Below the pieces are notes generated by a model. The model had not been told where the DNA came from. It was given only the letters and a program-made list of their open reading frames with translations, and searched no databases. A stretch of 64,000 bases of DNA. Source: Pseudomonas sp. Z8(2022) (lineage in GTDB: Bacteria > Pseudomonadota > Gammaproteobacteria > Pseudomonadales > Pseudomonadaceae). The stretch is taken from assembly GCF_025837155.1 (NCBI RefSeq), contig NZ_CP107549.1:868001-932000 (forward strand). Direction: 5' to 3'. The translations under genes were made by a program, and so were the position numbers. Below, in pieces: positions 1-64,000 of the stretch (its first letter is position 1; the number at the start of each line of letters is the position of its first letter).

Positions 1-116
1 TCGAACAACTGGCGGCGCTGCTGGCGAAACCGCAGATGGCATTGCGCGAGCGTGCGCTGGCAACGCTGGTCAATGATCCGAAACTGGATGCGCCGGAGTG
101 CCTGACCCCGGCGTGA
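1..116 (+). CDS. C-terminal fragment of an unidentified protein
   Basis: An open frame enters from the left edge (first full codon at base 3) and ends at TGA 114-116. The 37 visible residues are Ala/Leu-rich and end in CLTPA. The gene's start and domains lie outside the window and I do not recognise the family. Codon use is GC-rich and Pseudomonas-like, which supports a real coding end. It converges on the chemoreceptor gene, leaving only 21 bases between the two stop codons. Confidence 0.5.
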   Translation, partial: EQLAALLAKPQMALRERALATLVNDPKLDAPECLTPA

Positions 117-137
117 GCGGGCTGCGCCGCGCAGCTC

Positions 138-2264
138 CTATACCTTGAACTGATTTATCAGGCGGCGTTGCTGTTCCGCCAGTCTGGTCAGCTGGGCGCT
201 GGCCTGACTGGCTTCATCGGCACCGCCGGCCACATCGTTGGCGACCAGGCCGATATTGGTCACGTTTCGGTTGATGTCCTCGGCCACGGCGCTCTGCTCC
301 TCGGCGGCGCTGGCGATCTGGGTGTTCATGTCATTGATCACCGACACCGCCTGGGTGATGGACTCCAGCGAGTGCGCGGCCTGATTGGCGTGTTCCACGC
401 TGTCGTCGGTCTTCTGCTGGCTCTGCTCCATCACCCTGACCACTTCGCGGGTGCCTTGCTGCAGCTGCGCGATCATGTTCTGGATTTCTTCGGTGGCCTG
501 CTGGGTCTTCTGCGCCAGGTTGCGCACTTCGTCGGCGACCACGGCGAAGCCGCGGCCCTGTTCACCCGCGCGCGCTGCCTCGATGGCGGCGTTGAGCGCC
601 AGCAGGTTGGTCTGTTCGGCAATGCCGCGAATGGCGACGAGGATGGCGTTGATGTTCTCGCTATCCCTGGCCAGGTTCTGCACCACGCCCACGGCGCGGC
701 CGATCTCGTTGGCCAGTGCCGCGATGGCCGCCGAGGTTTCCTGCACCACCTGCTTGCCCTGATTGGCCGCCTGGTCGGCGTGGTTGGCTGCTTCGGCGGC
801 ATGGGTGGCGTTGCGCGCGACGTCCTGGGCGGTAGCGGTCATTTCGTGCACGGCGGTGGCGACCAGCTCGATCTCGGCCAGCTGCTTCTGCACGCCCTGG
901 TTGGTGCGGATGGCGATGTCGGCCGTGTGCTCCGAGGAATCGCTGACCTGCTGCACCGATGTCACCACGGCGGCGATCATGCTTTGCAGTTTGGCCAGGA
1001 AGGCGTTGAAGCCTGCTGCGATCTGCCCCAGTTCGTCCTTGCGATCGACCTGCAGGCGTACGGTGAGGTCGCCTTCGCCCTTGGCGATGTCGTCGAGCAT
1101 GCCGACCATCTGTCGCAGCGGACGGGCGATGCCGTAGCCGACCAGCCACACCACCAGCAGCCCGAGGCCGGCGATCAGCAGACCCACCAGGGCCATGCCG
1201 AGGGTGTCCTCGTGCGCCTGTGCGGCGAGCTCGGACTGCAGCTGCTGCAGTTCGGCGAACACTGCCGAGGTAGGCAGGGCGATGGCCAGGGTCCAGCGCG
1301 TCGAGGTGCCGGCGACCTGGAAGGGGTAGAGCAGCTCGAACAGCTGCTGGGCCTCGTTGTGACGCACGATGGGGCGGTTGTCGCCGCCTTTTAGCGCCTG
1401 CAGCAGGTCCTCCGGCAGCACCCGCGAAGCCGGTTGGCTGATCAGCGCGGCGTCCTGGGTTGCGGCGATCAGGGTGCCGTTGGCAGCCACCAGCGCCAGT
1501 TCGCCGGCCCCGCCATAGAGTTCGCCCTTGACCCGCTCCAGCAGACCCTGGATGAAATCCAGCGCCAGGTCGTTGCCCACCGCGCCGAGGAAGCGCCCGT
1601 CGACCACGATGGGCGCGTTGAAGGAGGACACCAGTACCTGCTTGCCACCGAAGTCATAGGCGGCCGGATCGATGACGCAGGGCTGCTTGCTCTGTTTCGG
1701 ACACAGGTAGTACTCGCCCTCGCGCACGCCGGTCGGCAGGCGCTTCTCGCTCTCCATCTGCTCGGCGGTCAGCGGCAGTACCTTGAAGGCGCCACCCTCG
1801 CGGTACCACCAGGGCATGAAACGTCCGCTCTGGTCGTAGCCCTCGGCCTCGCGTCCGGCGTAGTTTGCGTCGTCCTGGTCGAAGGCGTTGGGCTCCCAGC
1901 CGATGAAGAAGTCCAGCAAGTCGGGGTTGTCCTGCAGATAGCTGACCAGCAGCGAGGACAGCTCCTCGCGGCTCAGCTGCAGCTTTTCATTGCCCGGAGC
2001 CATTCGCGCATTCAGCGTGGCCACGGACTTGGCCAGGGTCATGGGCGCCTCGAACTGTCGCTGCAGCCGCCCGACCTGGGCTTCGGCGAGCGCTACCAGG
2101 CGCTGTTCGATGACCTGCTGCAGCAGGCCGCGGGTGTTTTCCTGCACCACCTGCTGGGTTCGCCCGTTGGCGAACAGGGCGTAGAGCACCAGCGCAACCA
2201 CCACGGCCAGTACGCTCGCTCCGGCGAGAAAGGCAACGGAAAACTGGATGGATCGGAACTTCAT
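138..2264 (-). CDS. Methyl-accepting chemotaxis protein with Cache sensor domain
   Basis: A transmembrane chemoreceptor of 708 aa that would signal to CheA/CheW. Seen: a first membrane segment at about residues 10-31, a long periplasmic part (about 35-350) of double-Cache type, a second membrane segment at about 355-380, a HAMP linker (about 380-435), and a cytoplasmic signalling domain. The conserved hairpin tip carries the stretch [18 protein letters not shown]. The frame is open 25 residues further upstream. I chose the ATG at 2264 because GGGGAG precedes it and the first membrane segment follows at once. There is no C-terminal CheR-binding pentapeptide. The ligand cannot be read from sequence; dCache receptors often bind amino acids or organic acids. 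Confidence 0.93.
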
Positions 2265-2457
2265 GGGGGCTCCCCGGCTCAATGTGTCCTCCAGGGGATA
2301 GCGGCAAGGGCGCAGCCTAACTTTAATCGCTTGGCGCAAACGGCCTGGTCGATGACGCTTTCAGCAAGAAAAGCGTGCCACAGATGCGCAACCGCTGTGG
2401 TTGCCCGGACCGGGTGCGAGGCCTAGCATAGTGATTCCGATTCCAGGAGATGGCTCG

Positions 2458-3279
2458 ATGAGCAAGGCTTTTTACCTGAGTGGCCTGGCTGCAGCATTGG
2501 TGCTGGCCGGTTGTCAGGCAGTCAATACCACCAGCGGTGGTGCGGTTGGCGTAGAGCGCAAGCAGTACATGTTCAGCATGCTGTCAGCCGATGAAGTCAA
2601 TCAGATGTATGCGCAGTCCTATCAGCAGACGCTGAGCGAGGCGTCGAGCAAGGGTGTGCTGGACAAGAGCAGTGCCAATGCCAAGCGCTTGCAGGCTATT
2701 GCCGCACGGTTGATCCCGCAGGCTCCGCGTTTTCGTCCGGATGCCGCCAACTGGCAGTGGGAGGTCAACCTGATCAAGAGTGACGAACTCAATGCCAACT
2801 GTGGTCCGGGCGGCAAGATCATTTTCTATAGCGGCATCATCGAGAAGCTTAAGCTGACCGATGACGAGATCGCCGCGATCATGGGCCATGAGATGGCACA
2901 TGCCCTGCGCGAGCACAGCCGTGAGGCGATGTCCAAGGCCTATGGCATCGAGATCGCCAAGCAGGGTGCTGGCGCCTTGTTCGGTCTTGGCGAGAGCAGC
3001 ATGGCGCTGGCCGATACGGTGGTGCAGTACAGTCTGACGTTGCCCAACAGTCGCGGCAACGAGAACGAGGCCGATCTGATCGGTCTGGAGCTGGCCGCCC
3101 GTGCAGGTTACGACCCGAACGCGGCCATCAGCCTGTGGCAGAAAATGGAGGCCGCTGGCGGTGGTGCGCCGCCCGAGTTCATGAGCACGCACCCGTCGTC
3201 CAGCAGCCGAATCGCCTCCCTGCAGGCGGCGATTCCGAAGGTGATGCCGCTGTATCAGCAGGCCAAGGCCGGACGCTGA
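2458..3279 (+). CDS. M48 family metallopeptidase lipoprotein
   Basis: A predicted zinc protease of 273 aa anchored in the envelope. Seen: a signal peptide ending in the lipobox LAGC (Cys19), the zinc motif HEMAH at about 144-148, and a downstream NENEAD motif whose Glu near 204 would be the third zinc ligand. Family relatives such as LoiP/YcaL and BepA act in outer-membrane protein quality control, so that role is likely here. The start is the ATG after AGGAGATGG. An upstream in-frame start would bury the signal peptide. An intrinsic terminator follows immediately, so the gene is probably monocistronic. Confidence 0.9.
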   Translation: MSKAFYLSGLAAALVLAGCQAVNTTSGGAVGVERKQYMFSMLSADEVNQMYAQSYQQTLSEASSKGVLDKSSANAKRLQAIAARLIPQAPRFRPDAANWQWEVNLIKSDELNANCGPGGKIIFYSGIIEKLKLTDDEIAAIMGHEMAHALREHSREAMSKAYGIEIAKQGAGALFGLGESSMALADTVVQYSLTLPNSRGNENEADLIGLELAARAGYDPNAAISLWQKMEAAGGGAPPEFMSTHPSSSSRIASLQAAIPKVMPLYQQAKAGR

Positions 3280-3289
3280 GTCCGGAACG

Positions 3290-3328
3290 AAAAAGGCGCA
3301 GCGCGAGCGATCACGCTGCGCCTTTTTT
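3290..3328. terminator. Bidirectional intrinsic terminator
   Basis: The stem GGCGCAGCG/CGCTGCGCC (3295-3303 with 3314-3322) is flanked by an A-tract on the left and a T-tract on the right. It can end the M48 peptidase transcript and the converging SnoaL-like gene, whose stop codon abuts it. Confidence 0.9.
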
Positions 3329-3771
3329 CAGGGCAGGGCTTTTTCGGCGAAGGGGCGGGTTTGCAGGCCCAGCTGAGCGCGGAAGCTTTCCATATCGAAC
3401 ATGGTGCAGATTTCCTGGATCTCGTTGCCCGGCGTCAGCGTCCAGAAGGCCATGGCCGAGATGCTCAGTACCTTGTCGCTGGGTGGGTAGCCCAGCGCAG
3501 GCCTCTCGATGGTGCCGATCAGGGTGCTCCAGGTCACTACCTTGTAGCCTTCGGCGATGCAGTCCTCGATCACGATCTGCAGGTCCGGCATGGCGTGGCG
3601 AATGGTCTGAACCAGCTGGATGAAGCCAGAACTGTCGAGCGGGCTGCCAACGAACGAACTCTTGTAGATAAAGTCGCGGCTATGCAGTTGTTCGGCGAGG
3701 GCCATACGACCCTTGTTCCAGGTCAGGTCGACGTGCTGGCGCACCATCTTCTTGCGATCATCCAGTGACAT
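3328..3771 (-). CDS. SnoaL-like / ester cyclase family protein
   Basis: A small 147-aa protein resembling the SnoaL-like (NTF2-fold) polyketide cyclase and ester cyclase group. Seen: an N-terminal helical DDRKKMVRQHVDLTWNKG stretch, a central region with HAMPDLQIVIEDCIAEG, and Trp-rich beta strands typical of the alpha+beta barrel. Members range from true cyclases to proteins with no known activity, so no reaction can be assigned. It is transcribed alone, between the M48 peptidase terminator and the TMEM165-type gene. Confidence 0.75.
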   Translation of the reverse strand: MSLDDRKKMVRQHVDLTWNKGRMALAEQLHSRDFIYKSSFVGSPLDSSGFIQLVQTIRHAMPDLQIVIEDCIAEGYKVVTWSTLIGTIERPALGYPPSDKVLSISAMAFWTLTPGNEIQEICTMFDMESFRAQLGLQTRPFAEKALP

Positions 3772-3882
3772 GCTGCCCTCCCGGCTGCAGGCATCAACTA
3801 CGTGACGTGGTGCGCACTTTAGCAGCAGGCAGGAGGGCGCTGATATTGGCCGAAATGCCAGTTTGCTGGCGTCAGGACCGCG

Positions 3883-4467
3883 TCAGATAAGACCGCTCAG
3901 TTTCATCGCCTGGTAACCGGCGTAGACCGCCAACGCCGCGAAGGCGCAGGCTGCCAGCCGACGAATCAGCGTCAGCGGCAGACGTTCGGCCGCGAAGTTG
4001 CCCGCCAGCACCACCGGCACGTTGGCCAGCAGCATGCCCAGCGTGGTGCCCATCACCACCAGAACGAAATGTGGGTACTGTGCCGCCAGCATCACGGTCG
4101 CGACCTGGGTCTTGTCACCCATCTCGGCAAGGAAGAAGGCGATCAGCGTGGTGAGGAAGGGGCCGTATTTCTTCAGGCCGGATTCTTCATCTTCATCCAG
4201 TTTGTCCGGTACCAGCGTCCACGCGGCGACTGCAACGAAGCTGGCGGCGAGAATCCAGCTCAGCGTGGCAGGTGAGAAGAAGCCCGCGACCCAGTTGCCA
4301 ACGGCGCCAGCTGCGAAGTGATTGGCCAGGGTGGCGACAACAATTCCCCAGATGATCGGCCAGGGGCGGCGAAAACGTGCTGCCAGCAGCAGGGCGAGCA
4401 GTTGGGTCTTGTCGCCGATCTCGGCGAGGGCAACGATCAGGGTGGGGACGAACAGGGATTCCAACAT
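3883..4467 (-). CDS. TMEM165/GDT1 family (UPF0016) cation exporter
   Basis: An inner-membrane protein of 194 aa with about six membrane segments. It contains the two hallmark motifs of the family, EIGDKT (from residue 16) and EMGDKT (from residue 115), one in each half of an internal duplication. Known members move Mn2+ or Ca2+, and bacterial ones export manganese. The start at 4467 follows AGGAAAC at good spacing. The frame stays open upstream only because it runs through the riboswitch leader. The upstream yybP-ykoY-type element strongly supports manganese export as the job. Confidence 0.92.
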   Translation of the reverse strand: MLESLFVPTLIVALAEIGDKTQLLALLLAARFRRPWPIIWGIVVATLANHFAAGAVGNWVAGFFSPATLSWILAASFVAVAAWTLVPDKLDEDEESGLKKYGPFLTTLIAFFLAEMGDKTQVATVMLAAQYPHFVLVVMGTTLGMLLANVPVVLAGNFAAERLPLTLIRRLAACAFAALAVYAGYQAMKLSGLI

Positions 4468-4470
4468 CAG

Positions 4471-4548
4471 GTTTCCTAAAGGGGGCGGGTCGACACGGCT
4501 TATGACACGAACGACCTTCCCGCCCCGGGTGAGGTTGTGCGTGTCATA
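4471..4548 (-). promoter_or_regulatory. Riboswitch expression platform (alternative helices)
   Basis: TATGACACG at the 3' edge of the aptamer can pair with CGTGTCATA about 30 bases downstream (perfect inverted repeat, outer ends 4548 and 4500). GGGGCGGG can pair with CCCGCCCC just before the AGGAAAC ribosome site. Competition between these helices and the aptamer's closing helix would expose or hide the ribosome site. There is no T-tract, so translational control is more likely than termination. Confidence 0.6.
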
Positions 4549-4675
4549 GGTCTTGTCAAACCTCAGGCCTCTCTGTGAAGGCCTCGGGTCGCATGCGCCA
4601 TGCTCTGCGGAGCAAGTATGTTGACGCACGCCAGGCGAGCAGGGCGCTCGCGGGAGACTACTCCCCTAGGACGGG
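4540..4675 (-). ncRNA. yybP-ykoY manganese riboswitch
   Basis: Read on the minus strand, the leader contains CTAGGGGAGTAG, then CGTCAACATACTTGC, then GACAAGACCTATGAC. These are the conserved blocks of the yybP-ykoY aptamer, as in the E. coli alx and mntP leaders. The aptamer lies about 75-205 bases upstream of the TMEM165/GDT1 start codon. The family senses Mn2+ and turns on manganese-export genes. Boundaries are approximate, judged by eye. Confidence 0.88.
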
Positions 4676-4714
4676 CGCCATTGTGCCCAAGCGTTACGCT
4701 GTGGGCAAGCCCGC

Positions 4715-5710
4715 TCAGCGACGTGCGCTGTAGATGCGAAAACCATCGGCCTCGGCCAGGGTGTGGCAGGGGCCAAGGTGGCGCTCGATCAACGGCGGGT
4801 ATTTGAGAAAACTGTTGGCTACCAGACGCAGTTCGCCACCTTTGACCAGGTGGCGCGCGGCCTGGCTCAGCAGGTTTTCGCTGGCCTGGTAGTCGGTATG
4901 CACACCCTGGTGGAACGGCGGGTTGCTGACGATGGCGTGCAAGCCTTCTGGCGCCGACTCGATCCCGCTGCCGGCGATCAGGTTGGCCGACAGACCGTTG
5001 CGGGCCAGGGTCAGGCGGCTGCTTTCCAGGGCGAAGGCATCGACATCCAGCAGGCTCAGCTCGCTGGATGGGTAGCGCCGCTTGAGCGCCGCACCGAGTA
5101 CCCCGGCGCCACAGCCGAAGTCCAGCATGTGACCGCTCGGCAGGTCATCCAGATGCTCCAGCAGCAGCGCGCTGCCGCGATCTAGGCGGCCATGGGCGAA
5201 CACGCCGGGCAGGGTAATGATCTCCAGCGCACCGTCCACCAGTGGCAGGGTATAGCTCTGTGCCAGGGCATGCAGGTCGGGTACGGGCGGCGCCTGTTCC
5301 ACGTCGACGCACCAGAGCTGACAGTGTCTTGCGCTATCGAGCTTGCGCGGTTTGCCATAGGCGGCCAACTGCTTGGCCGCGCGCTCGATGCCGCCGCGTT
5401 TTTCTCCGACCAGATACAGTGGTTTGCCAGTCAGGCGCGAAGCCAGGGCCTGCAGCACGTAGTCGGTCAGCTCGCGTGACTTGGGCAGGAACAGCACGGC
5501 AGCGCGGTAGTCACCCTCTGGCATCTGCGTGTCGAAGTGGCTGCGGCCGGAAAAGCGCGCCGCGAGCAGTGCCTGATCGCCGGAATGCCAGCCCCAGCCG
5601 TGCGCCTGCGGCAGCGCACCGAGCAGATCATCGGCCGGCAGACCGGCCAGCAACAGCTCGCCGTCGAACAGCCCGGCCTGACGCAGGAGAACTTCGCTTC
5701 GCGGGTCCAT
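4715..5710 (-). CDS. rsmC: 16S rRNA m2G1207 methyltransferase RsmC
   Basis: A 331-aa protein with the two-domain RsmC layout: a degenerate N-terminal half and a C-terminal SAM-dependent methyltransferase. Seen: the SAM-binding strand [13 protein letters not shown] and the catalytic motif VSNPPFHQG, typical of base N-methyltransferases acting on exocyclic amines. Family role: methylates N2 of G1207 in 16S rRNA within the 30S subunit. The start at 5710 follows AGGAAG. Longer upstream frames have no ribosome site. RlmG is a relative, but the length and motif placement favour RsmC. Confidence 0.9.
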
Positions 5711-5823
5711 GGTGCTTCCTACAAATCTGTGATGCGAAAAGGTAAGAGGGCCGGGAGAATGAAACCGAGGCATTGCTGCCAAAGCGCTGTACCGGCCGGT
5801 CGCTTCCTAAAAAGCTGCGCAGC

Positions 5824-6789
5824 TTAACTGACGACCCGCAACGGCGCACCGGCGAAGAAGCCGGCTGCGTTTTCGACCATCTGACCGACGATGCGCTGAC
5901 GCGCCTCCTGACTGCCCCAGGCACTGTGCGGGGTGATGATCAGGCGTGGGATGTCGCCAGCCAGCAGCGGATTGCCGTCTTGCGGCGGCTCCTGCGTCAG
6001 CACGTCGGTAGCAGCGCCGCCAAGATGACCGCTGCGCAGCGCGTCGGCCAGCGCCTGCTCGTCGACCAGGCCGCCGCGCGCGGTGTTGATCAGGAATGCG
6101 CGAGGTTTCATCAGCGCCAGCTCCTGGGCGCCGATCAGGTTGCGTGTTTGATCGTTGAGTGGGCAGTGCAGGGTCAGGGCGTCGACCTGCGGCAGCAGTT
6201 CATGCAGTGGCAGGCGATCGGCGCGTGCCGGGCGACCTGGCAGTTGGCCAAGCAGCACGCGCATGCCGAAAGCTTCGGCCAGGCGCGCAACGGCTCCGCC
6301 CAGCTCGCCATGGCCGAGCATGCCCAGGGTCTTGCCTTCGAGCTCGACGATGGGGTGGTCGAGCAGACAGAACTGGCTGGCCTGTTGCCAGCGACCTGCG
6401 GCGATATCGCGTTGATAATCCGGCAGGCGCGTAGCCAGTGCCAGCAACAGCATCAGGGTGTGTTGCGCGACGGACGGCGTGCCGTAGCCCTGACAGTTGC
6501 AGACCGTTACACCGTGGGCGCTGGCAGCTTTCAGGTCGATGTTGTTGGTGCCGGTGGCGGATACCAGCACCAGCTTCAGTTCGGGACAGGCAGCGAAGGT
6601 GGCGGCATCCAGCGGCACCTTGTTGCTGATGGCGACCTGAGCACCTTGCAGGCGTTCGGCGACCTGATCCGGACGCGTCTGGGCGTGCAGGGTCAGCTCG
6701 GCGAAGGCCTGATGCAGCGGTTGCATGTCGAGGTCACCAAGGTCGAGGGAGGCGTGGTCAAGGAAGACGGCGCGTGGGCTGTTGCTCAT
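5824..6789 (-). CDS. D-2-hydroxyacid dehydrogenase (glycerate dehydrogenase-like)
   Basis: An NAD(P)-dependent oxidoreductase of 321 aa that would interconvert a D-2-hydroxyacid and the 2-oxoacid, probably hydroxypyruvate/glycerate or glyoxylate. Seen: the nucleotide-binding turn GHGELG (159-164) and the catalytic triad in its usual setting: Arg238 (NTARGG), Glu267 (TQEPP), His288 (TPHSAWGS). The start is the ATG at 6789. Upstream frame extension overlaps the divergent LysE promoter region and lacks a ribosome site. The substrate is inferred from overall likeness to HprA-type proteins. Confidence 0.88.
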   Translation of the reverse strand: MSNSPRAVFLDHASLDLGDLDMQPLHQAFAELTLHAQTRPDQVAERLQGAQVAISNKVPLDAATFAACPELKLVLVSATGTNNIDLKAASAHGVTVCNCQGYGTPSVAQHTLMLLLALATRLPDYQRDIAAGRWQQASQFCLLDHPIVELEGKTLGMLGHGELGGAVARLAEAFGMRVLLGQLPGRPARADRLPLHELLPQVDALTLHCPLNDQTRNLIGAQELALMKPRAFLINTARGGLVDEQALADALRSGHLGGAATDVLTQEPPQDGNPLLAGDIPRLIITPHSAWGSQEARQRIVGQMVENAAGFFAGAPLRVVS

Positions 6790-6868
6790 CAGCTGTACCT
6801 TTTCGCAGAGGGGGCGCAAGAGTAGATTGGCGAGCCTACCAGACCTTAACCGTCGATGCGGAGCCGCC

Positions 6869-7498
6869 ATGTACTGGACCGAGTTTCTAACCGTTGCACT
6901 GATTCACCTGCTGGCCGTGGCCAGCCCCGGTCCGGACTTCGCCATCGTCGTGCGTGAAAGTGTCGGCTACGGTCGCCGCGCCGGTCTGTTCACGGCCTTT
7001 GGTGTCGGCACCGGCATTCTGGTGCACGTGACCTATTCGCTGCTGGGGATCGGCCTGATCGTTTCGCAATCCATCGTGTTGTTCAACGCGCTGAAGTGGC
7101 TGGCAGCCGCTTACCTGCTTTACATCGGTATCAAGGCGCTGCGCGCTCGTCCTTCCGATCCTGCCAGTGCCGAACCGAATCTGGCGGCAGGTGAGCGCAG
7201 CCGTCGGGGCGCCTTCGTTACGGGGTTCATCACCAATGGGCTAAACCCCAAGGCGACGCTGTTCTTCCTGTCGCTGTTCACCGTGGTGATCAACCCGCAT
7301 ACCCCGGTCGTGGTGCAGGCTGGCTATGGCCTTTACCTGGCGCTGGCGACCGCGTTCTGGTTCTGCTTGGTGGCCTGGTTGTTCAGCCAGCAGCGCGTGC
7401 GCGCCGGCTTCGCCCGCATGGGGCACTGGTTCGATCGGCTGATGGGCGCGGTGCTGGTGGGCATTGGTGTGAAGCTGGCACTGACCGAGATGCGCTAA
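6869..7498 (+). CDS. LysE/RhtB family amino-acid exporter
   Basis: An inner-membrane efflux protein of 209 aa with about five or six membrane segments. The family signature PGPDFAIVVRESVGYGRRAG lies near the N-terminus, and GFITNGLNPKATLFFLS matches the second conserved block. Relatives export amino acids or homoserine lactones; the substrate here is unknown. The start ATG 6869 places the first membrane helix directly at the N-terminus. It is divergent from the 2-hydroxyacid dehydrogenase with 79 bases between starts. Confidence 0.9.
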   Translation: MYWTEFLTVALIHLLAVASPGPDFAIVVRESVGYGRRAGLFTAFGVGTGILVHVTYSLLGIGLIVSQSIVLFNALKWLAAAYLLYIGIKALRARPSDPASAEPNLAAGERSRRGAFVTGFITNGLNPKATLFFLSLFTVVINPHTPVVVQAGYGLYLALATAFWFCLVAWLFSQQRVRAGFARMGHWFDRLMGAVLVGIGVKLALTEMR

Positions 7499-7500
7499 AC

Positions 7501-7530
7501 GAAAGAGCCCCGCATTTGCGGGGCTCTTTC
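7501..7530. terminator. Bidirectional intrinsic terminator
   Basis: A perfect 13-bp inverted repeat, GAAAGAGCCCCGC with GCGGGGCTCTTTC, with a four-base loop. It lies between the converging LysE and thiolase genes and can serve both strands. Confidence 0.92.
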
Positions 7531-7542
7531 ATGATGAGCGGG

Positions 7543-8718
7543 TTACAGCAGCTCGATGGCCACCGCGGTGGCTTCGCCGCCACCGATGCACAGCGAGGCG
7601 ATGCCGCGCTTGCCGCCTTTCTTCTGCAGGGCGTTGATCAGGGTAAGGATGATCCGCGAGCCGGTGGAGCCAACCGGATGGCCCTGAGCGCAGGCGCCGC
7701 CGAACACGTTGACCTTGGCATGATCCAGACCGTGTTCGCGCATCGCCAACATGGTCACCATGGCGAAGGCTTCGTTGATCTCGAACAGGTCGACTTCGTC
7801 CTTGCTCCAGCCGGTCTTCTTCAGCAAATTGCCCATGGCACCGATGGGCGCCAGGGTGAATTCACTCGGGTCCTGGCTCTGGGTGGCATGGGCAACGACT
7901 CTGGCCAATGGCTTGAGGCCGCGCCTGGCTGCTTCATCGGCGGTCATCAGCAGCAGGGCGCTGGCACCGTCGGAAATCGAGCTGGCGTTGGCCGCAGTGA
8001 TGGTGCCGTCCTTCTTGAAGGCAGGCCTGAGGGTGGGAATCTTGTCCAGATTGGCAGTAAGGGGCTGTTCGTCATCCTTGACCACCACTTCGCCCTTGCG
8101 CGAAGTCACGGTGACCGGAACGATCTCGGCATCCAGAGATCCGTCCTTGATCGCGGTCTGGGCGCGCTTGAGCGATTCGATGGCGTAAGCGTCCATCTCT
8201 TCGCGGGTGATGCCGTAGCTGTCGGCCGTCTCCTGAGCGAAGGAGCCCATCAGTCGGCCCGTGCGGGCATCTTCGAGGCCGTCGAGAAACATGTGATCCT
8301 TGATCTCGCCATGGCCCATGCGCAGACCGGTACGGGCCTTTTCCAGTACATAGGGCGCGTTGGACATGCTCTCCATGCCGCCGGCGATCATGACCTGATT
8401 ACTGCCGGCTTTCAGCGAGTCGACGGCCATCATCACCGCCTTCATGCCGGAACCACACAGCTTGTTGATGGTGGTGCAGCCAGTGGCTGCTGGCAGTCCG
8501 GCATTCAGCGCAGCCTGGCGAGCAGGGCCCTGCTTGAGGCCGGCCGGCAGCACGCAGCCCATGATGACTTCCTGGACGTCGGCCGGCTCGATGCCGGCGC
8601 GTCTGACAGTCTCACGAATGGCGGCGGCGCCCAATTCGACGGCCGGCACGCTGGCCAGGCCGCCTTGAAAACCGCCCATGGGAGTACGGGCGCCGCTGAC
8701 GATGACGATATCGGACAT
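7543..8718 (-). CDS. Acetyl-CoA acyltransferase (thiolase)
   Basis: A thiolase of 391 aa. Seen: the acylated cysteine Cys88 in NKLCGSGMKA, His347 in GGACAQGHPVG, and the second catalytic cysteine Cys377 in CIGGGEA. It either condenses two acetyl-CoA or cleaves 3-ketoacyl-CoA. The length and the GHPVG/CIGGG motifs fit biosynthetic or degradative acetyl-CoA acetyltransferases (AtoB/PhaA group). It is divergent from the acyl-CoA ligase, so it may belong to the same fatty-acid module. The start follows GAGGT. Confidence 0.93.
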   Translation of the reverse strand: MSDIVIVSGARTPMGGFQGGLASVPAVELGAAAIRETVRRAGIEPADVQEVIMGCVLPAGLKQGPARQAALNAGLPAATGCTTINKLCGSGMKAVMMAVDSLKAGSNQVMIAGGMESMSNAPYVLEKARTGLRMGHGEIKDHMFLDGLEDARTGRLMGSFAQETADSYGITREEMDAYAIESLKRAQTAIKDGSLDAEIVPVTVTSRKGEVVVKDDEQPLTANLDKIPTLRPAFKKDGTITAANASSISDGASALLLMTADEAARRGLKPLARVVAHATQSQDPSEFTLAPIGAMGNLLKKTGWSKDEVDLFEINEAFAMVTMLAMREHGLDHAKVNVFGGACAQGHPVGSTGSRIILTLINALQKKGGKRGIASLCIGGGEATAVAIELL

Positions 8719-8873
8719 GTGTTACCTCGGACGAAAAGAGGGGACTCGATGCAGCCTTTTCAGTACTGGCTGGTTGGACCGATTCTAACCTGTGACCAAA
8801 AGTGGCCATAGAGTCACGAGGCAAATCATTCTTTGGGCTGATTGAGTGGGGCGGGAGCCGCTCTAGAGTCGCT

Positions 8874-8889
8874 GCAAACCTATTTTTGC
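8874..8889. promoter_or_regulatory. Imperfect PsrA-like motif before the acyl-CoA ligase
   Basis: The sequence GCAAACCTATTTTTGC is CAAAC-N4-TTTTG, one base off the published PsrA consensus (G/C)AAAC-N2-4-GTTT(G/C). It lies about 20 bases before the ligase start, where a repressor would block transcription or early elongation. One mismatch makes this a weak call on its own. Confidence 0.35.
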
Positions 8890-8907
8890 GTGCCTCAAGG
8901 TGACTCC

Positions 8908-10590
8908 ATGCTGCAGACCCGACTGATCCCACCCGCCGAAAACGCTCATGCCTATCCGCTTTTGATCAAGCGCCTGCTGCTGTCCGGCAGTCGTTATGAG
9001 AAGACCCGCGAAATCGTCTATCGCGACAAGTTGCGATACAGCTATGCGACCTTCAACGAGCGTGTCGCGCGTCTGGCCAACGTGCTCAGCGAGGCCGGAG
9101 TCAAGGCCGGCGACACCGTGGCGGTGATGGACTGGGACAGCCATCGCTACCTCGAGTGCATGTTCGCCATTCCCATGCTCGGCGCGGTGCTGCATACCAT
9201 CAACATCCGCCTGTCGCCGGATCAGATCCTCTACACCATGAACCACGCCGAAGACCGCTTCGTGCTGGTCAACAGCGAATTCGTGCCGCTGTACAACGGT
9301 ATTGCCGGGCAACTCACCACGGTGGAGAAAACCCTGCTGCTGACCGATGGCGAAGACAGGAGCGCCAACCTGGCGAATCTTGTCGGCGAATACGAGAGCC
9401 TGCTGGCAGCGGCCAGCGCGCAGTACGACTTCGCCGATTTCGACGAAAACTCGGTCGCCACCACCTTCTATACGACCGGGACGACCGGCAATCCCAAGGG
9501 CGTGTACTTCACCCACCGGCAACTGGTGCTGCACACCCTGTCCATGGCGACCACCATGGGCGGTCTGGACAGCATTCGCCTGCTGGGCAACGACGACGTC
9601 TACATGCCGATCACGCCGATGTTCCATGTGCATGCCTGGGGCGTGCCCTACGTGGCCACCATGCTCGGGGTCAAGCAGGTATATCCCGGCCGCTACGAGC
9701 CGGACATGCTGTGCCGGCTGATCAAGGAAGAGAAGGTCAACTTCTCCCACTGCGTGCCGACCATCCTGCAGATGGTGTTGGCTGCACCGGGGGCGCAGGA
9801 CCATGATTTCGGCGGCATGAAGATGATCATCGGCGGCAGTGCGCTCAATCGCTCCCTGTACGAGGCGGCCAAGGCGCGAGGCATTCAATTGACCGCAGCC
9901 TATGGCATGTCCGAAACCTGTCCGCTGATCTCCTGCGCCTACCTCAACGAGGAGCTTCGCGCAGGCAGCGAAGACGAACGCACCACATACCGAATCAAGG
10001 CGGGTATCCCGGTGCCGCTGGTGGAAGCCGCGATCATGGATGCCGAAGGCCAGTTGCTGCCGCGTGATGGTGAATCGCAGGGCGAGCTGGTGTTGCGTGC
10101 CCCCTGGCTGACCCAGGGCTATTTCCGCGAGCCGGAGAAGGGCGAAGAGCTCTGGGCTCATGGCTGGCTGCACACCGGCGACGTGGCGACCATCGACGGC
10201 ATGGGTTTCATCGAGATTCGTGATCGCATCAAGGATGTGATCAAGACGGGAGGCGAGTGGATCTCGTCGCTGGAGCTGGAAGATCTGATCAGTCGCCATC
10301 CTGCGGTACGGGAAGTCGCGGTGGTGGGCGTGCCTGATCCGCAGTGGGGCGAACGCCCGTTTGCGCTGCTGGTGCTGCGTGAAGAGCAGGGGCTGGATGC
10401 CAAGGGGCTCAAGGAGCATCTCAAGCCCTTCGTCGAGCAGGGACACATCAACAAGTGGGCGATCCCCACGCAGATCGCGCTTGTTACCGAAATTCCCAAG
10501 ACCAGTGTCGGAAAGCTGGACAAGAAGCGCATTCGCGTCGAAATCGCCCAGTGGCAGGAGGCAGGCAGCGCTTTCCTGTCCACGCTGTGA
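8908..10590 (+). CDS. Fatty acid-CoA ligase (AlkK-like)
   Basis: An ATP-dependent acyl-CoA synthetase of 560 aa that activates a carboxylic acid, likely a medium- or long-chain fatty acid. Seen: the AMP-binding P-loop TTGTTGNPKG at about 190, the YGMSETCP motif, the adenylate-binding HTGD, and the C-terminal catalytic lysine region ending in KTSVGKLDKKRIR. It resembles the AlkK family of medium-chain ligases. The start ATG follows CAAGGTGA. The genes that follow (DUF1302, DUF1329, MalT-type regulator) suggest it activates acids released from an imported lipid or ester. Confidence 0.9.
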   Translation: MLQTRLIPPAENAHAYPLLIKRLLLSGSRYEKTREIVYRDKLRYSYATFNERVARLANVLSEAGVKAGDTVAVMDWDSHRYLECMFAIPMLGAVLHTINIRLSPDQILYTMNHAEDRFVLVNSEFVPLYNGIAGQLTTVEKTLLLTDGEDRSANLANLVGEYESLLAAASAQYDFADFDENSVATTFYTTGTTGNPKGVYFTHRQLVLHTLSMATTMGGLDSIRLLGNDDVYMPITPMFHVHAWGVPYVATMLGVKQVYPGRYEPDMLCRLIKEEKVNFSHCVPTILQMVLAAPGAQDHDFGGMKMIIGGSALNRSLYEAAKARGIQLTAAYGMSETCPLISCAYLNEELRAGSEDERTTYRIKAGIPVPLVEAAIMDAEGQLLPRDGESQGELVLRAPWLTQGYFREPEKGEELWAHGWLHTGDVATIDGMGFIEIRDRIKDVIKTGGEWISSLELEDLISRHPAVREVAVVGVPDPQWGERPFALLVLREEQGLDAKGLKEHLKPFVEQGHINKWAIPTQIALVTEIPKTSVGKLDKKRIRVEIAQWQEAGSAFLSTL

Positions 10591-10616
10591 GGTGCGGACT
10601 GGCTGGTCGGCTAAAG

Positions 10617-10630
10617 TGACTGGCCAGTCA
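10617..10630. repeat. 14-bp perfect palindrome
   Basis: TGACTGGCCAGTCA reads the same on both strands. It lies 26 bases after the ligase stop and shares two bases with the PsrA-like motif that follows. It could be a separate operator. There is no T-tract, so it is not a terminator. Confidence 0.6.
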
Positions 10631-10642
10631 AACAAGCGTTTG
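10629..10642. promoter_or_regulatory. PsrA-type operator motif
   Basis: CAAACAAGCGTTTG matches the consensus (G/C)AAAC-N2-4-GTTT(G/C) exactly, with a four-base spacer. PsrA is a TetR-family regulator of Pseudomonas released by long-chain fatty acids. The site lies between the acyl-CoA ligase and the DUF1302 gene, about 165 bases before the latter's start, so it could control the DUF1302-DUF1329 pair. Confidence 0.55.
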
Positions 10643-10807
10643 GCTTGCTAATTGCTGTTTCACGTCCATGCTTGGCTAGGTGCAGCGTCTGAAACCTGCG
10701 AGCCAGAGTGCCTGGGGGCTGCAAATCACACTTTCGAGGGATCAAGCAGTACCACCTGCTGGCTATAGTCCAAGCATCCATAACAAAAAACACATGGAGT
10801 AGCGTCG

Positions 10808-12745
10808 ATGACAACAAAAACAACACCGTACTGGCGCCTGGCAAAACTGCCGCTGGCCGTCAGCCTCGCATCCACCCTTGCCGCCCCGGCATTCGGCGTC
10901 ACTTTCAATATTGGCGAGATCGAAGGGCAGTTCGACTCGGCGCTGTCGGTGGGGGCGAGTTGGTCTACGCAGAGCGCCGATAAAGATCTGATTGGCTTCA
11001 ACAATGGCGGCCGAGGCCTGTCGCAGACCTCCGATGACTCCAAGCTGAACTTCAAGCGAGGCGAAACCTTCTCCAAGATATTTAAAGGTGTTCATGACCT
11101 TGAACTTCGCTATGGCGATACCGGCGTGTTTGTTCGTGGTAAGTATTGGTACGACTTCGAGTTGAAGGATGAAAGCCGTCCTTTCAAAGATATCAGCGAT
11201 AGCAATCGCAAAGAGGGTGCACAGTCCTCTGGTGGTGAGATTCTCGACGCATTCATCTATCACAACTACGCGATCGGCAACCAACCGGGCTCTGTACGTC
11301 TTGGTAAGCAAGTAGTGAACTGGGGTGAAAGCACCTTTATTGGTAACAGCATCAACTCAGTCAACCCTATCGATGTAGCTGCCTTCCGCCGACCGGGTGC
11401 CGAGATCAAGGAAGGCCTGATTCCGGTCAACATGTTCTTCATCTCGCAGAGTTTGACCGACAATCTCTCCATGGAGGCGTTCTACCAGCTCGAGTGGGAT
11501 CAAACCGTCGTCGATAACTGCGGAACCTTCTTTGCTCAGCCGGATGTCGTTGCCGATGGATGTGACGATAATCTGCGCGTACTGCGCTCCAGGTCATCCC
11601 TGCCTGCTGCAGCGCTTGGAGCTGCTGATCTGTTCGGCGTTGACATCAACGATGAAGGTGTTCTGGTTAAGCGTGGCGCCGACCGTGATGCTCGTGACAG
11701 TGGGCAGTGGGGCGTTGCTTTCCGCTATATCTTCGAACCATTGGATACAGAGTTCGGCTTCTACGCCATGAACTACCACAGCCGAGCCCCTATCTTCAGC
11801 GGCCAGGCGGGTAGTGAGGCGGCGTACACCGCAATTGACAACTTTGTCGCGGCATCGCCTGCTGCACGAGCTTCTCTTGCGCCGCTCCTGGCTGCTGGGG
11901 CTGGTAATTACTTCCTTGAATATCCGGAAGATATTCGACTTTACGGCATAAGCTTCGCGACTACCTTGCCAACCGGCACAGCATGGAGTGGGGAGATCAG
12001 CTACCGCCCGAATGCACCTCTGCAGTTGAACACGACCGACGTTCTGTATTCAGGCCTCAAGCCTCTTACAAGCATGCCGCTTACCGGCGGTATGTACGAT
12101 GGCTCTGGCGTCGGCAACGTGTCGCTGATCGATTCGGGGTTCGGTGCCACGGCCCATGGCTACAAACGTAAGGAGATCACTCAGTTCCAGACGACTCTGA
12201 CTCACTTCTTCGACCAGGTAATGGGAGCTTCTCGTCTCACCTTGGTTGGCGAGGTCGCGGTGGCCCATGTGGGGGGCTTGGAGAGTTCCGACAAGCTGCG
12301 CTACGGACGTGATCCGAGCTATGGACCGGGCCCGCTGGACGGAAACTATGCCGTTGGTGGCGTTGGTGTCTTCCCAACCTGTCAAGGTCTGAATACCGGG
12401 ACCTTGGGTAACAACCCCAACGCCAAGAACGTCAGCAAATACTGCGAAGACGATGGTTTCGTTACCTCTACTTCGTGGGGTTATCGCATTCGCGCCATCT
12501 GGGATTACCCCAACGTTTTTGCCGGCGTGAATCTGCGGCCGAGTGTTGCCTGGTCCCATGATGTGGAAGGTTATGGCCCGAATGGTTTGTTCACTGAAGA
12601 TGCTAAGGCTGTGAGCCTCGGCCTTAATGCTGAGTACCAGAATACCTATACCGCAGATCTGTCCTTTACCAGCTTCTTTGATGGCAAGTACAACACCGCC
12701 GTTGATCGCGACTTCGTTGCGCTCAGTTTCGGTATGAACTTCTAA
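10808..12745 (+). CDS. DUF1302 family exported protein, likely outer-membrane barrel
   Basis: A 645-aa protein with a signal peptide (cleavage about residue 29-30, after APAFG) and alternating aromatic/polar strands. It ends in the aromatic-terminated stretch ALSFGMNF, as outer-membrane beta-barrels do. DUF1302 proteins accompany DUF1329 proteins in gene sets for lipids, steroids and other hydrophobic compounds. Their activity is not established, and uptake across the outer membrane is inference. The start follows TGGAG. Codon use is visibly more AT-tolerant than in the DUF1329 gene next door. Confidence 0.85.
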   Translation: MTTKTTPYWRLAKLPLAVSLASTLAAPAFGVTFNIGEIEGQFDSALSVGASWSTQSADKDLIGFNNGGRGLSQTSDDSKLNFKRGETFSKIFKGVHDLELRYGDTGVFVRGKYWYDFELKDESRPFKDISDSNRKEGAQSSGGEILDAFIYHNYAIGNQPGSVRLGKQVVNWGESTFIGNSINSVNPIDVAAFRRPGAEIKEGLIPVNMFFISQSLTDNLSMEAFYQLEWDQTVVDNCGTFFAQPDVVADGCDDNLRVLRSRSSLPAAALGAADLFGVDINDEGVLVKRGADRDARDSGQWGVAFRYIFEPLDTEFGFYAMNYHSRAPIFSGQAGSEAAYTAIDNFVAASPAARASLAPLLAAGAGNYFLEYPEDIRLYGISFATTLPTGTAWSGEISYRPNAPLQLNTTDVLYSGLKPLTSMPLTGGMYDGSGVGNVSLIDSGFGATAHGYKRKEITQFQTTLTHFFDQVMGASRLTLVGEVAVAHVGGLESSDKLRYGRDPSYGPGPLDGNYAVGGVGVFPTCQGLNTGTLGNNPNAKNVSKYCEDDGFVTSTSWGYRIRAIWDYPNVFAGVNLRPSVAWSHDVEGYGPNGLFTEDAKAVSLGLNAEYQNTYTADLSFTSFFDGKYNTAVDRDFVALSFGMNF

Positions 12746-12768
12746 GCGGTCAGGAATTTCGAGGAATC

Positions 12769-14145
12769 ATGATGCAAATGAAAACAACAAAAAAACTGTG
12801 GCAAAGTGGCGTCCTGGCCCTGTCTCTGCTGGCAACCGGCGTCATGGCTGCCGTCTCGCCGGAAGAAGCAGCCAAGCTGGGTACGACCCTGACTCCGCTG
12901 GGTGGGGAAATGGCCGGCAACGCCGATGGATCGATCCCGGCCTGGACTGGCGGGCTGCCGGCCAATGCCGGTGCGGTCGATCCGCGCGGCTTCCTGGCCG
13001 ATCCGTTCGCCAATGAGCAGCCGCTGTTCACCATCACTGCGCAGAATGCCGAGCAGTACAAGGACAAGCTGACCCCCGGCCAGCTGGCCATGTTCAAGCG
13101 CTATCCGGAAAGCTACCGGATGCCGGTCTACCCAAGTCACCGTTCTGCCACCGTGCCGGCAGCGGTGATCGAGGCTACCAAGCAGAACGCGGTCAACACC
13201 AAGATGATCGAGGGTGGTAACGGTCTGGAGAACTTCCAGACCGCCAACCCGTTCCCGATTCCGCAGAACGGCCTGGAAGTGATCTGGAACCACATCACCC
13301 GTTACCGCGGTGGCAGCGTGCGCCGTGTGGTGACTCAGGCGACTCCGCAGCCGAACGGCTCATACTCGCTGGTCTACTTCCAGGACGAGTTCACCTTCCG
13401 CGATGCGCTGACCGACTTCGATCCGAGCAAGGAAAGCAACGTACTGTTCTACTTCAAACAGCGCGTGACCGCTCCGTCGCGTCTGGCCGGTAACGTGCTG
13501 CTGGTGCACGAGACTCTCAACCAGGTGAAGGAGCCGCGTCTGGCCTGGCTGTACAACGCCGGTCAGCGTCGCGTGCGTCGCGCTCCGCAGGTGTCCTATG
13601 ACGGTCCGGGTACCGCCGCAGACGGTCTGCGTACTTCCGACAACTTCGACATGTACAACGGTGCGCCGGATCGTTACGAGTGGAAGCTGGAAGGCAAGAA
13701 GGAGATCTACATCCCCTACAACTCCTACAAGCTGGACTCGCCGAACCTGAAGTACTCCGACGTCATCAAGGCCGGCCACCTCAACCAGGATCTGACTCGT
13801 TACGAGCTGCACCGCGTCTGGCACGTGACCGGCACCCTGAAGTCGGGTGAGCGTCACATCTATGCCAAGCGTGACTTCTACATCGACGAGGATACCTGGC
13901 AAGCCGCTCTGATCGACCATTACGACGGTCGTGGCACCCTGTGGCGCGTAGCCGAGGCGCATGCCCAGCACTACTACGACAAGCAGGTGCCGTGGTACAC
14001 CGTGGAAACCCTGTACGACCTGCTGTCGGGTCGCTACCTGGCGCTGGGTATGAAGAACGAGGAGAAGCAAGCCTACGACTTCAACTACAAGGCCTCCGGC
14101 AGCGATTACACCCCGGCCGCTCTGCGTCAGGCGGGCGTTCGCTAA
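12769..14145 (+). CDS. DUF1329 family exported protein
   Basis: A 458-aa secreted or periplasmic protein with a signal peptide (cleavage after VMA, about residue 27). The mature N-terminus contains the family-typical TLTPLGGEMAGNADGSIPAWTG-like opening (residues about 39-60). DUF1329 is predicted to be a LolB-like lipid-binding fold, so binding a hydrophobic molecule is plausible but unproven. It follows the DUF1302 gene by 23 bases and is surely co-transcribed. Three ATGs cluster at the start; GAGGA fits the first two. Confidence 0.87.
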   Translation: MMQMKTTKKLWQSGVLALSLLATGVMAAVSPEEAAKLGTTLTPLGGEMAGNADGSIPAWTGGLPANAGAVDPRGFLADPFANEQPLFTITAQNAEQYKDKLTPGQLAMFKRYPESYRMPVYPSHRSATVPAAVIEATKQNAVNTKMIEGGNGLENFQTANPFPIPQNGLEVIWNHITRYRGGSVRRVVTQATPQPNGSYSLVYFQDEFTFRDALTDFDPSKESNVLFYFKQRVTAPSRLAGNVLLVHETLNQVKEPRLAWLYNAGQRRVRRAPQVSYDGPGTAADGLRTSDNFDMYNGAPDRYEWKLEGKKEIYIPYNSYKLDSPNLKYSDVIKAGHLNQDLTRYELHRVWHVTGTLKSGERHIYAKRDFYIDEDTWQAALIDHYDGRGTLWRVAEAHAQHYYDKQVPWYTVETLYDLLSGRYLALGMKNEEKQAYDFNYKASGSDYTPAALRQAGVR

Positions 14146-14163
14146 AACCTGCCTCCTGCAATA

Positions 14164-14193
14164 CGAAAAGCCGGCCTTGTGCCGGCTTTTTCG
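14164..14193 (+). terminator. Intrinsic terminator after DUF1329
   Basis: CGAAAAGCCGGC pairs with GCCGGCTTTTTCG around a five-base loop, directly downstream of the DUF1329 stop. It separates the DUF1302-DUF1329 unit from the regulator gene. Confidence 0.9.
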
Positions 14194-14293
14194 TTACGGA
14201 CTGTAGCGGGCGCTTCAAATGGCCAGTGCAAGCCGCTAGGCTGGGCCCGGATCGAGCCCGCTGACGCAAAAGAAGACCTCCAAGAACAGGCCG

Positions 14294-17035
14294 ATGACAG
14301 ACCTCTCCCGCACGCCAGGTTTTCCCTATACGCCGGCCACGTCGGTGGACGCGCGTTTCTATCGTCCGCCACTGCCTGCAGGGCATATGCCTCGTCCCCG
14401 GCTGTGTGAGCGTCTCGAAGAGGGGCTGCAGGGGCGCTTGCTGCTGGTCAGCGCGCCAGCCGGCTTCGGCAAGAGTTCGCTGGCGATCGAGTTCTGCGAG
14501 CGACTATCCGATCACTGGCGTAGCCTGTGGCTGGGGCTGAGCGAGCGCGACAGCGATCCCGGGCGTTTTCTCGAGCGTTTGCTGCAGGGCCTGCAGCAGT
14601 TCTACCCCGGCCTCGGCGAGGAGGCGCTGGGGCTGCTCAAGATGCGCCAGCGTCACCAGCCATTCGCATTCGAACAATGGCTCGATGGCCTGCTCGACGA
14701 GCTGGCACAGAAGCTCGGCGACGGTCAGCCGCTGCTGCTGGTGCTGGATGATTATCATCTGGCGCAGGGGCCGGTGCTCGATCGATGCCTGCAGTTCTTC
14801 CTCAACCATCTGCCATCCGGGGTGTTGCTGCTGGTCACCAGCCGTCAGCGGCCGGACTGGCATCTCGCGCGTCTGCGTCTGTCGCGGCAATTGCTCGAAC
14901 TGAACGAACAGGACCTGCGCCTGACCTCCCGCGAGCTGGACGCCCTGCTGGCGAACCAAGGGGCACACCTCGAGCGGCAACAGATCGACGGAATCCTGCA
15001 GCGCAGCGAGGGCTGGATCGCGGGTTTGCGCCTATGGCTGTTGGCCGCCGAAGAGCTGCAGCAGTCAGGTGAGGGGCTGCAGCTGCACGGCGGTGAGGGG
15101 CTGATTCGTGAGTACCTGCTCGAAGAGGTCATCGAACGCCAGCCCGCAGAGGTTCAACAATTTCTCTATGACACCGCCTGCATGGAGCGTTTCTGCGCGG
15201 AACTGTGCGATGCGGTTCGTGACAGCCATGACAGCGCTGCGATCATCCGCCAGTTGCAGGCCAATCAGGTATTTCTGGTGCCTCTCGATGATCAGGGGCG
15301 CTGGTTCCGTTATCACCACCTGTTTTCCGATCTGCTCAATGCGCGGCCTGCCGAAGGGTTGAGTCGATCTCGCAGCAGTACTCACTTGCGCGCCTGTCGC
15401 TGGTTCGCTGCGCAGGGCCTGCTCGACGCCGCCATCGAACAGGCGTTGCTGGCCGGGCAATCGGATGTCGCCGCCAGCCTGGTGCAGAATCTTTCCGAAG
15501 AGCAGATGCTGGCCGAGCAGAATATCGCCATGCTGCTGCGCTGGAAGGCCAATCTGCCGGATGATCTGCTGGCCAGCACAACGCGACTGATCATGCTCTA
15601 CGGCTGGGCGCTGGCGCTCGCCTGTCAGCTCGATGCCGCGCAGGAACTGCTCGACCAGCTCGGCCGATTCCTGCCAGCTGCCGATCCGGTCAGCCAGCGC
15701 AGCCTGCTGGCGCAGTGGCAGGCGCTCGATGGGGTCATCGCACGTGGGCGTGGCGATGGTGCCCGTGCCGAGCAGCAGTGCAGCGAGGCGTTGGCCGGCT
15801 TGCCGGCGGAGCGCTATGGCCCGCACTTCATGTGCCTGTCGGCCCTGGCCAATCTGGCCATGGTCCGTGGTGACCTGTGGCGTGCACGGGGGCTTAACCG
15901 CGACGCACTGGAGCTGGCGCAGCGTATCGACAATCCCCTGTTTGAAGCTCTGGCGCACTATGAGCGCGCCCGGGTACTGCAGGGGCGTGGCGAAGTACTG
16001 CGCGCGCAGGATGAAGTGCAGCAGGGTCTTCTGCAGGTACAGCGTTTACCCGCCCAGCGCCAGTATTCGGTGCGGGCGCGGTTGACCATCTATGAAGGCT
16101 ACCTGCTCGGCCTGCGTTTGCAGCCTCGGGCCGTGGAACGCTTGCGCGCCGGCGTCGCCGAGGCCAGGGCGTGTCGCGATGTCGGTGCGTTGATCGGTTA
16201 CTGCGTGCTGGCCAGTCTCGAAGGCCGCGATGGGCGCTCCGCCGAGGCCTTCGCCCTGCTTGGTGAGGCCGAACGCCTGATGCATGTCTGGGACGTGCCG
16301 GCGATCTATTACCTGGCGATGATCACCCTGATGAAATGCGAGCTGTGGTTGCGTCAGGGCCAGGTCGAGCTGGCCGCGGCCTGGCTGCCGCAGCTGGCGG
16401 AAACCTACAGCGAAGGGCGTGCGCTGGCACCGGAGTTTCATCCGCAGATGGCGCTGCACATCGACCTGCAGCAGGCAGCTCTGGATCGTCTGCAGGGTGA
16501 TCTGGAAAGTGCCGAACGGCGTCTGCGGGCCTTGCAGCCGCGAGCACAGGGATTGGGTTGCCAACTGGTCGGCCTGGCGGCGCAGGCGCAGCTCGCTCAG
16601 CTGTTGCGGCAAACCGGGCGGGCGCGTGAGGCGCAGCAACAGCTCGACAGATGCCTGGATCTCGCACAGGGCGGAGCGCTGTTGCCGTTCATCGAGCTGG
16701 TGCAGCATCAGCCGCAGTGGCTGCGTGAACGCCTGCAGGAGCGTTCGTCGTCCTGTCAGGTCCGCGACGCCTTGCTCGCGCAGTTACCAGCGGAACAGCA
16801 CGCGCCCGACTTGTCTGAGGTCGAGGCGGAACCGCTCACCGAGAAACTCAGCGGACGCGAGCTGGCGGTACTGCAGCTGATTGCGCGTGGCTGTTCGAAC
16901 CAGGAGATCAGCGAGCGCCTGTTCATCTCCCTGCACACGGTCAAGACCCATGCCCGGCACATCAACAGCAAGCTGGGCGTCGAACGGCGTACCCAGGCCG
17001 TCGCCCGTGCCAAGGCATTGGGGCTGTTGCGCTGA
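14294..17035 (+). CDS. MalT-type (LAL) LuxR-family transcriptional activator
   Basis: A large ATP-binding regulator of 913 aa. Seen: Walker A in APAGFGKSS at 54-62, Walker B LLLVLDDYH near 150, a long helical repeat middle typical of TPR-like MalT sensor regions, and a C-terminal LuxR helix-turn-helix (last about 60 residues, with LSGRELAVLQLIARG and NQEISERLFISLHTVKTH). LAL regulators such as MalT and AlkS switch on catabolic genes upon binding an inducer and ATP. Position directly after ligase-DUF1302-DUF1329 suggests it controls them. The ribosome site (AGG) is weak. Confidence 0.9.
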   Translation: MTDLSRTPGFPYTPATSVDARFYRPPLPAGHMPRPRLCERLEEGLQGRLLLVSAPAGFGKSSLAIEFCERLSDHWRSLWLGLSERDSDPGRFLERLLQGLQQFYPGLGEEALGLLKMRQRHQPFAFEQWLDGLLDELAQKLGDGQPLLLVLDDYHLAQGPVLDRCLQFFLNHLPSGVLLLVTSRQRPDWHLARLRLSRQLLELNEQDLRLTSRELDALLANQGAHLERQQIDGILQRSEGWIAGLRLWLLAAEELQQSGEGLQLHGGEGLIREYLLEEVIERQPAEVQQFLYDTACMERFCAELCDAVRDSHDSAAIIRQLQANQVFLVPLDDQGRWFRYHHLFSDLLNARPAEGLSRSRSSTHLRACRWFAAQGLLDAAIEQALLAGQSDVAASLVQNLSEEQMLAEQNIAMLLRWKANLPDDLLASTTRLIMLYGWALALACQLDAAQELLDQLGRFLPAADPVSQRSLLAQWQALDGVIARGRGDGARAEQQCSEALAGLPAERYGPHFMCLSALANLAMVRGDLWRARGLNRDALELAQRIDNPLFEALAHYERARVLQGRGEVLRAQDEVQQGLLQVQRLPAQRQYSVRARLTIYEGYLLGLRLQPRAVERLRAGVAEARACRDVGALIGYCVLASLEGRDGRSAEAFALLGEAERLMHVWDVPAIYYLAMITLMKCELWLRQGQVELAAAWLPQLAETYSEGRALAPEFHPQMALHIDLQQAALDRLQGDLESAERRLRALQPRAQGLGCQLVGLAAQAQLAQLLRQTGRAREAQQQLDRCLDLAQGGALLPFIELVQHQPQWLRERLQERSSSCQVRDALLAQLPAEQHAPDLSEVEAEPLTEKLSGRELAVLQLIARGCSNQEISERLFISLHTVKTHARHINSKLGVERRTQAVARAKALGLLR

Positions 17036-17331
17036 GGCAGGCGCCGACATCTTCTGCGTTGGGCCCTTGGGCTGGTTGCCATCGATCTTTTCCAGCGTTT
17101 CGCTCAGTTGCAGTGGTCTACCCTGCGCGCGCTCCGCGGACCTTCGTGACGCGCCGGTCCAGATCGCGCAGCCCGGCCGCCTCGACGGTGGTCGGCAGAA
17201 CCGCACGAGGTGGCCTGCGCCCAGAACCGGTGACATGCTGGGGCAGGCGAACAGTCCCAAGGTTGGGCGCCAATTCGAGGCGCGCCATGCTCTGATGCGT
17301 GATGCCTACTACAGGAACCGAGGTGTCCCGC
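17036..17331. other. Intergenic stretch without recognised gene
   Basis: About 296 bases between the regulator and the hydrolase. I see no convincing small gene, RNA or terminator. The GC-rich sequence gives spurious open frames on both strands. A promoter for the hydrolase presumably lies near the right end. Confidence 0.6.
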
Positions 17332-18273
17332 ATGACTGCCAAAAGCCTGCAACTGCAACCGCCGCTGGCTGCCGGTTTCGCCCGTCTGGGCTTCGGTGCG
17401 CTATCGCTGGAGCGCCTCAAGGCGCGTTACGGCAATGCCGCCGACGGCTCCCGCTATATCGAACTCGACGGCTTCAACATCCACTATCGCGATGAGGGTA
17501 GCCGCGACAAGCCCGCACTGGTGATGATTCATGGCGTTGTGGCCTCGCTGCACACCTGGGATGGCTGGGTGCAGGTGTTCGCTTGCGATTACCGCATCAT
17601 CCGCTTCGATGTGCCCGGATTCGGTCTGACCGGCCCGGCACGTGACGGGGAATATTCGGCCGAGCGCATGACGCGGGTGCTCGGTCTGCTGCTCGATTAC
17701 CTGCAGGTGGACAAGGCCGATATCGCCGGTAATTCACTCGGCGGCTACATCGCCTGGAACTTCGCTCTGTCGCAGCCACAGCGTGTCGGCAAACTGGTAC
17801 TGATCGATCCGGCCGGTTACCACATGCACAAGGTGCCGTGGATGATTGCCGCCGCCGCGCTGCCCGGTGCGAGAGTTGCCATGCCGCTATGGATGCCGCG
17901 CGCATTGATCGCTCAGGGCATCAGGGAGGTCTACGGTGAGCCGGGGCGGATCAGGCCGGGCGTGGTCGATCGCTACTACGACCTTTCACGGCGGCCGGGT
18001 AATCGCCGCGGAATGGTCGACATCTTCCGGGTACTGCTGAAAGTCAATCAGGAGCAGCTCCATGCAACGCCCGGGCGGGTCGCACGGATTAAGGCGCCAA
18101 CCCTGCTGCTGTGGGGCGAGCGTGATCGCTGGATATCCCCGCAGCAGGTGCCACTGTGGCAGCGCGATCTGCCGGGGATTCAGGTCCGGGTCTATCCGGG
18201 TGTCGGGCATATTCCGATGGAGGAGATTCCCGAGCAGAGCGCAGCCGATGCGATGAACTTTCTGCAAGGTTGA
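17332..18273 (+). CDS. Alpha/beta-fold hydrolase
   Basis: A serine hydrolase of 313 aa. Seen: the oxyanion-hole motif MIHGVVAS, the nucleophile elbow GNSLGG with Ser135, the acid Asp265 in GERDRW, and His293 in GVGHIPME, all in the correct order. A hydrophobic/basic N-terminal stretch precedes the core. Relatives include esterases, lipases and haloalkane dehalogenases; Ser as nucleophile favours an esterase. I chose the ATG at 17332 because GAGGTG precedes it at proper spacing; an ATG 30 bases upstream is possible. A role in releasing acids for the nearby acyl-CoA ligase is inference. Confidence 0.88.
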   Translation: MTAKSLQLQPPLAAGFARLGFGALSLERLKARYGNAADGSRYIELDGFNIHYRDEGSRDKPALVMIHGVVASLHTWDGWVQVFACDYRIIRFDVPGFGLTGPARDGEYSAERMTRVLGLLLDYLQVDKADIAGNSLGGYIAWNFALSQPQRVGKLVLIDPAGYHMHKVPWMIAAAALPGARVAMPLWMPRALIAQGIREVYGEPGRIRPGVVDRYYDLSRRPGNRRGMVDIFRVLLKVNQEQLHATPGRVARIKAPTLLLWGERDRWISPQQVPLWQRDLPGIQVRVYPGVGHIPMEEIPEQSAADAMNFLQG

Positions 18274-18293
18274 GGCCCGTGAAATCCCGCAAT

Positions 18294-18325
18294 ACAAAAA
18301 GCCCGGACAGGCTCCGGGCTTTTGT
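18294..18325. terminator. Bidirectional intrinsic terminator
   Basis: ACAAAAAGCCCGGA pairs with TCCGGGCTTTTGT. It lies between the converging hydrolase and PF10118 genes. Confidence 0.9.
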
Positions 18326-18348
18326 AGGCGTCTGGTCAGGGATTCGCT

Positions 18349-19182
18349 TCAGGCCGCTTGCCGGGCGCCATCGAATTCCTCGCGCGCGGCATGTAGCAGA
18401 TCCAGATTGTTGTGCTCCCAGGGATGGAAGCCGTCCTTGAAGAAATCCAGATAGGCGCGCAGCTGCGGGCGGAACACGCCGTCCTTGCCCCACATCCAGC
18501 GGATGCCGTCGCGCCATACGCGCCAGTTCCACAGCAGGCCGTCGACCCTGAGCATATGCGCCAGGCCTCGCGTGGTGTCGAGCACGAAGAAGAAGGTGCC
18601 CATGATCATCGCCCGGCGCAGCAGCCTGCGACTGCCACACACCTGGTTGTAGACGTCGAAGGCCACCGCCTTGTGCTCGGTTTCCTCCAGCGCATGCCAG
18701 CGCCACAGGCGGGTCATTGTCGGGTGTGCGTCGGCCATATAGGCGCCATCTCTCAGCAAGCCATCGGCCAGGATCGCAGTGATGTGCTCCAGCGCTGCGG
18801 TAGCGGCCAGCTGGCGCTGCGGCGAGAACCTCTTCTGCGTATATCGGATGCGCCTGCGGGCACGCTTCTCCATGCGCCCGACGTCGTAGCCGAGGTCGCG
18901 CAGGCGCTGGCTGTACTCCAGATGTTCACGGCTGTGATGACCTTCCTGGCCGATGAAGCCACGAATCTGTTCCCTGAGGACCGGATCGTCGATGCGCTCG
19001 CGGAACTGACGCACCGAGTCGATGAAAAAACGCTCGCCGTCGGGGAACAATACTGACATGGCGTCGAACAGATGTGTCTTGAAGGCATCGCCGCCGTTCC
19101 AGTGGCGCGGCAGCGGGTTGGGCAGATCGAAATCCATATGTCTGGGGCGTATCTGCAATCCTTCCGGAGTTGTGCTGGCCAT
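18349..19182 (-). CDS. Predicted metal-dependent hydrolase (PF10118)
   Basis: A 277-aa protein of the PF10118 family, annotated as predicted metal-dependent hydrolases. Seen: conserved acidic/His clusters EGHHSREH at 80-87 and HALEETEHK at 163-171 in a helical background, resembling ferritin-like di-metal sites (Glu-x-x-His twice). No reaction is established for the family. The start follows GGAGA. The gene is divergent from an AraC-type regulator with 213 bases between starts, a layout that often means the regulator controls the divergent gene. Confidence 0.83.
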   Translation of the reverse strand: MASTTPEGLQIRPRHMDFDLPNPLPRHWNGGDAFKTHLFDAMSVLFPDGERFFIDSVRQFRERIDDPVLREQIRGFIGQEGHHSREHLEYSQRLRDLGYDVGRMEKRARRRIRYTQKRFSPQRQLAATAALEHITAILADGLLRDGAYMADAHPTMTRLWRWHALEETEHKAVAFDVYNQVCGSRRLLRRAMIMGTFFFVLDTTRGLAHMLRVDGLLWNWRVWRDGIRWMWGKDGVFRPQLRAYLDFFKDGFHPWEHNNLDLLHAAREEFDGARQAA

Positions 19183-19395
19183 GGGGTCTCCAATGGGCTA
19201 TTTGCCTGGCTGTCACTATGGGCGCTGCGCACGCCTGGGCACAGGTTCGTAACAGCCAAGGTTGCGGTCATATCCGGCCAGCGGCCTGTTCCAGCAGAAA
19301 GTTGTGGTAGCGACAGAGCGGCGAACAGGTAGTCCTTGAGTTAAGGTTTTTCATCAGTCCGGTCATCTGCGGCCAGCTACCCGAACGACAAGCCC

Positions 19396-20421
19396 ATGAA
19401 GCAAACCCTCAATTTCACCGCCGCACTGGTTCCCGTCGCGTACGCCGAGGCGCTGCTGGCGCTGGCCGAAGAACTGGGCCAGACGCGTGGCGAACTGTTT
19501 GTCGCGGCACGGGTACGCCCTGAGGTGCTGGGCAGCCCCAATGGCCGATTGTCCTTTCTCGATTTTCACCTGTTGACTCAGGCCGCGCTGGAGCGTTGCG
19601 GCGAGCCCGCGCTCGGTCTGGTCCTGGGCCAGCGCCTGAACGTGTCTACGCACGGCATCCTGGGTTACGCGGTGTTGTCCAGCGCCAATCTGGGCAAGGC
19701 CCTGCAGTTCGCCCTGAAGTACTACCGCGTGCTGGGGCTGTCCTTCGAGCTGGAGCTGGTGGAGCAGGGGCAGGATGTGGAGTTGCGTGCGGTCGAGTCC
19801 TTTCCCATGGGGCCGCAATCGCGTTTTACCAGCGAAGGTCTGCTGACCAGCATTCACACCATCGCGCGTTTTCTTCTGGGCGAGGAGTTGCGCGGTTTGG
19901 CCGTCGGTTTCGCCCATTCCGCACCGGACTATGCAGAGCGCTATGCCGAGGTGTTCGGCGTAGCCGCGCAGTTCGAGCAGCCCTATAACTGGCTGCGCCT
20001 GCCCCGGCATTATCTGCAGCGGCCCATGGCCCTGGCCAACCCGGCCACCGTGCAGATGTGCGAGCAGCAGTGCGAGGCGCTGCTGGCCAGTCTCGACGTG
20101 CAGGATGGCCTGCTCACCCGGGTACGACGCCTGTTACTGGCTCGCCCGGGTGACTTCCCCGACCTGGAAAGCGCCGCGAGCGCCCTGCATACCAGCGGCC
20201 GCAGCCTGCGTCGGCATCTGGCGCAGATGGGCACCAGCTATCAGCAGGTGCTCGATGACGTACGCAAGCGCCTGGCGTTGCAGTACCTCACCACCACGCA
20301 CTTGCCGCTGTATGAAATCGCCCAGCTGCTGGGCTTCAGTGACCCTTCCAATTTCCGTCGTGCATTCCGCAAATGGACCGGTAAACTGCCCGGCGACTAC
20401 CGCAACGAGGCCTCCCGATGA
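19396..20421 (+). CDS. AraC-family regulator with Arabinose_bd-type N-terminal domain
   Basis: A 341-aa regulator. The N-terminal about 200 residues match the PF12625 type ligand-sensing domain seen in OruR/ArgR-unrelated Pseudomonas AraC proteins. The C-terminal about 90 residues hold two helix-turn-helices, the second with the signature LYEIAQLLGFSDPSNFRRAFRKWTG. The likely targets are the divergent PF10118 gene and possibly the hydrolase. Its stop overlaps the start of the next gene by four bases (ATGA), so the two are translationally coupled. The ligand is unknown. Confidence 0.9.
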   Translation: MKQTLNFTAALVPVAYAEALLALAEELGQTRGELFVAARVRPEVLGSPNGRLSFLDFHLLTQAALERCGEPALGLVLGQRLNVSTHGILGYAVLSSANLGKALQFALKYYRVLGLSFELELVEQGQDVELRAVESFPMGPQSRFTSEGLLTSIHTIARFLLGEELRGLAVGFAHSAPDYAERYAEVFGVAAQFEQPYNWLRLPRHYLQRPMALANPATVQMCEQQCEALLASLDVQDGLLTRVRRLLLARPGDFPDLESAASALHTSGRSLRRHLAQMGTSYQQVLDDVRKRLALQYLTTTHLPLYEIAQLLGFSDPSNFRRAFRKWTGKLPGDYRNEASR

Positions 20422-21065
20422 GTACCGCCGAACGCCCCGCCCTGATCCGCGAAACCTTCCCCGTCGGCCCTTTGCAGTGCAACTGCACCATCATTGGCGA
20501 CCCCGTGACGAAGAAGGCCATAGTGGTCGATCCGGGCGGTAATCCCGATCTGATCATGGCTCGACTGGAAGCGCACGGCCTCAAGGTGGTCAGCATCATC
20601 CACACGCACGCCCATCTCGATCATTTCCTCGCCTCGGGGCAGATGAAGGAAAAGACCGGTGCTACGCTGCATCTGCATAAGGAGGATCAGTTCCTCTGGG
20701 ACAATCTGGAGATGCAGTGCAACATGTTCGGCGTGCCGTACACGCCGGTCCCCGCGCCGGATCGCTGGCTGGCAGACGATGAGGAGCTGGCCTGCGGTTG
20801 CGGTGTGGCCCTGCATACGCCAGGGCACACGCCGGGCTCCATGAGTTTCTGGTTCGCAGACGCCAAGCTGCTGATAGCAGGTGACACGCTGTTCCGTCGT
20901 GGCATCGGCCGTACCGACCTGTGGGGCGGCGACTACGCCACCATCGAGCGTTCGATCAGGCAGCGTCTGTACATCCTCGACGAGGAGGCCACCGTGGTCA
21001 CCGGCCATGGCCCGGACACCCGCCTGGGCGAGGAGATGCGCGAGAACCCCTTTATTCGCGCGTGA
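20418..21065 (+). CDS. Metallo-beta-lactamase-fold hydrolase (glyoxalase II-like)
   Basis: A 215-aa member of the MBL superfamily, close to the YcbL/glyoxalase II group. Seen: the zinc motif HTHAHLDH at 62-69, HTPGHTPGS with the next ligand histidine, the GDTLFRRGIGRTDL loop with the bridging aspartate, and the final histidine in VVTGHGPDT. These proteins hydrolyse thioesters such as S-lactoylglutathione, or related substrates. It starts inside the AraC stop codon and so is co-expressed with that regulator. Confidence 0.9.
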   Translation: MSTAERPALIRETFPVGPLQCNCTIIGDPVTKKAIVVDPGGNPDLIMARLEAHGLKVVSIIHTHAHLDHFLASGQMKEKTGATLHLHKEDQFLWDNLEMQCNMFGVPYTPVPAPDRWLADDEELACGCGVALHTPGHTPGSMSFWFADAKLLIAGDTLFRRGIGRTDLWGGDYATIERSIRQRLYILDEEATVVTGHGPDTRLGEEMRENPFIRA

Positions 21066-21129
21066 CCGGGCACTAATGGTCGCGCGATGACTCAAATGGC
21101 CATCACCCACCGTTCATGGAGATACCTTC

Positions 21130-21798
21130 ATGTTCCGCCTTACCCTGATTGCCCTGTGCTCGTCCGCGCTGCTGCTCAGTGGCTGCGCCTCGCAGAATCC
21201 CTATGACCAGAGCGCGCCGAGTTCCAACCGCACCGCCACCTATGGCGGGATCGGTGCCTTGGCCGGTGCGGCCGCCGGTGCCCTGATCAACCACGACAAT
21301 CGCGGCAAGGGCGCATTGATCGGTGCTGCCGTGGCCGGTGCCGCCGCTGCGGGTTACGGCTATTACGCCGACAAGCAGGAGGAAGAGCTGCGTCGCAGCA
21401 TGCAGGGCACCGGCGTTGAGGTGCAGCGCCAGGGTGATGTGATCCAGCTGATCATGCCCGGCAACATCACCTTCGCTACCGACTCGGCGCAGATCGCCAG
21501 CAGCTTCTATCAGCCGCTCAACAACCTGGTCAACTCCTTCCGTCAGTACAACCAGAACAGCATCGAGGTAGTCGGGCATACCGACAGCACCGGGTCGCAC
21601 AGCTACAACATGGGCCTGTCGCAGCGACGTGCACAGAGCGTGGCCGATTACCTGCTGGCGCAGGGTGTCGACCCCAGCCGGGTGAGCACCCGTGGCATGG
21701 GGCCGGATCAACCGGTAGCGAGCAACGCCACCGCCGATGGCCGTGCACAGAATCGTCGTGTGGAAGTAACGCTGCGCCCGCTGCCTGGTGTGCAATGA
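21130..21798 (+). CDS. OmpA-family lipoprotein with glycine zipper (first copy)
   Basis: An outer-membrane lipoprotein of 222 aa. Seen: a lipobox LSGC near residue 19, a glycine-zipper segment (GGIGALAGAAAGAL, then GALIGAAVAGAAAAG), and a C-terminal OmpA peptidoglycan-binding domain with VVGHTDSTGSHSYN and LSQRRAQSVADYL. It resembles E. coli YiaD. It would tether the outer membrane to the cell wall. GGAGAT precedes the start. It is the first of two tandem paralogues. Confidence 0.9.
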   Translation: MFRLTLIALCSSALLLSGCASQNPYDQSAPSSNRTATYGGIGALAGAAAGALINHDNRGKGALIGAAVAGAAAAGYGYYADKQEEELRRSMQGTGVEVQRQGDVIQLIMPGNITFATDSAQIASSFYQPLNNLVNSFRQYNQNSIEVVGHTDSTGSHSYNMGLSQRRAQSVADYLLAQGVDPSRVSTRGMGPDQPVASNATADGRAQNRRVEVTLRPLPGVQ

Positions 21799-21841
21799 CC
21801 GGCGCCCTGCCGGCGGATCTGCTCTAGATCGCATTTCTCAC

Positions 21842-21867
21842 CCGCCCAGGCTGTTAAGCTTGGGCGG
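21842..21867. repeat. Inverted repeat between the two OmpA lipoprotein genes
   Basis: CCGCCCA pairs with TGGGCGG, extended inward by GGCT/AGCT-like pairing. There is no T-tract. It may be a transcript-processing or partial termination hairpin, letting the two paralogues be expressed at different levels. Confidence 0.5.
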
Positions 21868-21942
21868 AACTTCGCCGCGCCCTGGCGGTTCGAAGGCTGT
21901 GGCATGTCTGCCCGATACCAGAAGAAATCCTAAGGAAACGTT

Positions 21943-22599
21943 ATGAAGACCAGGCGTAATCTGATCGCAGCAACTGCGTTCATGGCCATGCTCGCTGGCT
22001 GTACCACCAATCCCTACACCGGCGAAAGCCAGGCTGGCAAAGCCGGCATCTATGGCGGCATCGGCGCAGCGACCGGAGCCGTGATCGGGGCCGCCACGTC
22101 GAGCAAGAAGGATCGTACCAAAGGCGCACTGATCGGTGCCGCCGTCGGTGGTGCCGCCGGTGGTGGCTACGGCTATTACGTCGATACCCAGGAAGCCAAG
22201 CTGCGTCAGACCCTGCAGGGCACTGGCGTGCAGGTGCAGCGCAATGGCGATGATCTGAAACTGATCATGCCGGGCAACATCACCTTTGCCAGCAACTCGG
22301 CCGATATCGCCGCCGGCTTCTACCCGACCCTCAACTCGCTGGTGCTGGTCTTCAAGGAGTTCAACAAGAACGGCGTGAATATCGTCGGTCACACCGACAG
22401 CACGGGTTCGCAGGAGCTGAACCAGAGCCTGTCCCAGCGTCGCGCGCAGAGCGTGGCCAACTACCTGACCGCCAATGGTGTCCCCGGCCAGCGCATTTCC
22501 GCATACGGGGCAGGCCCGAGCCAGCCGATTGCCAGCAACGCCACCGAAGCTGGCCGCGCGCAGAACCGTCGCGTCGAGATCAACCTGCGTCCGCTGTAA
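21943..22599 (+). CDS. OmpA-family lipoprotein with glycine zipper (second copy)
   Basis: A 218-aa paralogue of the gene just upstream, with the same plan: lipobox LAGC (Cys20), a glycine zipper (GGIGAATGAVIGAAT, then GALIGAAVGGAAGGG), and a C-terminal OmpA domain with IVGHTDSTGSQELN and LSQRRAQSVANYL. The two proteins share identical short stretches such as LIMPGNITFA, so they arose by tandem duplication. AAGGAAA precedes the start. An intrinsic terminator follows. Confidence 0.92.
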   Translation: MKTRRNLIAATAFMAMLAGCTTNPYTGESQAGKAGIYGGIGAATGAVIGAATSSKKDRTKGALIGAAVGGAAGGGYGYYVDTQEAKLRQTLQGTGVQVQRNGDDLKLIMPGNITFASNSADIAAGFYPTLNSLVLVFKEFNKNGVNIVGHTDSTGSQELNQSLSQRRAQSVANYLTANGVPGQRISAYGAGPSQPIASNATEAGRAQNRRVEINLRPL

Positions 22600-22612
22600 G
22601 ATCTGACTGCGT

Positions 22613-22634
22613 GCAAAAAAGCCTCCCAGCGGGA
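22613..22634 (+). terminator. Intrinsic terminator
   Basis: AAAAAAGCCTCCC, a three-base loop and GGGAGGCTTTTT directly follow the second OmpA lipoprotein gene. The T-tract and A-tract could serve both strands, including the converging acyltransferase. Confidence 0.9.
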
Positions 22635-22711
22635 GGCTTTTTCATTTCGGCGGGCAGCGCGACGCGGGTGTCGGCCCAACCGGAGTGGAGCAGGCTGCCC
22701 CTGTCGGTGCT

Positions 22712-23608
22712 TCAGGCCTGCTGTTGCAGGCTGGCGAGCTCCGCGTCCTTCTCTTCCCACAGACGGTTGACCCACTGCTGGAAGGCCAGGCGGTAGTCGT
22801 CGTCCTGATCGTAATTGCGGCCGATGAATTCGCCTGGAATATCCACCTGCTTGAAGTTCACCTGCACGGCCTCCAGGCGACCGCAGAGCAGATCCCAGAA
22901 GCCCGGCACACCATGCGGATAGTGGATGGTGACGTTGACGATGGCGTGCAACTGCTCACCCATCGCATCGAGCACGAAGGCGATGCCGCCGGCCTTGGGC
23001 TTGAGCAGGTGCTTGAACGGTGAATTCTGCTGCGCATGTTTGGCCGGGGTCAGGCGCGTGCCTTCGAGGAAGTTGAACACCGCCACCGGATTGGTCTTGT
23101 AGCGTTCACAGGCCTTGCGCGTGGTGGCCAGATCCTGACCGCGCTTTTCCGGATACTTGGCCAGGTATTCCTTGCTGAAGCGCTTCATGAACGGGAATTC
23201 CAGCGCCCACCAGCACAGGCCGATCACCGGTACCCAGATCAGCTCCTGCTTGAGGAAGAACTTCAGCAGCGGCATGCGGCGATTGAGCAGGTACTGCAGG
23301 ACCAGAATGTCCACCCAGCTCTGGTGATTGCTGGTCACCAGGTAGGAATGGCGCGTGTCGAAGCGTTCCAGGCCCTGAACCTTCCACCGGATATGGCCGA
23401 CCAGGCGCATCCAGAACTTGTTGAAGCCGATCCAGCTTTCAGCGATGCCGTGCATGACGAAGCGCAGCGCGCGCTGAATGGGCGCGAAGGGCAGCAGCAA
23501 CTTGAGCAGCGCAACGAAGAACAGCGGCCAGCACCAGAACAGGGTGTTCAGGGCGAGCAGCAGACTCGCGATCAGGCCGCGCAGCGGCGCGGGAAGAAAG
23601 TGCAGCAT
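22712..23608 (-). CDS. PlsC-type acyltransferase (YihG-like)
   Basis: A 298-aa membrane-associated acyltransferase. Seen: one or two N-terminal membrane segments (about residues 10-40), the catalytic NHQSWVD (H-x4-D type) motif near 85-90, and FLEGTRLT (the glycerophosphate-binding EGTR block) near 165. Such enzymes add an acyl chain to lysophosphatidic acid or a similar lysophospholipid. Overall layout matches E. coli YihG. The start at 23608 follows GGAGG; the longer frame has no ribosome site. Confidence 0.88.
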   Translation of the reverse strand: MLHFLPAPLRGLIASLLLALNTLFWCWPLFFVALLKLLLPFAPIQRALRFVMHGIAESWIGFNKFWMRLVGHIRWKVQGLERFDTRHSYLVTSNHQSWVDILVLQYLLNRRMPLLKFFLKQELIWVPVIGLCWWALEFPFMKRFSKEYLAKYPEKRGQDLATTRKACERYKTNPVAVFNFLEGTRLTPAKHAQQNSPFKHLLKPKAGGIAFVLDAMGEQLHAIVNVTIHYPHGVPGFWDLLCGRLEAVQVNFKQVDIPGEFIGRNYDQDDDYRLAFQQWVNRLWEEKDAELASLQQQA

Positions 23609-23810
23609 CGGGCAAACGCCTCCGTAGGCAGGCTGCACGCCCGGCGGGCAGCCTGAAAATGGGGCTTTCTCTGCGCCCCGTATAGGTCGAAAGAGCTGCG
23701 GCGTTCCATGTCGCGAGCTGATTTGGCGCCAAGGTTAACGCTTGTGCACTGACCTGCAAGTGCCAGCGATGACCCCCTGGTTTCGCCAGGCCACAGCTGG
23801 GGAGCTGCTC

Positions 23811-23833
23811 GCGCCGGCTATTGCGGCCGGCGC
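23811..23833 (-). repeat. GC-rich hairpin downstream of pta
   Basis: GCGCCGGC pairs with GCCGGCGC around a seven-base loop, 26 bases beyond the pta stop. It lacks a T-tract on either side. It may slow transcription or protect the 3' end of the ackA-pta message. Confidence 0.5.
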
Positions 23834-23858
23834 TTGGCATCTTGCTCGGTGCGGCTGT

Positions 23859-25952
23859 TCAGCTCGGCAGGTTGGCCGCCTGGATCGCGGTGAGCGCGAT
23901 GGTGTAGACGATGTCCTCGACCAGGGCACCGCGTGAAAGATCGTTCACCGGCTTGCGCAGGCCCTGCAGCATGGGCCCGACGCTGATGCAGTCGGCGCTG
24001 CGCTGGACCGCCTTGTAGGTGGTGTTGCCGGTATTCAGGTCGGGGAACACGAACACCGTGGCGCGGCCGGCCACCGGACTGTTCGGCGCCTTCTGCCGGC
24101 CTACGCTGTCGATGGCGGCGGCATCGTATTGCAATGGGCCGTCGAGCAGCAGGTCCGGGCGTTTCTCGCGAGCCAGGCGGGTAGCCGTGCGCACCTTTTC
24201 CACCTCTTCGCCGCTGCCCGAGTCACCGGTGGAGTAGCTGAGCATGGCCACACGCGGTGGAATGCCGAAGGCCTGTGCCGAGCTGGCGCTCTGCAGGGCG
24301 ATCTCGGCCAGCTGCTCGGCATTCGGGTCCGGGTTCACTGCGCAGTCGCCATAGACCAGTACCTGGTCCGGCAGCAGCATGAAGAACACCGAGGACACCA
24401 GGTTGTAGCCGGGGGCGGTCTTGATCAGCTGCAGCGCCGGGCGAATGGTATTGGCGGTGGTGTGGACGGCGCCGGACACCAGGCCGTCCACTTCATCCAG
24501 GGCCAGCATCATGGTGCCGAGCACGACCGTATCTTCGAGTTGAGCTTCGGCCATCGGGGCATTGAGCCCCTTGCCCTTGCGCAGCTCGACCATCGGCTCG
24601 ATGTAACGGCCGCGAATCAGATCCGGGTCGAGAATCTCCAGGCCTTCCGGCAACTCGATGCCCTGAGCCCGGGCCACGGCGTGCACCTCTTCGGGCTTGG
24701 CCAGCAGTACGCAGCGGGCGATACCGCGGGCCTGGCAGATGGCGGCGGCCTGCACGGTACGCGGCTCGCTGCCTTCGGGCAGGACGATGCGTTTGGCAGC
24801 GGCCTTGGCCCGCTGCACCAGCTGATAACGGAATGCCGGTGGCGACAGGCGCAGTTCGCGCGGGGTACCGCAGCGGTTGGCCAGCCAGTCGTGGTCGATG
24901 TGGCTGGCGACGAAATCGGAGACCTTGCCCGCGCGCTCGCGGTCGTCCAGCGGGATTTCCTTGTTCAGGCGGTTGAGGTTGGTGGCGGTGTCATAGGAAC
25001 CGGTGCTCACCGTCATCACCGGCAGGCCGTTGGCCAGCGCGCCCTGGCACAGTTCCATGATGCGCGGATCAGGCGCGAAGTCGCTGCACAGCAGCAGACC
25101 GGCCAGGGGTACGCCATTCATCGCCGCAAGGCAGGCGGACAGGATGATGTCGTCGCGATCACCCGGTGTCACCACTAGGGTACCGGGCTTGAGCAGCTGC
25201 ACGCTGTTGGCCACGGCACGGGCACAGAGCACGATCTTCATCATGCGCCGCTGCTCGTAGTCGCCGGCGTTGAGAATGCGGGCACCGAGCAGTTCGGCGA
25301 TGTCCTTGGTGCGTGGCGCGTTCAGTTCTTCCTGCCAGGGGATGCAACCCAGCAGACGGAAGTTTTCCGTCTTGAGCAGCGGCGAAAACTCTTCCAGGCG
25401 CTCGGCGAAGGCCTCGATGCCGTCCTCGCTACGCACCTTGTTGAGAATCACGCCGAGCACTTTCGGATCCTTCGGGCCGCCGAACAGCTGCGCCTGGATC
25501 TCGATGCGGTCGGACAGTTCGGTGAGGCTCTCGTCTTCCGGGGCGCTGACCAGGATCACATCGGAGTCCAGGCTCTTGGCCAGGTGGAAGTTGACCCGTG
25601 CGGCGTAGCTGGCGTGACGCGTCGGTACCATGCCTTCAACGATGACCACGTCCTTGTCGGCGGCAGCCTGCTGATAGAGGCTGATGATCTCCTCCAGCAA
25701 TTCATCCAGCTGGCCGTCTCCGAGCATGCGTTCGACATGGCTGAGCGGCAAGGGCTTGGGCGAGTTCAAACCGTGGGTGCGTGCGACCAGTTCGCTGGAA
25801 CGTTCCGGGCCGAGGTCACCGGCATGCGGCTGGGCGATAGGCTTGAAGAATCCGACCTTGAGACCGCTGCGCTCCAGGGCGCCGACCAGCCCCAGGCTGA
25901 TGGAGGTGAGACCGACACCGAAACCGGTGGGGGCGATGAAGAAGGTATGCAT
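23859..25952 (-). CDS. pta: Phosphate acetyltransferase
   Basis: Interconverts acetyl-CoA and acetyl phosphate in the cytoplasm. At 697 aa it is the long, E. coli-type form: an N-terminal P-loop-like (BioD-related) domain of about 230 aa, a middle DRTGG domain, and the C-terminal catalytic PTA domain (about the last 330 residues, with LVSGAVHTTANTIRPALQ and the closing YTIALTAIQAANLP). It lies three bases after ackA, with its GAGG ribosome site inside the end of ackA, so the pair is translationally coupled. Acetyl phosphate also serves pyruvate fermentation and overflow metabolism in Pseudomonas. Confidence 0.96.
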   Translation of the reverse strand: MHTFFIAPTGFGVGLTSISLGLVGALERSGLKVGFFKPIAQPHAGDLGPERSSELVARTHGLNSPKPLPLSHVERMLGDGQLDELLEEIISLYQQAAADKDVVIVEGMVPTRHASYAARVNFHLAKSLDSDVILVSAPEDESLTELSDRIEIQAQLFGGPKDPKVLGVILNKVRSEDGIEAFAERLEEFSPLLKTENFRLLGCIPWQEELNAPRTKDIAELLGARILNAGDYEQRRMMKIVLCARAVANSVQLLKPGTLVVTPGDRDDIILSACLAAMNGVPLAGLLLCSDFAPDPRIMELCQGALANGLPVMTVSTGSYDTATNLNRLNKEIPLDDRERAGKVSDFVASHIDHDWLANRCGTPRELRLSPPAFRYQLVQRAKAAAKRIVLPEGSEPRTVQAAAICQARGIARCVLLAKPEEVHAVARAQGIELPEGLEILDPDLIRGRYIEPMVELRKGKGLNAPMAEAQLEDTVVLGTMMLALDEVDGLVSGAVHTTANTIRPALQLIKTAPGYNLVSSVFFMLLPDQVLVYGDCAVNPDPNAEQLAEIALQSASSAQAFGIPPRVAMLSYSTGDSGSGEEVEKVRTATRLAREKRPDLLLDGPLQYDAAAIDSVGRQKAPNSPVAGRATVFVFPDLNTGNTTYKAVQRSADCISVGPMLQGLRKPVNDLSRGALVEDIVYTIALTAIQAANLPS

Positions 25953-25955
25953 GAA

Positions 25956-27146
25956 TTAACCTCGGTCGAGCAGGGCAAGGGTATCGAGGGCTATCTGCCG
26001 CTCTTCGTTGGTCGGCACCACCAGCACGCGGGTGTGGCCGTCGGCGTGGATGGCGCCCGCGACGCCACGCACGCAACGGGCGTTGGCCTGAGGATCGAGT
26101 TTCAGCTTGAACAGGCTCAGGTGCTCGAGCGTCTTGCTGCGGATCAGCGCCGAGTTCTCGCCGATACCACCGGTGAAGATCAGTCCGTCGAGACGACGCA
26201 GTGCGCAGCTCATCGCCGCCAGCGATTTGGCCAGGCGGTAGCAGAACACTTCGATGGCCAGGGTGGCGCCAGCGTGGCCCTGCTCGCGGGCCAGCTCCAG
26301 CGTGCGCATGTCGTTGGACAACCCGGACAGGCCGAGCAGGCCGCTGTCCTTGTTGAGCATGCTGTCGATCTGCTCCAGGCTCCAGCCCAGGGTGCGCGAC
26401 AGGTGGCTGTGCAGGTTGGGATCAACGTCGCCGCTGCGCGTGCCCATTACCAGACCTTCCAGAGGCGTCAGGCCCATGCTGGTGTCGCGGCTGTGGCCAT
26501 TCTCCACGGCGCAGGTGGAGCAACCATTGCCCAGGTGGGCCACCAGCCAGCTGCTGGCATCGAATGCCAGGCCGCTCATTTGCGCAGCCTTGTGGCTGAC
26601 GTAGCGGTGGCTGGTGCCGTGGAAACCGTAGCGGCGCACGCCGTGCTCGGCATACAGCGCGTGCGGTACGGCGTAGCGATAGGCGTGCTCGGGCAGGCTC
26701 TGGTGGAAGGCGGTATCGAACACCGCCACCTGCACCAGGTTGGGAAACAGCTTCATCGCGGCTTCGATGCCCTGCAGGTGGGCCGGATTGTGCAGGGGCG
26801 CCAGAGGGGCAATATGACGAATCGTCTGCAGAGTGGCAGCATCCAGGCGCGTGGCACCGGCGAAATGTTCGCCACCATGCACCACGCGATGGCCGATGCC
26901 GTGTAGTTCACCGGCAGAAGCCTGCTGCACGATGGGCAGCAGGTGCGACAGGGCCAGGCGATGATCGGCCCCGGACAGCACCAGGCTGTCCCTGTTTTCG
27001 CCCAGTTGCCAGTGCAATACCGCTTCGGGGCTGCCCAGGCGTTCGGCCAGGCCGCTGAGAATGAAGGTCTCCTGCGCTTCGTTGACCAGGGCGAACTTGA
27101 TCGACGAACTGCCGCAGTTGATCACCAGAATGTTGCGTGCAGACAT
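25956..27146 (-). CDS. ackA: Acetate kinase
   Basis: Makes ATP and acetate from acetyl phosphate and ADP. The 396-aa length is usual. Seen: the N-terminal NCGSSSIKF phosphate-binding strand, the FHGTSHRYV motif, and GGIGENSA near the C-terminus, all diagnostic of the ASKHA acetate kinase fold. Its ATG directly abuts the stop of the DUF3565 gene with no bases between, and pta follows three bases later. The three form one operon. Confidence 0.97.
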
Positions 27147-27431
27147 TTAAGCTTCCTTGAAGTCATCGTTCGACCGATCCATGGCGCACCAGCCGCAGGG
27201 GAAGAAACTGCCCTGTCTGGCCTGGCGCTGCTGGGGATCGAGTACCCAGGGGCGATTCTGCCAGGGCGGTCGGTGGCGCACATGCTGAGTATGGCCACAG
27301 GACAAGACTGCCACCCAGTCGCCGTGCTCGTCCTGACGAAAATCAAGGATACGCACAGCCCGTTTGTCCGGGCTCGGGTCGCAATCCAGCCCGGCCTTGG
27401 TTAAACTTGACCGTTCATTACTCTTTTGCAA
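27147..27431 (-). CDS. DUF3565 family small protein
   Basis: A protein of up to 94 aa with Cys/His clusters: SCGHTQHVRH near the middle and FPCGWC near the C-terminus, arranged like a zinc-binding site. DUF3565 has no known function. The conserved part begins at about residue 26 (RAVRILDF), where a GTG at 27356 is an alternative start; the longest frame starts only 11 bases from the divergent slyD. Its stop touches the ackA start codon, so it is the first gene of the ackA-pta operon. Confidence 0.78.
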   Translation of the reverse strand: MQKSNERSSLTKAGLDCDPSPDKRAVRILDFRQDEHGDWVAVLSCGHTQHVRHRPPWQNRPWVLDPQQRQARQGSFFPCGWCAMDRSNDDFKEA

Positions 27432-27442
27432 AAGGTCTCCCC

Positions 27443-27928
27443 ATGCTGATCGCCGCCAACAAGGCCGTCTCCATCGACTATACCCTGACCAACGATGCCG
27501 GTGAGGTGATCGACAGCTCTGCTGGCGGCGCGCCGCTGGTTTATCTGCATGGTGCCGGCAACATCATCGTCGGCCTGGAAAAGGCCCTGGTCGGCAAGAA
27601 GGCCGGTGACGACGTGGAAGTCTCCGTCGAGCCGGAAGAAGCCTACGGCGAATACAGTGCCGAGCTGGTCGCGACCCTGAGCCGCGCCATGTTCGAAGGC
27701 GTCGACACCCTGGAAGTGGGCATGCAGTTCCACGCTTCCGGCCCGGACGGCAGCATGCAGATCGTCACCATCCGCGATATCGACGGCGACGACGTGACCG
27801 TCGACGGCAACCACCCGCTGGCCGGCCAGCGCCTGAACTTCAAGGTCAAGGTGGTCAACGTGCGCGATGCCAGCGAAGAGGAAGTGGCGCACGGCCATAT
27901 CCACGGTGAAGGTGGTCATCACCACTGA
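27443..27928 (+). CDS. slyD: FKBP-type peptidyl-prolyl isomerase SlyD
   Basis: A cytoplasmic prolyl isomerase and chaperone of 161 aa. Seen: the FKBP half-domain opening (AVSIDYTLTNDAGEVID), the inserted-in-flap domain around residues 70-120 (EPEEAYGEY), and a short His-rich tail, HGHIHGEGGHHH. The tail can bind Ni2+ or Zn2+, as in E. coli SlyD, though it is shorter here. SlyD aids hydrogenase maturation in E. coli; in Pseudomonas a general folding role is likelier. The start at 27443 follows AAAGGT. Confidence 0.92.
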   Translation: MLIAANKAVSIDYTLTNDAGEVIDSSAGGAPLVYLHGAGNIIVGLEKALVGKKAGDDVEVSVEPEEAYGEYSAELVATLSRAMFEGVDTLEVGMQFHASGPDGSMQIVTIRDIDGDDVTVDGNHPLAGQRLNFKVKVVNVRDASEEEVAHGHIHGEGGHHH

Positions 27929-27992
27929 TTGATCCAGGCGACTTGCGGTCGTTCTTTTCGGGCGAACCGCTGCTAAGCTCAATCATGCGATC

Positions 27993-28016
27993 AAGGCGCC
28001 TCAGGGCGCCTTTTTC
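27993..28016 (+). terminator. Intrinsic terminator after slyD
   Basis: AAGGCGCC and GGCGCCTTTTT pair around a short loop, 65 bases after the slyD stop and ahead of the glutathione peroxidase gene. Confidence 0.85.
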
Positions 28017-28078
28017 ATGCGTCGCAACCGGCGGGGCGGCTTGGCCCTGCTGCACTGGATTCGCTGAGGAAGTTCGTC

Positions 28079-28564
28079 ATGAGTGCCTTTCACGATCTCA
28101 ATCTGCGTGCGCTGGATGGCCAGGAACTGCCATTGGCGCCCTACAAGGGCCAGGTGGTGCTGGTGGTCAACGTCGCCTCGAAATGCGGCCTTACGCCTCA
28201 GTACGCCGGGTTGGAAAAGCTCTATCAGCAATACAAGGGCAATGGCTTTACCGTACTCGGTGTGCCCTGTAATCAGTTCGCCGGCCAGGAGCCGGGCAGT
28301 GAGGACGAGATCCGCTCGTTCTGCAGCCTCAACTATGGTGTGACCTTCCCGTTGGGAAGCAAGCTGGAGGTCAACGGCCCCGGTCGTCATCCGCTGTATC
28401 GCCTGCTGGCAGGCGAGGGTGCGGAGTTTCCCGGCGACATCACCTGGAACTTCGAGAAGTTTCTGGTCGGTCAGGACGGCCGTGTGCTGGCGCGCTTCTC
28501 GCCGCGCACCACGCCGGACGATCCGGCCCTGATCCAGGCCATCGAAAAGGCGCTCGGTCTCTAG
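28079..28564 (+). CDS. Glutathione peroxidase family protein
   Basis: A thiol peroxidase of 161 aa reducing H2O2 and organic hydroperoxides. Seen: the peroxidatic Cys36 in NVASKCGLTPQY, a second block VPCNQFAGQEPG with the catalytic glutamine, and WNFEKFLV with the conserved Trp and Asn. It uses Cys rather than selenocysteine; bacterial members often draw electrons from thioredoxin. GAGGAAG precedes the ATG. Confidence 0.93.
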   Translation: MSAFHDLNLRALDGQELPLAPYKGQVVLVVNVASKCGLTPQYAGLEKLYQQYKGNGFTVLGVPCNQFAGQEPGSEDEIRSFCSLNYGVTFPLGSKLEVNGPGRHPLYRLLAGEGAEFPGDITWNFEKFLVGQDGRVLARFSPRTTPDDPALIQAIEKALGL

Positions 28565-28696
28565 GCCTTGGCTCCTGCGCGCTCGATCCGGGGCGCAGGG
28601 GGAGGCTAAACGGCCAAATCCACGGTCATTTCCTTCCGTACTCTTGTTCGCAGGGCCGCCCGGTTGCTTAATCGGGCGATTGCCCAGGAGTACGTC

Positions 28697-29434
28697 ATGA
28701 CCAGCTTTCCCAACGAGCAAACACCTGCCATGGCCTCGCCGGCCGAGTTGCGTGCCCTGATCGAGAGCCGCCGCGCGGTGCGTCGTTTCACCACCGAGCC
28801 GGTGCCGGACGCGGTGATTCGCGATTGTCTGGAGCTGGCCGTGCTGGCGCCGAGCTCCTGCAACCTGCAGCCCTGGAGTTTCCAGGTGATTCGCGATGCC
28901 GCTCTGCTGGCGCAGTTGCACCCTGTATGCATGAGCCAGAACGCCGCCCGCGCGCCCCTGATCATTGCCGTGCTGGCGCGTCCGGACACCTGGCGTCAGG
29001 CCTGTCGCAACGTCATCGAACACTGGCCTGAGGCCGAGGTGCCGGCAAGGATCCGCAGCTTCTACAGCAAGACCGCACCCTTTCAGTACAACCAGGGGCC
29101 ATTGGGCCTGCTGGGGTTGTTCAAGCGGCAGCTGGTGCGCCTGCTGGGGCTGCGCAAGCCGCTGATGCGCAAGCCCAACAGCAAGGCCGACATGCGCCTG
29201 TGGGCAGTGAAGTCCACCGCGCTGGCGGCGCAGAATCTGATGCTGGCGTTTCAGAGTCATGGCTATGCCACCTGTCCGATGGAAGGCTTCGATGAGGTGC
29301 GCCTGCGCCGCGTGCTGGACATTCCGCGCCAGGCCATCCCCATCATGCTGCTGGCCGTCGGGCGGCAGGGCGAGAAGGGCGTGTACAACCCGCGCCTGCG
29401 TTTTCCGCTGGAGCAGCAGGTCACCTGGCTGTAA
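28697..29434 (+). CDS. Nitroreductase family protein
   Basis: A flavin-dependent oxidoreductase of 245 aa. Seen: the FMN-binding RRAVRRF opening, APSSCNLQPWSFQVIRD, and the conserved C-terminal ATCPMEGFDEVRLRRVL and LLAVGR. Family members reduce nitro groups, quinones or other substrates with NAD(P)H; the physiological substrate is unknown. The start at 28697 follows CAGGAG. An N-terminal extension of about 20 residues precedes the core. Confidence 0.9.
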   Translation: MTSFPNEQTPAMASPAELRALIESRRAVRRFTTEPVPDAVIRDCLELAVLAPSSCNLQPWSFQVIRDAALLAQLHPVCMSQNAARAPLIIAVLARPDTWRQACRNVIEHWPEAEVPARIRSFYSKTAPFQYNQGPLGLLGLFKRQLVRLLGLRKPLMRKPNSKADMRLWAVKSTALAAQNLMLAFQSHGYATCPMEGFDEVRLRRVLDIPRQAIPIMLLAVGRQGEKGVYNPRLRFPLEQQVTWL

Positions 29435-29440
29435 GCAGGT

Positions 29441-29454
29441 TTGACCTGGATCAA
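29441..29454. promoter_or_regulatory. Possible Anr/Dnr (FNR-type) box
   Basis: TTGACCTGGATCAA matches TTGAT-N4-ATCAA at nine of ten positions, with the commonly tolerated TTGAC half. It lies seven bases after the nitroreductase stop and ten bases before the clpB -35 element, a setting where it might tune clpB. Confidence 0.3.
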
Positions 29455-29464
29455 ATGGCCTCGT

Positions 29465-29493
29465 CTTGAATACGGCGTAATCGTCCTTATCTA
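29465..29493 (+). promoter_or_regulatory. Sigma32-type heat-shock promoter of clpB
   Basis: CTTGAA, then 14 bases, then CCTTATCTA, compared with the consensus CTTGAA-N14-CCCCATtTA. It is about 75 bases before the clpB start. The same spacing occurs before grpE and dnaK in this window. Confidence 0.7.
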
Positions 29494-29565
29494 GTCTTCA
29501 TCTCGGCGGGTGTCGTTATTCGGGGTTCTTTTTTCCCGGCCCGCTCTTCTGGAGGAAGGACATTT

Positions 29566-32130
<2,565 letters not shown>

Positions 32131-32149
32131 TCGGATGCTGCGTAAACAC

Positions 32150-32176
32150 CAAGGCCCGCCAAATTGGCGGGCCTTT
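32150..32176 (+). terminator. Intrinsic terminator after clpB
   Basis: AAGGCCCGCC and GGCGGGCCTTT pair around a five-base loop with a short T-rich tail. Confidence 0.88.
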
Positions 32177-32182
32177 GCTTTT

Positions 32183-32228
32183 GTAGCCCGGATGAAATCC
32201 GGGAAATCGGTGTCAGGCGCCGGGCTAC
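32183..32228. repeat. REP-like palindrome
   Basis: GTAGCCCGG (32183-32191) pairs with CCGGGCTAC (32220-32228), with an inner CCCGGAT/ATCCGGG pairing. The GTAGCCCGGATGAAATCCGGG-type core is typical of Pseudomonas repetitive extragenic palindromes. Confidence 0.75.
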
Positions 32229-32233
32229 GGGCT

Positions 32234-32282
32234 TGTGGGAGGGACTTCAGCCGCGACCGTCGCCGCTAAAGCGCCTCCCACA
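32234..32282. repeat. Second REP-like palindrome, TGTGGGAG type
   Basis: TGTGGGAGG (32234-32242) pairs with CCTCCCACA (32274-32282). The internal CTTCAGCCGCGA resembles the common Pseudomonas extragenic repeat family. It sits between the converging clpB and dld genes. Confidence 0.75.
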
Positions 32283-32315
32283 GTGGAGGCTGTTCGCCCG
32301 TGATTACCCCAGTAA

Positions 32316-34046
32316 TCAATGCTCCTGCCCGCAACAGCCACCCCAATGCTTCTTCTTCGAGGTATGGCCGATGCCCGGGTTGAAGGTGTTGGTCGGATCC
32401 AGCTCGCGGTAGAAACCGGCCAGTGCAGGTTTGGCCACGTACAGATGGCCCACGTTGTGTTCGGCCGGGTACTCGGCGCGGCGCTCGTCCAGCAGCTTCC
32501 ACATCTGGTGCTCCATCGCGATCGGGTCATTGCCCTTCTTGACGATGTAGTCCTGATGGAACACATGGCAGAAGAAATGCCCGTAGTAGAGCTTGTGGAT
32601 TATCTGCTCTTCCATCTCCTGCGGCAGCGTCTCGACCCAGTCGCGATCATTGCGGCGCAGGGCGATGTCCAGCGCGAGGATATCCTCGACGCTGCTGCGG
32701 TGCGCCTCGCGGTAGCGGATCGCTGCGCCGGCAACGGCGAAGCGATGGAGGAACGCCTTGCGCCCTTCCTCTGCGTCGCACTCGAAGTAGCTGCCGCTGG
32801 CGCTGTTGCCAAAGTAATCGCTGAGGAAGGCGCGGGTCTGCTCCAGGGTATCGTTGGACACCCGCACCAGCAGGTGATGCTCGAAGCGGTCACGGTACTC
32901 GCGCATGCGCGCCGGCAGGTGGCTGGGTAGCAGGTTCATCAGCGCCTGGATCACCTTGTCGGTGATGCCACGCAGGCCGAAGCGCTCGAAGAATCCGTCG
33001 ACCCGGCTCTTCATGGCGAAGGCGGCCGGCACCCTGGCCGTGCCGAACCTGTCGATCACCAGGAAGGTGTCCTTGCCGTATTTTTCACCGATATCGAAGG
33101 CGGTGCGATGGATGTACTCGCCGGCGATCGGCAGGCGCGGCAGCTTGGCCAGCAGATGACGGCGCACTTCGGTCAGGTCGTGCGGATCGTTGCTGCCGAT
33201 GTAGAACACCGTGCTGGGCTCCTTGGGGAAGGTGTCCAGACGTACGGCGAACAGGCACAGCTTGCCGGCCGAACCGGAGGCTTCGAACAGGCGCGAAGGG
33301 TCGGCGTTGAAGCGGGCCGGAGTGTCGGCGTCGACATCGCGGACGTGCTCGCCGTAGCGGGCGTCGGAGGCCTTGGCCGTTTCTTCGTTGCGCACCTGTT
33401 GCGGCGTGTAATCACCGTTCTGCAGGCGGGTGAGAATTTCTTCCGGGGTGTTGCCCAGATCGATTCCCAGGTGATTGACCAGCTCCAGCGAGCCGTCATC
33501 CTTCACTTGCGCGTACAGCGCCAGCTCGGTGTAGGCCGGGCCGCGGCGCACCAGAGCGCCACCGGAGTTGTTGCAGATGCCGCCGAGTACCGAGGCGCCG
33601 ATGCAGGACGAGCCGATCACCGAATGCGGTTCGCGATTCAGTGGCGCCAATGCCTGTTCCAGGCGGTCGAGGGTGGCGCCGGGCAGGCATACCACCTGCT
33701 GGCCGTCGTTGATCAGCTGTACGCCGGTGATGCGCAGGGTGCTGATCAGTACGATCTCGCGGTCGTAGTCGTCGCCATCGGGGGTCGAGCCACCGGTCAG
33801 GCCGGTGTTGGCTGCCTGCATGATGACGATGCGGTCGGCCGCGACCGCCGCCTGCAGGACGCGCCACTGTTCCAGCAGCGAGCCCGGGCGCACCACCGCC
33901 AGCACGTTGCCTTCACCGGTGCGATGGCCCTTGCGAAAGCGCCGTGTCGATTGCTCATCGGTCAGCACGTGGCTGGCACCGACGATCTGGCGCATTTGCC
34001 CCAGCAGAGTGTCACGGGTGACAGAGGTGGGGACGGCGGCGGTCAT
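32316..34046 (-). CDS. dld: Quinone-dependent D-lactate dehydrogenase
   Basis: A membrane-associated flavoenzyme of 576 aa oxidising D-lactate to pyruvate and passing electrons to quinone. Seen: an FAD-binding half with MQAANTGLTGGSTPDGD and GSSCIGASVLGGICNNSGG, a middle capping/membrane-binding region, and a C-terminal His-rich end (HWGGCCGQEH). The layout and length match E. coli Dld (571 aa). It is the last gene of lldP-lldD-dld, four bases after lldD. P. aeruginosa has an equivalent gene often named lldE or dld. Confidence 0.94.
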   Translation of the reverse strand: MTAAVPTSVTRDTLLGQMRQIVGASHVLTDEQSTRRFRKGHRTGEGNVLAVVRPGSLLEQWRVLQAAVAADRIVIMQAANTGLTGGSTPDGDDYDREIVLISTLRITGVQLINDGQQVVCLPGATLDRLEQALAPLNREPHSVIGSSCIGASVLGGICNNSGGALVRRGPAYTELALYAQVKDDGSLELVNHLGIDLGNTPEEILTRLQNGDYTPQQVRNEETAKASDARYGEHVRDVDADTPARFNADPSRLFEASGSAGKLCLFAVRLDTFPKEPSTVFYIGSNDPHDLTEVRRHLLAKLPRLPIAGEYIHRTAFDIGEKYGKDTFLVIDRFGTARVPAAFAMKSRVDGFFERFGLRGITDKVIQALMNLLPSHLPARMREYRDRFEHHLLVRVSNDTLEQTRAFLSDYFGNSASGSYFECDAEEGRKAFLHRFAVAGAAIRYREAHRSSVEDILALDIALRRNDRDWVETLPQEMEEQIIHKLYYGHFFCHVFHQDYIVKKGNDPIAMEHQMWKLLDERRAEYPAEHNVGHLYVAKPALAGFYRELDPTNTFNPGIGHTSKKKHWGGCCGQEH

Positions 34047-34050
34047 TGGA

Positions 34051-35190
34051 TCAACGCTCCTTTACCAGCAGGTCCGAGGTGATCTCGGCGATGGACTTGG
34101 CACCGGTCAGGACCATGGCCACCCGCATTTCCTTCTCGATCAGGTCGAGCAGGTTGCTCACGCCGGCACCGCCGGCAGCGGCCAGGGCATAGAGGAAGGC
34201 GCGGCCAAGCAGCACGGTGTCGGCGCCGAGGGCGAGCATGCGTACCACGTCCAGACCGGTACGGATGCCGGAGTCGGCGAGGATCTTCAGATCACCCTTG
34301 ACCGCGTCGGCGATGGCCGGCAGGGCGCGGGCGCTGGACAGCACGCCATCGAGCTGACGACCACCATGGTTGGAGACGATGATGCCGTCCGCGCCGAAGG
34401 TCACGGCGTCGCGCGCGTCTTCGGGGTCGAGGATGCCCTTGATCACCATCGGGCCATCCCAGAAGTCGCGGATCCATTCCAGGTCCTTCCAGGAAATCGA
34501 CGGGTCGAAGTTGGCGCCGAGCCAGCCGATGTAGTCGGCCAGGCCGGTCGGATTGCCGCGGTAGGCGGAGATGTTGCCCAGGTCGTGCGGTTTGCCCAGC
34601 AGGCCGACATCCCAGGCCCACTGCGGGTGAGTCATGGCCTGCAGCATGCGTCGGAACGGCGCGTTCGGGCCGCTCATGCCGGAATGGGCGTCGCGATAGC
34701 GCGCGCCGGGTACGGGCATGTCCACGGTGAACACCAGGGTCGAGCAGCCGGCGGCCTTGGCGCGCTCCAGGGCATTCTTCATGAAGCCGCGGTCTTTCAG
34801 CACATAGAGCTGGAACCACATCGGCCGGTTGATGGCCGGCGCCACTTCTTCGATAGGGCACACCGAAACGGTCGACAAGGTGAAGGGGATTCCCTTGGCA
34901 TCGGCGGCCTTGGCAGCCTGAACTTCACCGCGGCGGGCGTACATGCCGGTCAGACCGACTGGCGCCAGGGCCACCGGCATCGACAGCTTCTCGCCGAACA
35001 GCTCGGTCTCCAGGCTCAGGTCGGACATGTTTTTCAGCACACGCTGGCGGAGGGCGATATCCGACAGGTCGGCCACGTTGCGGCGCAGGGTGTGTTCGGC
35101 ATAGGCACCGCCATCGGCGTAGTGGAACAGGAAGGGAGGCAGCTTGCGTTGAGCGGCGGCGCGGTAGTCGGTAGAGGCAGAAATGATCAT
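34051..35190 (-). CDS. lldD: L-lactate dehydrogenase, FMN-dependent
   Basis: A respiratory L-lactate:quinone oxidoreductase of 379 aa at the inner membrane. Seen: the active-site histidine His275 in [12 protein letters not shown], an FMN-contact stretch [21 protein letters not shown], and the N-terminal [14 protein letters not shown] of the alpha-hydroxyacid oxidase family. His275 is the same position as in E. coli LldD. It is the middle gene of the lactate operon; an 86-base gap with a hairpin separates it from lldP. Confidence 0.96.
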
Positions 35191-35238
35191 GGGCTCATCC
35201 TGTTGCTGAAAAGGGGAAAGCGTAGCCTGACGGCAAGA

Positions 35239-35257
35239 GCCCCGGCGTGGCCGGGGC
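35239..35257. repeat. GC-rich hairpin between lldP and lldD
   Basis: GCCCCGGC and GCCGGGGC form a perfect 8-bp stem with a three-base loop. On the lld-coding (minus) strand there is no U-tract, so it is not a strong terminator. It more likely sets relative message stability of lldP and lldD. Confidence 0.6.
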
Positions 35258-35276
35258 GCTTTTCGTGTGGCGAGGG

Positions 35277-36968
35277 TCAGTGCACCAGCGGGTCGCTGAC
35301 TCCCAGCACATAGATCGCGATCATTGCGATGATTCCGGTGAACAGCACGTAGTACAGCGTCGGCCAGATGGTCTTGCGCAGGGTACTGCCTTCGCGGCCG
35401 AGCAGGCCAACGGTAGCCGAAGCGGCGACCACATTGTGGATCGCCACCATGTTGCCGGCTGCAGCGCCCACGGCCTGAACCGCGACGACCAGCGCGCTGG
35501 AGATACCCAGGCTGCTGGCGACGCCGAACTGGAACTGGCTGAACATCATGTTGCTGACGGTGTTGGAACCGGCGATGAAGGCTCCCAGCGCACCGATGCT
35601 CGGCGCCAGCAGCGGGTAGATCCCGCCGACACTGTCGGCCACCCAGTGGGCCATGAGGATCGGCATGCTGGCCAGCTCGGCACCGTTGACGCCGGAGTTG
35701 ATCAGGATGCGCACCATCGGCACGGTGAATAGAAGTACGAAGCCGGCACTGAGCAGTACGCTGGAGGATTCCTTGACCGCCTTGCCCAGATCACGAGCCT
35801 TCATGCCATGCAGGAAGAACGTGGCCAGGACCACGGCGATGAGAATACCGCCGGGCAGATAGAGCGGCTGGAAGTTGGCGCTGACGCCGGCTTCGCCGAG
35901 CAGGTCGGGGAAGTTCACCACTACCGCTTTCAGGGCGTTGCCGACCTCCGGGAAGACGCGGCTGACAACCAGCAGGGCGCCGACCAGTACGTAGGGCAGC
36001 CAGGCGCGCAGTGCGCTCATCGGCTTGGCGGTCAGCTCGTCCAGTTTCATCTCGACGGTGCCCAGCCACTCGCTCGGCCACTTGTCGGCTGGTGCGAAGT
36101 CCCAGGTCTTCTTCGGCACCAGGAAGCCGAAGCGTGCGGCGCTGGTGACGATCGCCAGGCCGATCAGCCCGCCCAGCAGCGACGGGAATTCCGGACCGAG
36201 GAATAGGCCGGTGAAAACGTACGGCACGACGAAGGCCAGGCCGGCGAAGATGGCGAACGGCAGCACTTCCAGGCCGGCTTTCCAGCTTTTCTCCTGACCG
36301 AAGAAGCGGGTCAGCATCATCGCCATGATGGTTGGCATGACCACGCCCACGATGGCGTGGATGATCGCCACTTCACTGGTGATCAGTTGCATGAACTGCG
36401 CCCAGGACGAGCCCTGTTCCACCAGTTGTGCACCGATGGTGGCGGTGTCCAGGCCGGTGTTGATACCGACGATGATTGGCGTGCCGACGGCGCCGAAGGA
36501 TACTGGCGTGCTCTGTACCAGCATGCCCATCAGCACGGCGGCCATGGCCGGGAAGCCGATGGCAACCAGCAGCGGCGCGGCGATGGCCGCCGGAGTACCG
36601 AAGCCCGAGGCGCCCTCGATGAAGCAGCCGAACAGCCAGCCGATGATGATGGCCTGGATGCGGCGATCAGGGGTGATGGTGGTGAAGCCGGCGCGAATCG
36701 CGGTGATGCCGCCGGAGTGCTTGAGGGTATTCAGCAGCAGGATCGCACCGAAGATGATCCACAGCAGACCCAGGGTGATCAGCAGACCCTGCAGGGTGGA
36801 GGCGAGAACCCGGTTCAGGGTCATGTCCCAGGCGAACAGGCCGACTGCGGCAGTAAGCAGGTAGACAAGCGGCATGGCGTGCTTGGCCGGCCAGCGCAGA
36901 CCGATCAGCAGGATGGCAGCCAGCAGGATTGGCGAGAACGCCAGCAGGGCGAGAATTCCGTTGGACAT
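35277..36968 (-). CDS. lldP: L-lactate permease
   Basis: An inner-membrane lactate:H+ symporter of 563 aa with about a dozen hydrophobic segments. Seen: the family stretch [33 protein letters not shown], and the C-terminal [15 protein letters not shown] block with [16 protein letters not shown]. It also takes D-lactate and glycolate in relatives. It is the first gene of the operon, divergent from lldR, with the LldR operators in between. Confidence 0.96.
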
Positions 36969-37088
36969 CGGGACTTACTCCACACGAGCGCGCGCTTGGC
37001 GCGGCAGGGATGAGGCGTTATCGAAAAGACTTGCAGCGCATAGGGCTGTCATGGCTAGACCTCGATGGTTTGTTGTTTTTATTGGCTT

Positions 37089-37105
37089 AATTGGTAATAC
37101 CAATT
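37089..37105. promoter_or_regulatory. LldR operator 1
   Basis: AATTGGTAATACCAATT is a 17-base palindrome with the core TGGT-N3-ACCA, the FadR-subfamily GntR operator type. It lies 121 bases from the lldP start and 159 from the lldR start. Confidence 0.8.
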
Positions 37106-37237
37106 TACAAAACAGCGGGCTCAGGTTAAAAGTTGCTCAGTAGGCTGTCAAATCGAGATGCTAAGACTTTGGTCGTATAGTGCCGGCTTGTTCAGTCAGA
37201 GAGGGCGCTATAGGCTTGCGCGATGAATCTTTGGGCC

Positions 37238-37248
37238 TGGTCAAACCA
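37238..37248. promoter_or_regulatory. LldR operator 2
   Basis: TGGTCAAACCA has the same TGGT-N3-ACCA core. It lies 15 bases before the lldR start codon. Centre-to-centre distance to operator 1 is 146 bases, close to 14 helical turns, which would allow looping. Confidence 0.7.
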
Positions 37249-37263
37249 ATGGAGAGGCGGCTG

Positions 37264-38031
37264 ATGGAAGTAGGTCTGGTGCGGCAGCGTCGTCTCTCGG
37301 ATGACATCGTCGCGCAACTGGAAACCATGATTCTCGAGGGCACCTTGCGTGCCGGTGAGAGGCTACCCGCCGAGCGGGCGCTGGCGGAGCAGTTCGGTGT
37401 TTCCCGTCCGTCCCTTCGTGAAGCCATCCAGAAACTGGTGGCCAAGGGGCTGCTGATCAGCCGCCAGGGTGGCGGCAACTATGTGGCCGAAACACTTGGC
37501 TCGACCTTCAGTGACCCGTTGCTGCAGTTGCTGGAGAACAAGGAGGATGCGCAGCGCGATCTGCTGGAGTTTCGCCATACGCTGGAAGGCTCCTGCGCCT
37601 ACTACGCGGCCCGGCGCGCGACCGAAATCGACCGGCAGCGCCTGACCGAAGCGTTCGAGGCCCTGCAGGATTGCTATGCGCGGGCCGGCAAGGTGACGCG
37701 CGCGGAGGAGGGCGCAGCCGATGCACGCTTCCATCTGGCGATCGCAGAGGCCAGCCACAATGCCGTGCTGCTGCACACCATTCGCGGCCTCTTCGACCTG
37801 CTCAAGCGCAACGTGGTGACCAACATCGGCGGCATGTATGCCCAGCGTGAAGAGACGCGCGACATGCTGATCCGTCAGCACCGCGCGCTCTACGAGGCGA
37901 TCATCGAGGGGCGTGCCGAGGACGCCCGCGAGTTGTCCCAGCAGCACATCGACTACGTGCAGGAAGTGCTCTCGGAAGTACAGCTGGAAGCGCAGCGGCT
38001 GGCCCGGGCTCAACGCCGGCAGAGTCTTTGA
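37264..38031 (+). CDS. lldR: Lactate-responsive GntR/FadR-type regulator LldR
   Basis: A 255-aa repressor or activator of the divergent lldP-lldD-dld operon. Seen: an N-terminal winged helix with ERLPAERALAEQFGVSRPSLREA (about residues 34-56) and an all-helical FCD ligand domain whose His residues near 145-195 would bind a metal and lactate. The start MEVGLVRQRR follows GAGAGGCGG; the longer frame would run over operator 2. Order and content match the P. aeruginosa lactate locus. Confidence 0.93.
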   Translation: MEVGLVRQRRLSDDIVAQLETMILEGTLRAGERLPAERALAEQFGVSRPSLREAIQKLVAKGLLISRQGGGNYVAETLGSTFSDPLLQLLENKEDAQRDLLEFRHTLEGSCAYYAARRATEIDRQRLTEAFEALQDCYARAGKVTRAEEGAADARFHLAIAEASHNAVLLHTIRGLFDLLKRNVVTNIGGMYAQREETRDMLIRQHRALYEAIIEGRAEDARELSQQHIDYVQEVLSEVQLEAQRLARAQRRQSL

Positions 38032-38062
38032 GCGGAGCCGGGCGTCTGCCGCCGGTGTGGCG

Positions 38063-38545
38063 TCAGTCGTCCTTGCCCTTGCTGCGCATGGCGCGCTGCA
38101 CTTCGCGGTTGGCGTCGCGCTCTTTTTCGACGTGACGCTTGTCGAAGTCCTTCTTGCCCTTGGCCAGGGCGATCTCGCACTTGACCAGGTGCTGCTTCCA
38201 GTACAGCGACAACGCCACGCAGGTATACCCCTTCTGCTGCACGGCGCCGAACAGCTTGTCCAGCTCTCGCCGGTTCAGCAGCAGCTTGCGTGTACGGGTC
38301 GGGTCGGCGATGACGTGGGTGCTGGCGGTCTTCAACGGGGTGATATGCGCCCCCATCAGCCAGGCCTCGCCGTCCTTGAGCAGCACGTAGCTGTCGACCA
38401 GTTGGGCCTTGCCGGCGCGCAGGCTCTTAACTTCCCAGCCGGCCAGGGCGACGCCCGCCTCGAACTTCTGTTCGACGAAGTAATCGTGCAGCGCTTTTTT
38501 GTTCAGCGCGATGGTGCCTTGAGGATGTTTCTTTTGCTTAGCCAT
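38063..38545 (-). CDS. smpB: SsrA-binding protein SmpB
   Basis: A 160-aa RNA-binding protein that delivers tmRNA to stalled ribosomes. Seen: the opening [39 protein letters not shown], and the basic C-terminal tail that enters the decoding centre (rich in Lys/Arg, ending MRSKGKDD). The tmRNA gene is not in this window. The start codon at 38545 precedes MAKQKKH, the normal N-terminus. It converges on lldR and is divergent from the Na+ symporter. Confidence 0.97.
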
Positions 38546-38672
38546 AGGGCGCGCATTATAGGGAGTCGCCCGCGTCGGCGCCATGGGGCGTTGCCGAGCC
38601 GAACTTGAGCCCATGCCGTTAATCTCCGACAATGCGCGATCTTTTTTCCCGCAGTTCGGGGTCTTGGCCGCA

Positions 38673-40076
38673 ATGGCGAGCGACAAAGTTTCAATTCACG
38701 GTGCCTGGGCCAGTCGCTGGGTGTTCATTCTGGCAGCCACCGGTTCTGCAGTAGGGCTCGGCAACATCTGGAAGTTCCCGTACATGACGGGGGTCTACGG
38801 CGGCGGTGCATTCGTCGTGATGTACCTGTTCTGTATTGCCCTGGTGGGGCTGCCGATCATGCTGGCGGAGACCCTGATCGGGCGTCGCGGCCGGCAGAGC
38901 CCGGTCAACGCGATGAGGAGTCTGGCGATCGAAGCCGGCGCCTCCAGGCACTGGTCGCTGGCTGCACTGGTGGGGATGGTTGCTGCTCTGCTGATCCTGT
39001 CCTTTTACAGTGTGGTGGCCGGCTGGTCGCTTGAGTACATCCTTGGCATGGGGCGTGGCGATTTTGCCGGTGTCAGTGCCGATGGAGCCGGCGCGGCGTT
39101 TGGCGGGCTGACCTCCGACCCGTGGCGCCTGACCCTGTGGCACAGCCTGTTCATGCTGGGCACCGCATTCGTCATTGCCAAGGGTGTGGTGGCCGGGCTG
39201 GAGCGCAGTCTGCGCATCATGATGCCGCTGTTGTTCGCGCTGCTGCTGGTATTGCTGGGCTACAGCTTTACCACCGGGCATTTCCGAGAAGGTTTCGACT
39301 TCCTCTTCCATTTCGATCCGAGCAAGGTGCAGGACGGCATTCTCGCGGCGATGGGGCATGCCTTCTTTACCCTGAGTGTCGGGGTCGGCGCGATCATGGT
39401 CTACGGGGCTTATATGCCGAAGAAGGCTTCGATTGGTGCCACGGTCCTGACGGTCGGGCTGCTGGACACGCTGGTAGCGCTGACTGCCGGTCTGGCGCTG
39501 TTCCCCATCGTGTTTGCGGCTGGTCTGGAGCCCGGGGGCGGCCCGGGGTTGATGTTCGTCACGCTGCCGATCGCCTTCGGCAATATCGCCTTCGGTCAGG
39601 TGATGGGGCTGATCTTCTTCGTGCTGGTCGCCATCGCTGCCTGGAGTTCGTCGATCTCCATGCTCGAACCCGCCGTCGCCTACTTCGTCGAGAAGACCGG
39701 GCGCAGTCGTACCCAGGTAACCGCCGTGCTGACACTGTTCTGCTGGCTGGTCGGTATGGGGACGGTGCTGTCGTTCAATCTCTGGGCGCAGGCCAAGTTC
39801 TTCGTTCTCGCCGATGACGGCTTCCACCTGCTGCAGTGGGGCGCCGAGGGTGGCAAGACCTTCTTCGACAGCATCGATTACCTCACCAGCCGCATTATGC
39901 TGCCGTTGGGCGGGTTGTCCTTCGCCCTGTTCGCCGGCTGGGTGCTGAGTCGCGAGGTCGTGCGCGAAGAGTTGGCCTTCAGGAGCCCGCTGCTGTTCAA
40001 TCTGTCTCTCTGGCTGATTCGCGTCGTGGCGCCAATCGGCGTGCTGATCGTGTTTATCGCGGAGCTGAGCAAGTAA
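38673..40076 (+). CDS. Sodium-dependent transporter, NSS/SNF family
   Basis: A membrane symporter of 467 aa with about 11-12 helices. Seen: the diagnostic first helix [20 protein letters not shown] and [16 protein letters not shown], the Na+/substrate-binding unwound region. Bacterial members (LeuT, MhsT, TnaT types) import amino acids; the substrate is unknown. I chose [10 protein letters not shown] (38673) because the helix begins directly after; two upstream ATGs exist and the ribosome site is poor in each case. Its stop touches the ratA start codon. Confidence 0.9.
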
Positions 40077-40511
40077 ATGACTACTCGAATCCAGCGCTCG
40101 GCGTTGCTGCCTTATCCGGCGCAGGCGCTGTATGACCTCGTTAACGATGTGGCCAGCTACCCGCAGTTTCTGCCCTGGTGCAGTGCCAGTGAAGTGCTGG
40201 AAGTCAGCGAGACGCACATGCTGGCCAGTCTCGAAGTGGCCAAGGGTGGCATCGGCCAGCGCTTCGTCACGCGCAACGCGTTGCTGCCCACGCAGCGAAT
40301 CGAAATGAATCTGCAGGAGGGGCCGTTCACCAGCCTCAACGGTGTCTGGGAGTTCAAGGCGCTGGGCGAAAAGGCCTGCAAGATCAGCCTGGATTTGACC
40401 TTCGACTATGCCGGGCCGCTGGTACGCGCCACGCTGGGGCCCTTGTTCAACCAGGCGGCCAACACCATGGTCGATGCCTTCTGTCAGCGAGCCAAGCAAC
40501 TGTATGGATAA
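40077..40511 (+). CDS. ratA: RatA/COQ10-like START-domain protein
   Basis: A 144-aa START-fold protein. Seen: an N-terminal RSALLPYPAQALYDLVNDVASYPQFLPWCS motif region and a C-terminal amphipathic helix. E. coli RatA was reported to block 70S assembly, while the eukaryotic and bacterial COQ10 relatives bind ubiquinone; which role applies here is open. Its ATG directly follows the transporter's stop, and the next gene overlaps its end by eight bases. Confidence 0.88.
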   Translation: MTTRIQRSALLPYPAQALYDLVNDVASYPQFLPWCSASEVLEVSETHMLASLEVAKGGIGQRFVTRNALLPTQRIEMNLQEGPFTSLNGVWEFKALGEKACKISLDLTFDYAGPLVRATLGPLFNQAANTMVDAFCQRAKQLYG

Positions 40512-40821
40512 GCCGAGCATCGCCATCGAAGTGGTCTATGCCCTCGCCGAGCGGCAGAAGCTCCTGCGTCTGTCGGTGCCGGTCGGCACCACGGTGCGCG
40601 AGGCGGCATTGCGCTCGGGTATGCAGCAGTTCTTTCCGGAGCTCGATCTGAATCACGCGCCGCTGGGCATTTTCGGCAAGGCGGTGAGCAAGCCGGAAGA
40701 GCGTGTGCTGGAGGAGGGCGAACGGGTCGAGATCTATCGCCCGCTGATTGCCGACCCGAAAGAAGTACGCAAGCAGCGCGCTGCCAAGGCCAAGGCACGA
40801 GAGGGCGAAGAGTCGGGCTGA
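40504..40821 (+). CDS. rnfH: RnfH family (UPF0125) protein
   Basis: A 105-aa ubiquitin-like (beta-grasp) protein. Seen: AIEVVYALAERQKLLRLSVP at the N-terminus, LGIFGKAVSKPEERVLEEGERVEIYRPL near the middle (in order, about 53-80), and a basic tail. The gene (ratB) pairs with ratA in many proteobacteria. Its function is unsettled. The start ATG lies inside the ratA coding end, an eight-base overlap, implying translational coupling. Confidence 0.88.
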   Translation: MDKPSIAIEVVYALAERQKLLRLSVPVGTTVREAALRSGMQQFFPELDLNHAPLGIFGKAVSKPEERVLEEGERVEIYRPLIADPKEVRKQRAAKAKAREGEESG

Positions 40822-40853
40822 TTGCTGCAGGCTCTCGACAGAGCGCAGATATG

Positions 40854-40881
40854 AAAAAGCCCGGAGTGATCCGGGCTTTTT
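40854..40881. terminator. Bidirectional intrinsic terminator
   Basis: AAAAAGCCCGGA pairs with TCCGGGCTTTTT around a four-base loop, between the converging rnfH and bamE genes. Confidence 0.92.
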
Positions 40882-40893
40882 AGTGTCCGCTTG

Positions 40894-41412
40894 TTACTGC
40901 GGATCGATGTCCAGTGGCTCGGGGGTCGGAACCGGAACGGTCTCGACCTGATCCACTTCGCGCTGAATCTGCTCCAGCAGCGAACCGGGAGCCGGCGGAG
41001 TCTCGGTCTGCGGTTTGGCTTGCGGTTGTGCGCTGGTGGTGTCGCTGCCTTCACCCATGATCGCCTGATCGCGGCTGACGCCGGGCATGAAGTCGCCGGC
41101 CAGACCGACCAGTTGGTCGCTGCCGTTGAACACCAGGCTCACACGCTCCTGCAGACGCTGACCGCCGCCTGGCTGGATGCTGTACAGGTAGTCCCAGCGA
41201 TCGGCGTGGAAGGTGTCGGTGATCAGCGGGTTGCCCATGATAAACCGCACCTGGCGCCGGGTCATTCCGGGGCGCAGCTGGTCTATCATGTCCTGTGTCA
41301 CGACATTGCCCTGTTGAATGTCGATCTTGTAAACCCCGGGGAATGAACAACCGGCGAGTGCGAAGAGCCCGGTCAGAGACAGGCTGGTCAGCAAGAGCTT
41401 GGTTTTTTGCAT
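40894..41412 (-). CDS. bamE: Outer-membrane assembly lipoprotein BamE (OmlA)
   Basis: A lipoprotein of 172 aa in the BAM complex that inserts beta-barrel proteins. Seen: a signal peptide with lipobox LAGC (Cys22), the SmpA/OmlA domain ([22 protein letters not shown] and [16 protein letters not shown], in order), and an extra Pro/Gln/Glu-rich C-terminal tail of about 60 residues absent from E. coli BamE. In P. aeruginosa the same gene (omlA) is divergent from fur with overlapping transcripts, as here. Confidence 0.95.
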
Positions 41413-41506
41413 CGGAGGGTGACTTCCACTATCTTGGGCAACTTGAACCCCTGATCATACCCGTATTGAAGGGTGCTGCGAAGCAGCATCCATGAGAAAG
41501 CAGACC

Positions 41507-41911
41507 ATGGTTGAAAATAACGAACTGCGCAAAGCTGGATTGAAGGTGACTCTGCCGCGAGTCAAGATCCTGCAGATGCTGGATAACGCCGAGCACCGCC
41601 ACATGAGCGCGGAAGATGTGTACAAGGCGCTGATGGAAGCGGGTGAAGACGTTGGCCTGGCTACCGTATATCGCGTGCTGACCCAGTTCGAGGCTGCCGG
41701 TCTGGTGGTGCGCCACAATTTCGATGGTGGTCATGCCGTATTCGAGTTGGCCGACAGCGGCCATCACGACCATATGGTCTGTGTCGATACCGGTGAGGTG
41801 ATCGAGTTCTTCGACTCCGAAATCGAGAAGCGCCAGAAGGAAATCGTCCAGGAACACGGCTTCGAGTTGGTCGATCACAATCTGGTTCTGTATGTGCGCA
41901 AGAAGAGCTGA
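41507..41911 (+). CDS. fur: Ferric uptake regulator Fur
   Basis: An iron-sensing repressor of 134 aa, the standard Pseudomonas length. Seen: the winged-helix DNA-binding half with GLATVYRVLTQFEAAGLV and the metal-binding block SGHHDHMVCVDTGEV. P. aeruginosa Fur lacks the second CxxC of E. coli Fur; here too only one Cys lies in this region. I start at MVENNELRKAG (41507), the known Pseudomonas N-terminus; an ATG 15 bases upstream is possible. Confidence 0.97.
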   Translation: MVENNELRKAGLKVTLPRVKILQMLDNAEHRHMSAEDVYKALMEAGEDVGLATVYRVLTQFEAAGLVVRHNFDGGHAVFELADSGHHDHMVCVDTGEVIEFFDSEIEKRQKEIVQEHGFELVDHNLVLYVRKKS

Positions 41912-41923
41912 TTCTTCTGCGCA

Positions 41924-41956
41924 ATAAAAAAGGCGACCCTGAGGTCGCCTTTTTTA
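41924..41956. terminator. Bidirectional intrinsic terminator
   Basis: AAAAAAGGCGACC pairs with GGTCGCCTTTTTT around a short loop, between the converging fur and recN genes. Confidence 0.92.
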
Positions 41957-42011
41957 TTTGGTCATGGCCGGCGAGCCTGACTCTATCCGGGGGCAGCCTG
42001 GCTGCGTGGCT

Positions 42012-43688
42012 TCAGGCGGCCTGCGCACTGGTAACCATCTTGCGCGCATGGGCCAGCGATTCTTCGGTCAGATCGACGCCACCAAGCATGCGCGCGATCT
42101 CCTCGACACGGCCTTTTTCGTCCAGTTTGCTCACGGCTGTGGAGGTTGCATCCTCGCCGCGCCGCTTGTGCACGAACAGATGCTGATGCCCCTGCGCGGC
42201 CACCTGCGGCAGATGGGTCACGCACAGCACCTGGCCGCGTTCGCCAAGGCGGCGCAGCAGCTGGCCGACCACTTCCGCCGTCGGACCGCCGATGCCGACA
42301 TCCACTTCGTCGAATACCAGGGTCGGCACGCGCGAGGTCTGCGCAGTGATCACCTGGATCGCCAAGCTGATGCGCGACAGCTCACCGCCCGAGGCCACCT
42401 TGGCCAGCCCGCGCAGCGGCTGACCGGGGTTGGCGCTGACCAGAAACTCTACCGACTCCAGGCCGTTGGCATGCGGTTCTGCACTGCTTATGGCCTGCAA
42501 CTGGATGCTGAAACGCCCGCCGGGCATGCCCAGTGCCTGCATTTCCTGCTCCACGGCCGCGGCCAAACGTTCGGCGGCATTGGCGCGCAGTGCGCTGAGT
42601 TCGGCAGCCTTTTCCTGATAGTGGCGCTCGTAGGCGGCCAGTTCCTCGGCCAGACGTTCGCTGGCCTGGTCGTCGGCATTCAGGCCTTCGAGTTCTTCGA
42701 ACAGTTGCTGTTGCAGGGCAGCCAGTTCGGAGGGCTGGATGCGGTGCTTGCGTGCCAGGGTATAGATGGTGTCCAGGCGTTCTTCAAGAAACTGCTGACG
42801 CTCCGGATCGGCGTCGAAGTGATCGACGAAGCGGTTCAGTTCGCCAACGGCTTCCTCGACCTGAATCTGTGCGCTGGCCAGCAGATTGCTCGCTTCGCCG
42901 AGGGCGCCGCCCTGGCCGCCGAAGGCGCCCAGGCGGTTGAGGCTGGCGGTCAGCGCCGACAATACGTTGCCGGCATCGCTCTCGCTGCACAGATCGAGCA
43001 CCTGGCGGCAGGCGCCGAGCAGTGCTTCGGCATTGCTCAGAGCCTTGTGTTCCTGCTCCAGCTGTTCCAGCTCGTTGTCGCCGAGGGCGAGATTTTCCAG
43101 TTCTTCCAGCTGATAGCTGAGTAACTGGTGACGGGCGCGCTGCTCGTCGCCCTGGCTGGAAATGCGCTCCAGCTCGGCGCGTGTCTGTTTCCAGCGCTGC
43201 GCGGCGAGCTGCACCTGACGCGCCAGTTCCTGGCTGCCGGCGTACTCGTCGAGCAGGCGGCGATGGGTGTCGGTCTTGAGCAGTGACTGGTGTTCATGCT
43301 GGCTGTGAATATCGATGATCAGCTCGCCAATGGCCTTGAGGTCGGCCTGCGGGCAGGGGCTGCCATTGATATAGCCACGGGAGCGGCCCTCGGCGGTGAT
43401 CACCCGGCGCAGGATGCATGGGCCGTCGTTGTCCAGATCGCGCTCGGCAAGCCAGGCGCGGGCTTCGGGAATGTCCGCCAGGTCGAAGCTGGCGAGGATA
43501 TCCGCCTTGTCGGCGCCGGGGCGCACCACGCCGCTGTCGGCACGATCACCCAGGCACAGGCCAAGGGCGTCGAGCATGATCGACTTGCCGGCGCCGGTTT
43601 CGCCGCTGATGGCGCTCATGCCGGCATCCAGCTCGAGGTCCAGGTGGTCGACGATGGCGTAGTTGTGAATGGACAGGTGCACCAGCAT
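42012..43688 (-). CDS. recN: DNA repair protein RecN
   Basis: An SMC-like ATPase of 558 aa that holds broken DNA ends during double-strand break repair. Seen: Walker A GETGAGKS at 29-36, two coiled-coil arms (about 160-230 and 270-370), and the C-terminal SGGELSRISLA signature with the Walker B FDEVDVGIGG. The length is typical. A LexA box immediately upstream puts it in the SOS regulon, as in other gammaproteobacteria. Confidence 0.97.
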   Translation of the reverse strand: MLVHLSIHNYAIVDHLDLELDAGMSAISGETGAGKSIMLDALGLCLGDRADSGVVRPGADKADILASFDLADIPEARAWLAERDLDNDGPCILRRVITAEGRSRGYINGSPCPQADLKAIGELIIDIHSQHEHQSLLKTDTHRRLLDEYAGSQELARQVQLAAQRWKQTRAELERISSQGDEQRARHQLLSYQLEELENLALGDNELEQLEQEHKALSNAEALLGACRQVLDLCSESDAGNVLSALTASLNRLGAFGGQGGALGEASNLLASAQIQVEEAVGELNRFVDHFDADPERQQFLEERLDTIYTLARKHRIQPSELAALQQQLFEELEGLNADDQASERLAEELAAYERHYQEKAAELSALRANAAERLAAAVEQEMQALGMPGGRFSIQLQAISSAEPHANGLESVEFLVSANPGQPLRGLAKVASGGELSRISLAIQVITAQTSRVPTLVFDEVDVGIGGPTAEVVGQLLRRLGERGQVLCVTHLPQVAAQGHQHLFVHKRRGEDATSTAVSKLDEKGRVEEIARMLGGVDLTEESLAHARKMVTSAQAA

Positions 43689-43711
43689 GGCGAACGCTCC
43701 CGAGTTGATGT

Positions 43712-43727
43712 CTGGTTATTTATACAG
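43712..43727. promoter_or_regulatory. LexA box of recN
   Basis: On the recN strand the site reads CTGTATAAATAACCAG, a perfect CTG-N10-CAG with an AT-rich interior. It ends 24 bases before the recN start codon. Confidence 0.82.
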
Positions 43728-43764
43728 TGTTTTTTCTTTTCCTGGCAATCCTCGTCTATCGCCC

Positions 43765-43793
43765 CTTGAAACCTGTGGAATTGACTCCATATA
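43765..43793 (+). promoter_or_regulatory. Sigma32-type promoter of grpE
   Basis: CTTGAA, 14 bases, then CTCCATATA. Only one or two bases of the -10 differ from CCCCATtTA. It is about 55 bases before the grpE start. Confidence 0.8.
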
Positions 43794-43846
43794 GGCGGCA
43801 GGTGCGCGGGCTGGAGCCGCGCTGATTGATTCGAGAGGAGATAGGC

Positions 43847-44416
43847 ATGGCTGACGAACAGAACCTGGACACGCAGAACCCCGAACCTCAGGCGGCCGAG
43901 AACGCCGCGCCGAGCGATGACCTGGCGGCTCGCGTACAGGCCCTGGAAGAGCAGCTGGCTGCGGCGCAGGATCAGTCGCTGCGCGTTGCTGCCGAACTGC
44001 AGAATGTGCGCCGTCGCGCCGAGCAGGACGTGGAGAAGGCGCACAAGTTCGCGCTGGAAAAATTCGCCAATGACCTGCTGCCCGTCGTCGACAGCCTGGA
44101 GCGTGGTCTGGAGCTGTCCAGCCCGGACGACGAAGCCATCAAGGCTGTGCGTGAGGGCATGCAGCTGACCCTCAAGCTGTTCCTCGACACCCTGGCGCGT
44201 CACCAGCTGGAAGCGATCGACCCGCATGGTGCTCCGTTCAACCCGGAACATCACCAGGCCATGGCGATGGAAGAGAGCACCAACGTCGAACCGAACTCGG
44301 TGCTCAAGGTATTCCAGAAGGGTTATCTGCTTAACGGTCGCCTGCTGCGCCCGGCCATGGTCGTGGTCAGCAAGGCACCGACCACACCGCCGCCTTCGAT
44401 CGACGAGCAGGCTTGA
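43847..44416 (+). CDS. grpE: Nucleotide exchange factor GrpE
   Basis: A 189-aa dimeric co-chaperone that releases ADP from DnaK. Seen: an acidic, disordered N-terminus, a long coiled coil (about 30-90) including [22 protein letters not shown], and the C-terminal beta domain with [13 protein letters not shown] and [20 protein letters not shown] (in order). AGAGGAG precedes the ATG at 43847; a start seven codons upstream would lack it. Its stop codon overlaps the -35 element of the dnaK promoter. Confidence 0.97.
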
Positions 44417-44440
44417 AATTTCCGGGGGCGACCCCATTTT
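44412..44440 (+). promoter_or_regulatory. Sigma32-type promoter of dnaK
   Basis: CTTGAA (44412-44417), 14 bases, CCCCATTTT (44432-44440): both hexamers match the heat-shock consensus. The -35 includes the grpE stop codon TGA. Confidence 0.88.
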
Positions 44441-44515
44441 TGAGTCAAGCGTTTTAGTGCTGCCGGAGCCCGTGAAACGAGGCGACGGATAAATCAAAGT
44501 TTCGGGAGAATTTTC

Positions 44516-46432
44516 ATGGGTAAAATCATCGGTATCGACCTGGGGACCACCAACTCCTGCGTCTCCATTCTGGAAAACGGCAACGTCAAGGTGCTGGAGA
44601 ACGCTGAAGGCGCTCGCACCACGCCGTCCATCATCGCTTACGCCAACGACGGCGAAATCCTGGTTGGCCAGTCGGCCAAGCGCCAGGCAGTGACCAACCC
44701 GCACAACACCCTGTACGCGGTTAAGCGTCTGATCGGTCGTCGTTTCGACGAAGACGTGGTGCAGAAGGACATCGGCCTGGTGCCGTACAAGATCGCCAAG
44801 GCCGACAACGGCGACGCCTGGGTCGAAGTCAACGGCCAGAAGATGGCACCGCCGCAGATCAGCGCCGAAGTGCTGAAGAAGATGAAGAAGACCGCCGAGG
44901 ACTACCTGGGCGAGCCTGTGACCGAAGCGGTGATCACCGTTCCGGCCTACTTCAACGACAGCCAGCGCCAGGCCACCAAGGACGCTGGCCGTATCGCCGG
45001 TCTGGACGTCAAGCGCATCATCAACGAGCCGACCGCGGCTGCGCTGGCTTATGGTATGGACAAGGCCAAGGGCGACCACACCGTGATCGTCTATGACCTG
45101 GGCGGCGGTACCTTCGACGTGTCGGTGATCGAAATCGCCGAAGTCGACGGCGAGCACCAGTTCGAAGTACTGGCCACCAACGGTGACACCTTCCTCGGTG
45201 GTGAGGATTTCGACATTCGCCTGATCGACTACCTCGTCGACGAATTCAAGAAAGAAACCGGCATGAACCTCAAGGGCGACCCGCTGGCCATGCAGCGCCT
45301 GAAGGAAGCTGCCGAGAAGGCCAAGATCGAGCTGTCCTCGAGCCAGCAGACCGACGTCAACCTGCCGTACATCACCGCAGATGCCAGCGGTCCGAAGCAC
45401 CTGAACGTTAAGATCTCCCGTTCCAAGCTGGAATCGCTGGTCGAGGATCTGGTGCAGCGCACCATCGAGCCCTGCAAGACTGCTCTGAAGGACGCCGGTA
45501 TCGACGTCAGCAAGATCGACGACGTGATCCTGGTTGGTGGTCAGACCCGTATGCCGCTGGTGCAGAAGACCGTTGCCGAGTTCTTCGGCAAGGAGCCGCG
45601 CAAGGACGTCAACCCGGACGAAGCCGTGGCCATGGGCGCTGCCATTCAGGGTGCGGTACTGGCCGGTGACGTCAAGGACGTGCTGCTGCTGGACGTTTCC
45701 CCGCTGACCCTGGGTATCGAGACCATGGGCGGCGTGATGACTCCGCTGATCGAGAAGAACACCACCATCCCGACCAAGAAGTCGCAGGTGTTCTCGACTG
45801 CTGACGACAACCAGAGCGCCGTGACCATTCACGTGCTGCAGGGTGAGCGCAAGCAGGCCTCGCAGAACAAGTCGCTGGGCAAGTTCGATCTGGCCGAGAT
45901 TCCACCGGCTCCGCGTGGCGTGCCGCAGATCGAAGTGACCTTCGATATCGACGCCAACGGTATCCTGCACGTGTCCGCCAAGGACAAGGCCACCGGCAAG
46001 CAGCAGTCCATCGTGATCAAGGCCAACTCCGGTCTGTCCGAGGAAGAGATCGAGCAAATGGTGCGTGACGCCGAGGCCAACGCCGAGGAGGACCGCAAGT
46101 TCGAAGAGCTGGCCACTGCCCGCAACCAGGGCGATCAGCTGGTGCATGCCACCCGCAAGATGCTCACCGAGGCGGGCGACAAGGCCACTGCCGACGAGAA
46201 GGCGGCCATCGAGAAGGCCATTGGCGAGCTGGAAGTTGCCGTGAAGGGCGACGACAAGGCGGCCATCGAGGCCAAGATGAACGCCCTGTCCGAGGCCACC
46301 ACGCCGCTGGCGCAGAAAATGTACGCCGAACAGCCGCAAGGTGGTGCTGCCCAGGCTGATGCCGGTGACACCAAGGATGCCGGTGACGACGTGGTCGACG
46401 CTGAGTTCGAAGAGGTCAAGGAGAACAAGTAA
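44516..46432 (+). CDS. dnaK: Chaperone DnaK (Hsp70)
   Basis: The major Hsp70 chaperone, 638 aa. Seen: the phosphate-binding opening [11 protein letters not shown], the second phosphate loop [13 protein letters not shown], the linker with [16 protein letters not shown], and a helical lid ending EEVKENK. It folds and disaggregates proteins with DnaJ, GrpE and ClpB, all in this window. GGGAG precedes the start. It has its own heat-shock promoter within the end of grpE. Confidence 0.98.
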
Positions 46433-46437
46433 GGGAT

Positions 46438-46469
46438 GCGGCCTGCTCAGCGGGCCGCTTCTTCTTTAC
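46438..46469 (+). terminator. Weak terminator-like hairpin between dnaK and dnaJ
   Basis: GCGGCC and GGCCGC flank a nine-base loop, followed by TTCTTCTTTA. The broken T-tract suggests partial termination, lowering dnaJ relative to dnaK. Confidence 0.55.
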
Positions 46470-46504
46470 GCTCCACCGTCGCTCGCGACGGGCAGGATTC
46501 GCCG

Positions 46505-46524
46505 CGCGGGAGCCTTCTCCCGCG
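46505..46524 (+). repeat. Second hairpin in the dnaK-dnaJ gap
   Basis: CGCGGGAG and CTCCCGCG form a perfect 8-bp stem with a four-base loop, about 45 bases before the dnaJ start. There is no T-tract; message stability or translation effects are possible. Confidence 0.5.
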
Positions 46525-46567
46525 TCGGCGTATCTGGAGCTCACGAATCTGAGAGTGCAGCACAACT

Positions 46568-47695
46568 ATGGCAAAACGTGACTATTACGAGATCCTGGGG
46601 GTCGAGCGCGGCGCGAGCGAGGCCGAGCTGAAGAAGGCCTATCGGCGCCTGGCGATGAAATATCACCCGGACCGCAACCCGGACGACAAAGACGCCGAAG
46701 AGAAATTCAAGGAGGCCAACGAGGCCTACGAAGTACTCTCCGACGCCAGCAAGCGTTCGGCCTATGACCAGTACGGCCATGCCGGGGTCGATCCGCAGAT
46801 GGGCGGCGGCGGTGGTGCCGGGTTCGGTGGCGCCAACTTCTCCGACATCTTCGGTGATGTGTTCAGCGACTTCTTCGGCGGTGGTCGTGGCGGTTCGCGT
46901 GGTGGTGCACAGCGTGGCAGTGACCTGCGCTACACCCTCGAGCTGGACCTGGAAGAAGCGGTGCGTGGTACCACCGTGACCATTCGCGTACCGACCCTGG
47001 TCGGTTGCAAGACCTGTGATGGCAGCGGTGCCAAGAAAGGCACCAGTCCGGTGACCTGTACCACTTGCGGTGGTATTGGCCAGGTGCGCATGCAGCAGGG
47101 CTTCTTCTCCGTGCAGCAGACCTGCCCGCGCTGCCATGGCAGCGGCAAGATGATCACCGACCCCTGTGGCAGCTGTCACGGCCAGGGGCGCGTGGAAGAG
47201 AGCAAGACGCTGTCGGTCAAGGTGCCGCCTGGTGTCGACACCGGTGATCGCATTCGCCTGTCCGGCGAGGGCGAGGCCGGCACGCACGGCGGCCCGGCCG
47301 GTGACCTCTATGTGGTGGTCAACGTCCGTGAACATGCGATCTTCCAGCGTGATGGCAAGCATCTGTACTGCGAAGTGCCGATCAGCTTCGCCGATGCTGC
47401 GCTGGGGGGCGAACTGGAAGTGCCGACCCTCGATGGTCGGGTCAAGCTGAAGATTCCGGAAGGCACCCAGACCGGCAAGCTGTTCCGTCTGCGTGGCAAG
47501 GGCGTGGCCCCGGTGCGCGGTGGTGCGGCTGGCGACCTGATGTGCCGGGTGGCGGTGGAAACGCCGGTCAACCTGAACAAGCGTCAGCGCGAACTGCTCG
47601 ACGAGTTCCGCAAGTCGCTGCAGGGTGACGACTCGCACTCGCCCAAGGCCAGCGGCTGGTTCGAAGGTGTGAAGCGCTTCTTCGGCGACGTTTAA
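46568..47695 (+). CDS. dnaJ: Chaperone DnaJ (Hsp40)
   Basis: A co-chaperone of 375 aa that delivers clients to DnaK and stimulates its ATPase. Seen: the J domain with the HPD triad (KYHPDRNP, about 32-39), a Gly/Phe-rich segment (about 78-110), four zinc-finger repeats of CxxCxGxG type ([32 protein letters not shown]), and C-terminal beta domains. It follows dnaK by 135 bases that hold two hairpins but no clear sigma32 promoter, so read-through from dnaK is likely. Confidence 0.98.
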
Positions 47696-47702
47696 CCCAA
47701 AG

Positions 47703-47723
47703 CGCCCCGGTAGTGCCGGGGCG
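47703..47723. repeat. Hairpin between dnaJ and dapB
   Basis: CGCCCCGG and CCGGGGCG around a five-base loop, no T-tract. It lies 19 bases before the dapB start. Confidence 0.55.
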
Positions 47724-47738
47724 ACAGCTTGGAGCTGA

Positions 47739-48545
<807 letters not shown>

Positions 48546-48610
48546 CGCGAATGTGCGACTGAGGCGTCTAATCGGGTGGACCGAAAAAGGGTTTTCCTGT
48601 AACCTTCCTG

Positions 48611-48630
48611 TTTTAGTGTGTCCACTAAAA
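48611..48630. repeat. Perfect inverted repeat in the carA leader
   Basis: TTTTAGTG and CACTAAAA around a four-base centre, 105 bases before the carA start. It could be an operator or an RNA hairpin that competes with the downstream terminator. Confidence 0.6.
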
Positions 48631-48651
48631 GTTACGCAGAATGGCTCAAAT

Positions 48652-48691
48652 AAAAAAGCGGGATGACCTTCACACGTCATCCCGCTTTTTT
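48652..48691. terminator. Terminator between dapB and carA; possible carA attenuator
   Basis: The stem AAAAAAGCGGGATGAC/GTCATCCCGCTTTTTT is perfect over 16 bp with an eight-base loop and a T-tract. It ends dapB transcription. It also lies only 43 bases before the carA start codon, so if the carA promoter is upstream of it, it acts as an attenuator. Confidence 0.85.
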
Positions 48692-48734
48692 ACAACCTGC
48701 GTTTGCTTCAAGCCTGATCGAGACGGAGGTCTTC

Positions 48735-49883
48735 TTGACTAAGCCAGCCCCCAAACCTGCCATTTTAGCCCTTGCTGACGGCAGCATCTTTCGCGGCGAT
48801 TCCATTGGGGCCGATGGCCAGACCATCGGTGAGGTGGTGTTCAACACCGCCATGACCGGCTATCAGGAAATCCTCACCGATCCTTCCTATGCCCAGCAGA
48901 TCGTTACCCTGACCTATCCGCACATCGGCAACACCGGTACCACGCCGGAAGATGCCGAGTCCAACCGCGTATGGGCTGCTGGTCTGATCATCCGCGACCT
49001 GCCGCTGATCTCCAGCAACTGGCGTGACAAGCAGCCGCTGGACGAGTATCTGAAGGAGAACGGCACCGTCGCCATCGCCGGCATCGATACCCGTCGCCTG
49101 ACCCGCATCCTGCGTGAGAAGGGCTCGCAGAACGGCTGCATTCTGGTCGGCGATGACGCCACCGAAGAAAAGGCGCTGGAACTGGCGCGCAGCTTCCCCG
49201 GCTTGAAAGGCATGGACCTGGCCAAGGAAGTCACCTGCGACAAGCCTTACGAGTGGCGCTCCAGCGTGTGGAATCTGGAAAGCGACAGTCACCCGGAAAT
49301 CGCCGCTGCCGATCTGCCGTATCACGTCGTCGCCTACGACTACGGCGTGAAGCTGAACATCCTGCGCATGCTGGTGGCCCGCGGTTGCCGCCTGACCGTG
49401 GTGCCGGCGCAGACTCCGGCCAGTGAAGTGCTGGCGTTGAATCCCGATGGCGTATTCCTCTCCAACGGCCCTGGTGACCCCGAGCCGTGCGACTATGCGA
49501 TCAAGGCGATCAAGGAAATCCTGGAAACCGACATCCCGGTATTCGGCATCTGCCTCGGTCACCAGTTGCTGGCCCTGGCCTCCGGCGCCAAGACCCTGAA
49601 GATGGGTCACGGTCACCACGGTGCCAACCACCCGGTACAGGATCTCGATACCGGCGTGGTGATGATCACCAGCCAGAACCACGGTTTCGCCGTGGACGAG
49701 AACAGCCTGCCGAGCAACCTGCGTCCGATCCACAAGTCGCTGTTCGACGGCACCCTGCAGGGCATCGAACGTACCGACAAGGATGCCTTCAGCTTCCAGG
49801 GGCATCCCGAGGCGAGCCCGGGGCCGCACGATGTGGCCCCGCTGTTCGACCGCTTCATCGAAGCCATGGCCAAGCGCCGCTAA
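48735..49883 (+). CDS. carA: Carbamoyl-phosphate synthase small subunit
   Basis: The glutaminase subunit, 382 aa, which feeds ammonia to CarB for arginine and pyrimidine synthesis. Seen: an N-terminal domain with [20 protein letters not shown], the catalytic Cys273 in [10 protein letters not shown], and His357/Glu359 in GHPEASPG. I choose TTG at 48735 as start: GGAGGT precedes it and it gives the normal N-terminus ([16 protein letters not shown]); an upstream ATG would start inside the terminator. carB follows after 36 bases. Confidence 0.95.
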
Positions 49884-49919
49884 GCCTCGCCGACTGACCC
49901 AAGGATTCGAGTAAAGAAC

Positions 49920-53137
<3,218 letters not shown>

Positions 53138-53141
<4 letters not shown>

Positions 53142-53614
53142 ACAAGTACCCCATGACCGTCCAGGGCGCCCGCGCCCTGGAAGAAGAGCTGGCGCATCTG
53201 ACCAAGGTGCGTCGTCCCGCACTCAGCCAGGCGATTGCCGAGGCTCGTGAACTGGGCGATCTCAAGGAAAACGCCGAGTACCATGCCGCGCGTGAAGAGC
53301 AGGGCATGGTCGAGGCGCGCGTGCGTGATATCGAAGGTCGTCTGCAGAATGCAGTGATCATCGACGTTACCACCATCGAGCACACCGGCAAGGTGATCTT
53401 CGGTACCACCGTGGAGATCGCCAACGTCGAAACCGATGAAAGCGTGACCTACCAGATCGTTGGCGAAGATGAAGCCGACATCAAGCAGGGCAAGATTTCC
53501 GTCGGTTCGCCCATCGCCCGTGCCCTGGTAGGCAAGAGCGAGGGTGACGTGGTTGGCGTCCAGACGCCCAGTGGCCTGGTCGAGTACGAGATTGTCGAAG
53601 TCCGTCACATCTAA
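53138..53614 (+). CDS. greA: Transcript cleavage factor GreA
   Basis: A 158-aa factor that rescues backtracked RNA polymerase by stimulating transcript cleavage. Seen: the N-terminal coiled coil with the acidic tip ([18 protein letters not shown], Asp/Glu at the tip) and the C-terminal FKBP-like domain ending in [11 protein letters not shown]. The start overlaps the carB stop (ATGA), so greA belongs to the carAB operon, as reported for P. aeruginosa. Confidence 0.98.
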
Positions 53615-54032
53615 GCCGAATCAACCGTCGAGGGCAGCTGCCGTCAGCTGGCAGCTGGCCCAGACCCTCTGGGTCGGCGGTTTGTGGTTGTTGCAGTTCG
53701 TCATTCTGCCGGCCATCGATCAGACCGGTCTGGCCCCTCTGCTGGTGCAGGAGATAGCCGAACGCCTGGTGCCACTGCTGGTTGGTCTGACGGCCGTGTG
53801 CGTAGCACTGCAGGCCTTTGCCCTGTTGCGCAGTGAGGGGGTGACAAGCCTGTTGCGGGATATGCGCGGGCAGCTTCTGTTGACCGTTGCGGTCATGGCC
53901 CTGAGCTACTTCGTGGCATTGCAGTACTGGCCCGAGGCCGAATACTGGTTACGCTTCAGCTATCTGGTGATGGCATTCTGCGGGCTGTTGCTGGTGTTAC
54001 AGCCGGTGCCGGGTAAATCGAGCGGCGCCTGA
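53592..54032 (+). CDS. DUF4149 family membrane protein
   Basis: A small integral membrane protein of about 146 aa with four hydrophobic segments (from [20 protein letters not shown] onwards). Function unknown. No ATG lies near the conserved N-terminus; in-frame starts are TTG at 53592 (chosen), GTG at 53571 and GTG at 53544, all inside the end of greA. So it overlaps greA by at least 23 bases and is probably translated by coupling. The product is confident; the start is not. Confidence 0.75.
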
Positions 54033-54038
54033 CGTCCA

Positions 54039-54057
54039 GCGTGCAGGCGCTGCACGC
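54039..54057. repeat. Palindromic hairpin between converging genes
   Basis: GCGTGCAG and CTGCACGC with a three-base loop, between DUF4149 and yhbY. No T-tract; perhaps a weak bidirectional terminator or a 3'-end stabiliser. Confidence 0.55.
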
Positions 54058-54062
54058 AGCCG

Positions 54063-54374
54063 TCAGCCCTGGTGGCGAATCACGTTGGACAGGTTGCGAT
54101 TCGGCTTGGGGTTCTTGCGATAGAGCAGAGCGACCTTGCCGATCGACTGCACCAGCTCGGCACGGCCGGCTTCGCACAGGGCGGCAATGGCAGCCTGGCG
54201 ATCTTCGCGCTCGGCGAGACGCAGCTGCACCTTGATCAGTTCGTGATCGTTCAGGGCGCGGTCCAGTTCGGCCAGCACGCCCTCGGTCAAACCATTGTCA
54301 GCCACGATCAATACGGGTTTCAGGTGGTGGCCGATAGATTTGAATTGTTTCTTCTGCTCCTGAGTGAGCGGCAT
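54063..54374 (-). CDS. yhbY: Ribosome assembly RNA-binding protein YhbY
   Basis: A 103-aa CRM-domain protein that associates with pre-50S particles. Seen: LTQEQKKQFKSIGHHLKPVL, GLTEGVLAELDRALNDHELIKV and the RNA-binding GxxG-like loop before VQSIGKVALLYRKNPKPN. It is divergent from rlmE, another 50S-assembly gene, an arrangement shared by many gammaproteobacteria. Confidence 0.95.
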   Translation of the reverse strand: MPLTQEQKKQFKSIGHHLKPVLIVADNGLTEGVLAELDRALNDHELIKVQLRLAEREDRQAAIAALCEAGRAELVQSIGKVALLYRKNPKPNRNLSNVIRHQG

Positions 54375-54464
54375 AATCGTTAGTACCTAATTCGGTCTGG
54401 AAAACGGCGCCTATCTTACCCGAGCCCGCGCAGTTATTCATGACCCGTTGAGTTCGAGGTTTCA

Positions 54465-55088
54465 GTGGCACGTTCCAAGACCAGCCAGCGTTGGCTGAAA
54501 GAACATTTCGACGATCCCTACGTGAAGATGGCGCAGAAGGACGGTTATCGTTCGCGCGCCAGCTACAAGCTGCTGGAAATTCAGGAGAAGGATCGCATCC
54601 TGCGCCCCGGCATGACCGTGGTCGACCTCGGCGCCGCGCCAGGTGGCTGGTCGCAGGTCACCAGCCGGGTTATCGGCGACAAGGGGCGCCTGATCGCCTC
54701 GGACATTCTGGAAATGGACGCCATTCCGGACGTCACCTTCATTCAGGGCGACTTTACCGACGACGCGGTATTCGAACGGCTTCTCGAAGCCATCGGGGAT
54801 AATCCGGTCGACCTTGTTATTTCCGACATGGCCCCCAATATGAGTGGGGTAAGAACCGCCGATCAGGCGCGCGCGATGTATCTGTGCGAGCTGGCGCTGG
54901 ATCTGGCAGGACGGGTTTTGCGCCCTGGCGGTGATTTTCTGATCAAGATCTTCCAGGGTGAAGGTTTCGATGCGTACCACAAGCAGGTGCGCGAGACCTT
55001 CGACAAGGTGCAGATGCGCAAGCCGCTGTCGTCGCGCGACCGCTCGCGTGAGCAGTACCTGCTGGCACGAGGTTTCCGCGGGGTGTGA
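54465..55088 (+). CDS. rlmE: 23S rRNA 2'-O-methyltransferase RlmE (FtsJ)
   Basis: Methylates the 2'-OH of U2552 in 23S rRNA late in 50S assembly. The 207-aa protein shows [19 protein letters not shown] at the N-terminus, the SAM site [12 protein letters not shown], the catalytic aspartate in [11 protein letters not shown], and the catalytic lysine in [11 protein letters not shown]. The start is GTG at 54465 (M-A-R-S-K), after CGAGGT. Heat-shock induction is known for ftsJ-ftsH in E. coli; I see no clear sigma32 promoter here. Confidence 0.96.
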
Positions 55089-55252
55089 ATTGAAACGGCT
55101 GGCCGCTGCGCCGGTCTCAATGGCAGAAACCTCATAAAGGGTTACAGACGGTGCCTGCGGGACGCGGGCGTTTGGTGTAAGTTAGGTCGGTATATCATTG
55201 GTCGTCATGGGAAGCCCGCTTCGCCACGAGGCCTGCTTCAGAGGGTAGCTAA

Positions 55253-57175
<1,923 letters not shown>

Positions 57176-57183
57176 GGTTTCAT

Positions 57184-58035
57184 ATGTCCCGACAGCAACA
57201 CCCGAGCCGGCTGCCCTGTGGCAGCCGGCTTCTTGATTTGTCCCGTCCGCAAGTGATGGGCATCCTCAACGTCACTCCCGATTCCTTTTCCGATGGTGGG
57301 CGTTTCACTGCGCGTGATGCTGCGTTGCGTCATGCCGAGCAGATGGTCGCCGCTGGTGCCACACTGATCGATATCGGTGGAGAGTCCACGCGTCCGGGAG
57401 CGCGAAGTGTTTCGCCGACCGAAGAGCTTGAGCGCGTTGCTCCTATGGTCGAGGCCATAGCCCGTGAGTTGGACGTGATCATTTCCGTGGATACCTCGAC
57501 ACCTGCGGTCATGCGCGAAAGCGCAAGGCTGGGAGCGGGGCTGATTAACGATGTCCGTTCCCTGCAGCGTGATGGCGCTCTCGATGCTGCGGCCGATACC
57601 GGCCTGCCGGTGTGCCTGATGCACATGCGTGGCGAGCCGGGCAACATGCAGGACAATCCGCAATATCCGGATATCGTCAGCGAAGTGCGGGACTTTCTCG
57701 TCGAGCGCGTGGCTGCATGCGCGACGGCCGGTATTCCCGCCGAGCGGATCGTGCTCGATCCGGGCTTTGGCTTTGCCAAGACCCTGGAGCACAATTTGCT
57801 CCTGTTCAAACGCATGAATGAGCTCTCTGACCTGGGGCGCCCATTGCTGGTCGGCGTTTCGCGCAAGAGCATGATCGGCAAGGTGCTGGGGCACGAGGTT
57901 GGCGGACGTCTGTACGGCAGCCTGGCGCTGGCGGCCCTGGCGCTTACCAAGGGCGCGCATATTTTGCGTGTGCACGATGTCGCCGAAACGGTGGATGTGG
58001 TGCGCATGATCGCTGCGGTTGAAGCGGCGCAATAA
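57184..58035 (+). CDS. folP: Dihydropteroate synthase
   Basis: Joins p-aminobenzoate to dihydropterin pyrophosphate in folate synthesis; it is the sulfonamide target. The 283-aa protein shows the signatures [16 protein letters not shown] and [12 protein letters not shown], and the C-terminal [11 protein letters not shown]. It follows ftsH by eight bases and precedes glmM by 13 bases, the common proteobacterial ftsH-folP-glmM unit. Confidence 0.97.
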
Positions 58036-58048
58036 CAAGGAAAGCGTT

Positions 58049-59386
58049 ATGGCTAGAAAGTACTTCGGCACCGACGGCATTCGGGGGCGCGTCGGGCAGT
58101 TCCCCATTACCCCCGATTTCATGCTCAAGCTCGGTTGGGCGGCTGGAATGGCGTTTCGCAAGCAGGGCAAATGCCGCATTCTGATCGGCAAGGACACGCG
58201 TATCTCCGGCTATATGTTCGAGTCCGCCCTGGAGGCTGGCCTGGCCGCAGCCGGTGCCGATGTGCAGCTGCTGGGGCCGATGCCAACGCCGGCCATTGCC
58301 TATCTCACGCGTACCTTTCAGGGCGATGCCGGCATCGTCATCAGTGCCTCGCACAATCCGCACGATGACAACGGCATCAAGTTCTTTTCCAGCGAAGGCA
58401 CCAAGCTGCCGGATGAGGTGGAACTGATGATCGAGGAACTCCTCGATCAGCCAATGACAGTGGTCGAGTCCGCCGGGATTGGTAAGGCCTCGCGAATCAA
58501 CGACGCCTCTGGTCGCTACATCGAGTTCTGCAAGGGTAGCGTGCCCAGTGGTACCAGCTTCAAGGGGCTGAAGATCGTTATCGACTGTGCCCATGGTGCT
58601 GCCTACAAGGTGGCGCCGAGCGTGTTCCGGGAACTGGGCGCGGAAGTGCGGGTCATCGCGGCGCAGCCCGATGGCCTCAATATCAATGATGGTTGCGGTT
58701 CCACGCACATTGCCGCGCTGCAGGCCGAAGTGGTCGCACAGCAGGCTGATCTGGGGATTGCCTTCGACGGTGATGCCGATCGTGTACTGATGGTCGATCA
58801 GTATGGCGCTGTCGTCGATGGTGATGAGCTGCTGTTCATCATTGCCCGTGATCTGCAGGAGCGGGGCCAGCTGCGCGGTGGTGTGGTCGGTACGCTGATG
58901 AGCAACCTGGGGCTGGAGCTGGCTCTGGCCAACCTGAATATCCCGTTCATTCGCGCCAAGGTCGGTGACCGCTACGTGATCGCCGAGCTGCTGGCGCGCA
59001 ACTGGCAACTGGGTGGCGAAAACTCGGGGCACCTAGTGTGTTTCCAGCACACCACTACCGGCGATGCGATCATCGCTGCTCTTCAGGTGCTGATGGCGCT
59101 CAAGCGTCGTGGCCAGAGCCTGGTCGAAGCGCGCAGCGACCTGAAGAAATGCCCGCAGGTTTTGATCAATGTACGTTTTTCCGGTGCGGTCGATCCGCTT
59201 GAACATCCTTCTGTGAAAGAAGCCTGTGCGCGGGTGACCGAACGCATGGCTGGCCGCGGTCGCGTACTGCTGCGCAAGTCCGGCACCGAGCCGCTTGTCC
59301 GGGTGATGGTCGAGGGCGACGAGGAAAGCTCGGTTCGCGGCTATGCCGATGAATTGGCTAAGATTGTTGCCGAAGTCTGTGCGTGA
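58049..59386 (+). CDS. glmM: Phosphoglucosamine mutase
   Basis: Interconverts glucosamine 6- and 1-phosphate on the way to UDP-GlcNAc. The 445-aa protein has the phosphorylated serine Ser101 in [13 protein letters not shown], the metal-binding DGDADR near 241, the sugar-binding GGENSGH, and the C-terminal [15 protein letters not shown] phosphate site. The start at 58049 follows AAGGAAAG; an earlier ATG overlaps folP and lacks a site. Confidence 0.97.
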
Positions 59387-59451
59387 TTGCGCTTGCTACC
59401 GAGGGTGCTCTTGGGTAACATCTGCGCCCTCTTTGATCGACGAGGTAAAAC

Positions 59452-60207
59452 ATGCGTCGCCCCTTGGTCGCAGGTAACTGGAAAATGCACGGTACCCGCG
59501 CCAGCGTCGCAGAGCTGATCGAAGAGCTGCGTCAGCAGGAATTGCCTGCTGGTGTCGATGTCGCGGTGTTTCCCTCCAGTCTGCATATCGCTCAGGTCGT
59601 CGAAGATCTGAATGGTAGTGCGGTGAAAGTTGGAGCGCAGGATTGCGCGGCGCAAGTGGAGCAGGGGGCCTTGACCGGTGAGCTGGCAGTCAGTCAGTTG
59701 GTCGATGGCGGCTGTGAGCTGGTGCTGGTTGGTCACTCCGAGCGTCGCCTGATTCTGGGTGAGTGCGACGATGTGGTCGTTCGCAAGTTTGCGGCGGTGC
59801 AGGCGGCGGGATTGACTCCTGTGCTCTGTGTCGGCGAGACCCGTGAGCAGCGTGAGGCGAATGCAACGCTGGGTGTGGTGGGTGGCCAGTTGGCCGCGAT
59901 GATCGATACTCTGGGTGTCGATGCGCTGAAGAACGCCGTAGTTGCCTATGAGCCTGTCTGGGCCATCGGCACCGGGTTGACCGCTACGCCTGAGCAGGCT
60001 CAGGAAGTGCATGCGGCTATTCGTGCGCAGGTTGCGCAGTTGGATGCCGAAGTTGCCGGTGGGCTGAGAATTCTTTATGGCGGAAGCGTGAAAGCCGCCA
60101 GTGCAGCCGAGTTGTTCGGTATGCGGGATATCGATGGGGGGCTCGTAGGTGGGGCCTCTCTGAATGCGGATGAATTCGGTGCGATCTGTCGCGCTGCAGG
60201 AAACTGA
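59452..60207 (+). CDS. tpiA: Triose-phosphate isomerase
   Basis: Interconverts dihydroxyacetone phosphate and glyceraldehyde 3-phosphate. The 251-aa protein has the catalytic Lys11 (NWKMHG), His95 (VGHSERR) and Glu167 ([10 protein letters not shown]), exactly as in the family. GAGGTAAA precedes the start. Its third-position GC is lower than that of neighbouring ftsH, with many GGT and GTT codons. Confidence 0.98.
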
Positions 60208-60210
60208 AGA

Positions 60211-60588
60211 ATGCTGGAAACAGTCATTGTTGTTCTGCACCTGCTAGGTGCGATCGGTATTGTAGTGCTGGTTTTGCTGCAGCAAGGCAAGGGTGCTGAT
60301 GCGGGTGCGTCGTTCGGTTCGGGTGCTTCGGCAACTGTATTCGGAAGCCAAGGTTCCTCTACCTTTCTGAGTAAGTTTACTGGTATACTCGCCGCAGGTT
60401 TTTTCATTACCAGCTTGGGTTTAGCGTTCTTTGCTAAAGAAAAAGCTGATGCACTGACTCAGGTTGGTCTGCCAGATCCAGCGGTTCTGGAAGTTCAACA
60501 AAAACCGGCGGTCGAAGACGTGCCGGTGCTCGAAGAGCAAGCTCCAGCGTCCGATGCTTCGGATGTGCCGGAGGCTCCAGGGCAATAA
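60211..60588 (+). CDS. secG: Protein-export membrane protein SecG
   Basis: A 125-aa accessory subunit of the SecYEG translocon. Seen: a first membrane helix (about 3-22), the loop [36 protein letters not shown], a second helix (about 52-72), and a Pro/Ala/Glu-rich tail. It starts three bases after tpiA. The tRNALeu gene follows immediately, as in E. coli secG-leuU. Confidence 0.96.
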
Positions 60589-60595
60589 CAGTTTT

Positions 60596-60681
60596 GCCGA
60601 GGTGGTGGAATTGGTAGACACGCTACCTTGAGGTGGTAGTGGCCATAGGCTGTAGGGGTTCGAGTCCCCTCCTCGGTACCA
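60596..60681 (+). tRNA. tRNA-Leu (anticodon GAG)
   Basis: Acceptor stem GCCGAGG with CCTCGGT (one G-T pair), D-arm with TTGGTAGACACGC, anticodon stem CTACC/GGTAG around the loop TTGAGGT (anticodon GAG), a long class II variable arm, T-arm GGGGTTCGAGTCCCC, and an encoded CCA at the 3' end. 86 nt, normal for leucine tRNA. Confidence 0.97.
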
Positions 60682-60685
60682 TACT

Positions 60686-60716
60686 CAAGAAAGCCCGCAG
60701 TTCGCGGGCTTTCTTG
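60686..60716 (+). terminator. Intrinsic terminator after tRNA-Leu
   Basis: CAAGAAAGCCCGC pairs with GCGGGCTTTCTTG around a short loop. It ends the ftsH-to-tRNALeu transcript and isolates the initiator tRNA operon. Confidence 0.9.
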
Positions 60717-60778
60717 TTGCTGGAGTGTTTGGTTGACCCTTGCCAGGGGGTAGCCGTATAATTCCGGCCCAGCTTTGA

Positions 60779-60855
<77 letters not shown>

Positions 60856-60863
60856 GTTTCAGC

Positions 60864-60887
60864 AGGCCCCTTTTCAGGGGCTTTTTG
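60864..60887 (+). terminator. Terminator directly after initiator tRNA
   Basis: GCCCC and GGGGC around TTTTCA, followed by TTTTT. An outer TTTCAGC/GCTGAAA pairing could extend it. Confidence 0.75.
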
Positions 60888-60931
60888 TTAGCTGAAAGAC
60901 AGTGTCCACTGACTTTTTCGGTGGATTGAAG

Positions 60932-60958
60932 GGATGGGCGTTTCGCCCATTTTTTATT
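60932..60958 (+). terminator. Second terminator before rimP
   Basis: ATGGGCG and CGCCCAT with a three-base loop, then TTTTTTATTT. It is 27 bases before the rimP GTG start, so transcription of rimP-nusA-infB must either read through it or begin very close to rimP. Confidence 0.8.
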
Positions 60959-60984
60959 TGCACAGCATGCACGAGGGCCGTTAA

Positions 60985-61443
60985 GTGTCGAGCAAGCTAG
61001 AACAGTTGCAGGCCTTGTTGGCCCCGGTAATCGAGGCGCTCGGTTATCAATGTTGGGGCATCGAGTTCCTGTCGCAGGGGCGTCATTCGCTGCTGCGTGT
61101 CTATATCGATAAGGCTGAGGGTATCCTGATCGACGATTGTGAAATCGTCAGCCGTCAGCTCAGTGGTGTGCTCGATGTCGAGGACCCGATTTCCTCGGAG
61201 TACACGCTGGAAGTTTCTTCCCCCGGCATGGATCGTCCGTTGTTCACCCTTGAGCAATTTGCGGCGCATGTCGGTGAACAGGTGAAGATCAAGCTGCGTT
61301 CGCCTTTTGACGGGCGTCGCAACTTCCAGGGCCTCCTTCGCGGTGTGGAGGAGCAGGACGTGGTAGTACAGGTGGATGACCACGAGTATCTGTTGCCGAT
61401 CGATCTGATCGACAAGGCCAATATCATCCCCCGATTTGATTGA
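60985..61443 (+). CDS. rimP: Ribosome maturation factor RimP
   Basis: A 152-aa factor needed for 30S assembly. Seen: [23 protein letters not shown] at the N-terminus (first domain, about 1-80, with [15 protein letters not shown]), and the SH3-like second domain beginning near [13 protein letters not shown]. The start is GTG at 60985 after GAGGG. It opens the rimP-nusA-infB operon. Confidence 0.96.
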
Positions 61444-61603
61444 GATGCGGATTCTGCGTCGCTGCCGGGCTACCGACTGTTGGTACCGTTCAGACGACAC
61501 AGATGGCGCGAAGGTAGCGCGGCAGTGCACGTTTCAAGCGCCAATGGCGTGAACGTGACGCAGATTGCGCATAACCAATGGATTGCGAGAGGCGAGGCGT
61601 ACG

Positions 61604-63085
61604 ATGAGCAAAGAAGTACTGCTGGTTGTTGAGTCGGTATCCAATGAAAAGGGTGTACCGGCCGGCGTGATTTTCGAGGCGCTGGAGCTTGCTCTGGCGA
61701 CCGCGACCAAGAAACGTTTCGAGGACGAGGTTGATCTGCGTGTATCGATCAATCGTCAGAACGGTAGCTACGAAACCTTCCGTCGCTGGACCGTGGTCGA
61801 CGAGTCCGAGTTCGAAGATCCTGCCTATCAGCTGACTGAAGACATGCCGCAGGCACTCGAAGCCAACGCCAAGATCGGTGACGTGCTCGAAGAGAAGATC
61901 GAGTCCATCGAGTTCGGTCGTATCGCCGCGCAAACCGCCAAGCAGGTCATCGTGCAGAAAGTGCGTGAGGCCGAACGTGCTCAGGTGGTCGACGCCTACC
62001 GCGAGCGCCTGGGTGAGATCATCTCCGGCACCGTGAAGAAGGTCACCCGCGACAACGTCATCGTGGACTTGGGCAACAACGCCGAGGCCCTGCTGGCCCG
62101 CGAAGACATCATCCCGCGCGAGACTTTCCGTGTTGGCGTGCGTCTGCGAGCCCTGCTCAAGGAAATCCGTACCGAGAACCGCGGCCCGCAGCTGATCCTG
62201 TCGCGCACCGCTCCGGAAATGCTGATCGAGCTGTTCCGCATCGAAGTGCCGGAAATCGCCGAAGGGCTGATCGACGTCAAGGCTGCCTCCCGTGATCCGG
62301 GTTCGCGCGCCAAGATCGCCGTGCGCTCCAAGGACAAGCGTATCGACCCGCAGGGCGCCTGCATCGGCATGCGCGGTTCGCGCGTCCAGGCCGTTTCCGG
62401 CGAACTGGGTGGCGAGCGTGTGGATATCGTGCTGTGGGACGACAACCCCGCGCAGTTTGTGATCAATGCCATGTCGCCGGCTGAAGTGGCTGCGATCATC
62501 GTCGACGAAGATGCCCATGCCATGGACATCGCCGTCGCCGAAGACAACCTGGCGCAGGCCATCGGCCGTGGCGGTCAGAACGTGCGCCTGGCCAGTCAGC
62601 TGACTGGCTGGACGCTAAACGTGATGACCGAAGCGGATATCCAGGCCAAGCAACAGGCAGAAACCGGCGACATCATGCAGTCCTTCATCGACGAGCTGGA
62701 AGTCGACGAAGAACTGGCTCAAGTCCTGGTCGAAGAGGGTTTCACCAGTCTCGAAGAGATTGCCTACGTACCCATGGAAGAAATGCTCAGCATCGATGGC
62801 TTCGACGAGGAGATCGTCAACGAGCTGCGTGCACGGGCCAAGGATCGTCTGCTGACCAAGGCGATCGCCAACGAGGAGAAGTTGGCCGATGCCAAGCCGG
62901 CAGATGATCTGCTGGAACTGGACGGCATGGACAAGGCGCTGGCTATGGAGCTTGCGCTGCGCGGCGTGATTACCCGTGAAGACCTGGCCGAGCAGTCGAT
63001 TGACGACCTGCTCGACATCGACGGCATCGACGAAGAACGTGCCGGCAAGCTGATCATGGCCGCTCGAGCCCACTGGTTCGAATAA
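61604..63085 (+). CDS. nusA: Transcription termination/antitermination factor NusA
   Basis: An RNA polymerase-binding factor of 493 aa acting in pausing, termination and antitermination. Seen: the N-terminal polymerase-binding domain (1-130), an S1 domain (about 135-200), two KH domains (with [20 protein letters not shown] and [17 protein letters not shown]), and two C-terminal acidic repeats, each with an LxxIDG-type core ([12 protein letters not shown] and [12 protein letters not shown]), as in E. coli NusA. GAGG precedes the ATG at 61604. Confidence 0.98.
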
Positions 63086-63112
63086 GCGGTTGCGGCCTGA
63101 GGAGAAAGATGC

Positions 63113-64000
63113 ATGACGCAAGTCACGGTGAAAGAACTGGCCAAAGTGGTCGACACCCCGGTTGAACGCCTGCTGCAGCAGATGCGTGAAGCCGGCCTGT
63201 CCCACAGCAGTGCCGAACAAGTGGTGACCGATAGTGAGAAACAGGCCCTGTTGGCCCATCTCAAGAGCAGTCACGGAGACAAGGTCGAAGAGCCGCGCAA
63301 GATTACCTTGCAGCGCAAGACCACCAGCACCCTGAAGGTTGCTGGCAGCAAGACCATCAGCGTTGAAGTGCGCAAGAAGAAGACCTTCGTCAAGCGCAGC
63401 CCGGAAGAGCTCGAAGCCGAGAAGCAGCGCGAGCTGGAAGCTCAGCAGGCAGCTGCCGAGGCCGAGCGTCTGAAGGCCGAGGAAGAAGCCAAGCGTCAGG
63501 CTGAAGAAGAGGCCAAGCGCCAGGCTGCTGCTGCGGCTAGCGAAGCCCCGGCAGCTGCCGTTGCGCCAACTCCCGCCGGCGAGCCGGTGGTTGCCGCTCC
63601 GGTTGTCGAGGTCGAGCGCAAGAAGGAAGATGTGCGTCGCCCCGAGAAGGCACGCAGCGACGAAGACGAGCGTCGTGAACGCAAGAATGCGCAGCACCGC
63701 CCGACCCTCAAGGAAAAGGCACCGGCTCCGCGCGTCGCGCCGCGCAGCGTCGACGAAGAGAGCGACGGCTTCCGTCGTGGCGGTCGTGGCAAGGCCAAGA
63801 TGAAGAAGCGCAACCAGCACGGCTTCCAGGCTCCGGCCGGTCCGGTGGTGCGTGAAGTGTCGATTGGTGAAACCATCACCGTGGGCGAACTGGCTCAGCA
63901 GATGTCGGTGAAAGCCGCTGAAGTCATCAAGTTCATGTTCAAGATGGGCTCGCCTGCCACCATCAACCAGGTGCTGGATCAGGAAACTGCTCAGCTGGTT
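63113..64000 (+). CDS. infB: Translation initiation factor IF-2, 5' part
   Basis: The first 296 codons of IF-2, which brings fMet-tRNA to the 30S subunit. Seen: the N-terminal IF2 domain ([23 protein letters not shown] region), the second small domain ([14 protein letters not shown]), and the long Ala/Glu/Arg-rich linker with [17 protein letters not shown]. The last visible part begins the second IF2_N module ([22 protein letters not shown]). The GTPase domain lies beyond the window. GAGGAG precedes the start. Confidence 0.97.

Follow-up and report, generated by a model that had tools for sequence, protein, structure and literature searches.

The closest described counterparts of the locus analysed here are found in Pseudomonas putida, Pseudomonas aeruginosa and Castellaniella defragrans. 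In P. putida, PP_0765 (DUF1302) and PP_0766 (DUF1329) are reported to be essential for Tween 20 metabolism and growth, and their fitness correlates with that of a periplasmic protein, PP_2018, and an RND transporter, PP_2019 (PMC10866462). An AlphaFold study (Foldy) proposed a transport complex of DUF1302 and DUF1329 with the unlinked periplasmic protein and RND transporter, and moved off the idea of a hydrolase (PMC10866462). The P. putida ligase PP_0763 uses C5-C10 acids (PMC9744835), and the P. aeruginosa ligase PA3924 (FadD6) uses C6-C12 acids (PMC3667196). PA3924 is upregulated with cis-2-decenoic acid, and published work on PA3923, the P. aeruginosa DUF1302 protein, concerns laminin binding and biofilms. 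In C. defragrans, deletion of AmeABCD lowers monoterpene tolerance and increases the Nile Red load, and the system was read as an exporter (PMC6394551), although real-time Nile Red efflux kinetics were equal in wild type and mutant.

Locus identity and conservation of gene order

The window is a 64,000-nucleotide stretch of the 4.47-Mb genome of Pseudomonas sp. Z8(2022), in which the proteins neighbouring the locus are 91-97% identical to those of the Pseudomonas mendocina/oleovorans group. The four open reading frames named in a preliminary description of this DNA (ligase, DUF1302, DUF1329 and LAL regulator) were all present on the + strand with the domains attributed to them, next to a divergent thiolase gene:

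7543-8718, - strand: thiolase (acetyl-CoA C-acyltransferase), opposite strand to the ligase; Pfam Thiolase_N/C
8908-10590, + strand: medium-chain acyl-CoA ligase, FadD6/PP_0763 ortholog; AMP-binding motifs, Pfam/NCBIfam and synteny
10808-12745, + strand: DUF1302 protein, predicted outer-membrane barrel; PF06980 and structure model
12769-14145, + strand: DUF1329 periplasmic protein, predicted LolA-like fold; PF07044 and fold matches
14294-17035, + strand: LAL (MalT/AlkS-type) transcription regulator; domains and operator co-loss

The ligase starts with the ATG at 8908, downstream of AGGTGACTCC, matches Pfam AMP-binding (E 5e-77) and AMP-binding_C, and carries all of the motifs TTGTTGNPK, YGMSE, GWLHTGD and KTSVGK of a FadD-type acyl-CoA ligase. 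The thiolase is the divergent neighbour upstream of the ligase in most of 80 Pseudomonas loci, has an upstream operator region in common with it, and belongs to the same unit as the four + strand genes. The order ligase, DUF1302, DUF1329, LAL with an adjoining thiolase is that of PP_0763-0766 and of the fadD6 locus, and the locus is the ortholog of both. The preliminary description had pointed to the region PP_0763-PP_0765, a correspondence that holds with a range one gene short (PP_0763 encodes the ligase, PP_0765 DUF1302 and PP_0766 DUF1329). The P. putida genes PP_0763-PP_0766 with PP_2018/PP_2019 represent the same gene families and ligase specificity class as here. Synteny with the fadD6 locus of P. 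aeruginosa (ligase PA3924, DUF1302 protein PA3923) was seen in strain PA7 (L057), where identity to the proteins of the window locus was 85% for the ligase, 85% for DUF1329 and 65% for LAL; DUF1302 is just 66% identical. AmeABCD combines the same families, DUF1302, DUF1329, a YCF48-type protein and an HAE3 RND transporter, in four linked, monoterpene-induced genes, whereas here the A-B pair lies apart from C-D and has a ligase and LAL as its companions; the DUF1302-DUF1329 pair is present in the window locus and the YCF48 and HAE3 RND genes are absent from it.

Comparison with 80 named Pseudomonas loci showed the gene order ligase-DUF1302-DUF1329-LAL in 68, the other 12 being cut by a contig end or mainly lacking LAL. 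Because the order recurs so widely it is not due to chance, and the conserved neighbourhood on which the preliminary description depended is borne out. Downstream of LAL, at 17332-20421, lie an alpha/beta hydrolase (17332-18273), a PF10118 metal-dependent hydrolase (- strand) and an AraC regulator, a trio that recurs together in many Pseudomonas loci and is moved or absent in others. A P. aeruginosa plasmid (CP109682.1, 190880-192247) encodes a DUF1329 protein 86% identical to that of the window.

The proposal that this was the best candidate for a new system does not stand, since the P. putida, P. aeruginosa and AmeABCD counterparts are published, including an orthologous locus and a transport proposal for DUF1302/DUF1329. 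The view that the family roles are essentially undescribed is likewise contradicted by the Tween 20 phenotype, AmeABCD, FadD6 and PA3923. New here are a candidate LAL operator, a terminator between DUF1329 and LAL, an unlinked, probably shared inner-membrane unit and a hypervariable predicted channel; for PP_0763-PP_0766, no earlier account of an operator, a terminator, a co-occurrence test or an analysis of loop diversity came to light. None of these features, nor the divergent thiolase, figured in the preliminary description.

Candidate LAL operators and probable transcript structure

The regulator matched the MalT TPR region and GerE HTH in Pfam, with a Walker A sequence APAGFGKS at residue 54, giving it the P-loop ATPase, MalT-like TPR and C-terminal LuxR HTH of LAL regulators. 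It shares these domains, and promoters without a -35 element, with MalT/AlkS-type activators, and differs from them in having its own operator sequence and in scoring 320.9 bits against the MalT equivalog (NCBIfam PRK04841), below the cut-off of 537. The following elements were located in the intergenic regions:

8823-8844, + strand: candidate LAL operator 1, AAATCATTCTTTGGGCTGATTG, ligase promoter, in a conserved block between thiolase and ligase
8863-8869, + strand: -10-like element CTAGAGT, 40 bp from the start of operator 1, ligase promoter
10629-10642, no strand assigned: PsrA-type box CAAACAAGCGTTTG, upstream of DUF1302, fitting the published consensus
10723-10744, + strand: candidate LAL operator 2, AAATCACACTTTCGAGGGATCA, DUF1302 promoter, in a near-invariant block between ligase and DUF1302
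10763-10769, + strand: -10-like element CTATAGT, 40 bp from the start of operator 2, DUF1302 promoter; no sigma-70 -35 match
14167-14189, + strand: terminator-like hairpin AAAGCCGGCCTTGTGCCGGCTTT followed by a T-rich tail, between DUF1329 and LAL

The joint operator pattern AAATCAnnCTTTnGnnnGAT occurred exactly twice per locus in 73 of the 80 loci, once in three and not at all in four. Two of the one-site loci are cut by a contig end, and the third (L097) has a weak match only, in a genome that also lacks LAL. Genome-wide, AAATCANNCTTTNGNNNGAT is matched exactly at just two positions, both inside this locus and one of them operator 1; of the 71 loci that have LAL alongside, 67 carry operator 2 with no more than two mismatches. 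In the operator-less genomes (L087, L088, L089 and L092) both sites are lost and LAL is absent genome-wide at E <= 1e-60; these four genomes belong to one clade, so the co-loss is essentially one event. Five further loci have both operators with LAL outside the fetched stretch, and each of these genomes encodes a 68-70% identical LAL elsewhere. Co-loss in what is essentially a single clade suggests that LAL likely acts on AAATCAnnCTTTnGnnnGAT, and control of the gene set by the regulator, as anticipated in the preliminary description, is supported at the sequence level by candidate operators before both the ligase and DUF1302 that are lost together with LAL.

The distance from operator start to -10-like element was exactly 40 bp at the DUF1302 promoter in 65 of 76 loci, and at the ligase promoter 40 bp in 58 of 74 and 41 bp in 13 more (71/74 in total). 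No sigma-70 -35 element was seen, and an operator with a -10-like element and no -35 is the layout expected for a LAL-activated promoter. A site with one mismatch (AGATCATTCTTTTGAGCGAT) at a second DUF1302-DUF1329 cluster of this genome (locus B, below) was rejected, being kept in the nearest relatives only, and a LAL-like site at C1:281016 was taken as chance, there being no promoter of a related gene at that position. The exact PsrA-type pattern was present in 36 of 81 intergenic regions; because our own estimate puts the expected number of sites of this kind at approximately 0.4 in 64 kb, the box is treated as a lead only.

An equivalent of the hairpin lies 3' of DUF1329 in 65 of 71 loci. 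A single four-gene operon was rejected on account of this conserved terminator-like hairpin preceding LAL; since it separates DUF1329 from LAL, the regulator is probably transcribed apart, as its own transcript, from DUF1302-DUF1329.

Predicted channel and carrier, and the inner-membrane pump

The only Pfam match of the DUF1302 protein is PF06980, which covers the whole protein (E 1e-173). Outer-membrane barrels end in Phe, and the C-terminal residue of this protein is Phe. Its model (pLDDT 77, pTM 0.76) has 18 strands, joined by short turns at one face and by long loops at the opposite one, and supports the earlier suggestion of an outer-membrane barrel. Its best fold matches in the PDB were Occ/OprD channels, MOMP and AlgE (Occ/OprD: Z approximately 23 over approximately 310 residues, at approximately 10% sequence identity); the lambda-LamB complex was also among them. 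The predicted fold is thus that of the 18-strand, substrate-specific Occ/OprD channels, from which DUF1302 differs by much longer loops and a different Pfam family, outside the OprD sequence family. No FadL-type match stood out, which carries no weight as evidence, and a PDB sequence search with the DUF1302 and DUF1329 alignments gave no match.

The DUF1329 protein (PF07044, E 2e-163) has a signal-peptide-like N-terminus. Its low-confidence model (pLDDT 56) gave LolA3, a solved DUF1329 protein and LolA-family proteins as top fold matches (Z 6-8), and Pfam LolA_like scored 28.2 bits, below the threshold of 30. From these predictions the protein looks like a LolA-type carrier rather than an esterase.

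Searches of the same genome found three DUF1302 genes, four DUF1329 genes, one YCF48-type gene and one matching HAE3-type RND gene. The YCF48 and RND genes lie at C1:1567974-1571316, approximately 690 kb from the window locus, in a complete DUF1302-DUF1329-YCF48-RND cluster (locus B, C1:1564-1571 kb). A third DUF1302-DUF1329 pair (locus C, L019, G000:C1:3318000-3337000) has its own LAL and adjoins genes for a LysR regulator, an ato-type CoA-transferase, a thiolase and an AtoE-like transporter, and an orphan DUF1329 gene (L020:8101-9420) has no DUF1302 close by. In the mendocina group, locus B is mosaic (L139 and L140 against L018: DUF1329 98% identical, RND 76%), the RND gene having been replaced in some lineages.

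Of 119 Pseudomonadaceae genomes, 96 had RND together with DUF1329, often unlinked, and 23 had neither; this co-occurrence follows genus lines (14 genera with the genes, 5 lacking them). Among 187 genomes of the class, RND was found in 29 of the 31 carrying a full-length DUF1302, the two exceptions being fragmented drafts of approximately 290 and 330 contigs. The DUF1302-DUF1329 pair adjoins the YCF48-RND pair in 18 of 20 pump loci of one set; in a second set of 22, most have the YCF48-RND pair alone, often after pepN, and because DUF1302/DUF1329 are mostly missing alongside, these lone pumps would serve only unlinked pairs. In the wider class outside Pseudomonas, the four genes were clustered in all 21 places inspected, with an acyl ligase or thiolase nearby in eight. 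In one of the eight (L196:561-4562, - strand, genome G051), a DUF1302-DUF1329-YCF48 cluster ends in an HAE3-type RND whose reading frame is shared with an acyl-CoA ligase domain; this may be a natural fusion or, given an internal Shine-Dalgarno sequence with an ATG, two abutting genes. Elsewhere (L193:3134-5749, - strand; L194:1656-4247, + strand) a DUF1329 domain is fused C-terminal to a TPR-like region of approximately 400 residues. Most simply, the four genes were together in an ancestor, and in Pseudomonas the outer half was then multiplied while few copies of the inner half were retained.

Proposed function and DUF1302 allele diversity

We consider it reasonably probable that the locus encodes a regulated fatty-acid/lipid acquisition system. 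DUF1302 would be a substrate-specific outer-membrane channel that hands a hydrophobic acyl compound to DUF1329 as a LolA-like periplasmic carrier, and the inner half would be the YCF48-type protein and HAE3-type RND from C1:1567974-1571316, common to several DUF1302-DUF1329 pairs. The FadD6-type ligase would trap the acid as acyl-CoA for beta-oxidation with the divergent thiolase, and LAL would bind AAATCAnnCTTTnGnnnGAT at two sites to switch on two rightward transcripts (ligase; DUF1302-DUF1329) from promoters without a -35. Direct LAL binding, the inducer, the direction of transport and physical contact between the parts are aspects of this scheme that we infer. The acquisition reading is supported by the Tween 20 requirement of PP_0765/PP_0766 and their co-fitness with PP_2018/PP_2019, by the C5-C10 and C6-C12 substrates of related ligases, which also uphold the lipid/fatty-acid role first suggested, and by the rise of PA3924 with cis-2-decenoic acid. 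Further support comes from RND/DUF1329 co-occurrence, the four-gene clusters, operator/LAL co-loss, and the ato-type catabolic and transporter genes adjoining locus C. It is weakened by the one-clade operator loss, the genus-clumped co-occurrence and the low confidence of the DUF1329 model.

The exporter reading of AmeABCD also weighs against acquisition, and RND/MMPL pumps usually export. DUF1302-DUF1329 and the RND pump might instead expel toxic acyl compounds or detergents that the ligase degrades, the loss of growth on Tween 20 then reflecting toxicity, as the lower monoterpene tolerance and higher Nile Red load of the AmeABCD deletion would suggest. This we regard as unlikely, given the linkage to catabolic genes both here and in other genomes, the equal real-time Nile Red efflux of wild type and AmeABCD mutant, and the reported requirement of PP_0765/0766 for Tween 20 metabolism. 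More improbable still is that Tween-like esters are cut by DUF1329, or by the DUF1302-DUF1329 pair, acting as an esterase at the surface or in the periplasm, the ligase activating the freed acid. The Tween 20 phenotype, an earlier suspicion of a hydrolase in the literature (PMC10866462) and the alpha/beta hydrolase gene downstream of LAL would fit such an enzyme, but Pfam shows no hydrolase domain in DUF1329, and its model matched LolA-type carriers, along with a solved DUF1329 protein for which no activity is stated. Cleavage of the substrate by DUF1329, as the preliminary description had it, is therefore not supported, and the Foldy authors also left that idea.

Returning to the predicted channel of the acquisition system, DUF1302 is exceptionally variable among 14 mendocina-group genomes, in which mean identity was 96.6% for the ligase, 96.1% for the thiolase, 94.5% for DUF1329 and 90% for LAL, against 66% for DUF1302, which equals the mean for this protein across the genus. 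DUF1302 identity did not correlate with that of the ligase (r 0.09; DUF1329, r 0.78), and dS was 1.58, against 0.39 for DUF1329, 0.49 for the ligase and 0.74 for LAL. Nucleotide identity falls sharply at approximately 10940, past the signal peptide, and recovers by approximately 12740. The strands are 84% identical and the hypervariable predicted loops L4-L7 45%, these loops being:

Residues 256-286 of DUF1302: L4
Residues 330-366: L5
Residues 410-449: L6
Residues 507-548: L7

With loops excluded, the DUF1302 tree rejected monophyly of the mendocina group (p 6e-5), and the ligase tree keeps the group together. An artefact of loop alignment was rejected, as barrel codons alone gave a dS of 1.64 and also rejected monophyly, and so was hypervariability as a general DUF1302 trait, since in the same genomes identity was 70-83% at the window locus (locus A), 62-83% at locus B and 89-95% at locus C. 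These patterns are best fitted by whole-allele exchange, which would be under diversifying selection, with phage, bacteriocin, host or substrate as candidate agents. Compatible with a role in transport, the variation may reflect escape from phage or bacteriocins (or a predator) that use the channel as a receptor, with loops or whole alleles swapped by recombination. We rate this a serious possibility, slightly short of evenly balanced: the variation sits in the long loops L4-L7 opposite the short turns, dS far exceeds that of the neighbouring genes, the barrel tree breaks up the group, the locus C paralogue is conserved, and the 18-strand porin LamB, seen among the fold matches, is a known phage receptor; however, no DUF1302-dependent phage or bacteriocin came to light, and relaxed constraint or substrate-driven diversification would also vary loops.

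More tentatively, the observations could be combined in a hub-and-adaptor transporter, in which several DUF1302-DUF1329 adaptors, part of them under a LAL of their own, use one often-unlinked RND/YCF48 unit, the exposed barrels of two adaptors being under recombination-driven diversifying selection as a phage/bacteriocin target and that of the third conserved. No activity has been assigned to either DUF1302 or DUF1329, although both families are widespread. A single fitness screen in P. putida had given a hint, which the co-occurrence extends to a prediction for the whole family, that a DUF1329 adaptor is always accompanied by an RND unit. With the candidate operator, an orphan LAL regulator gains a defined DNA target, and a reporter becomes available for identifying the inducer. 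Strong selection on a surface protein is indicated by the hypervariable barrel, and because the P. aeruginosa ortholog is reported as a laminin receptor, allele differences in DUF1302 should matter in adhesin studies.
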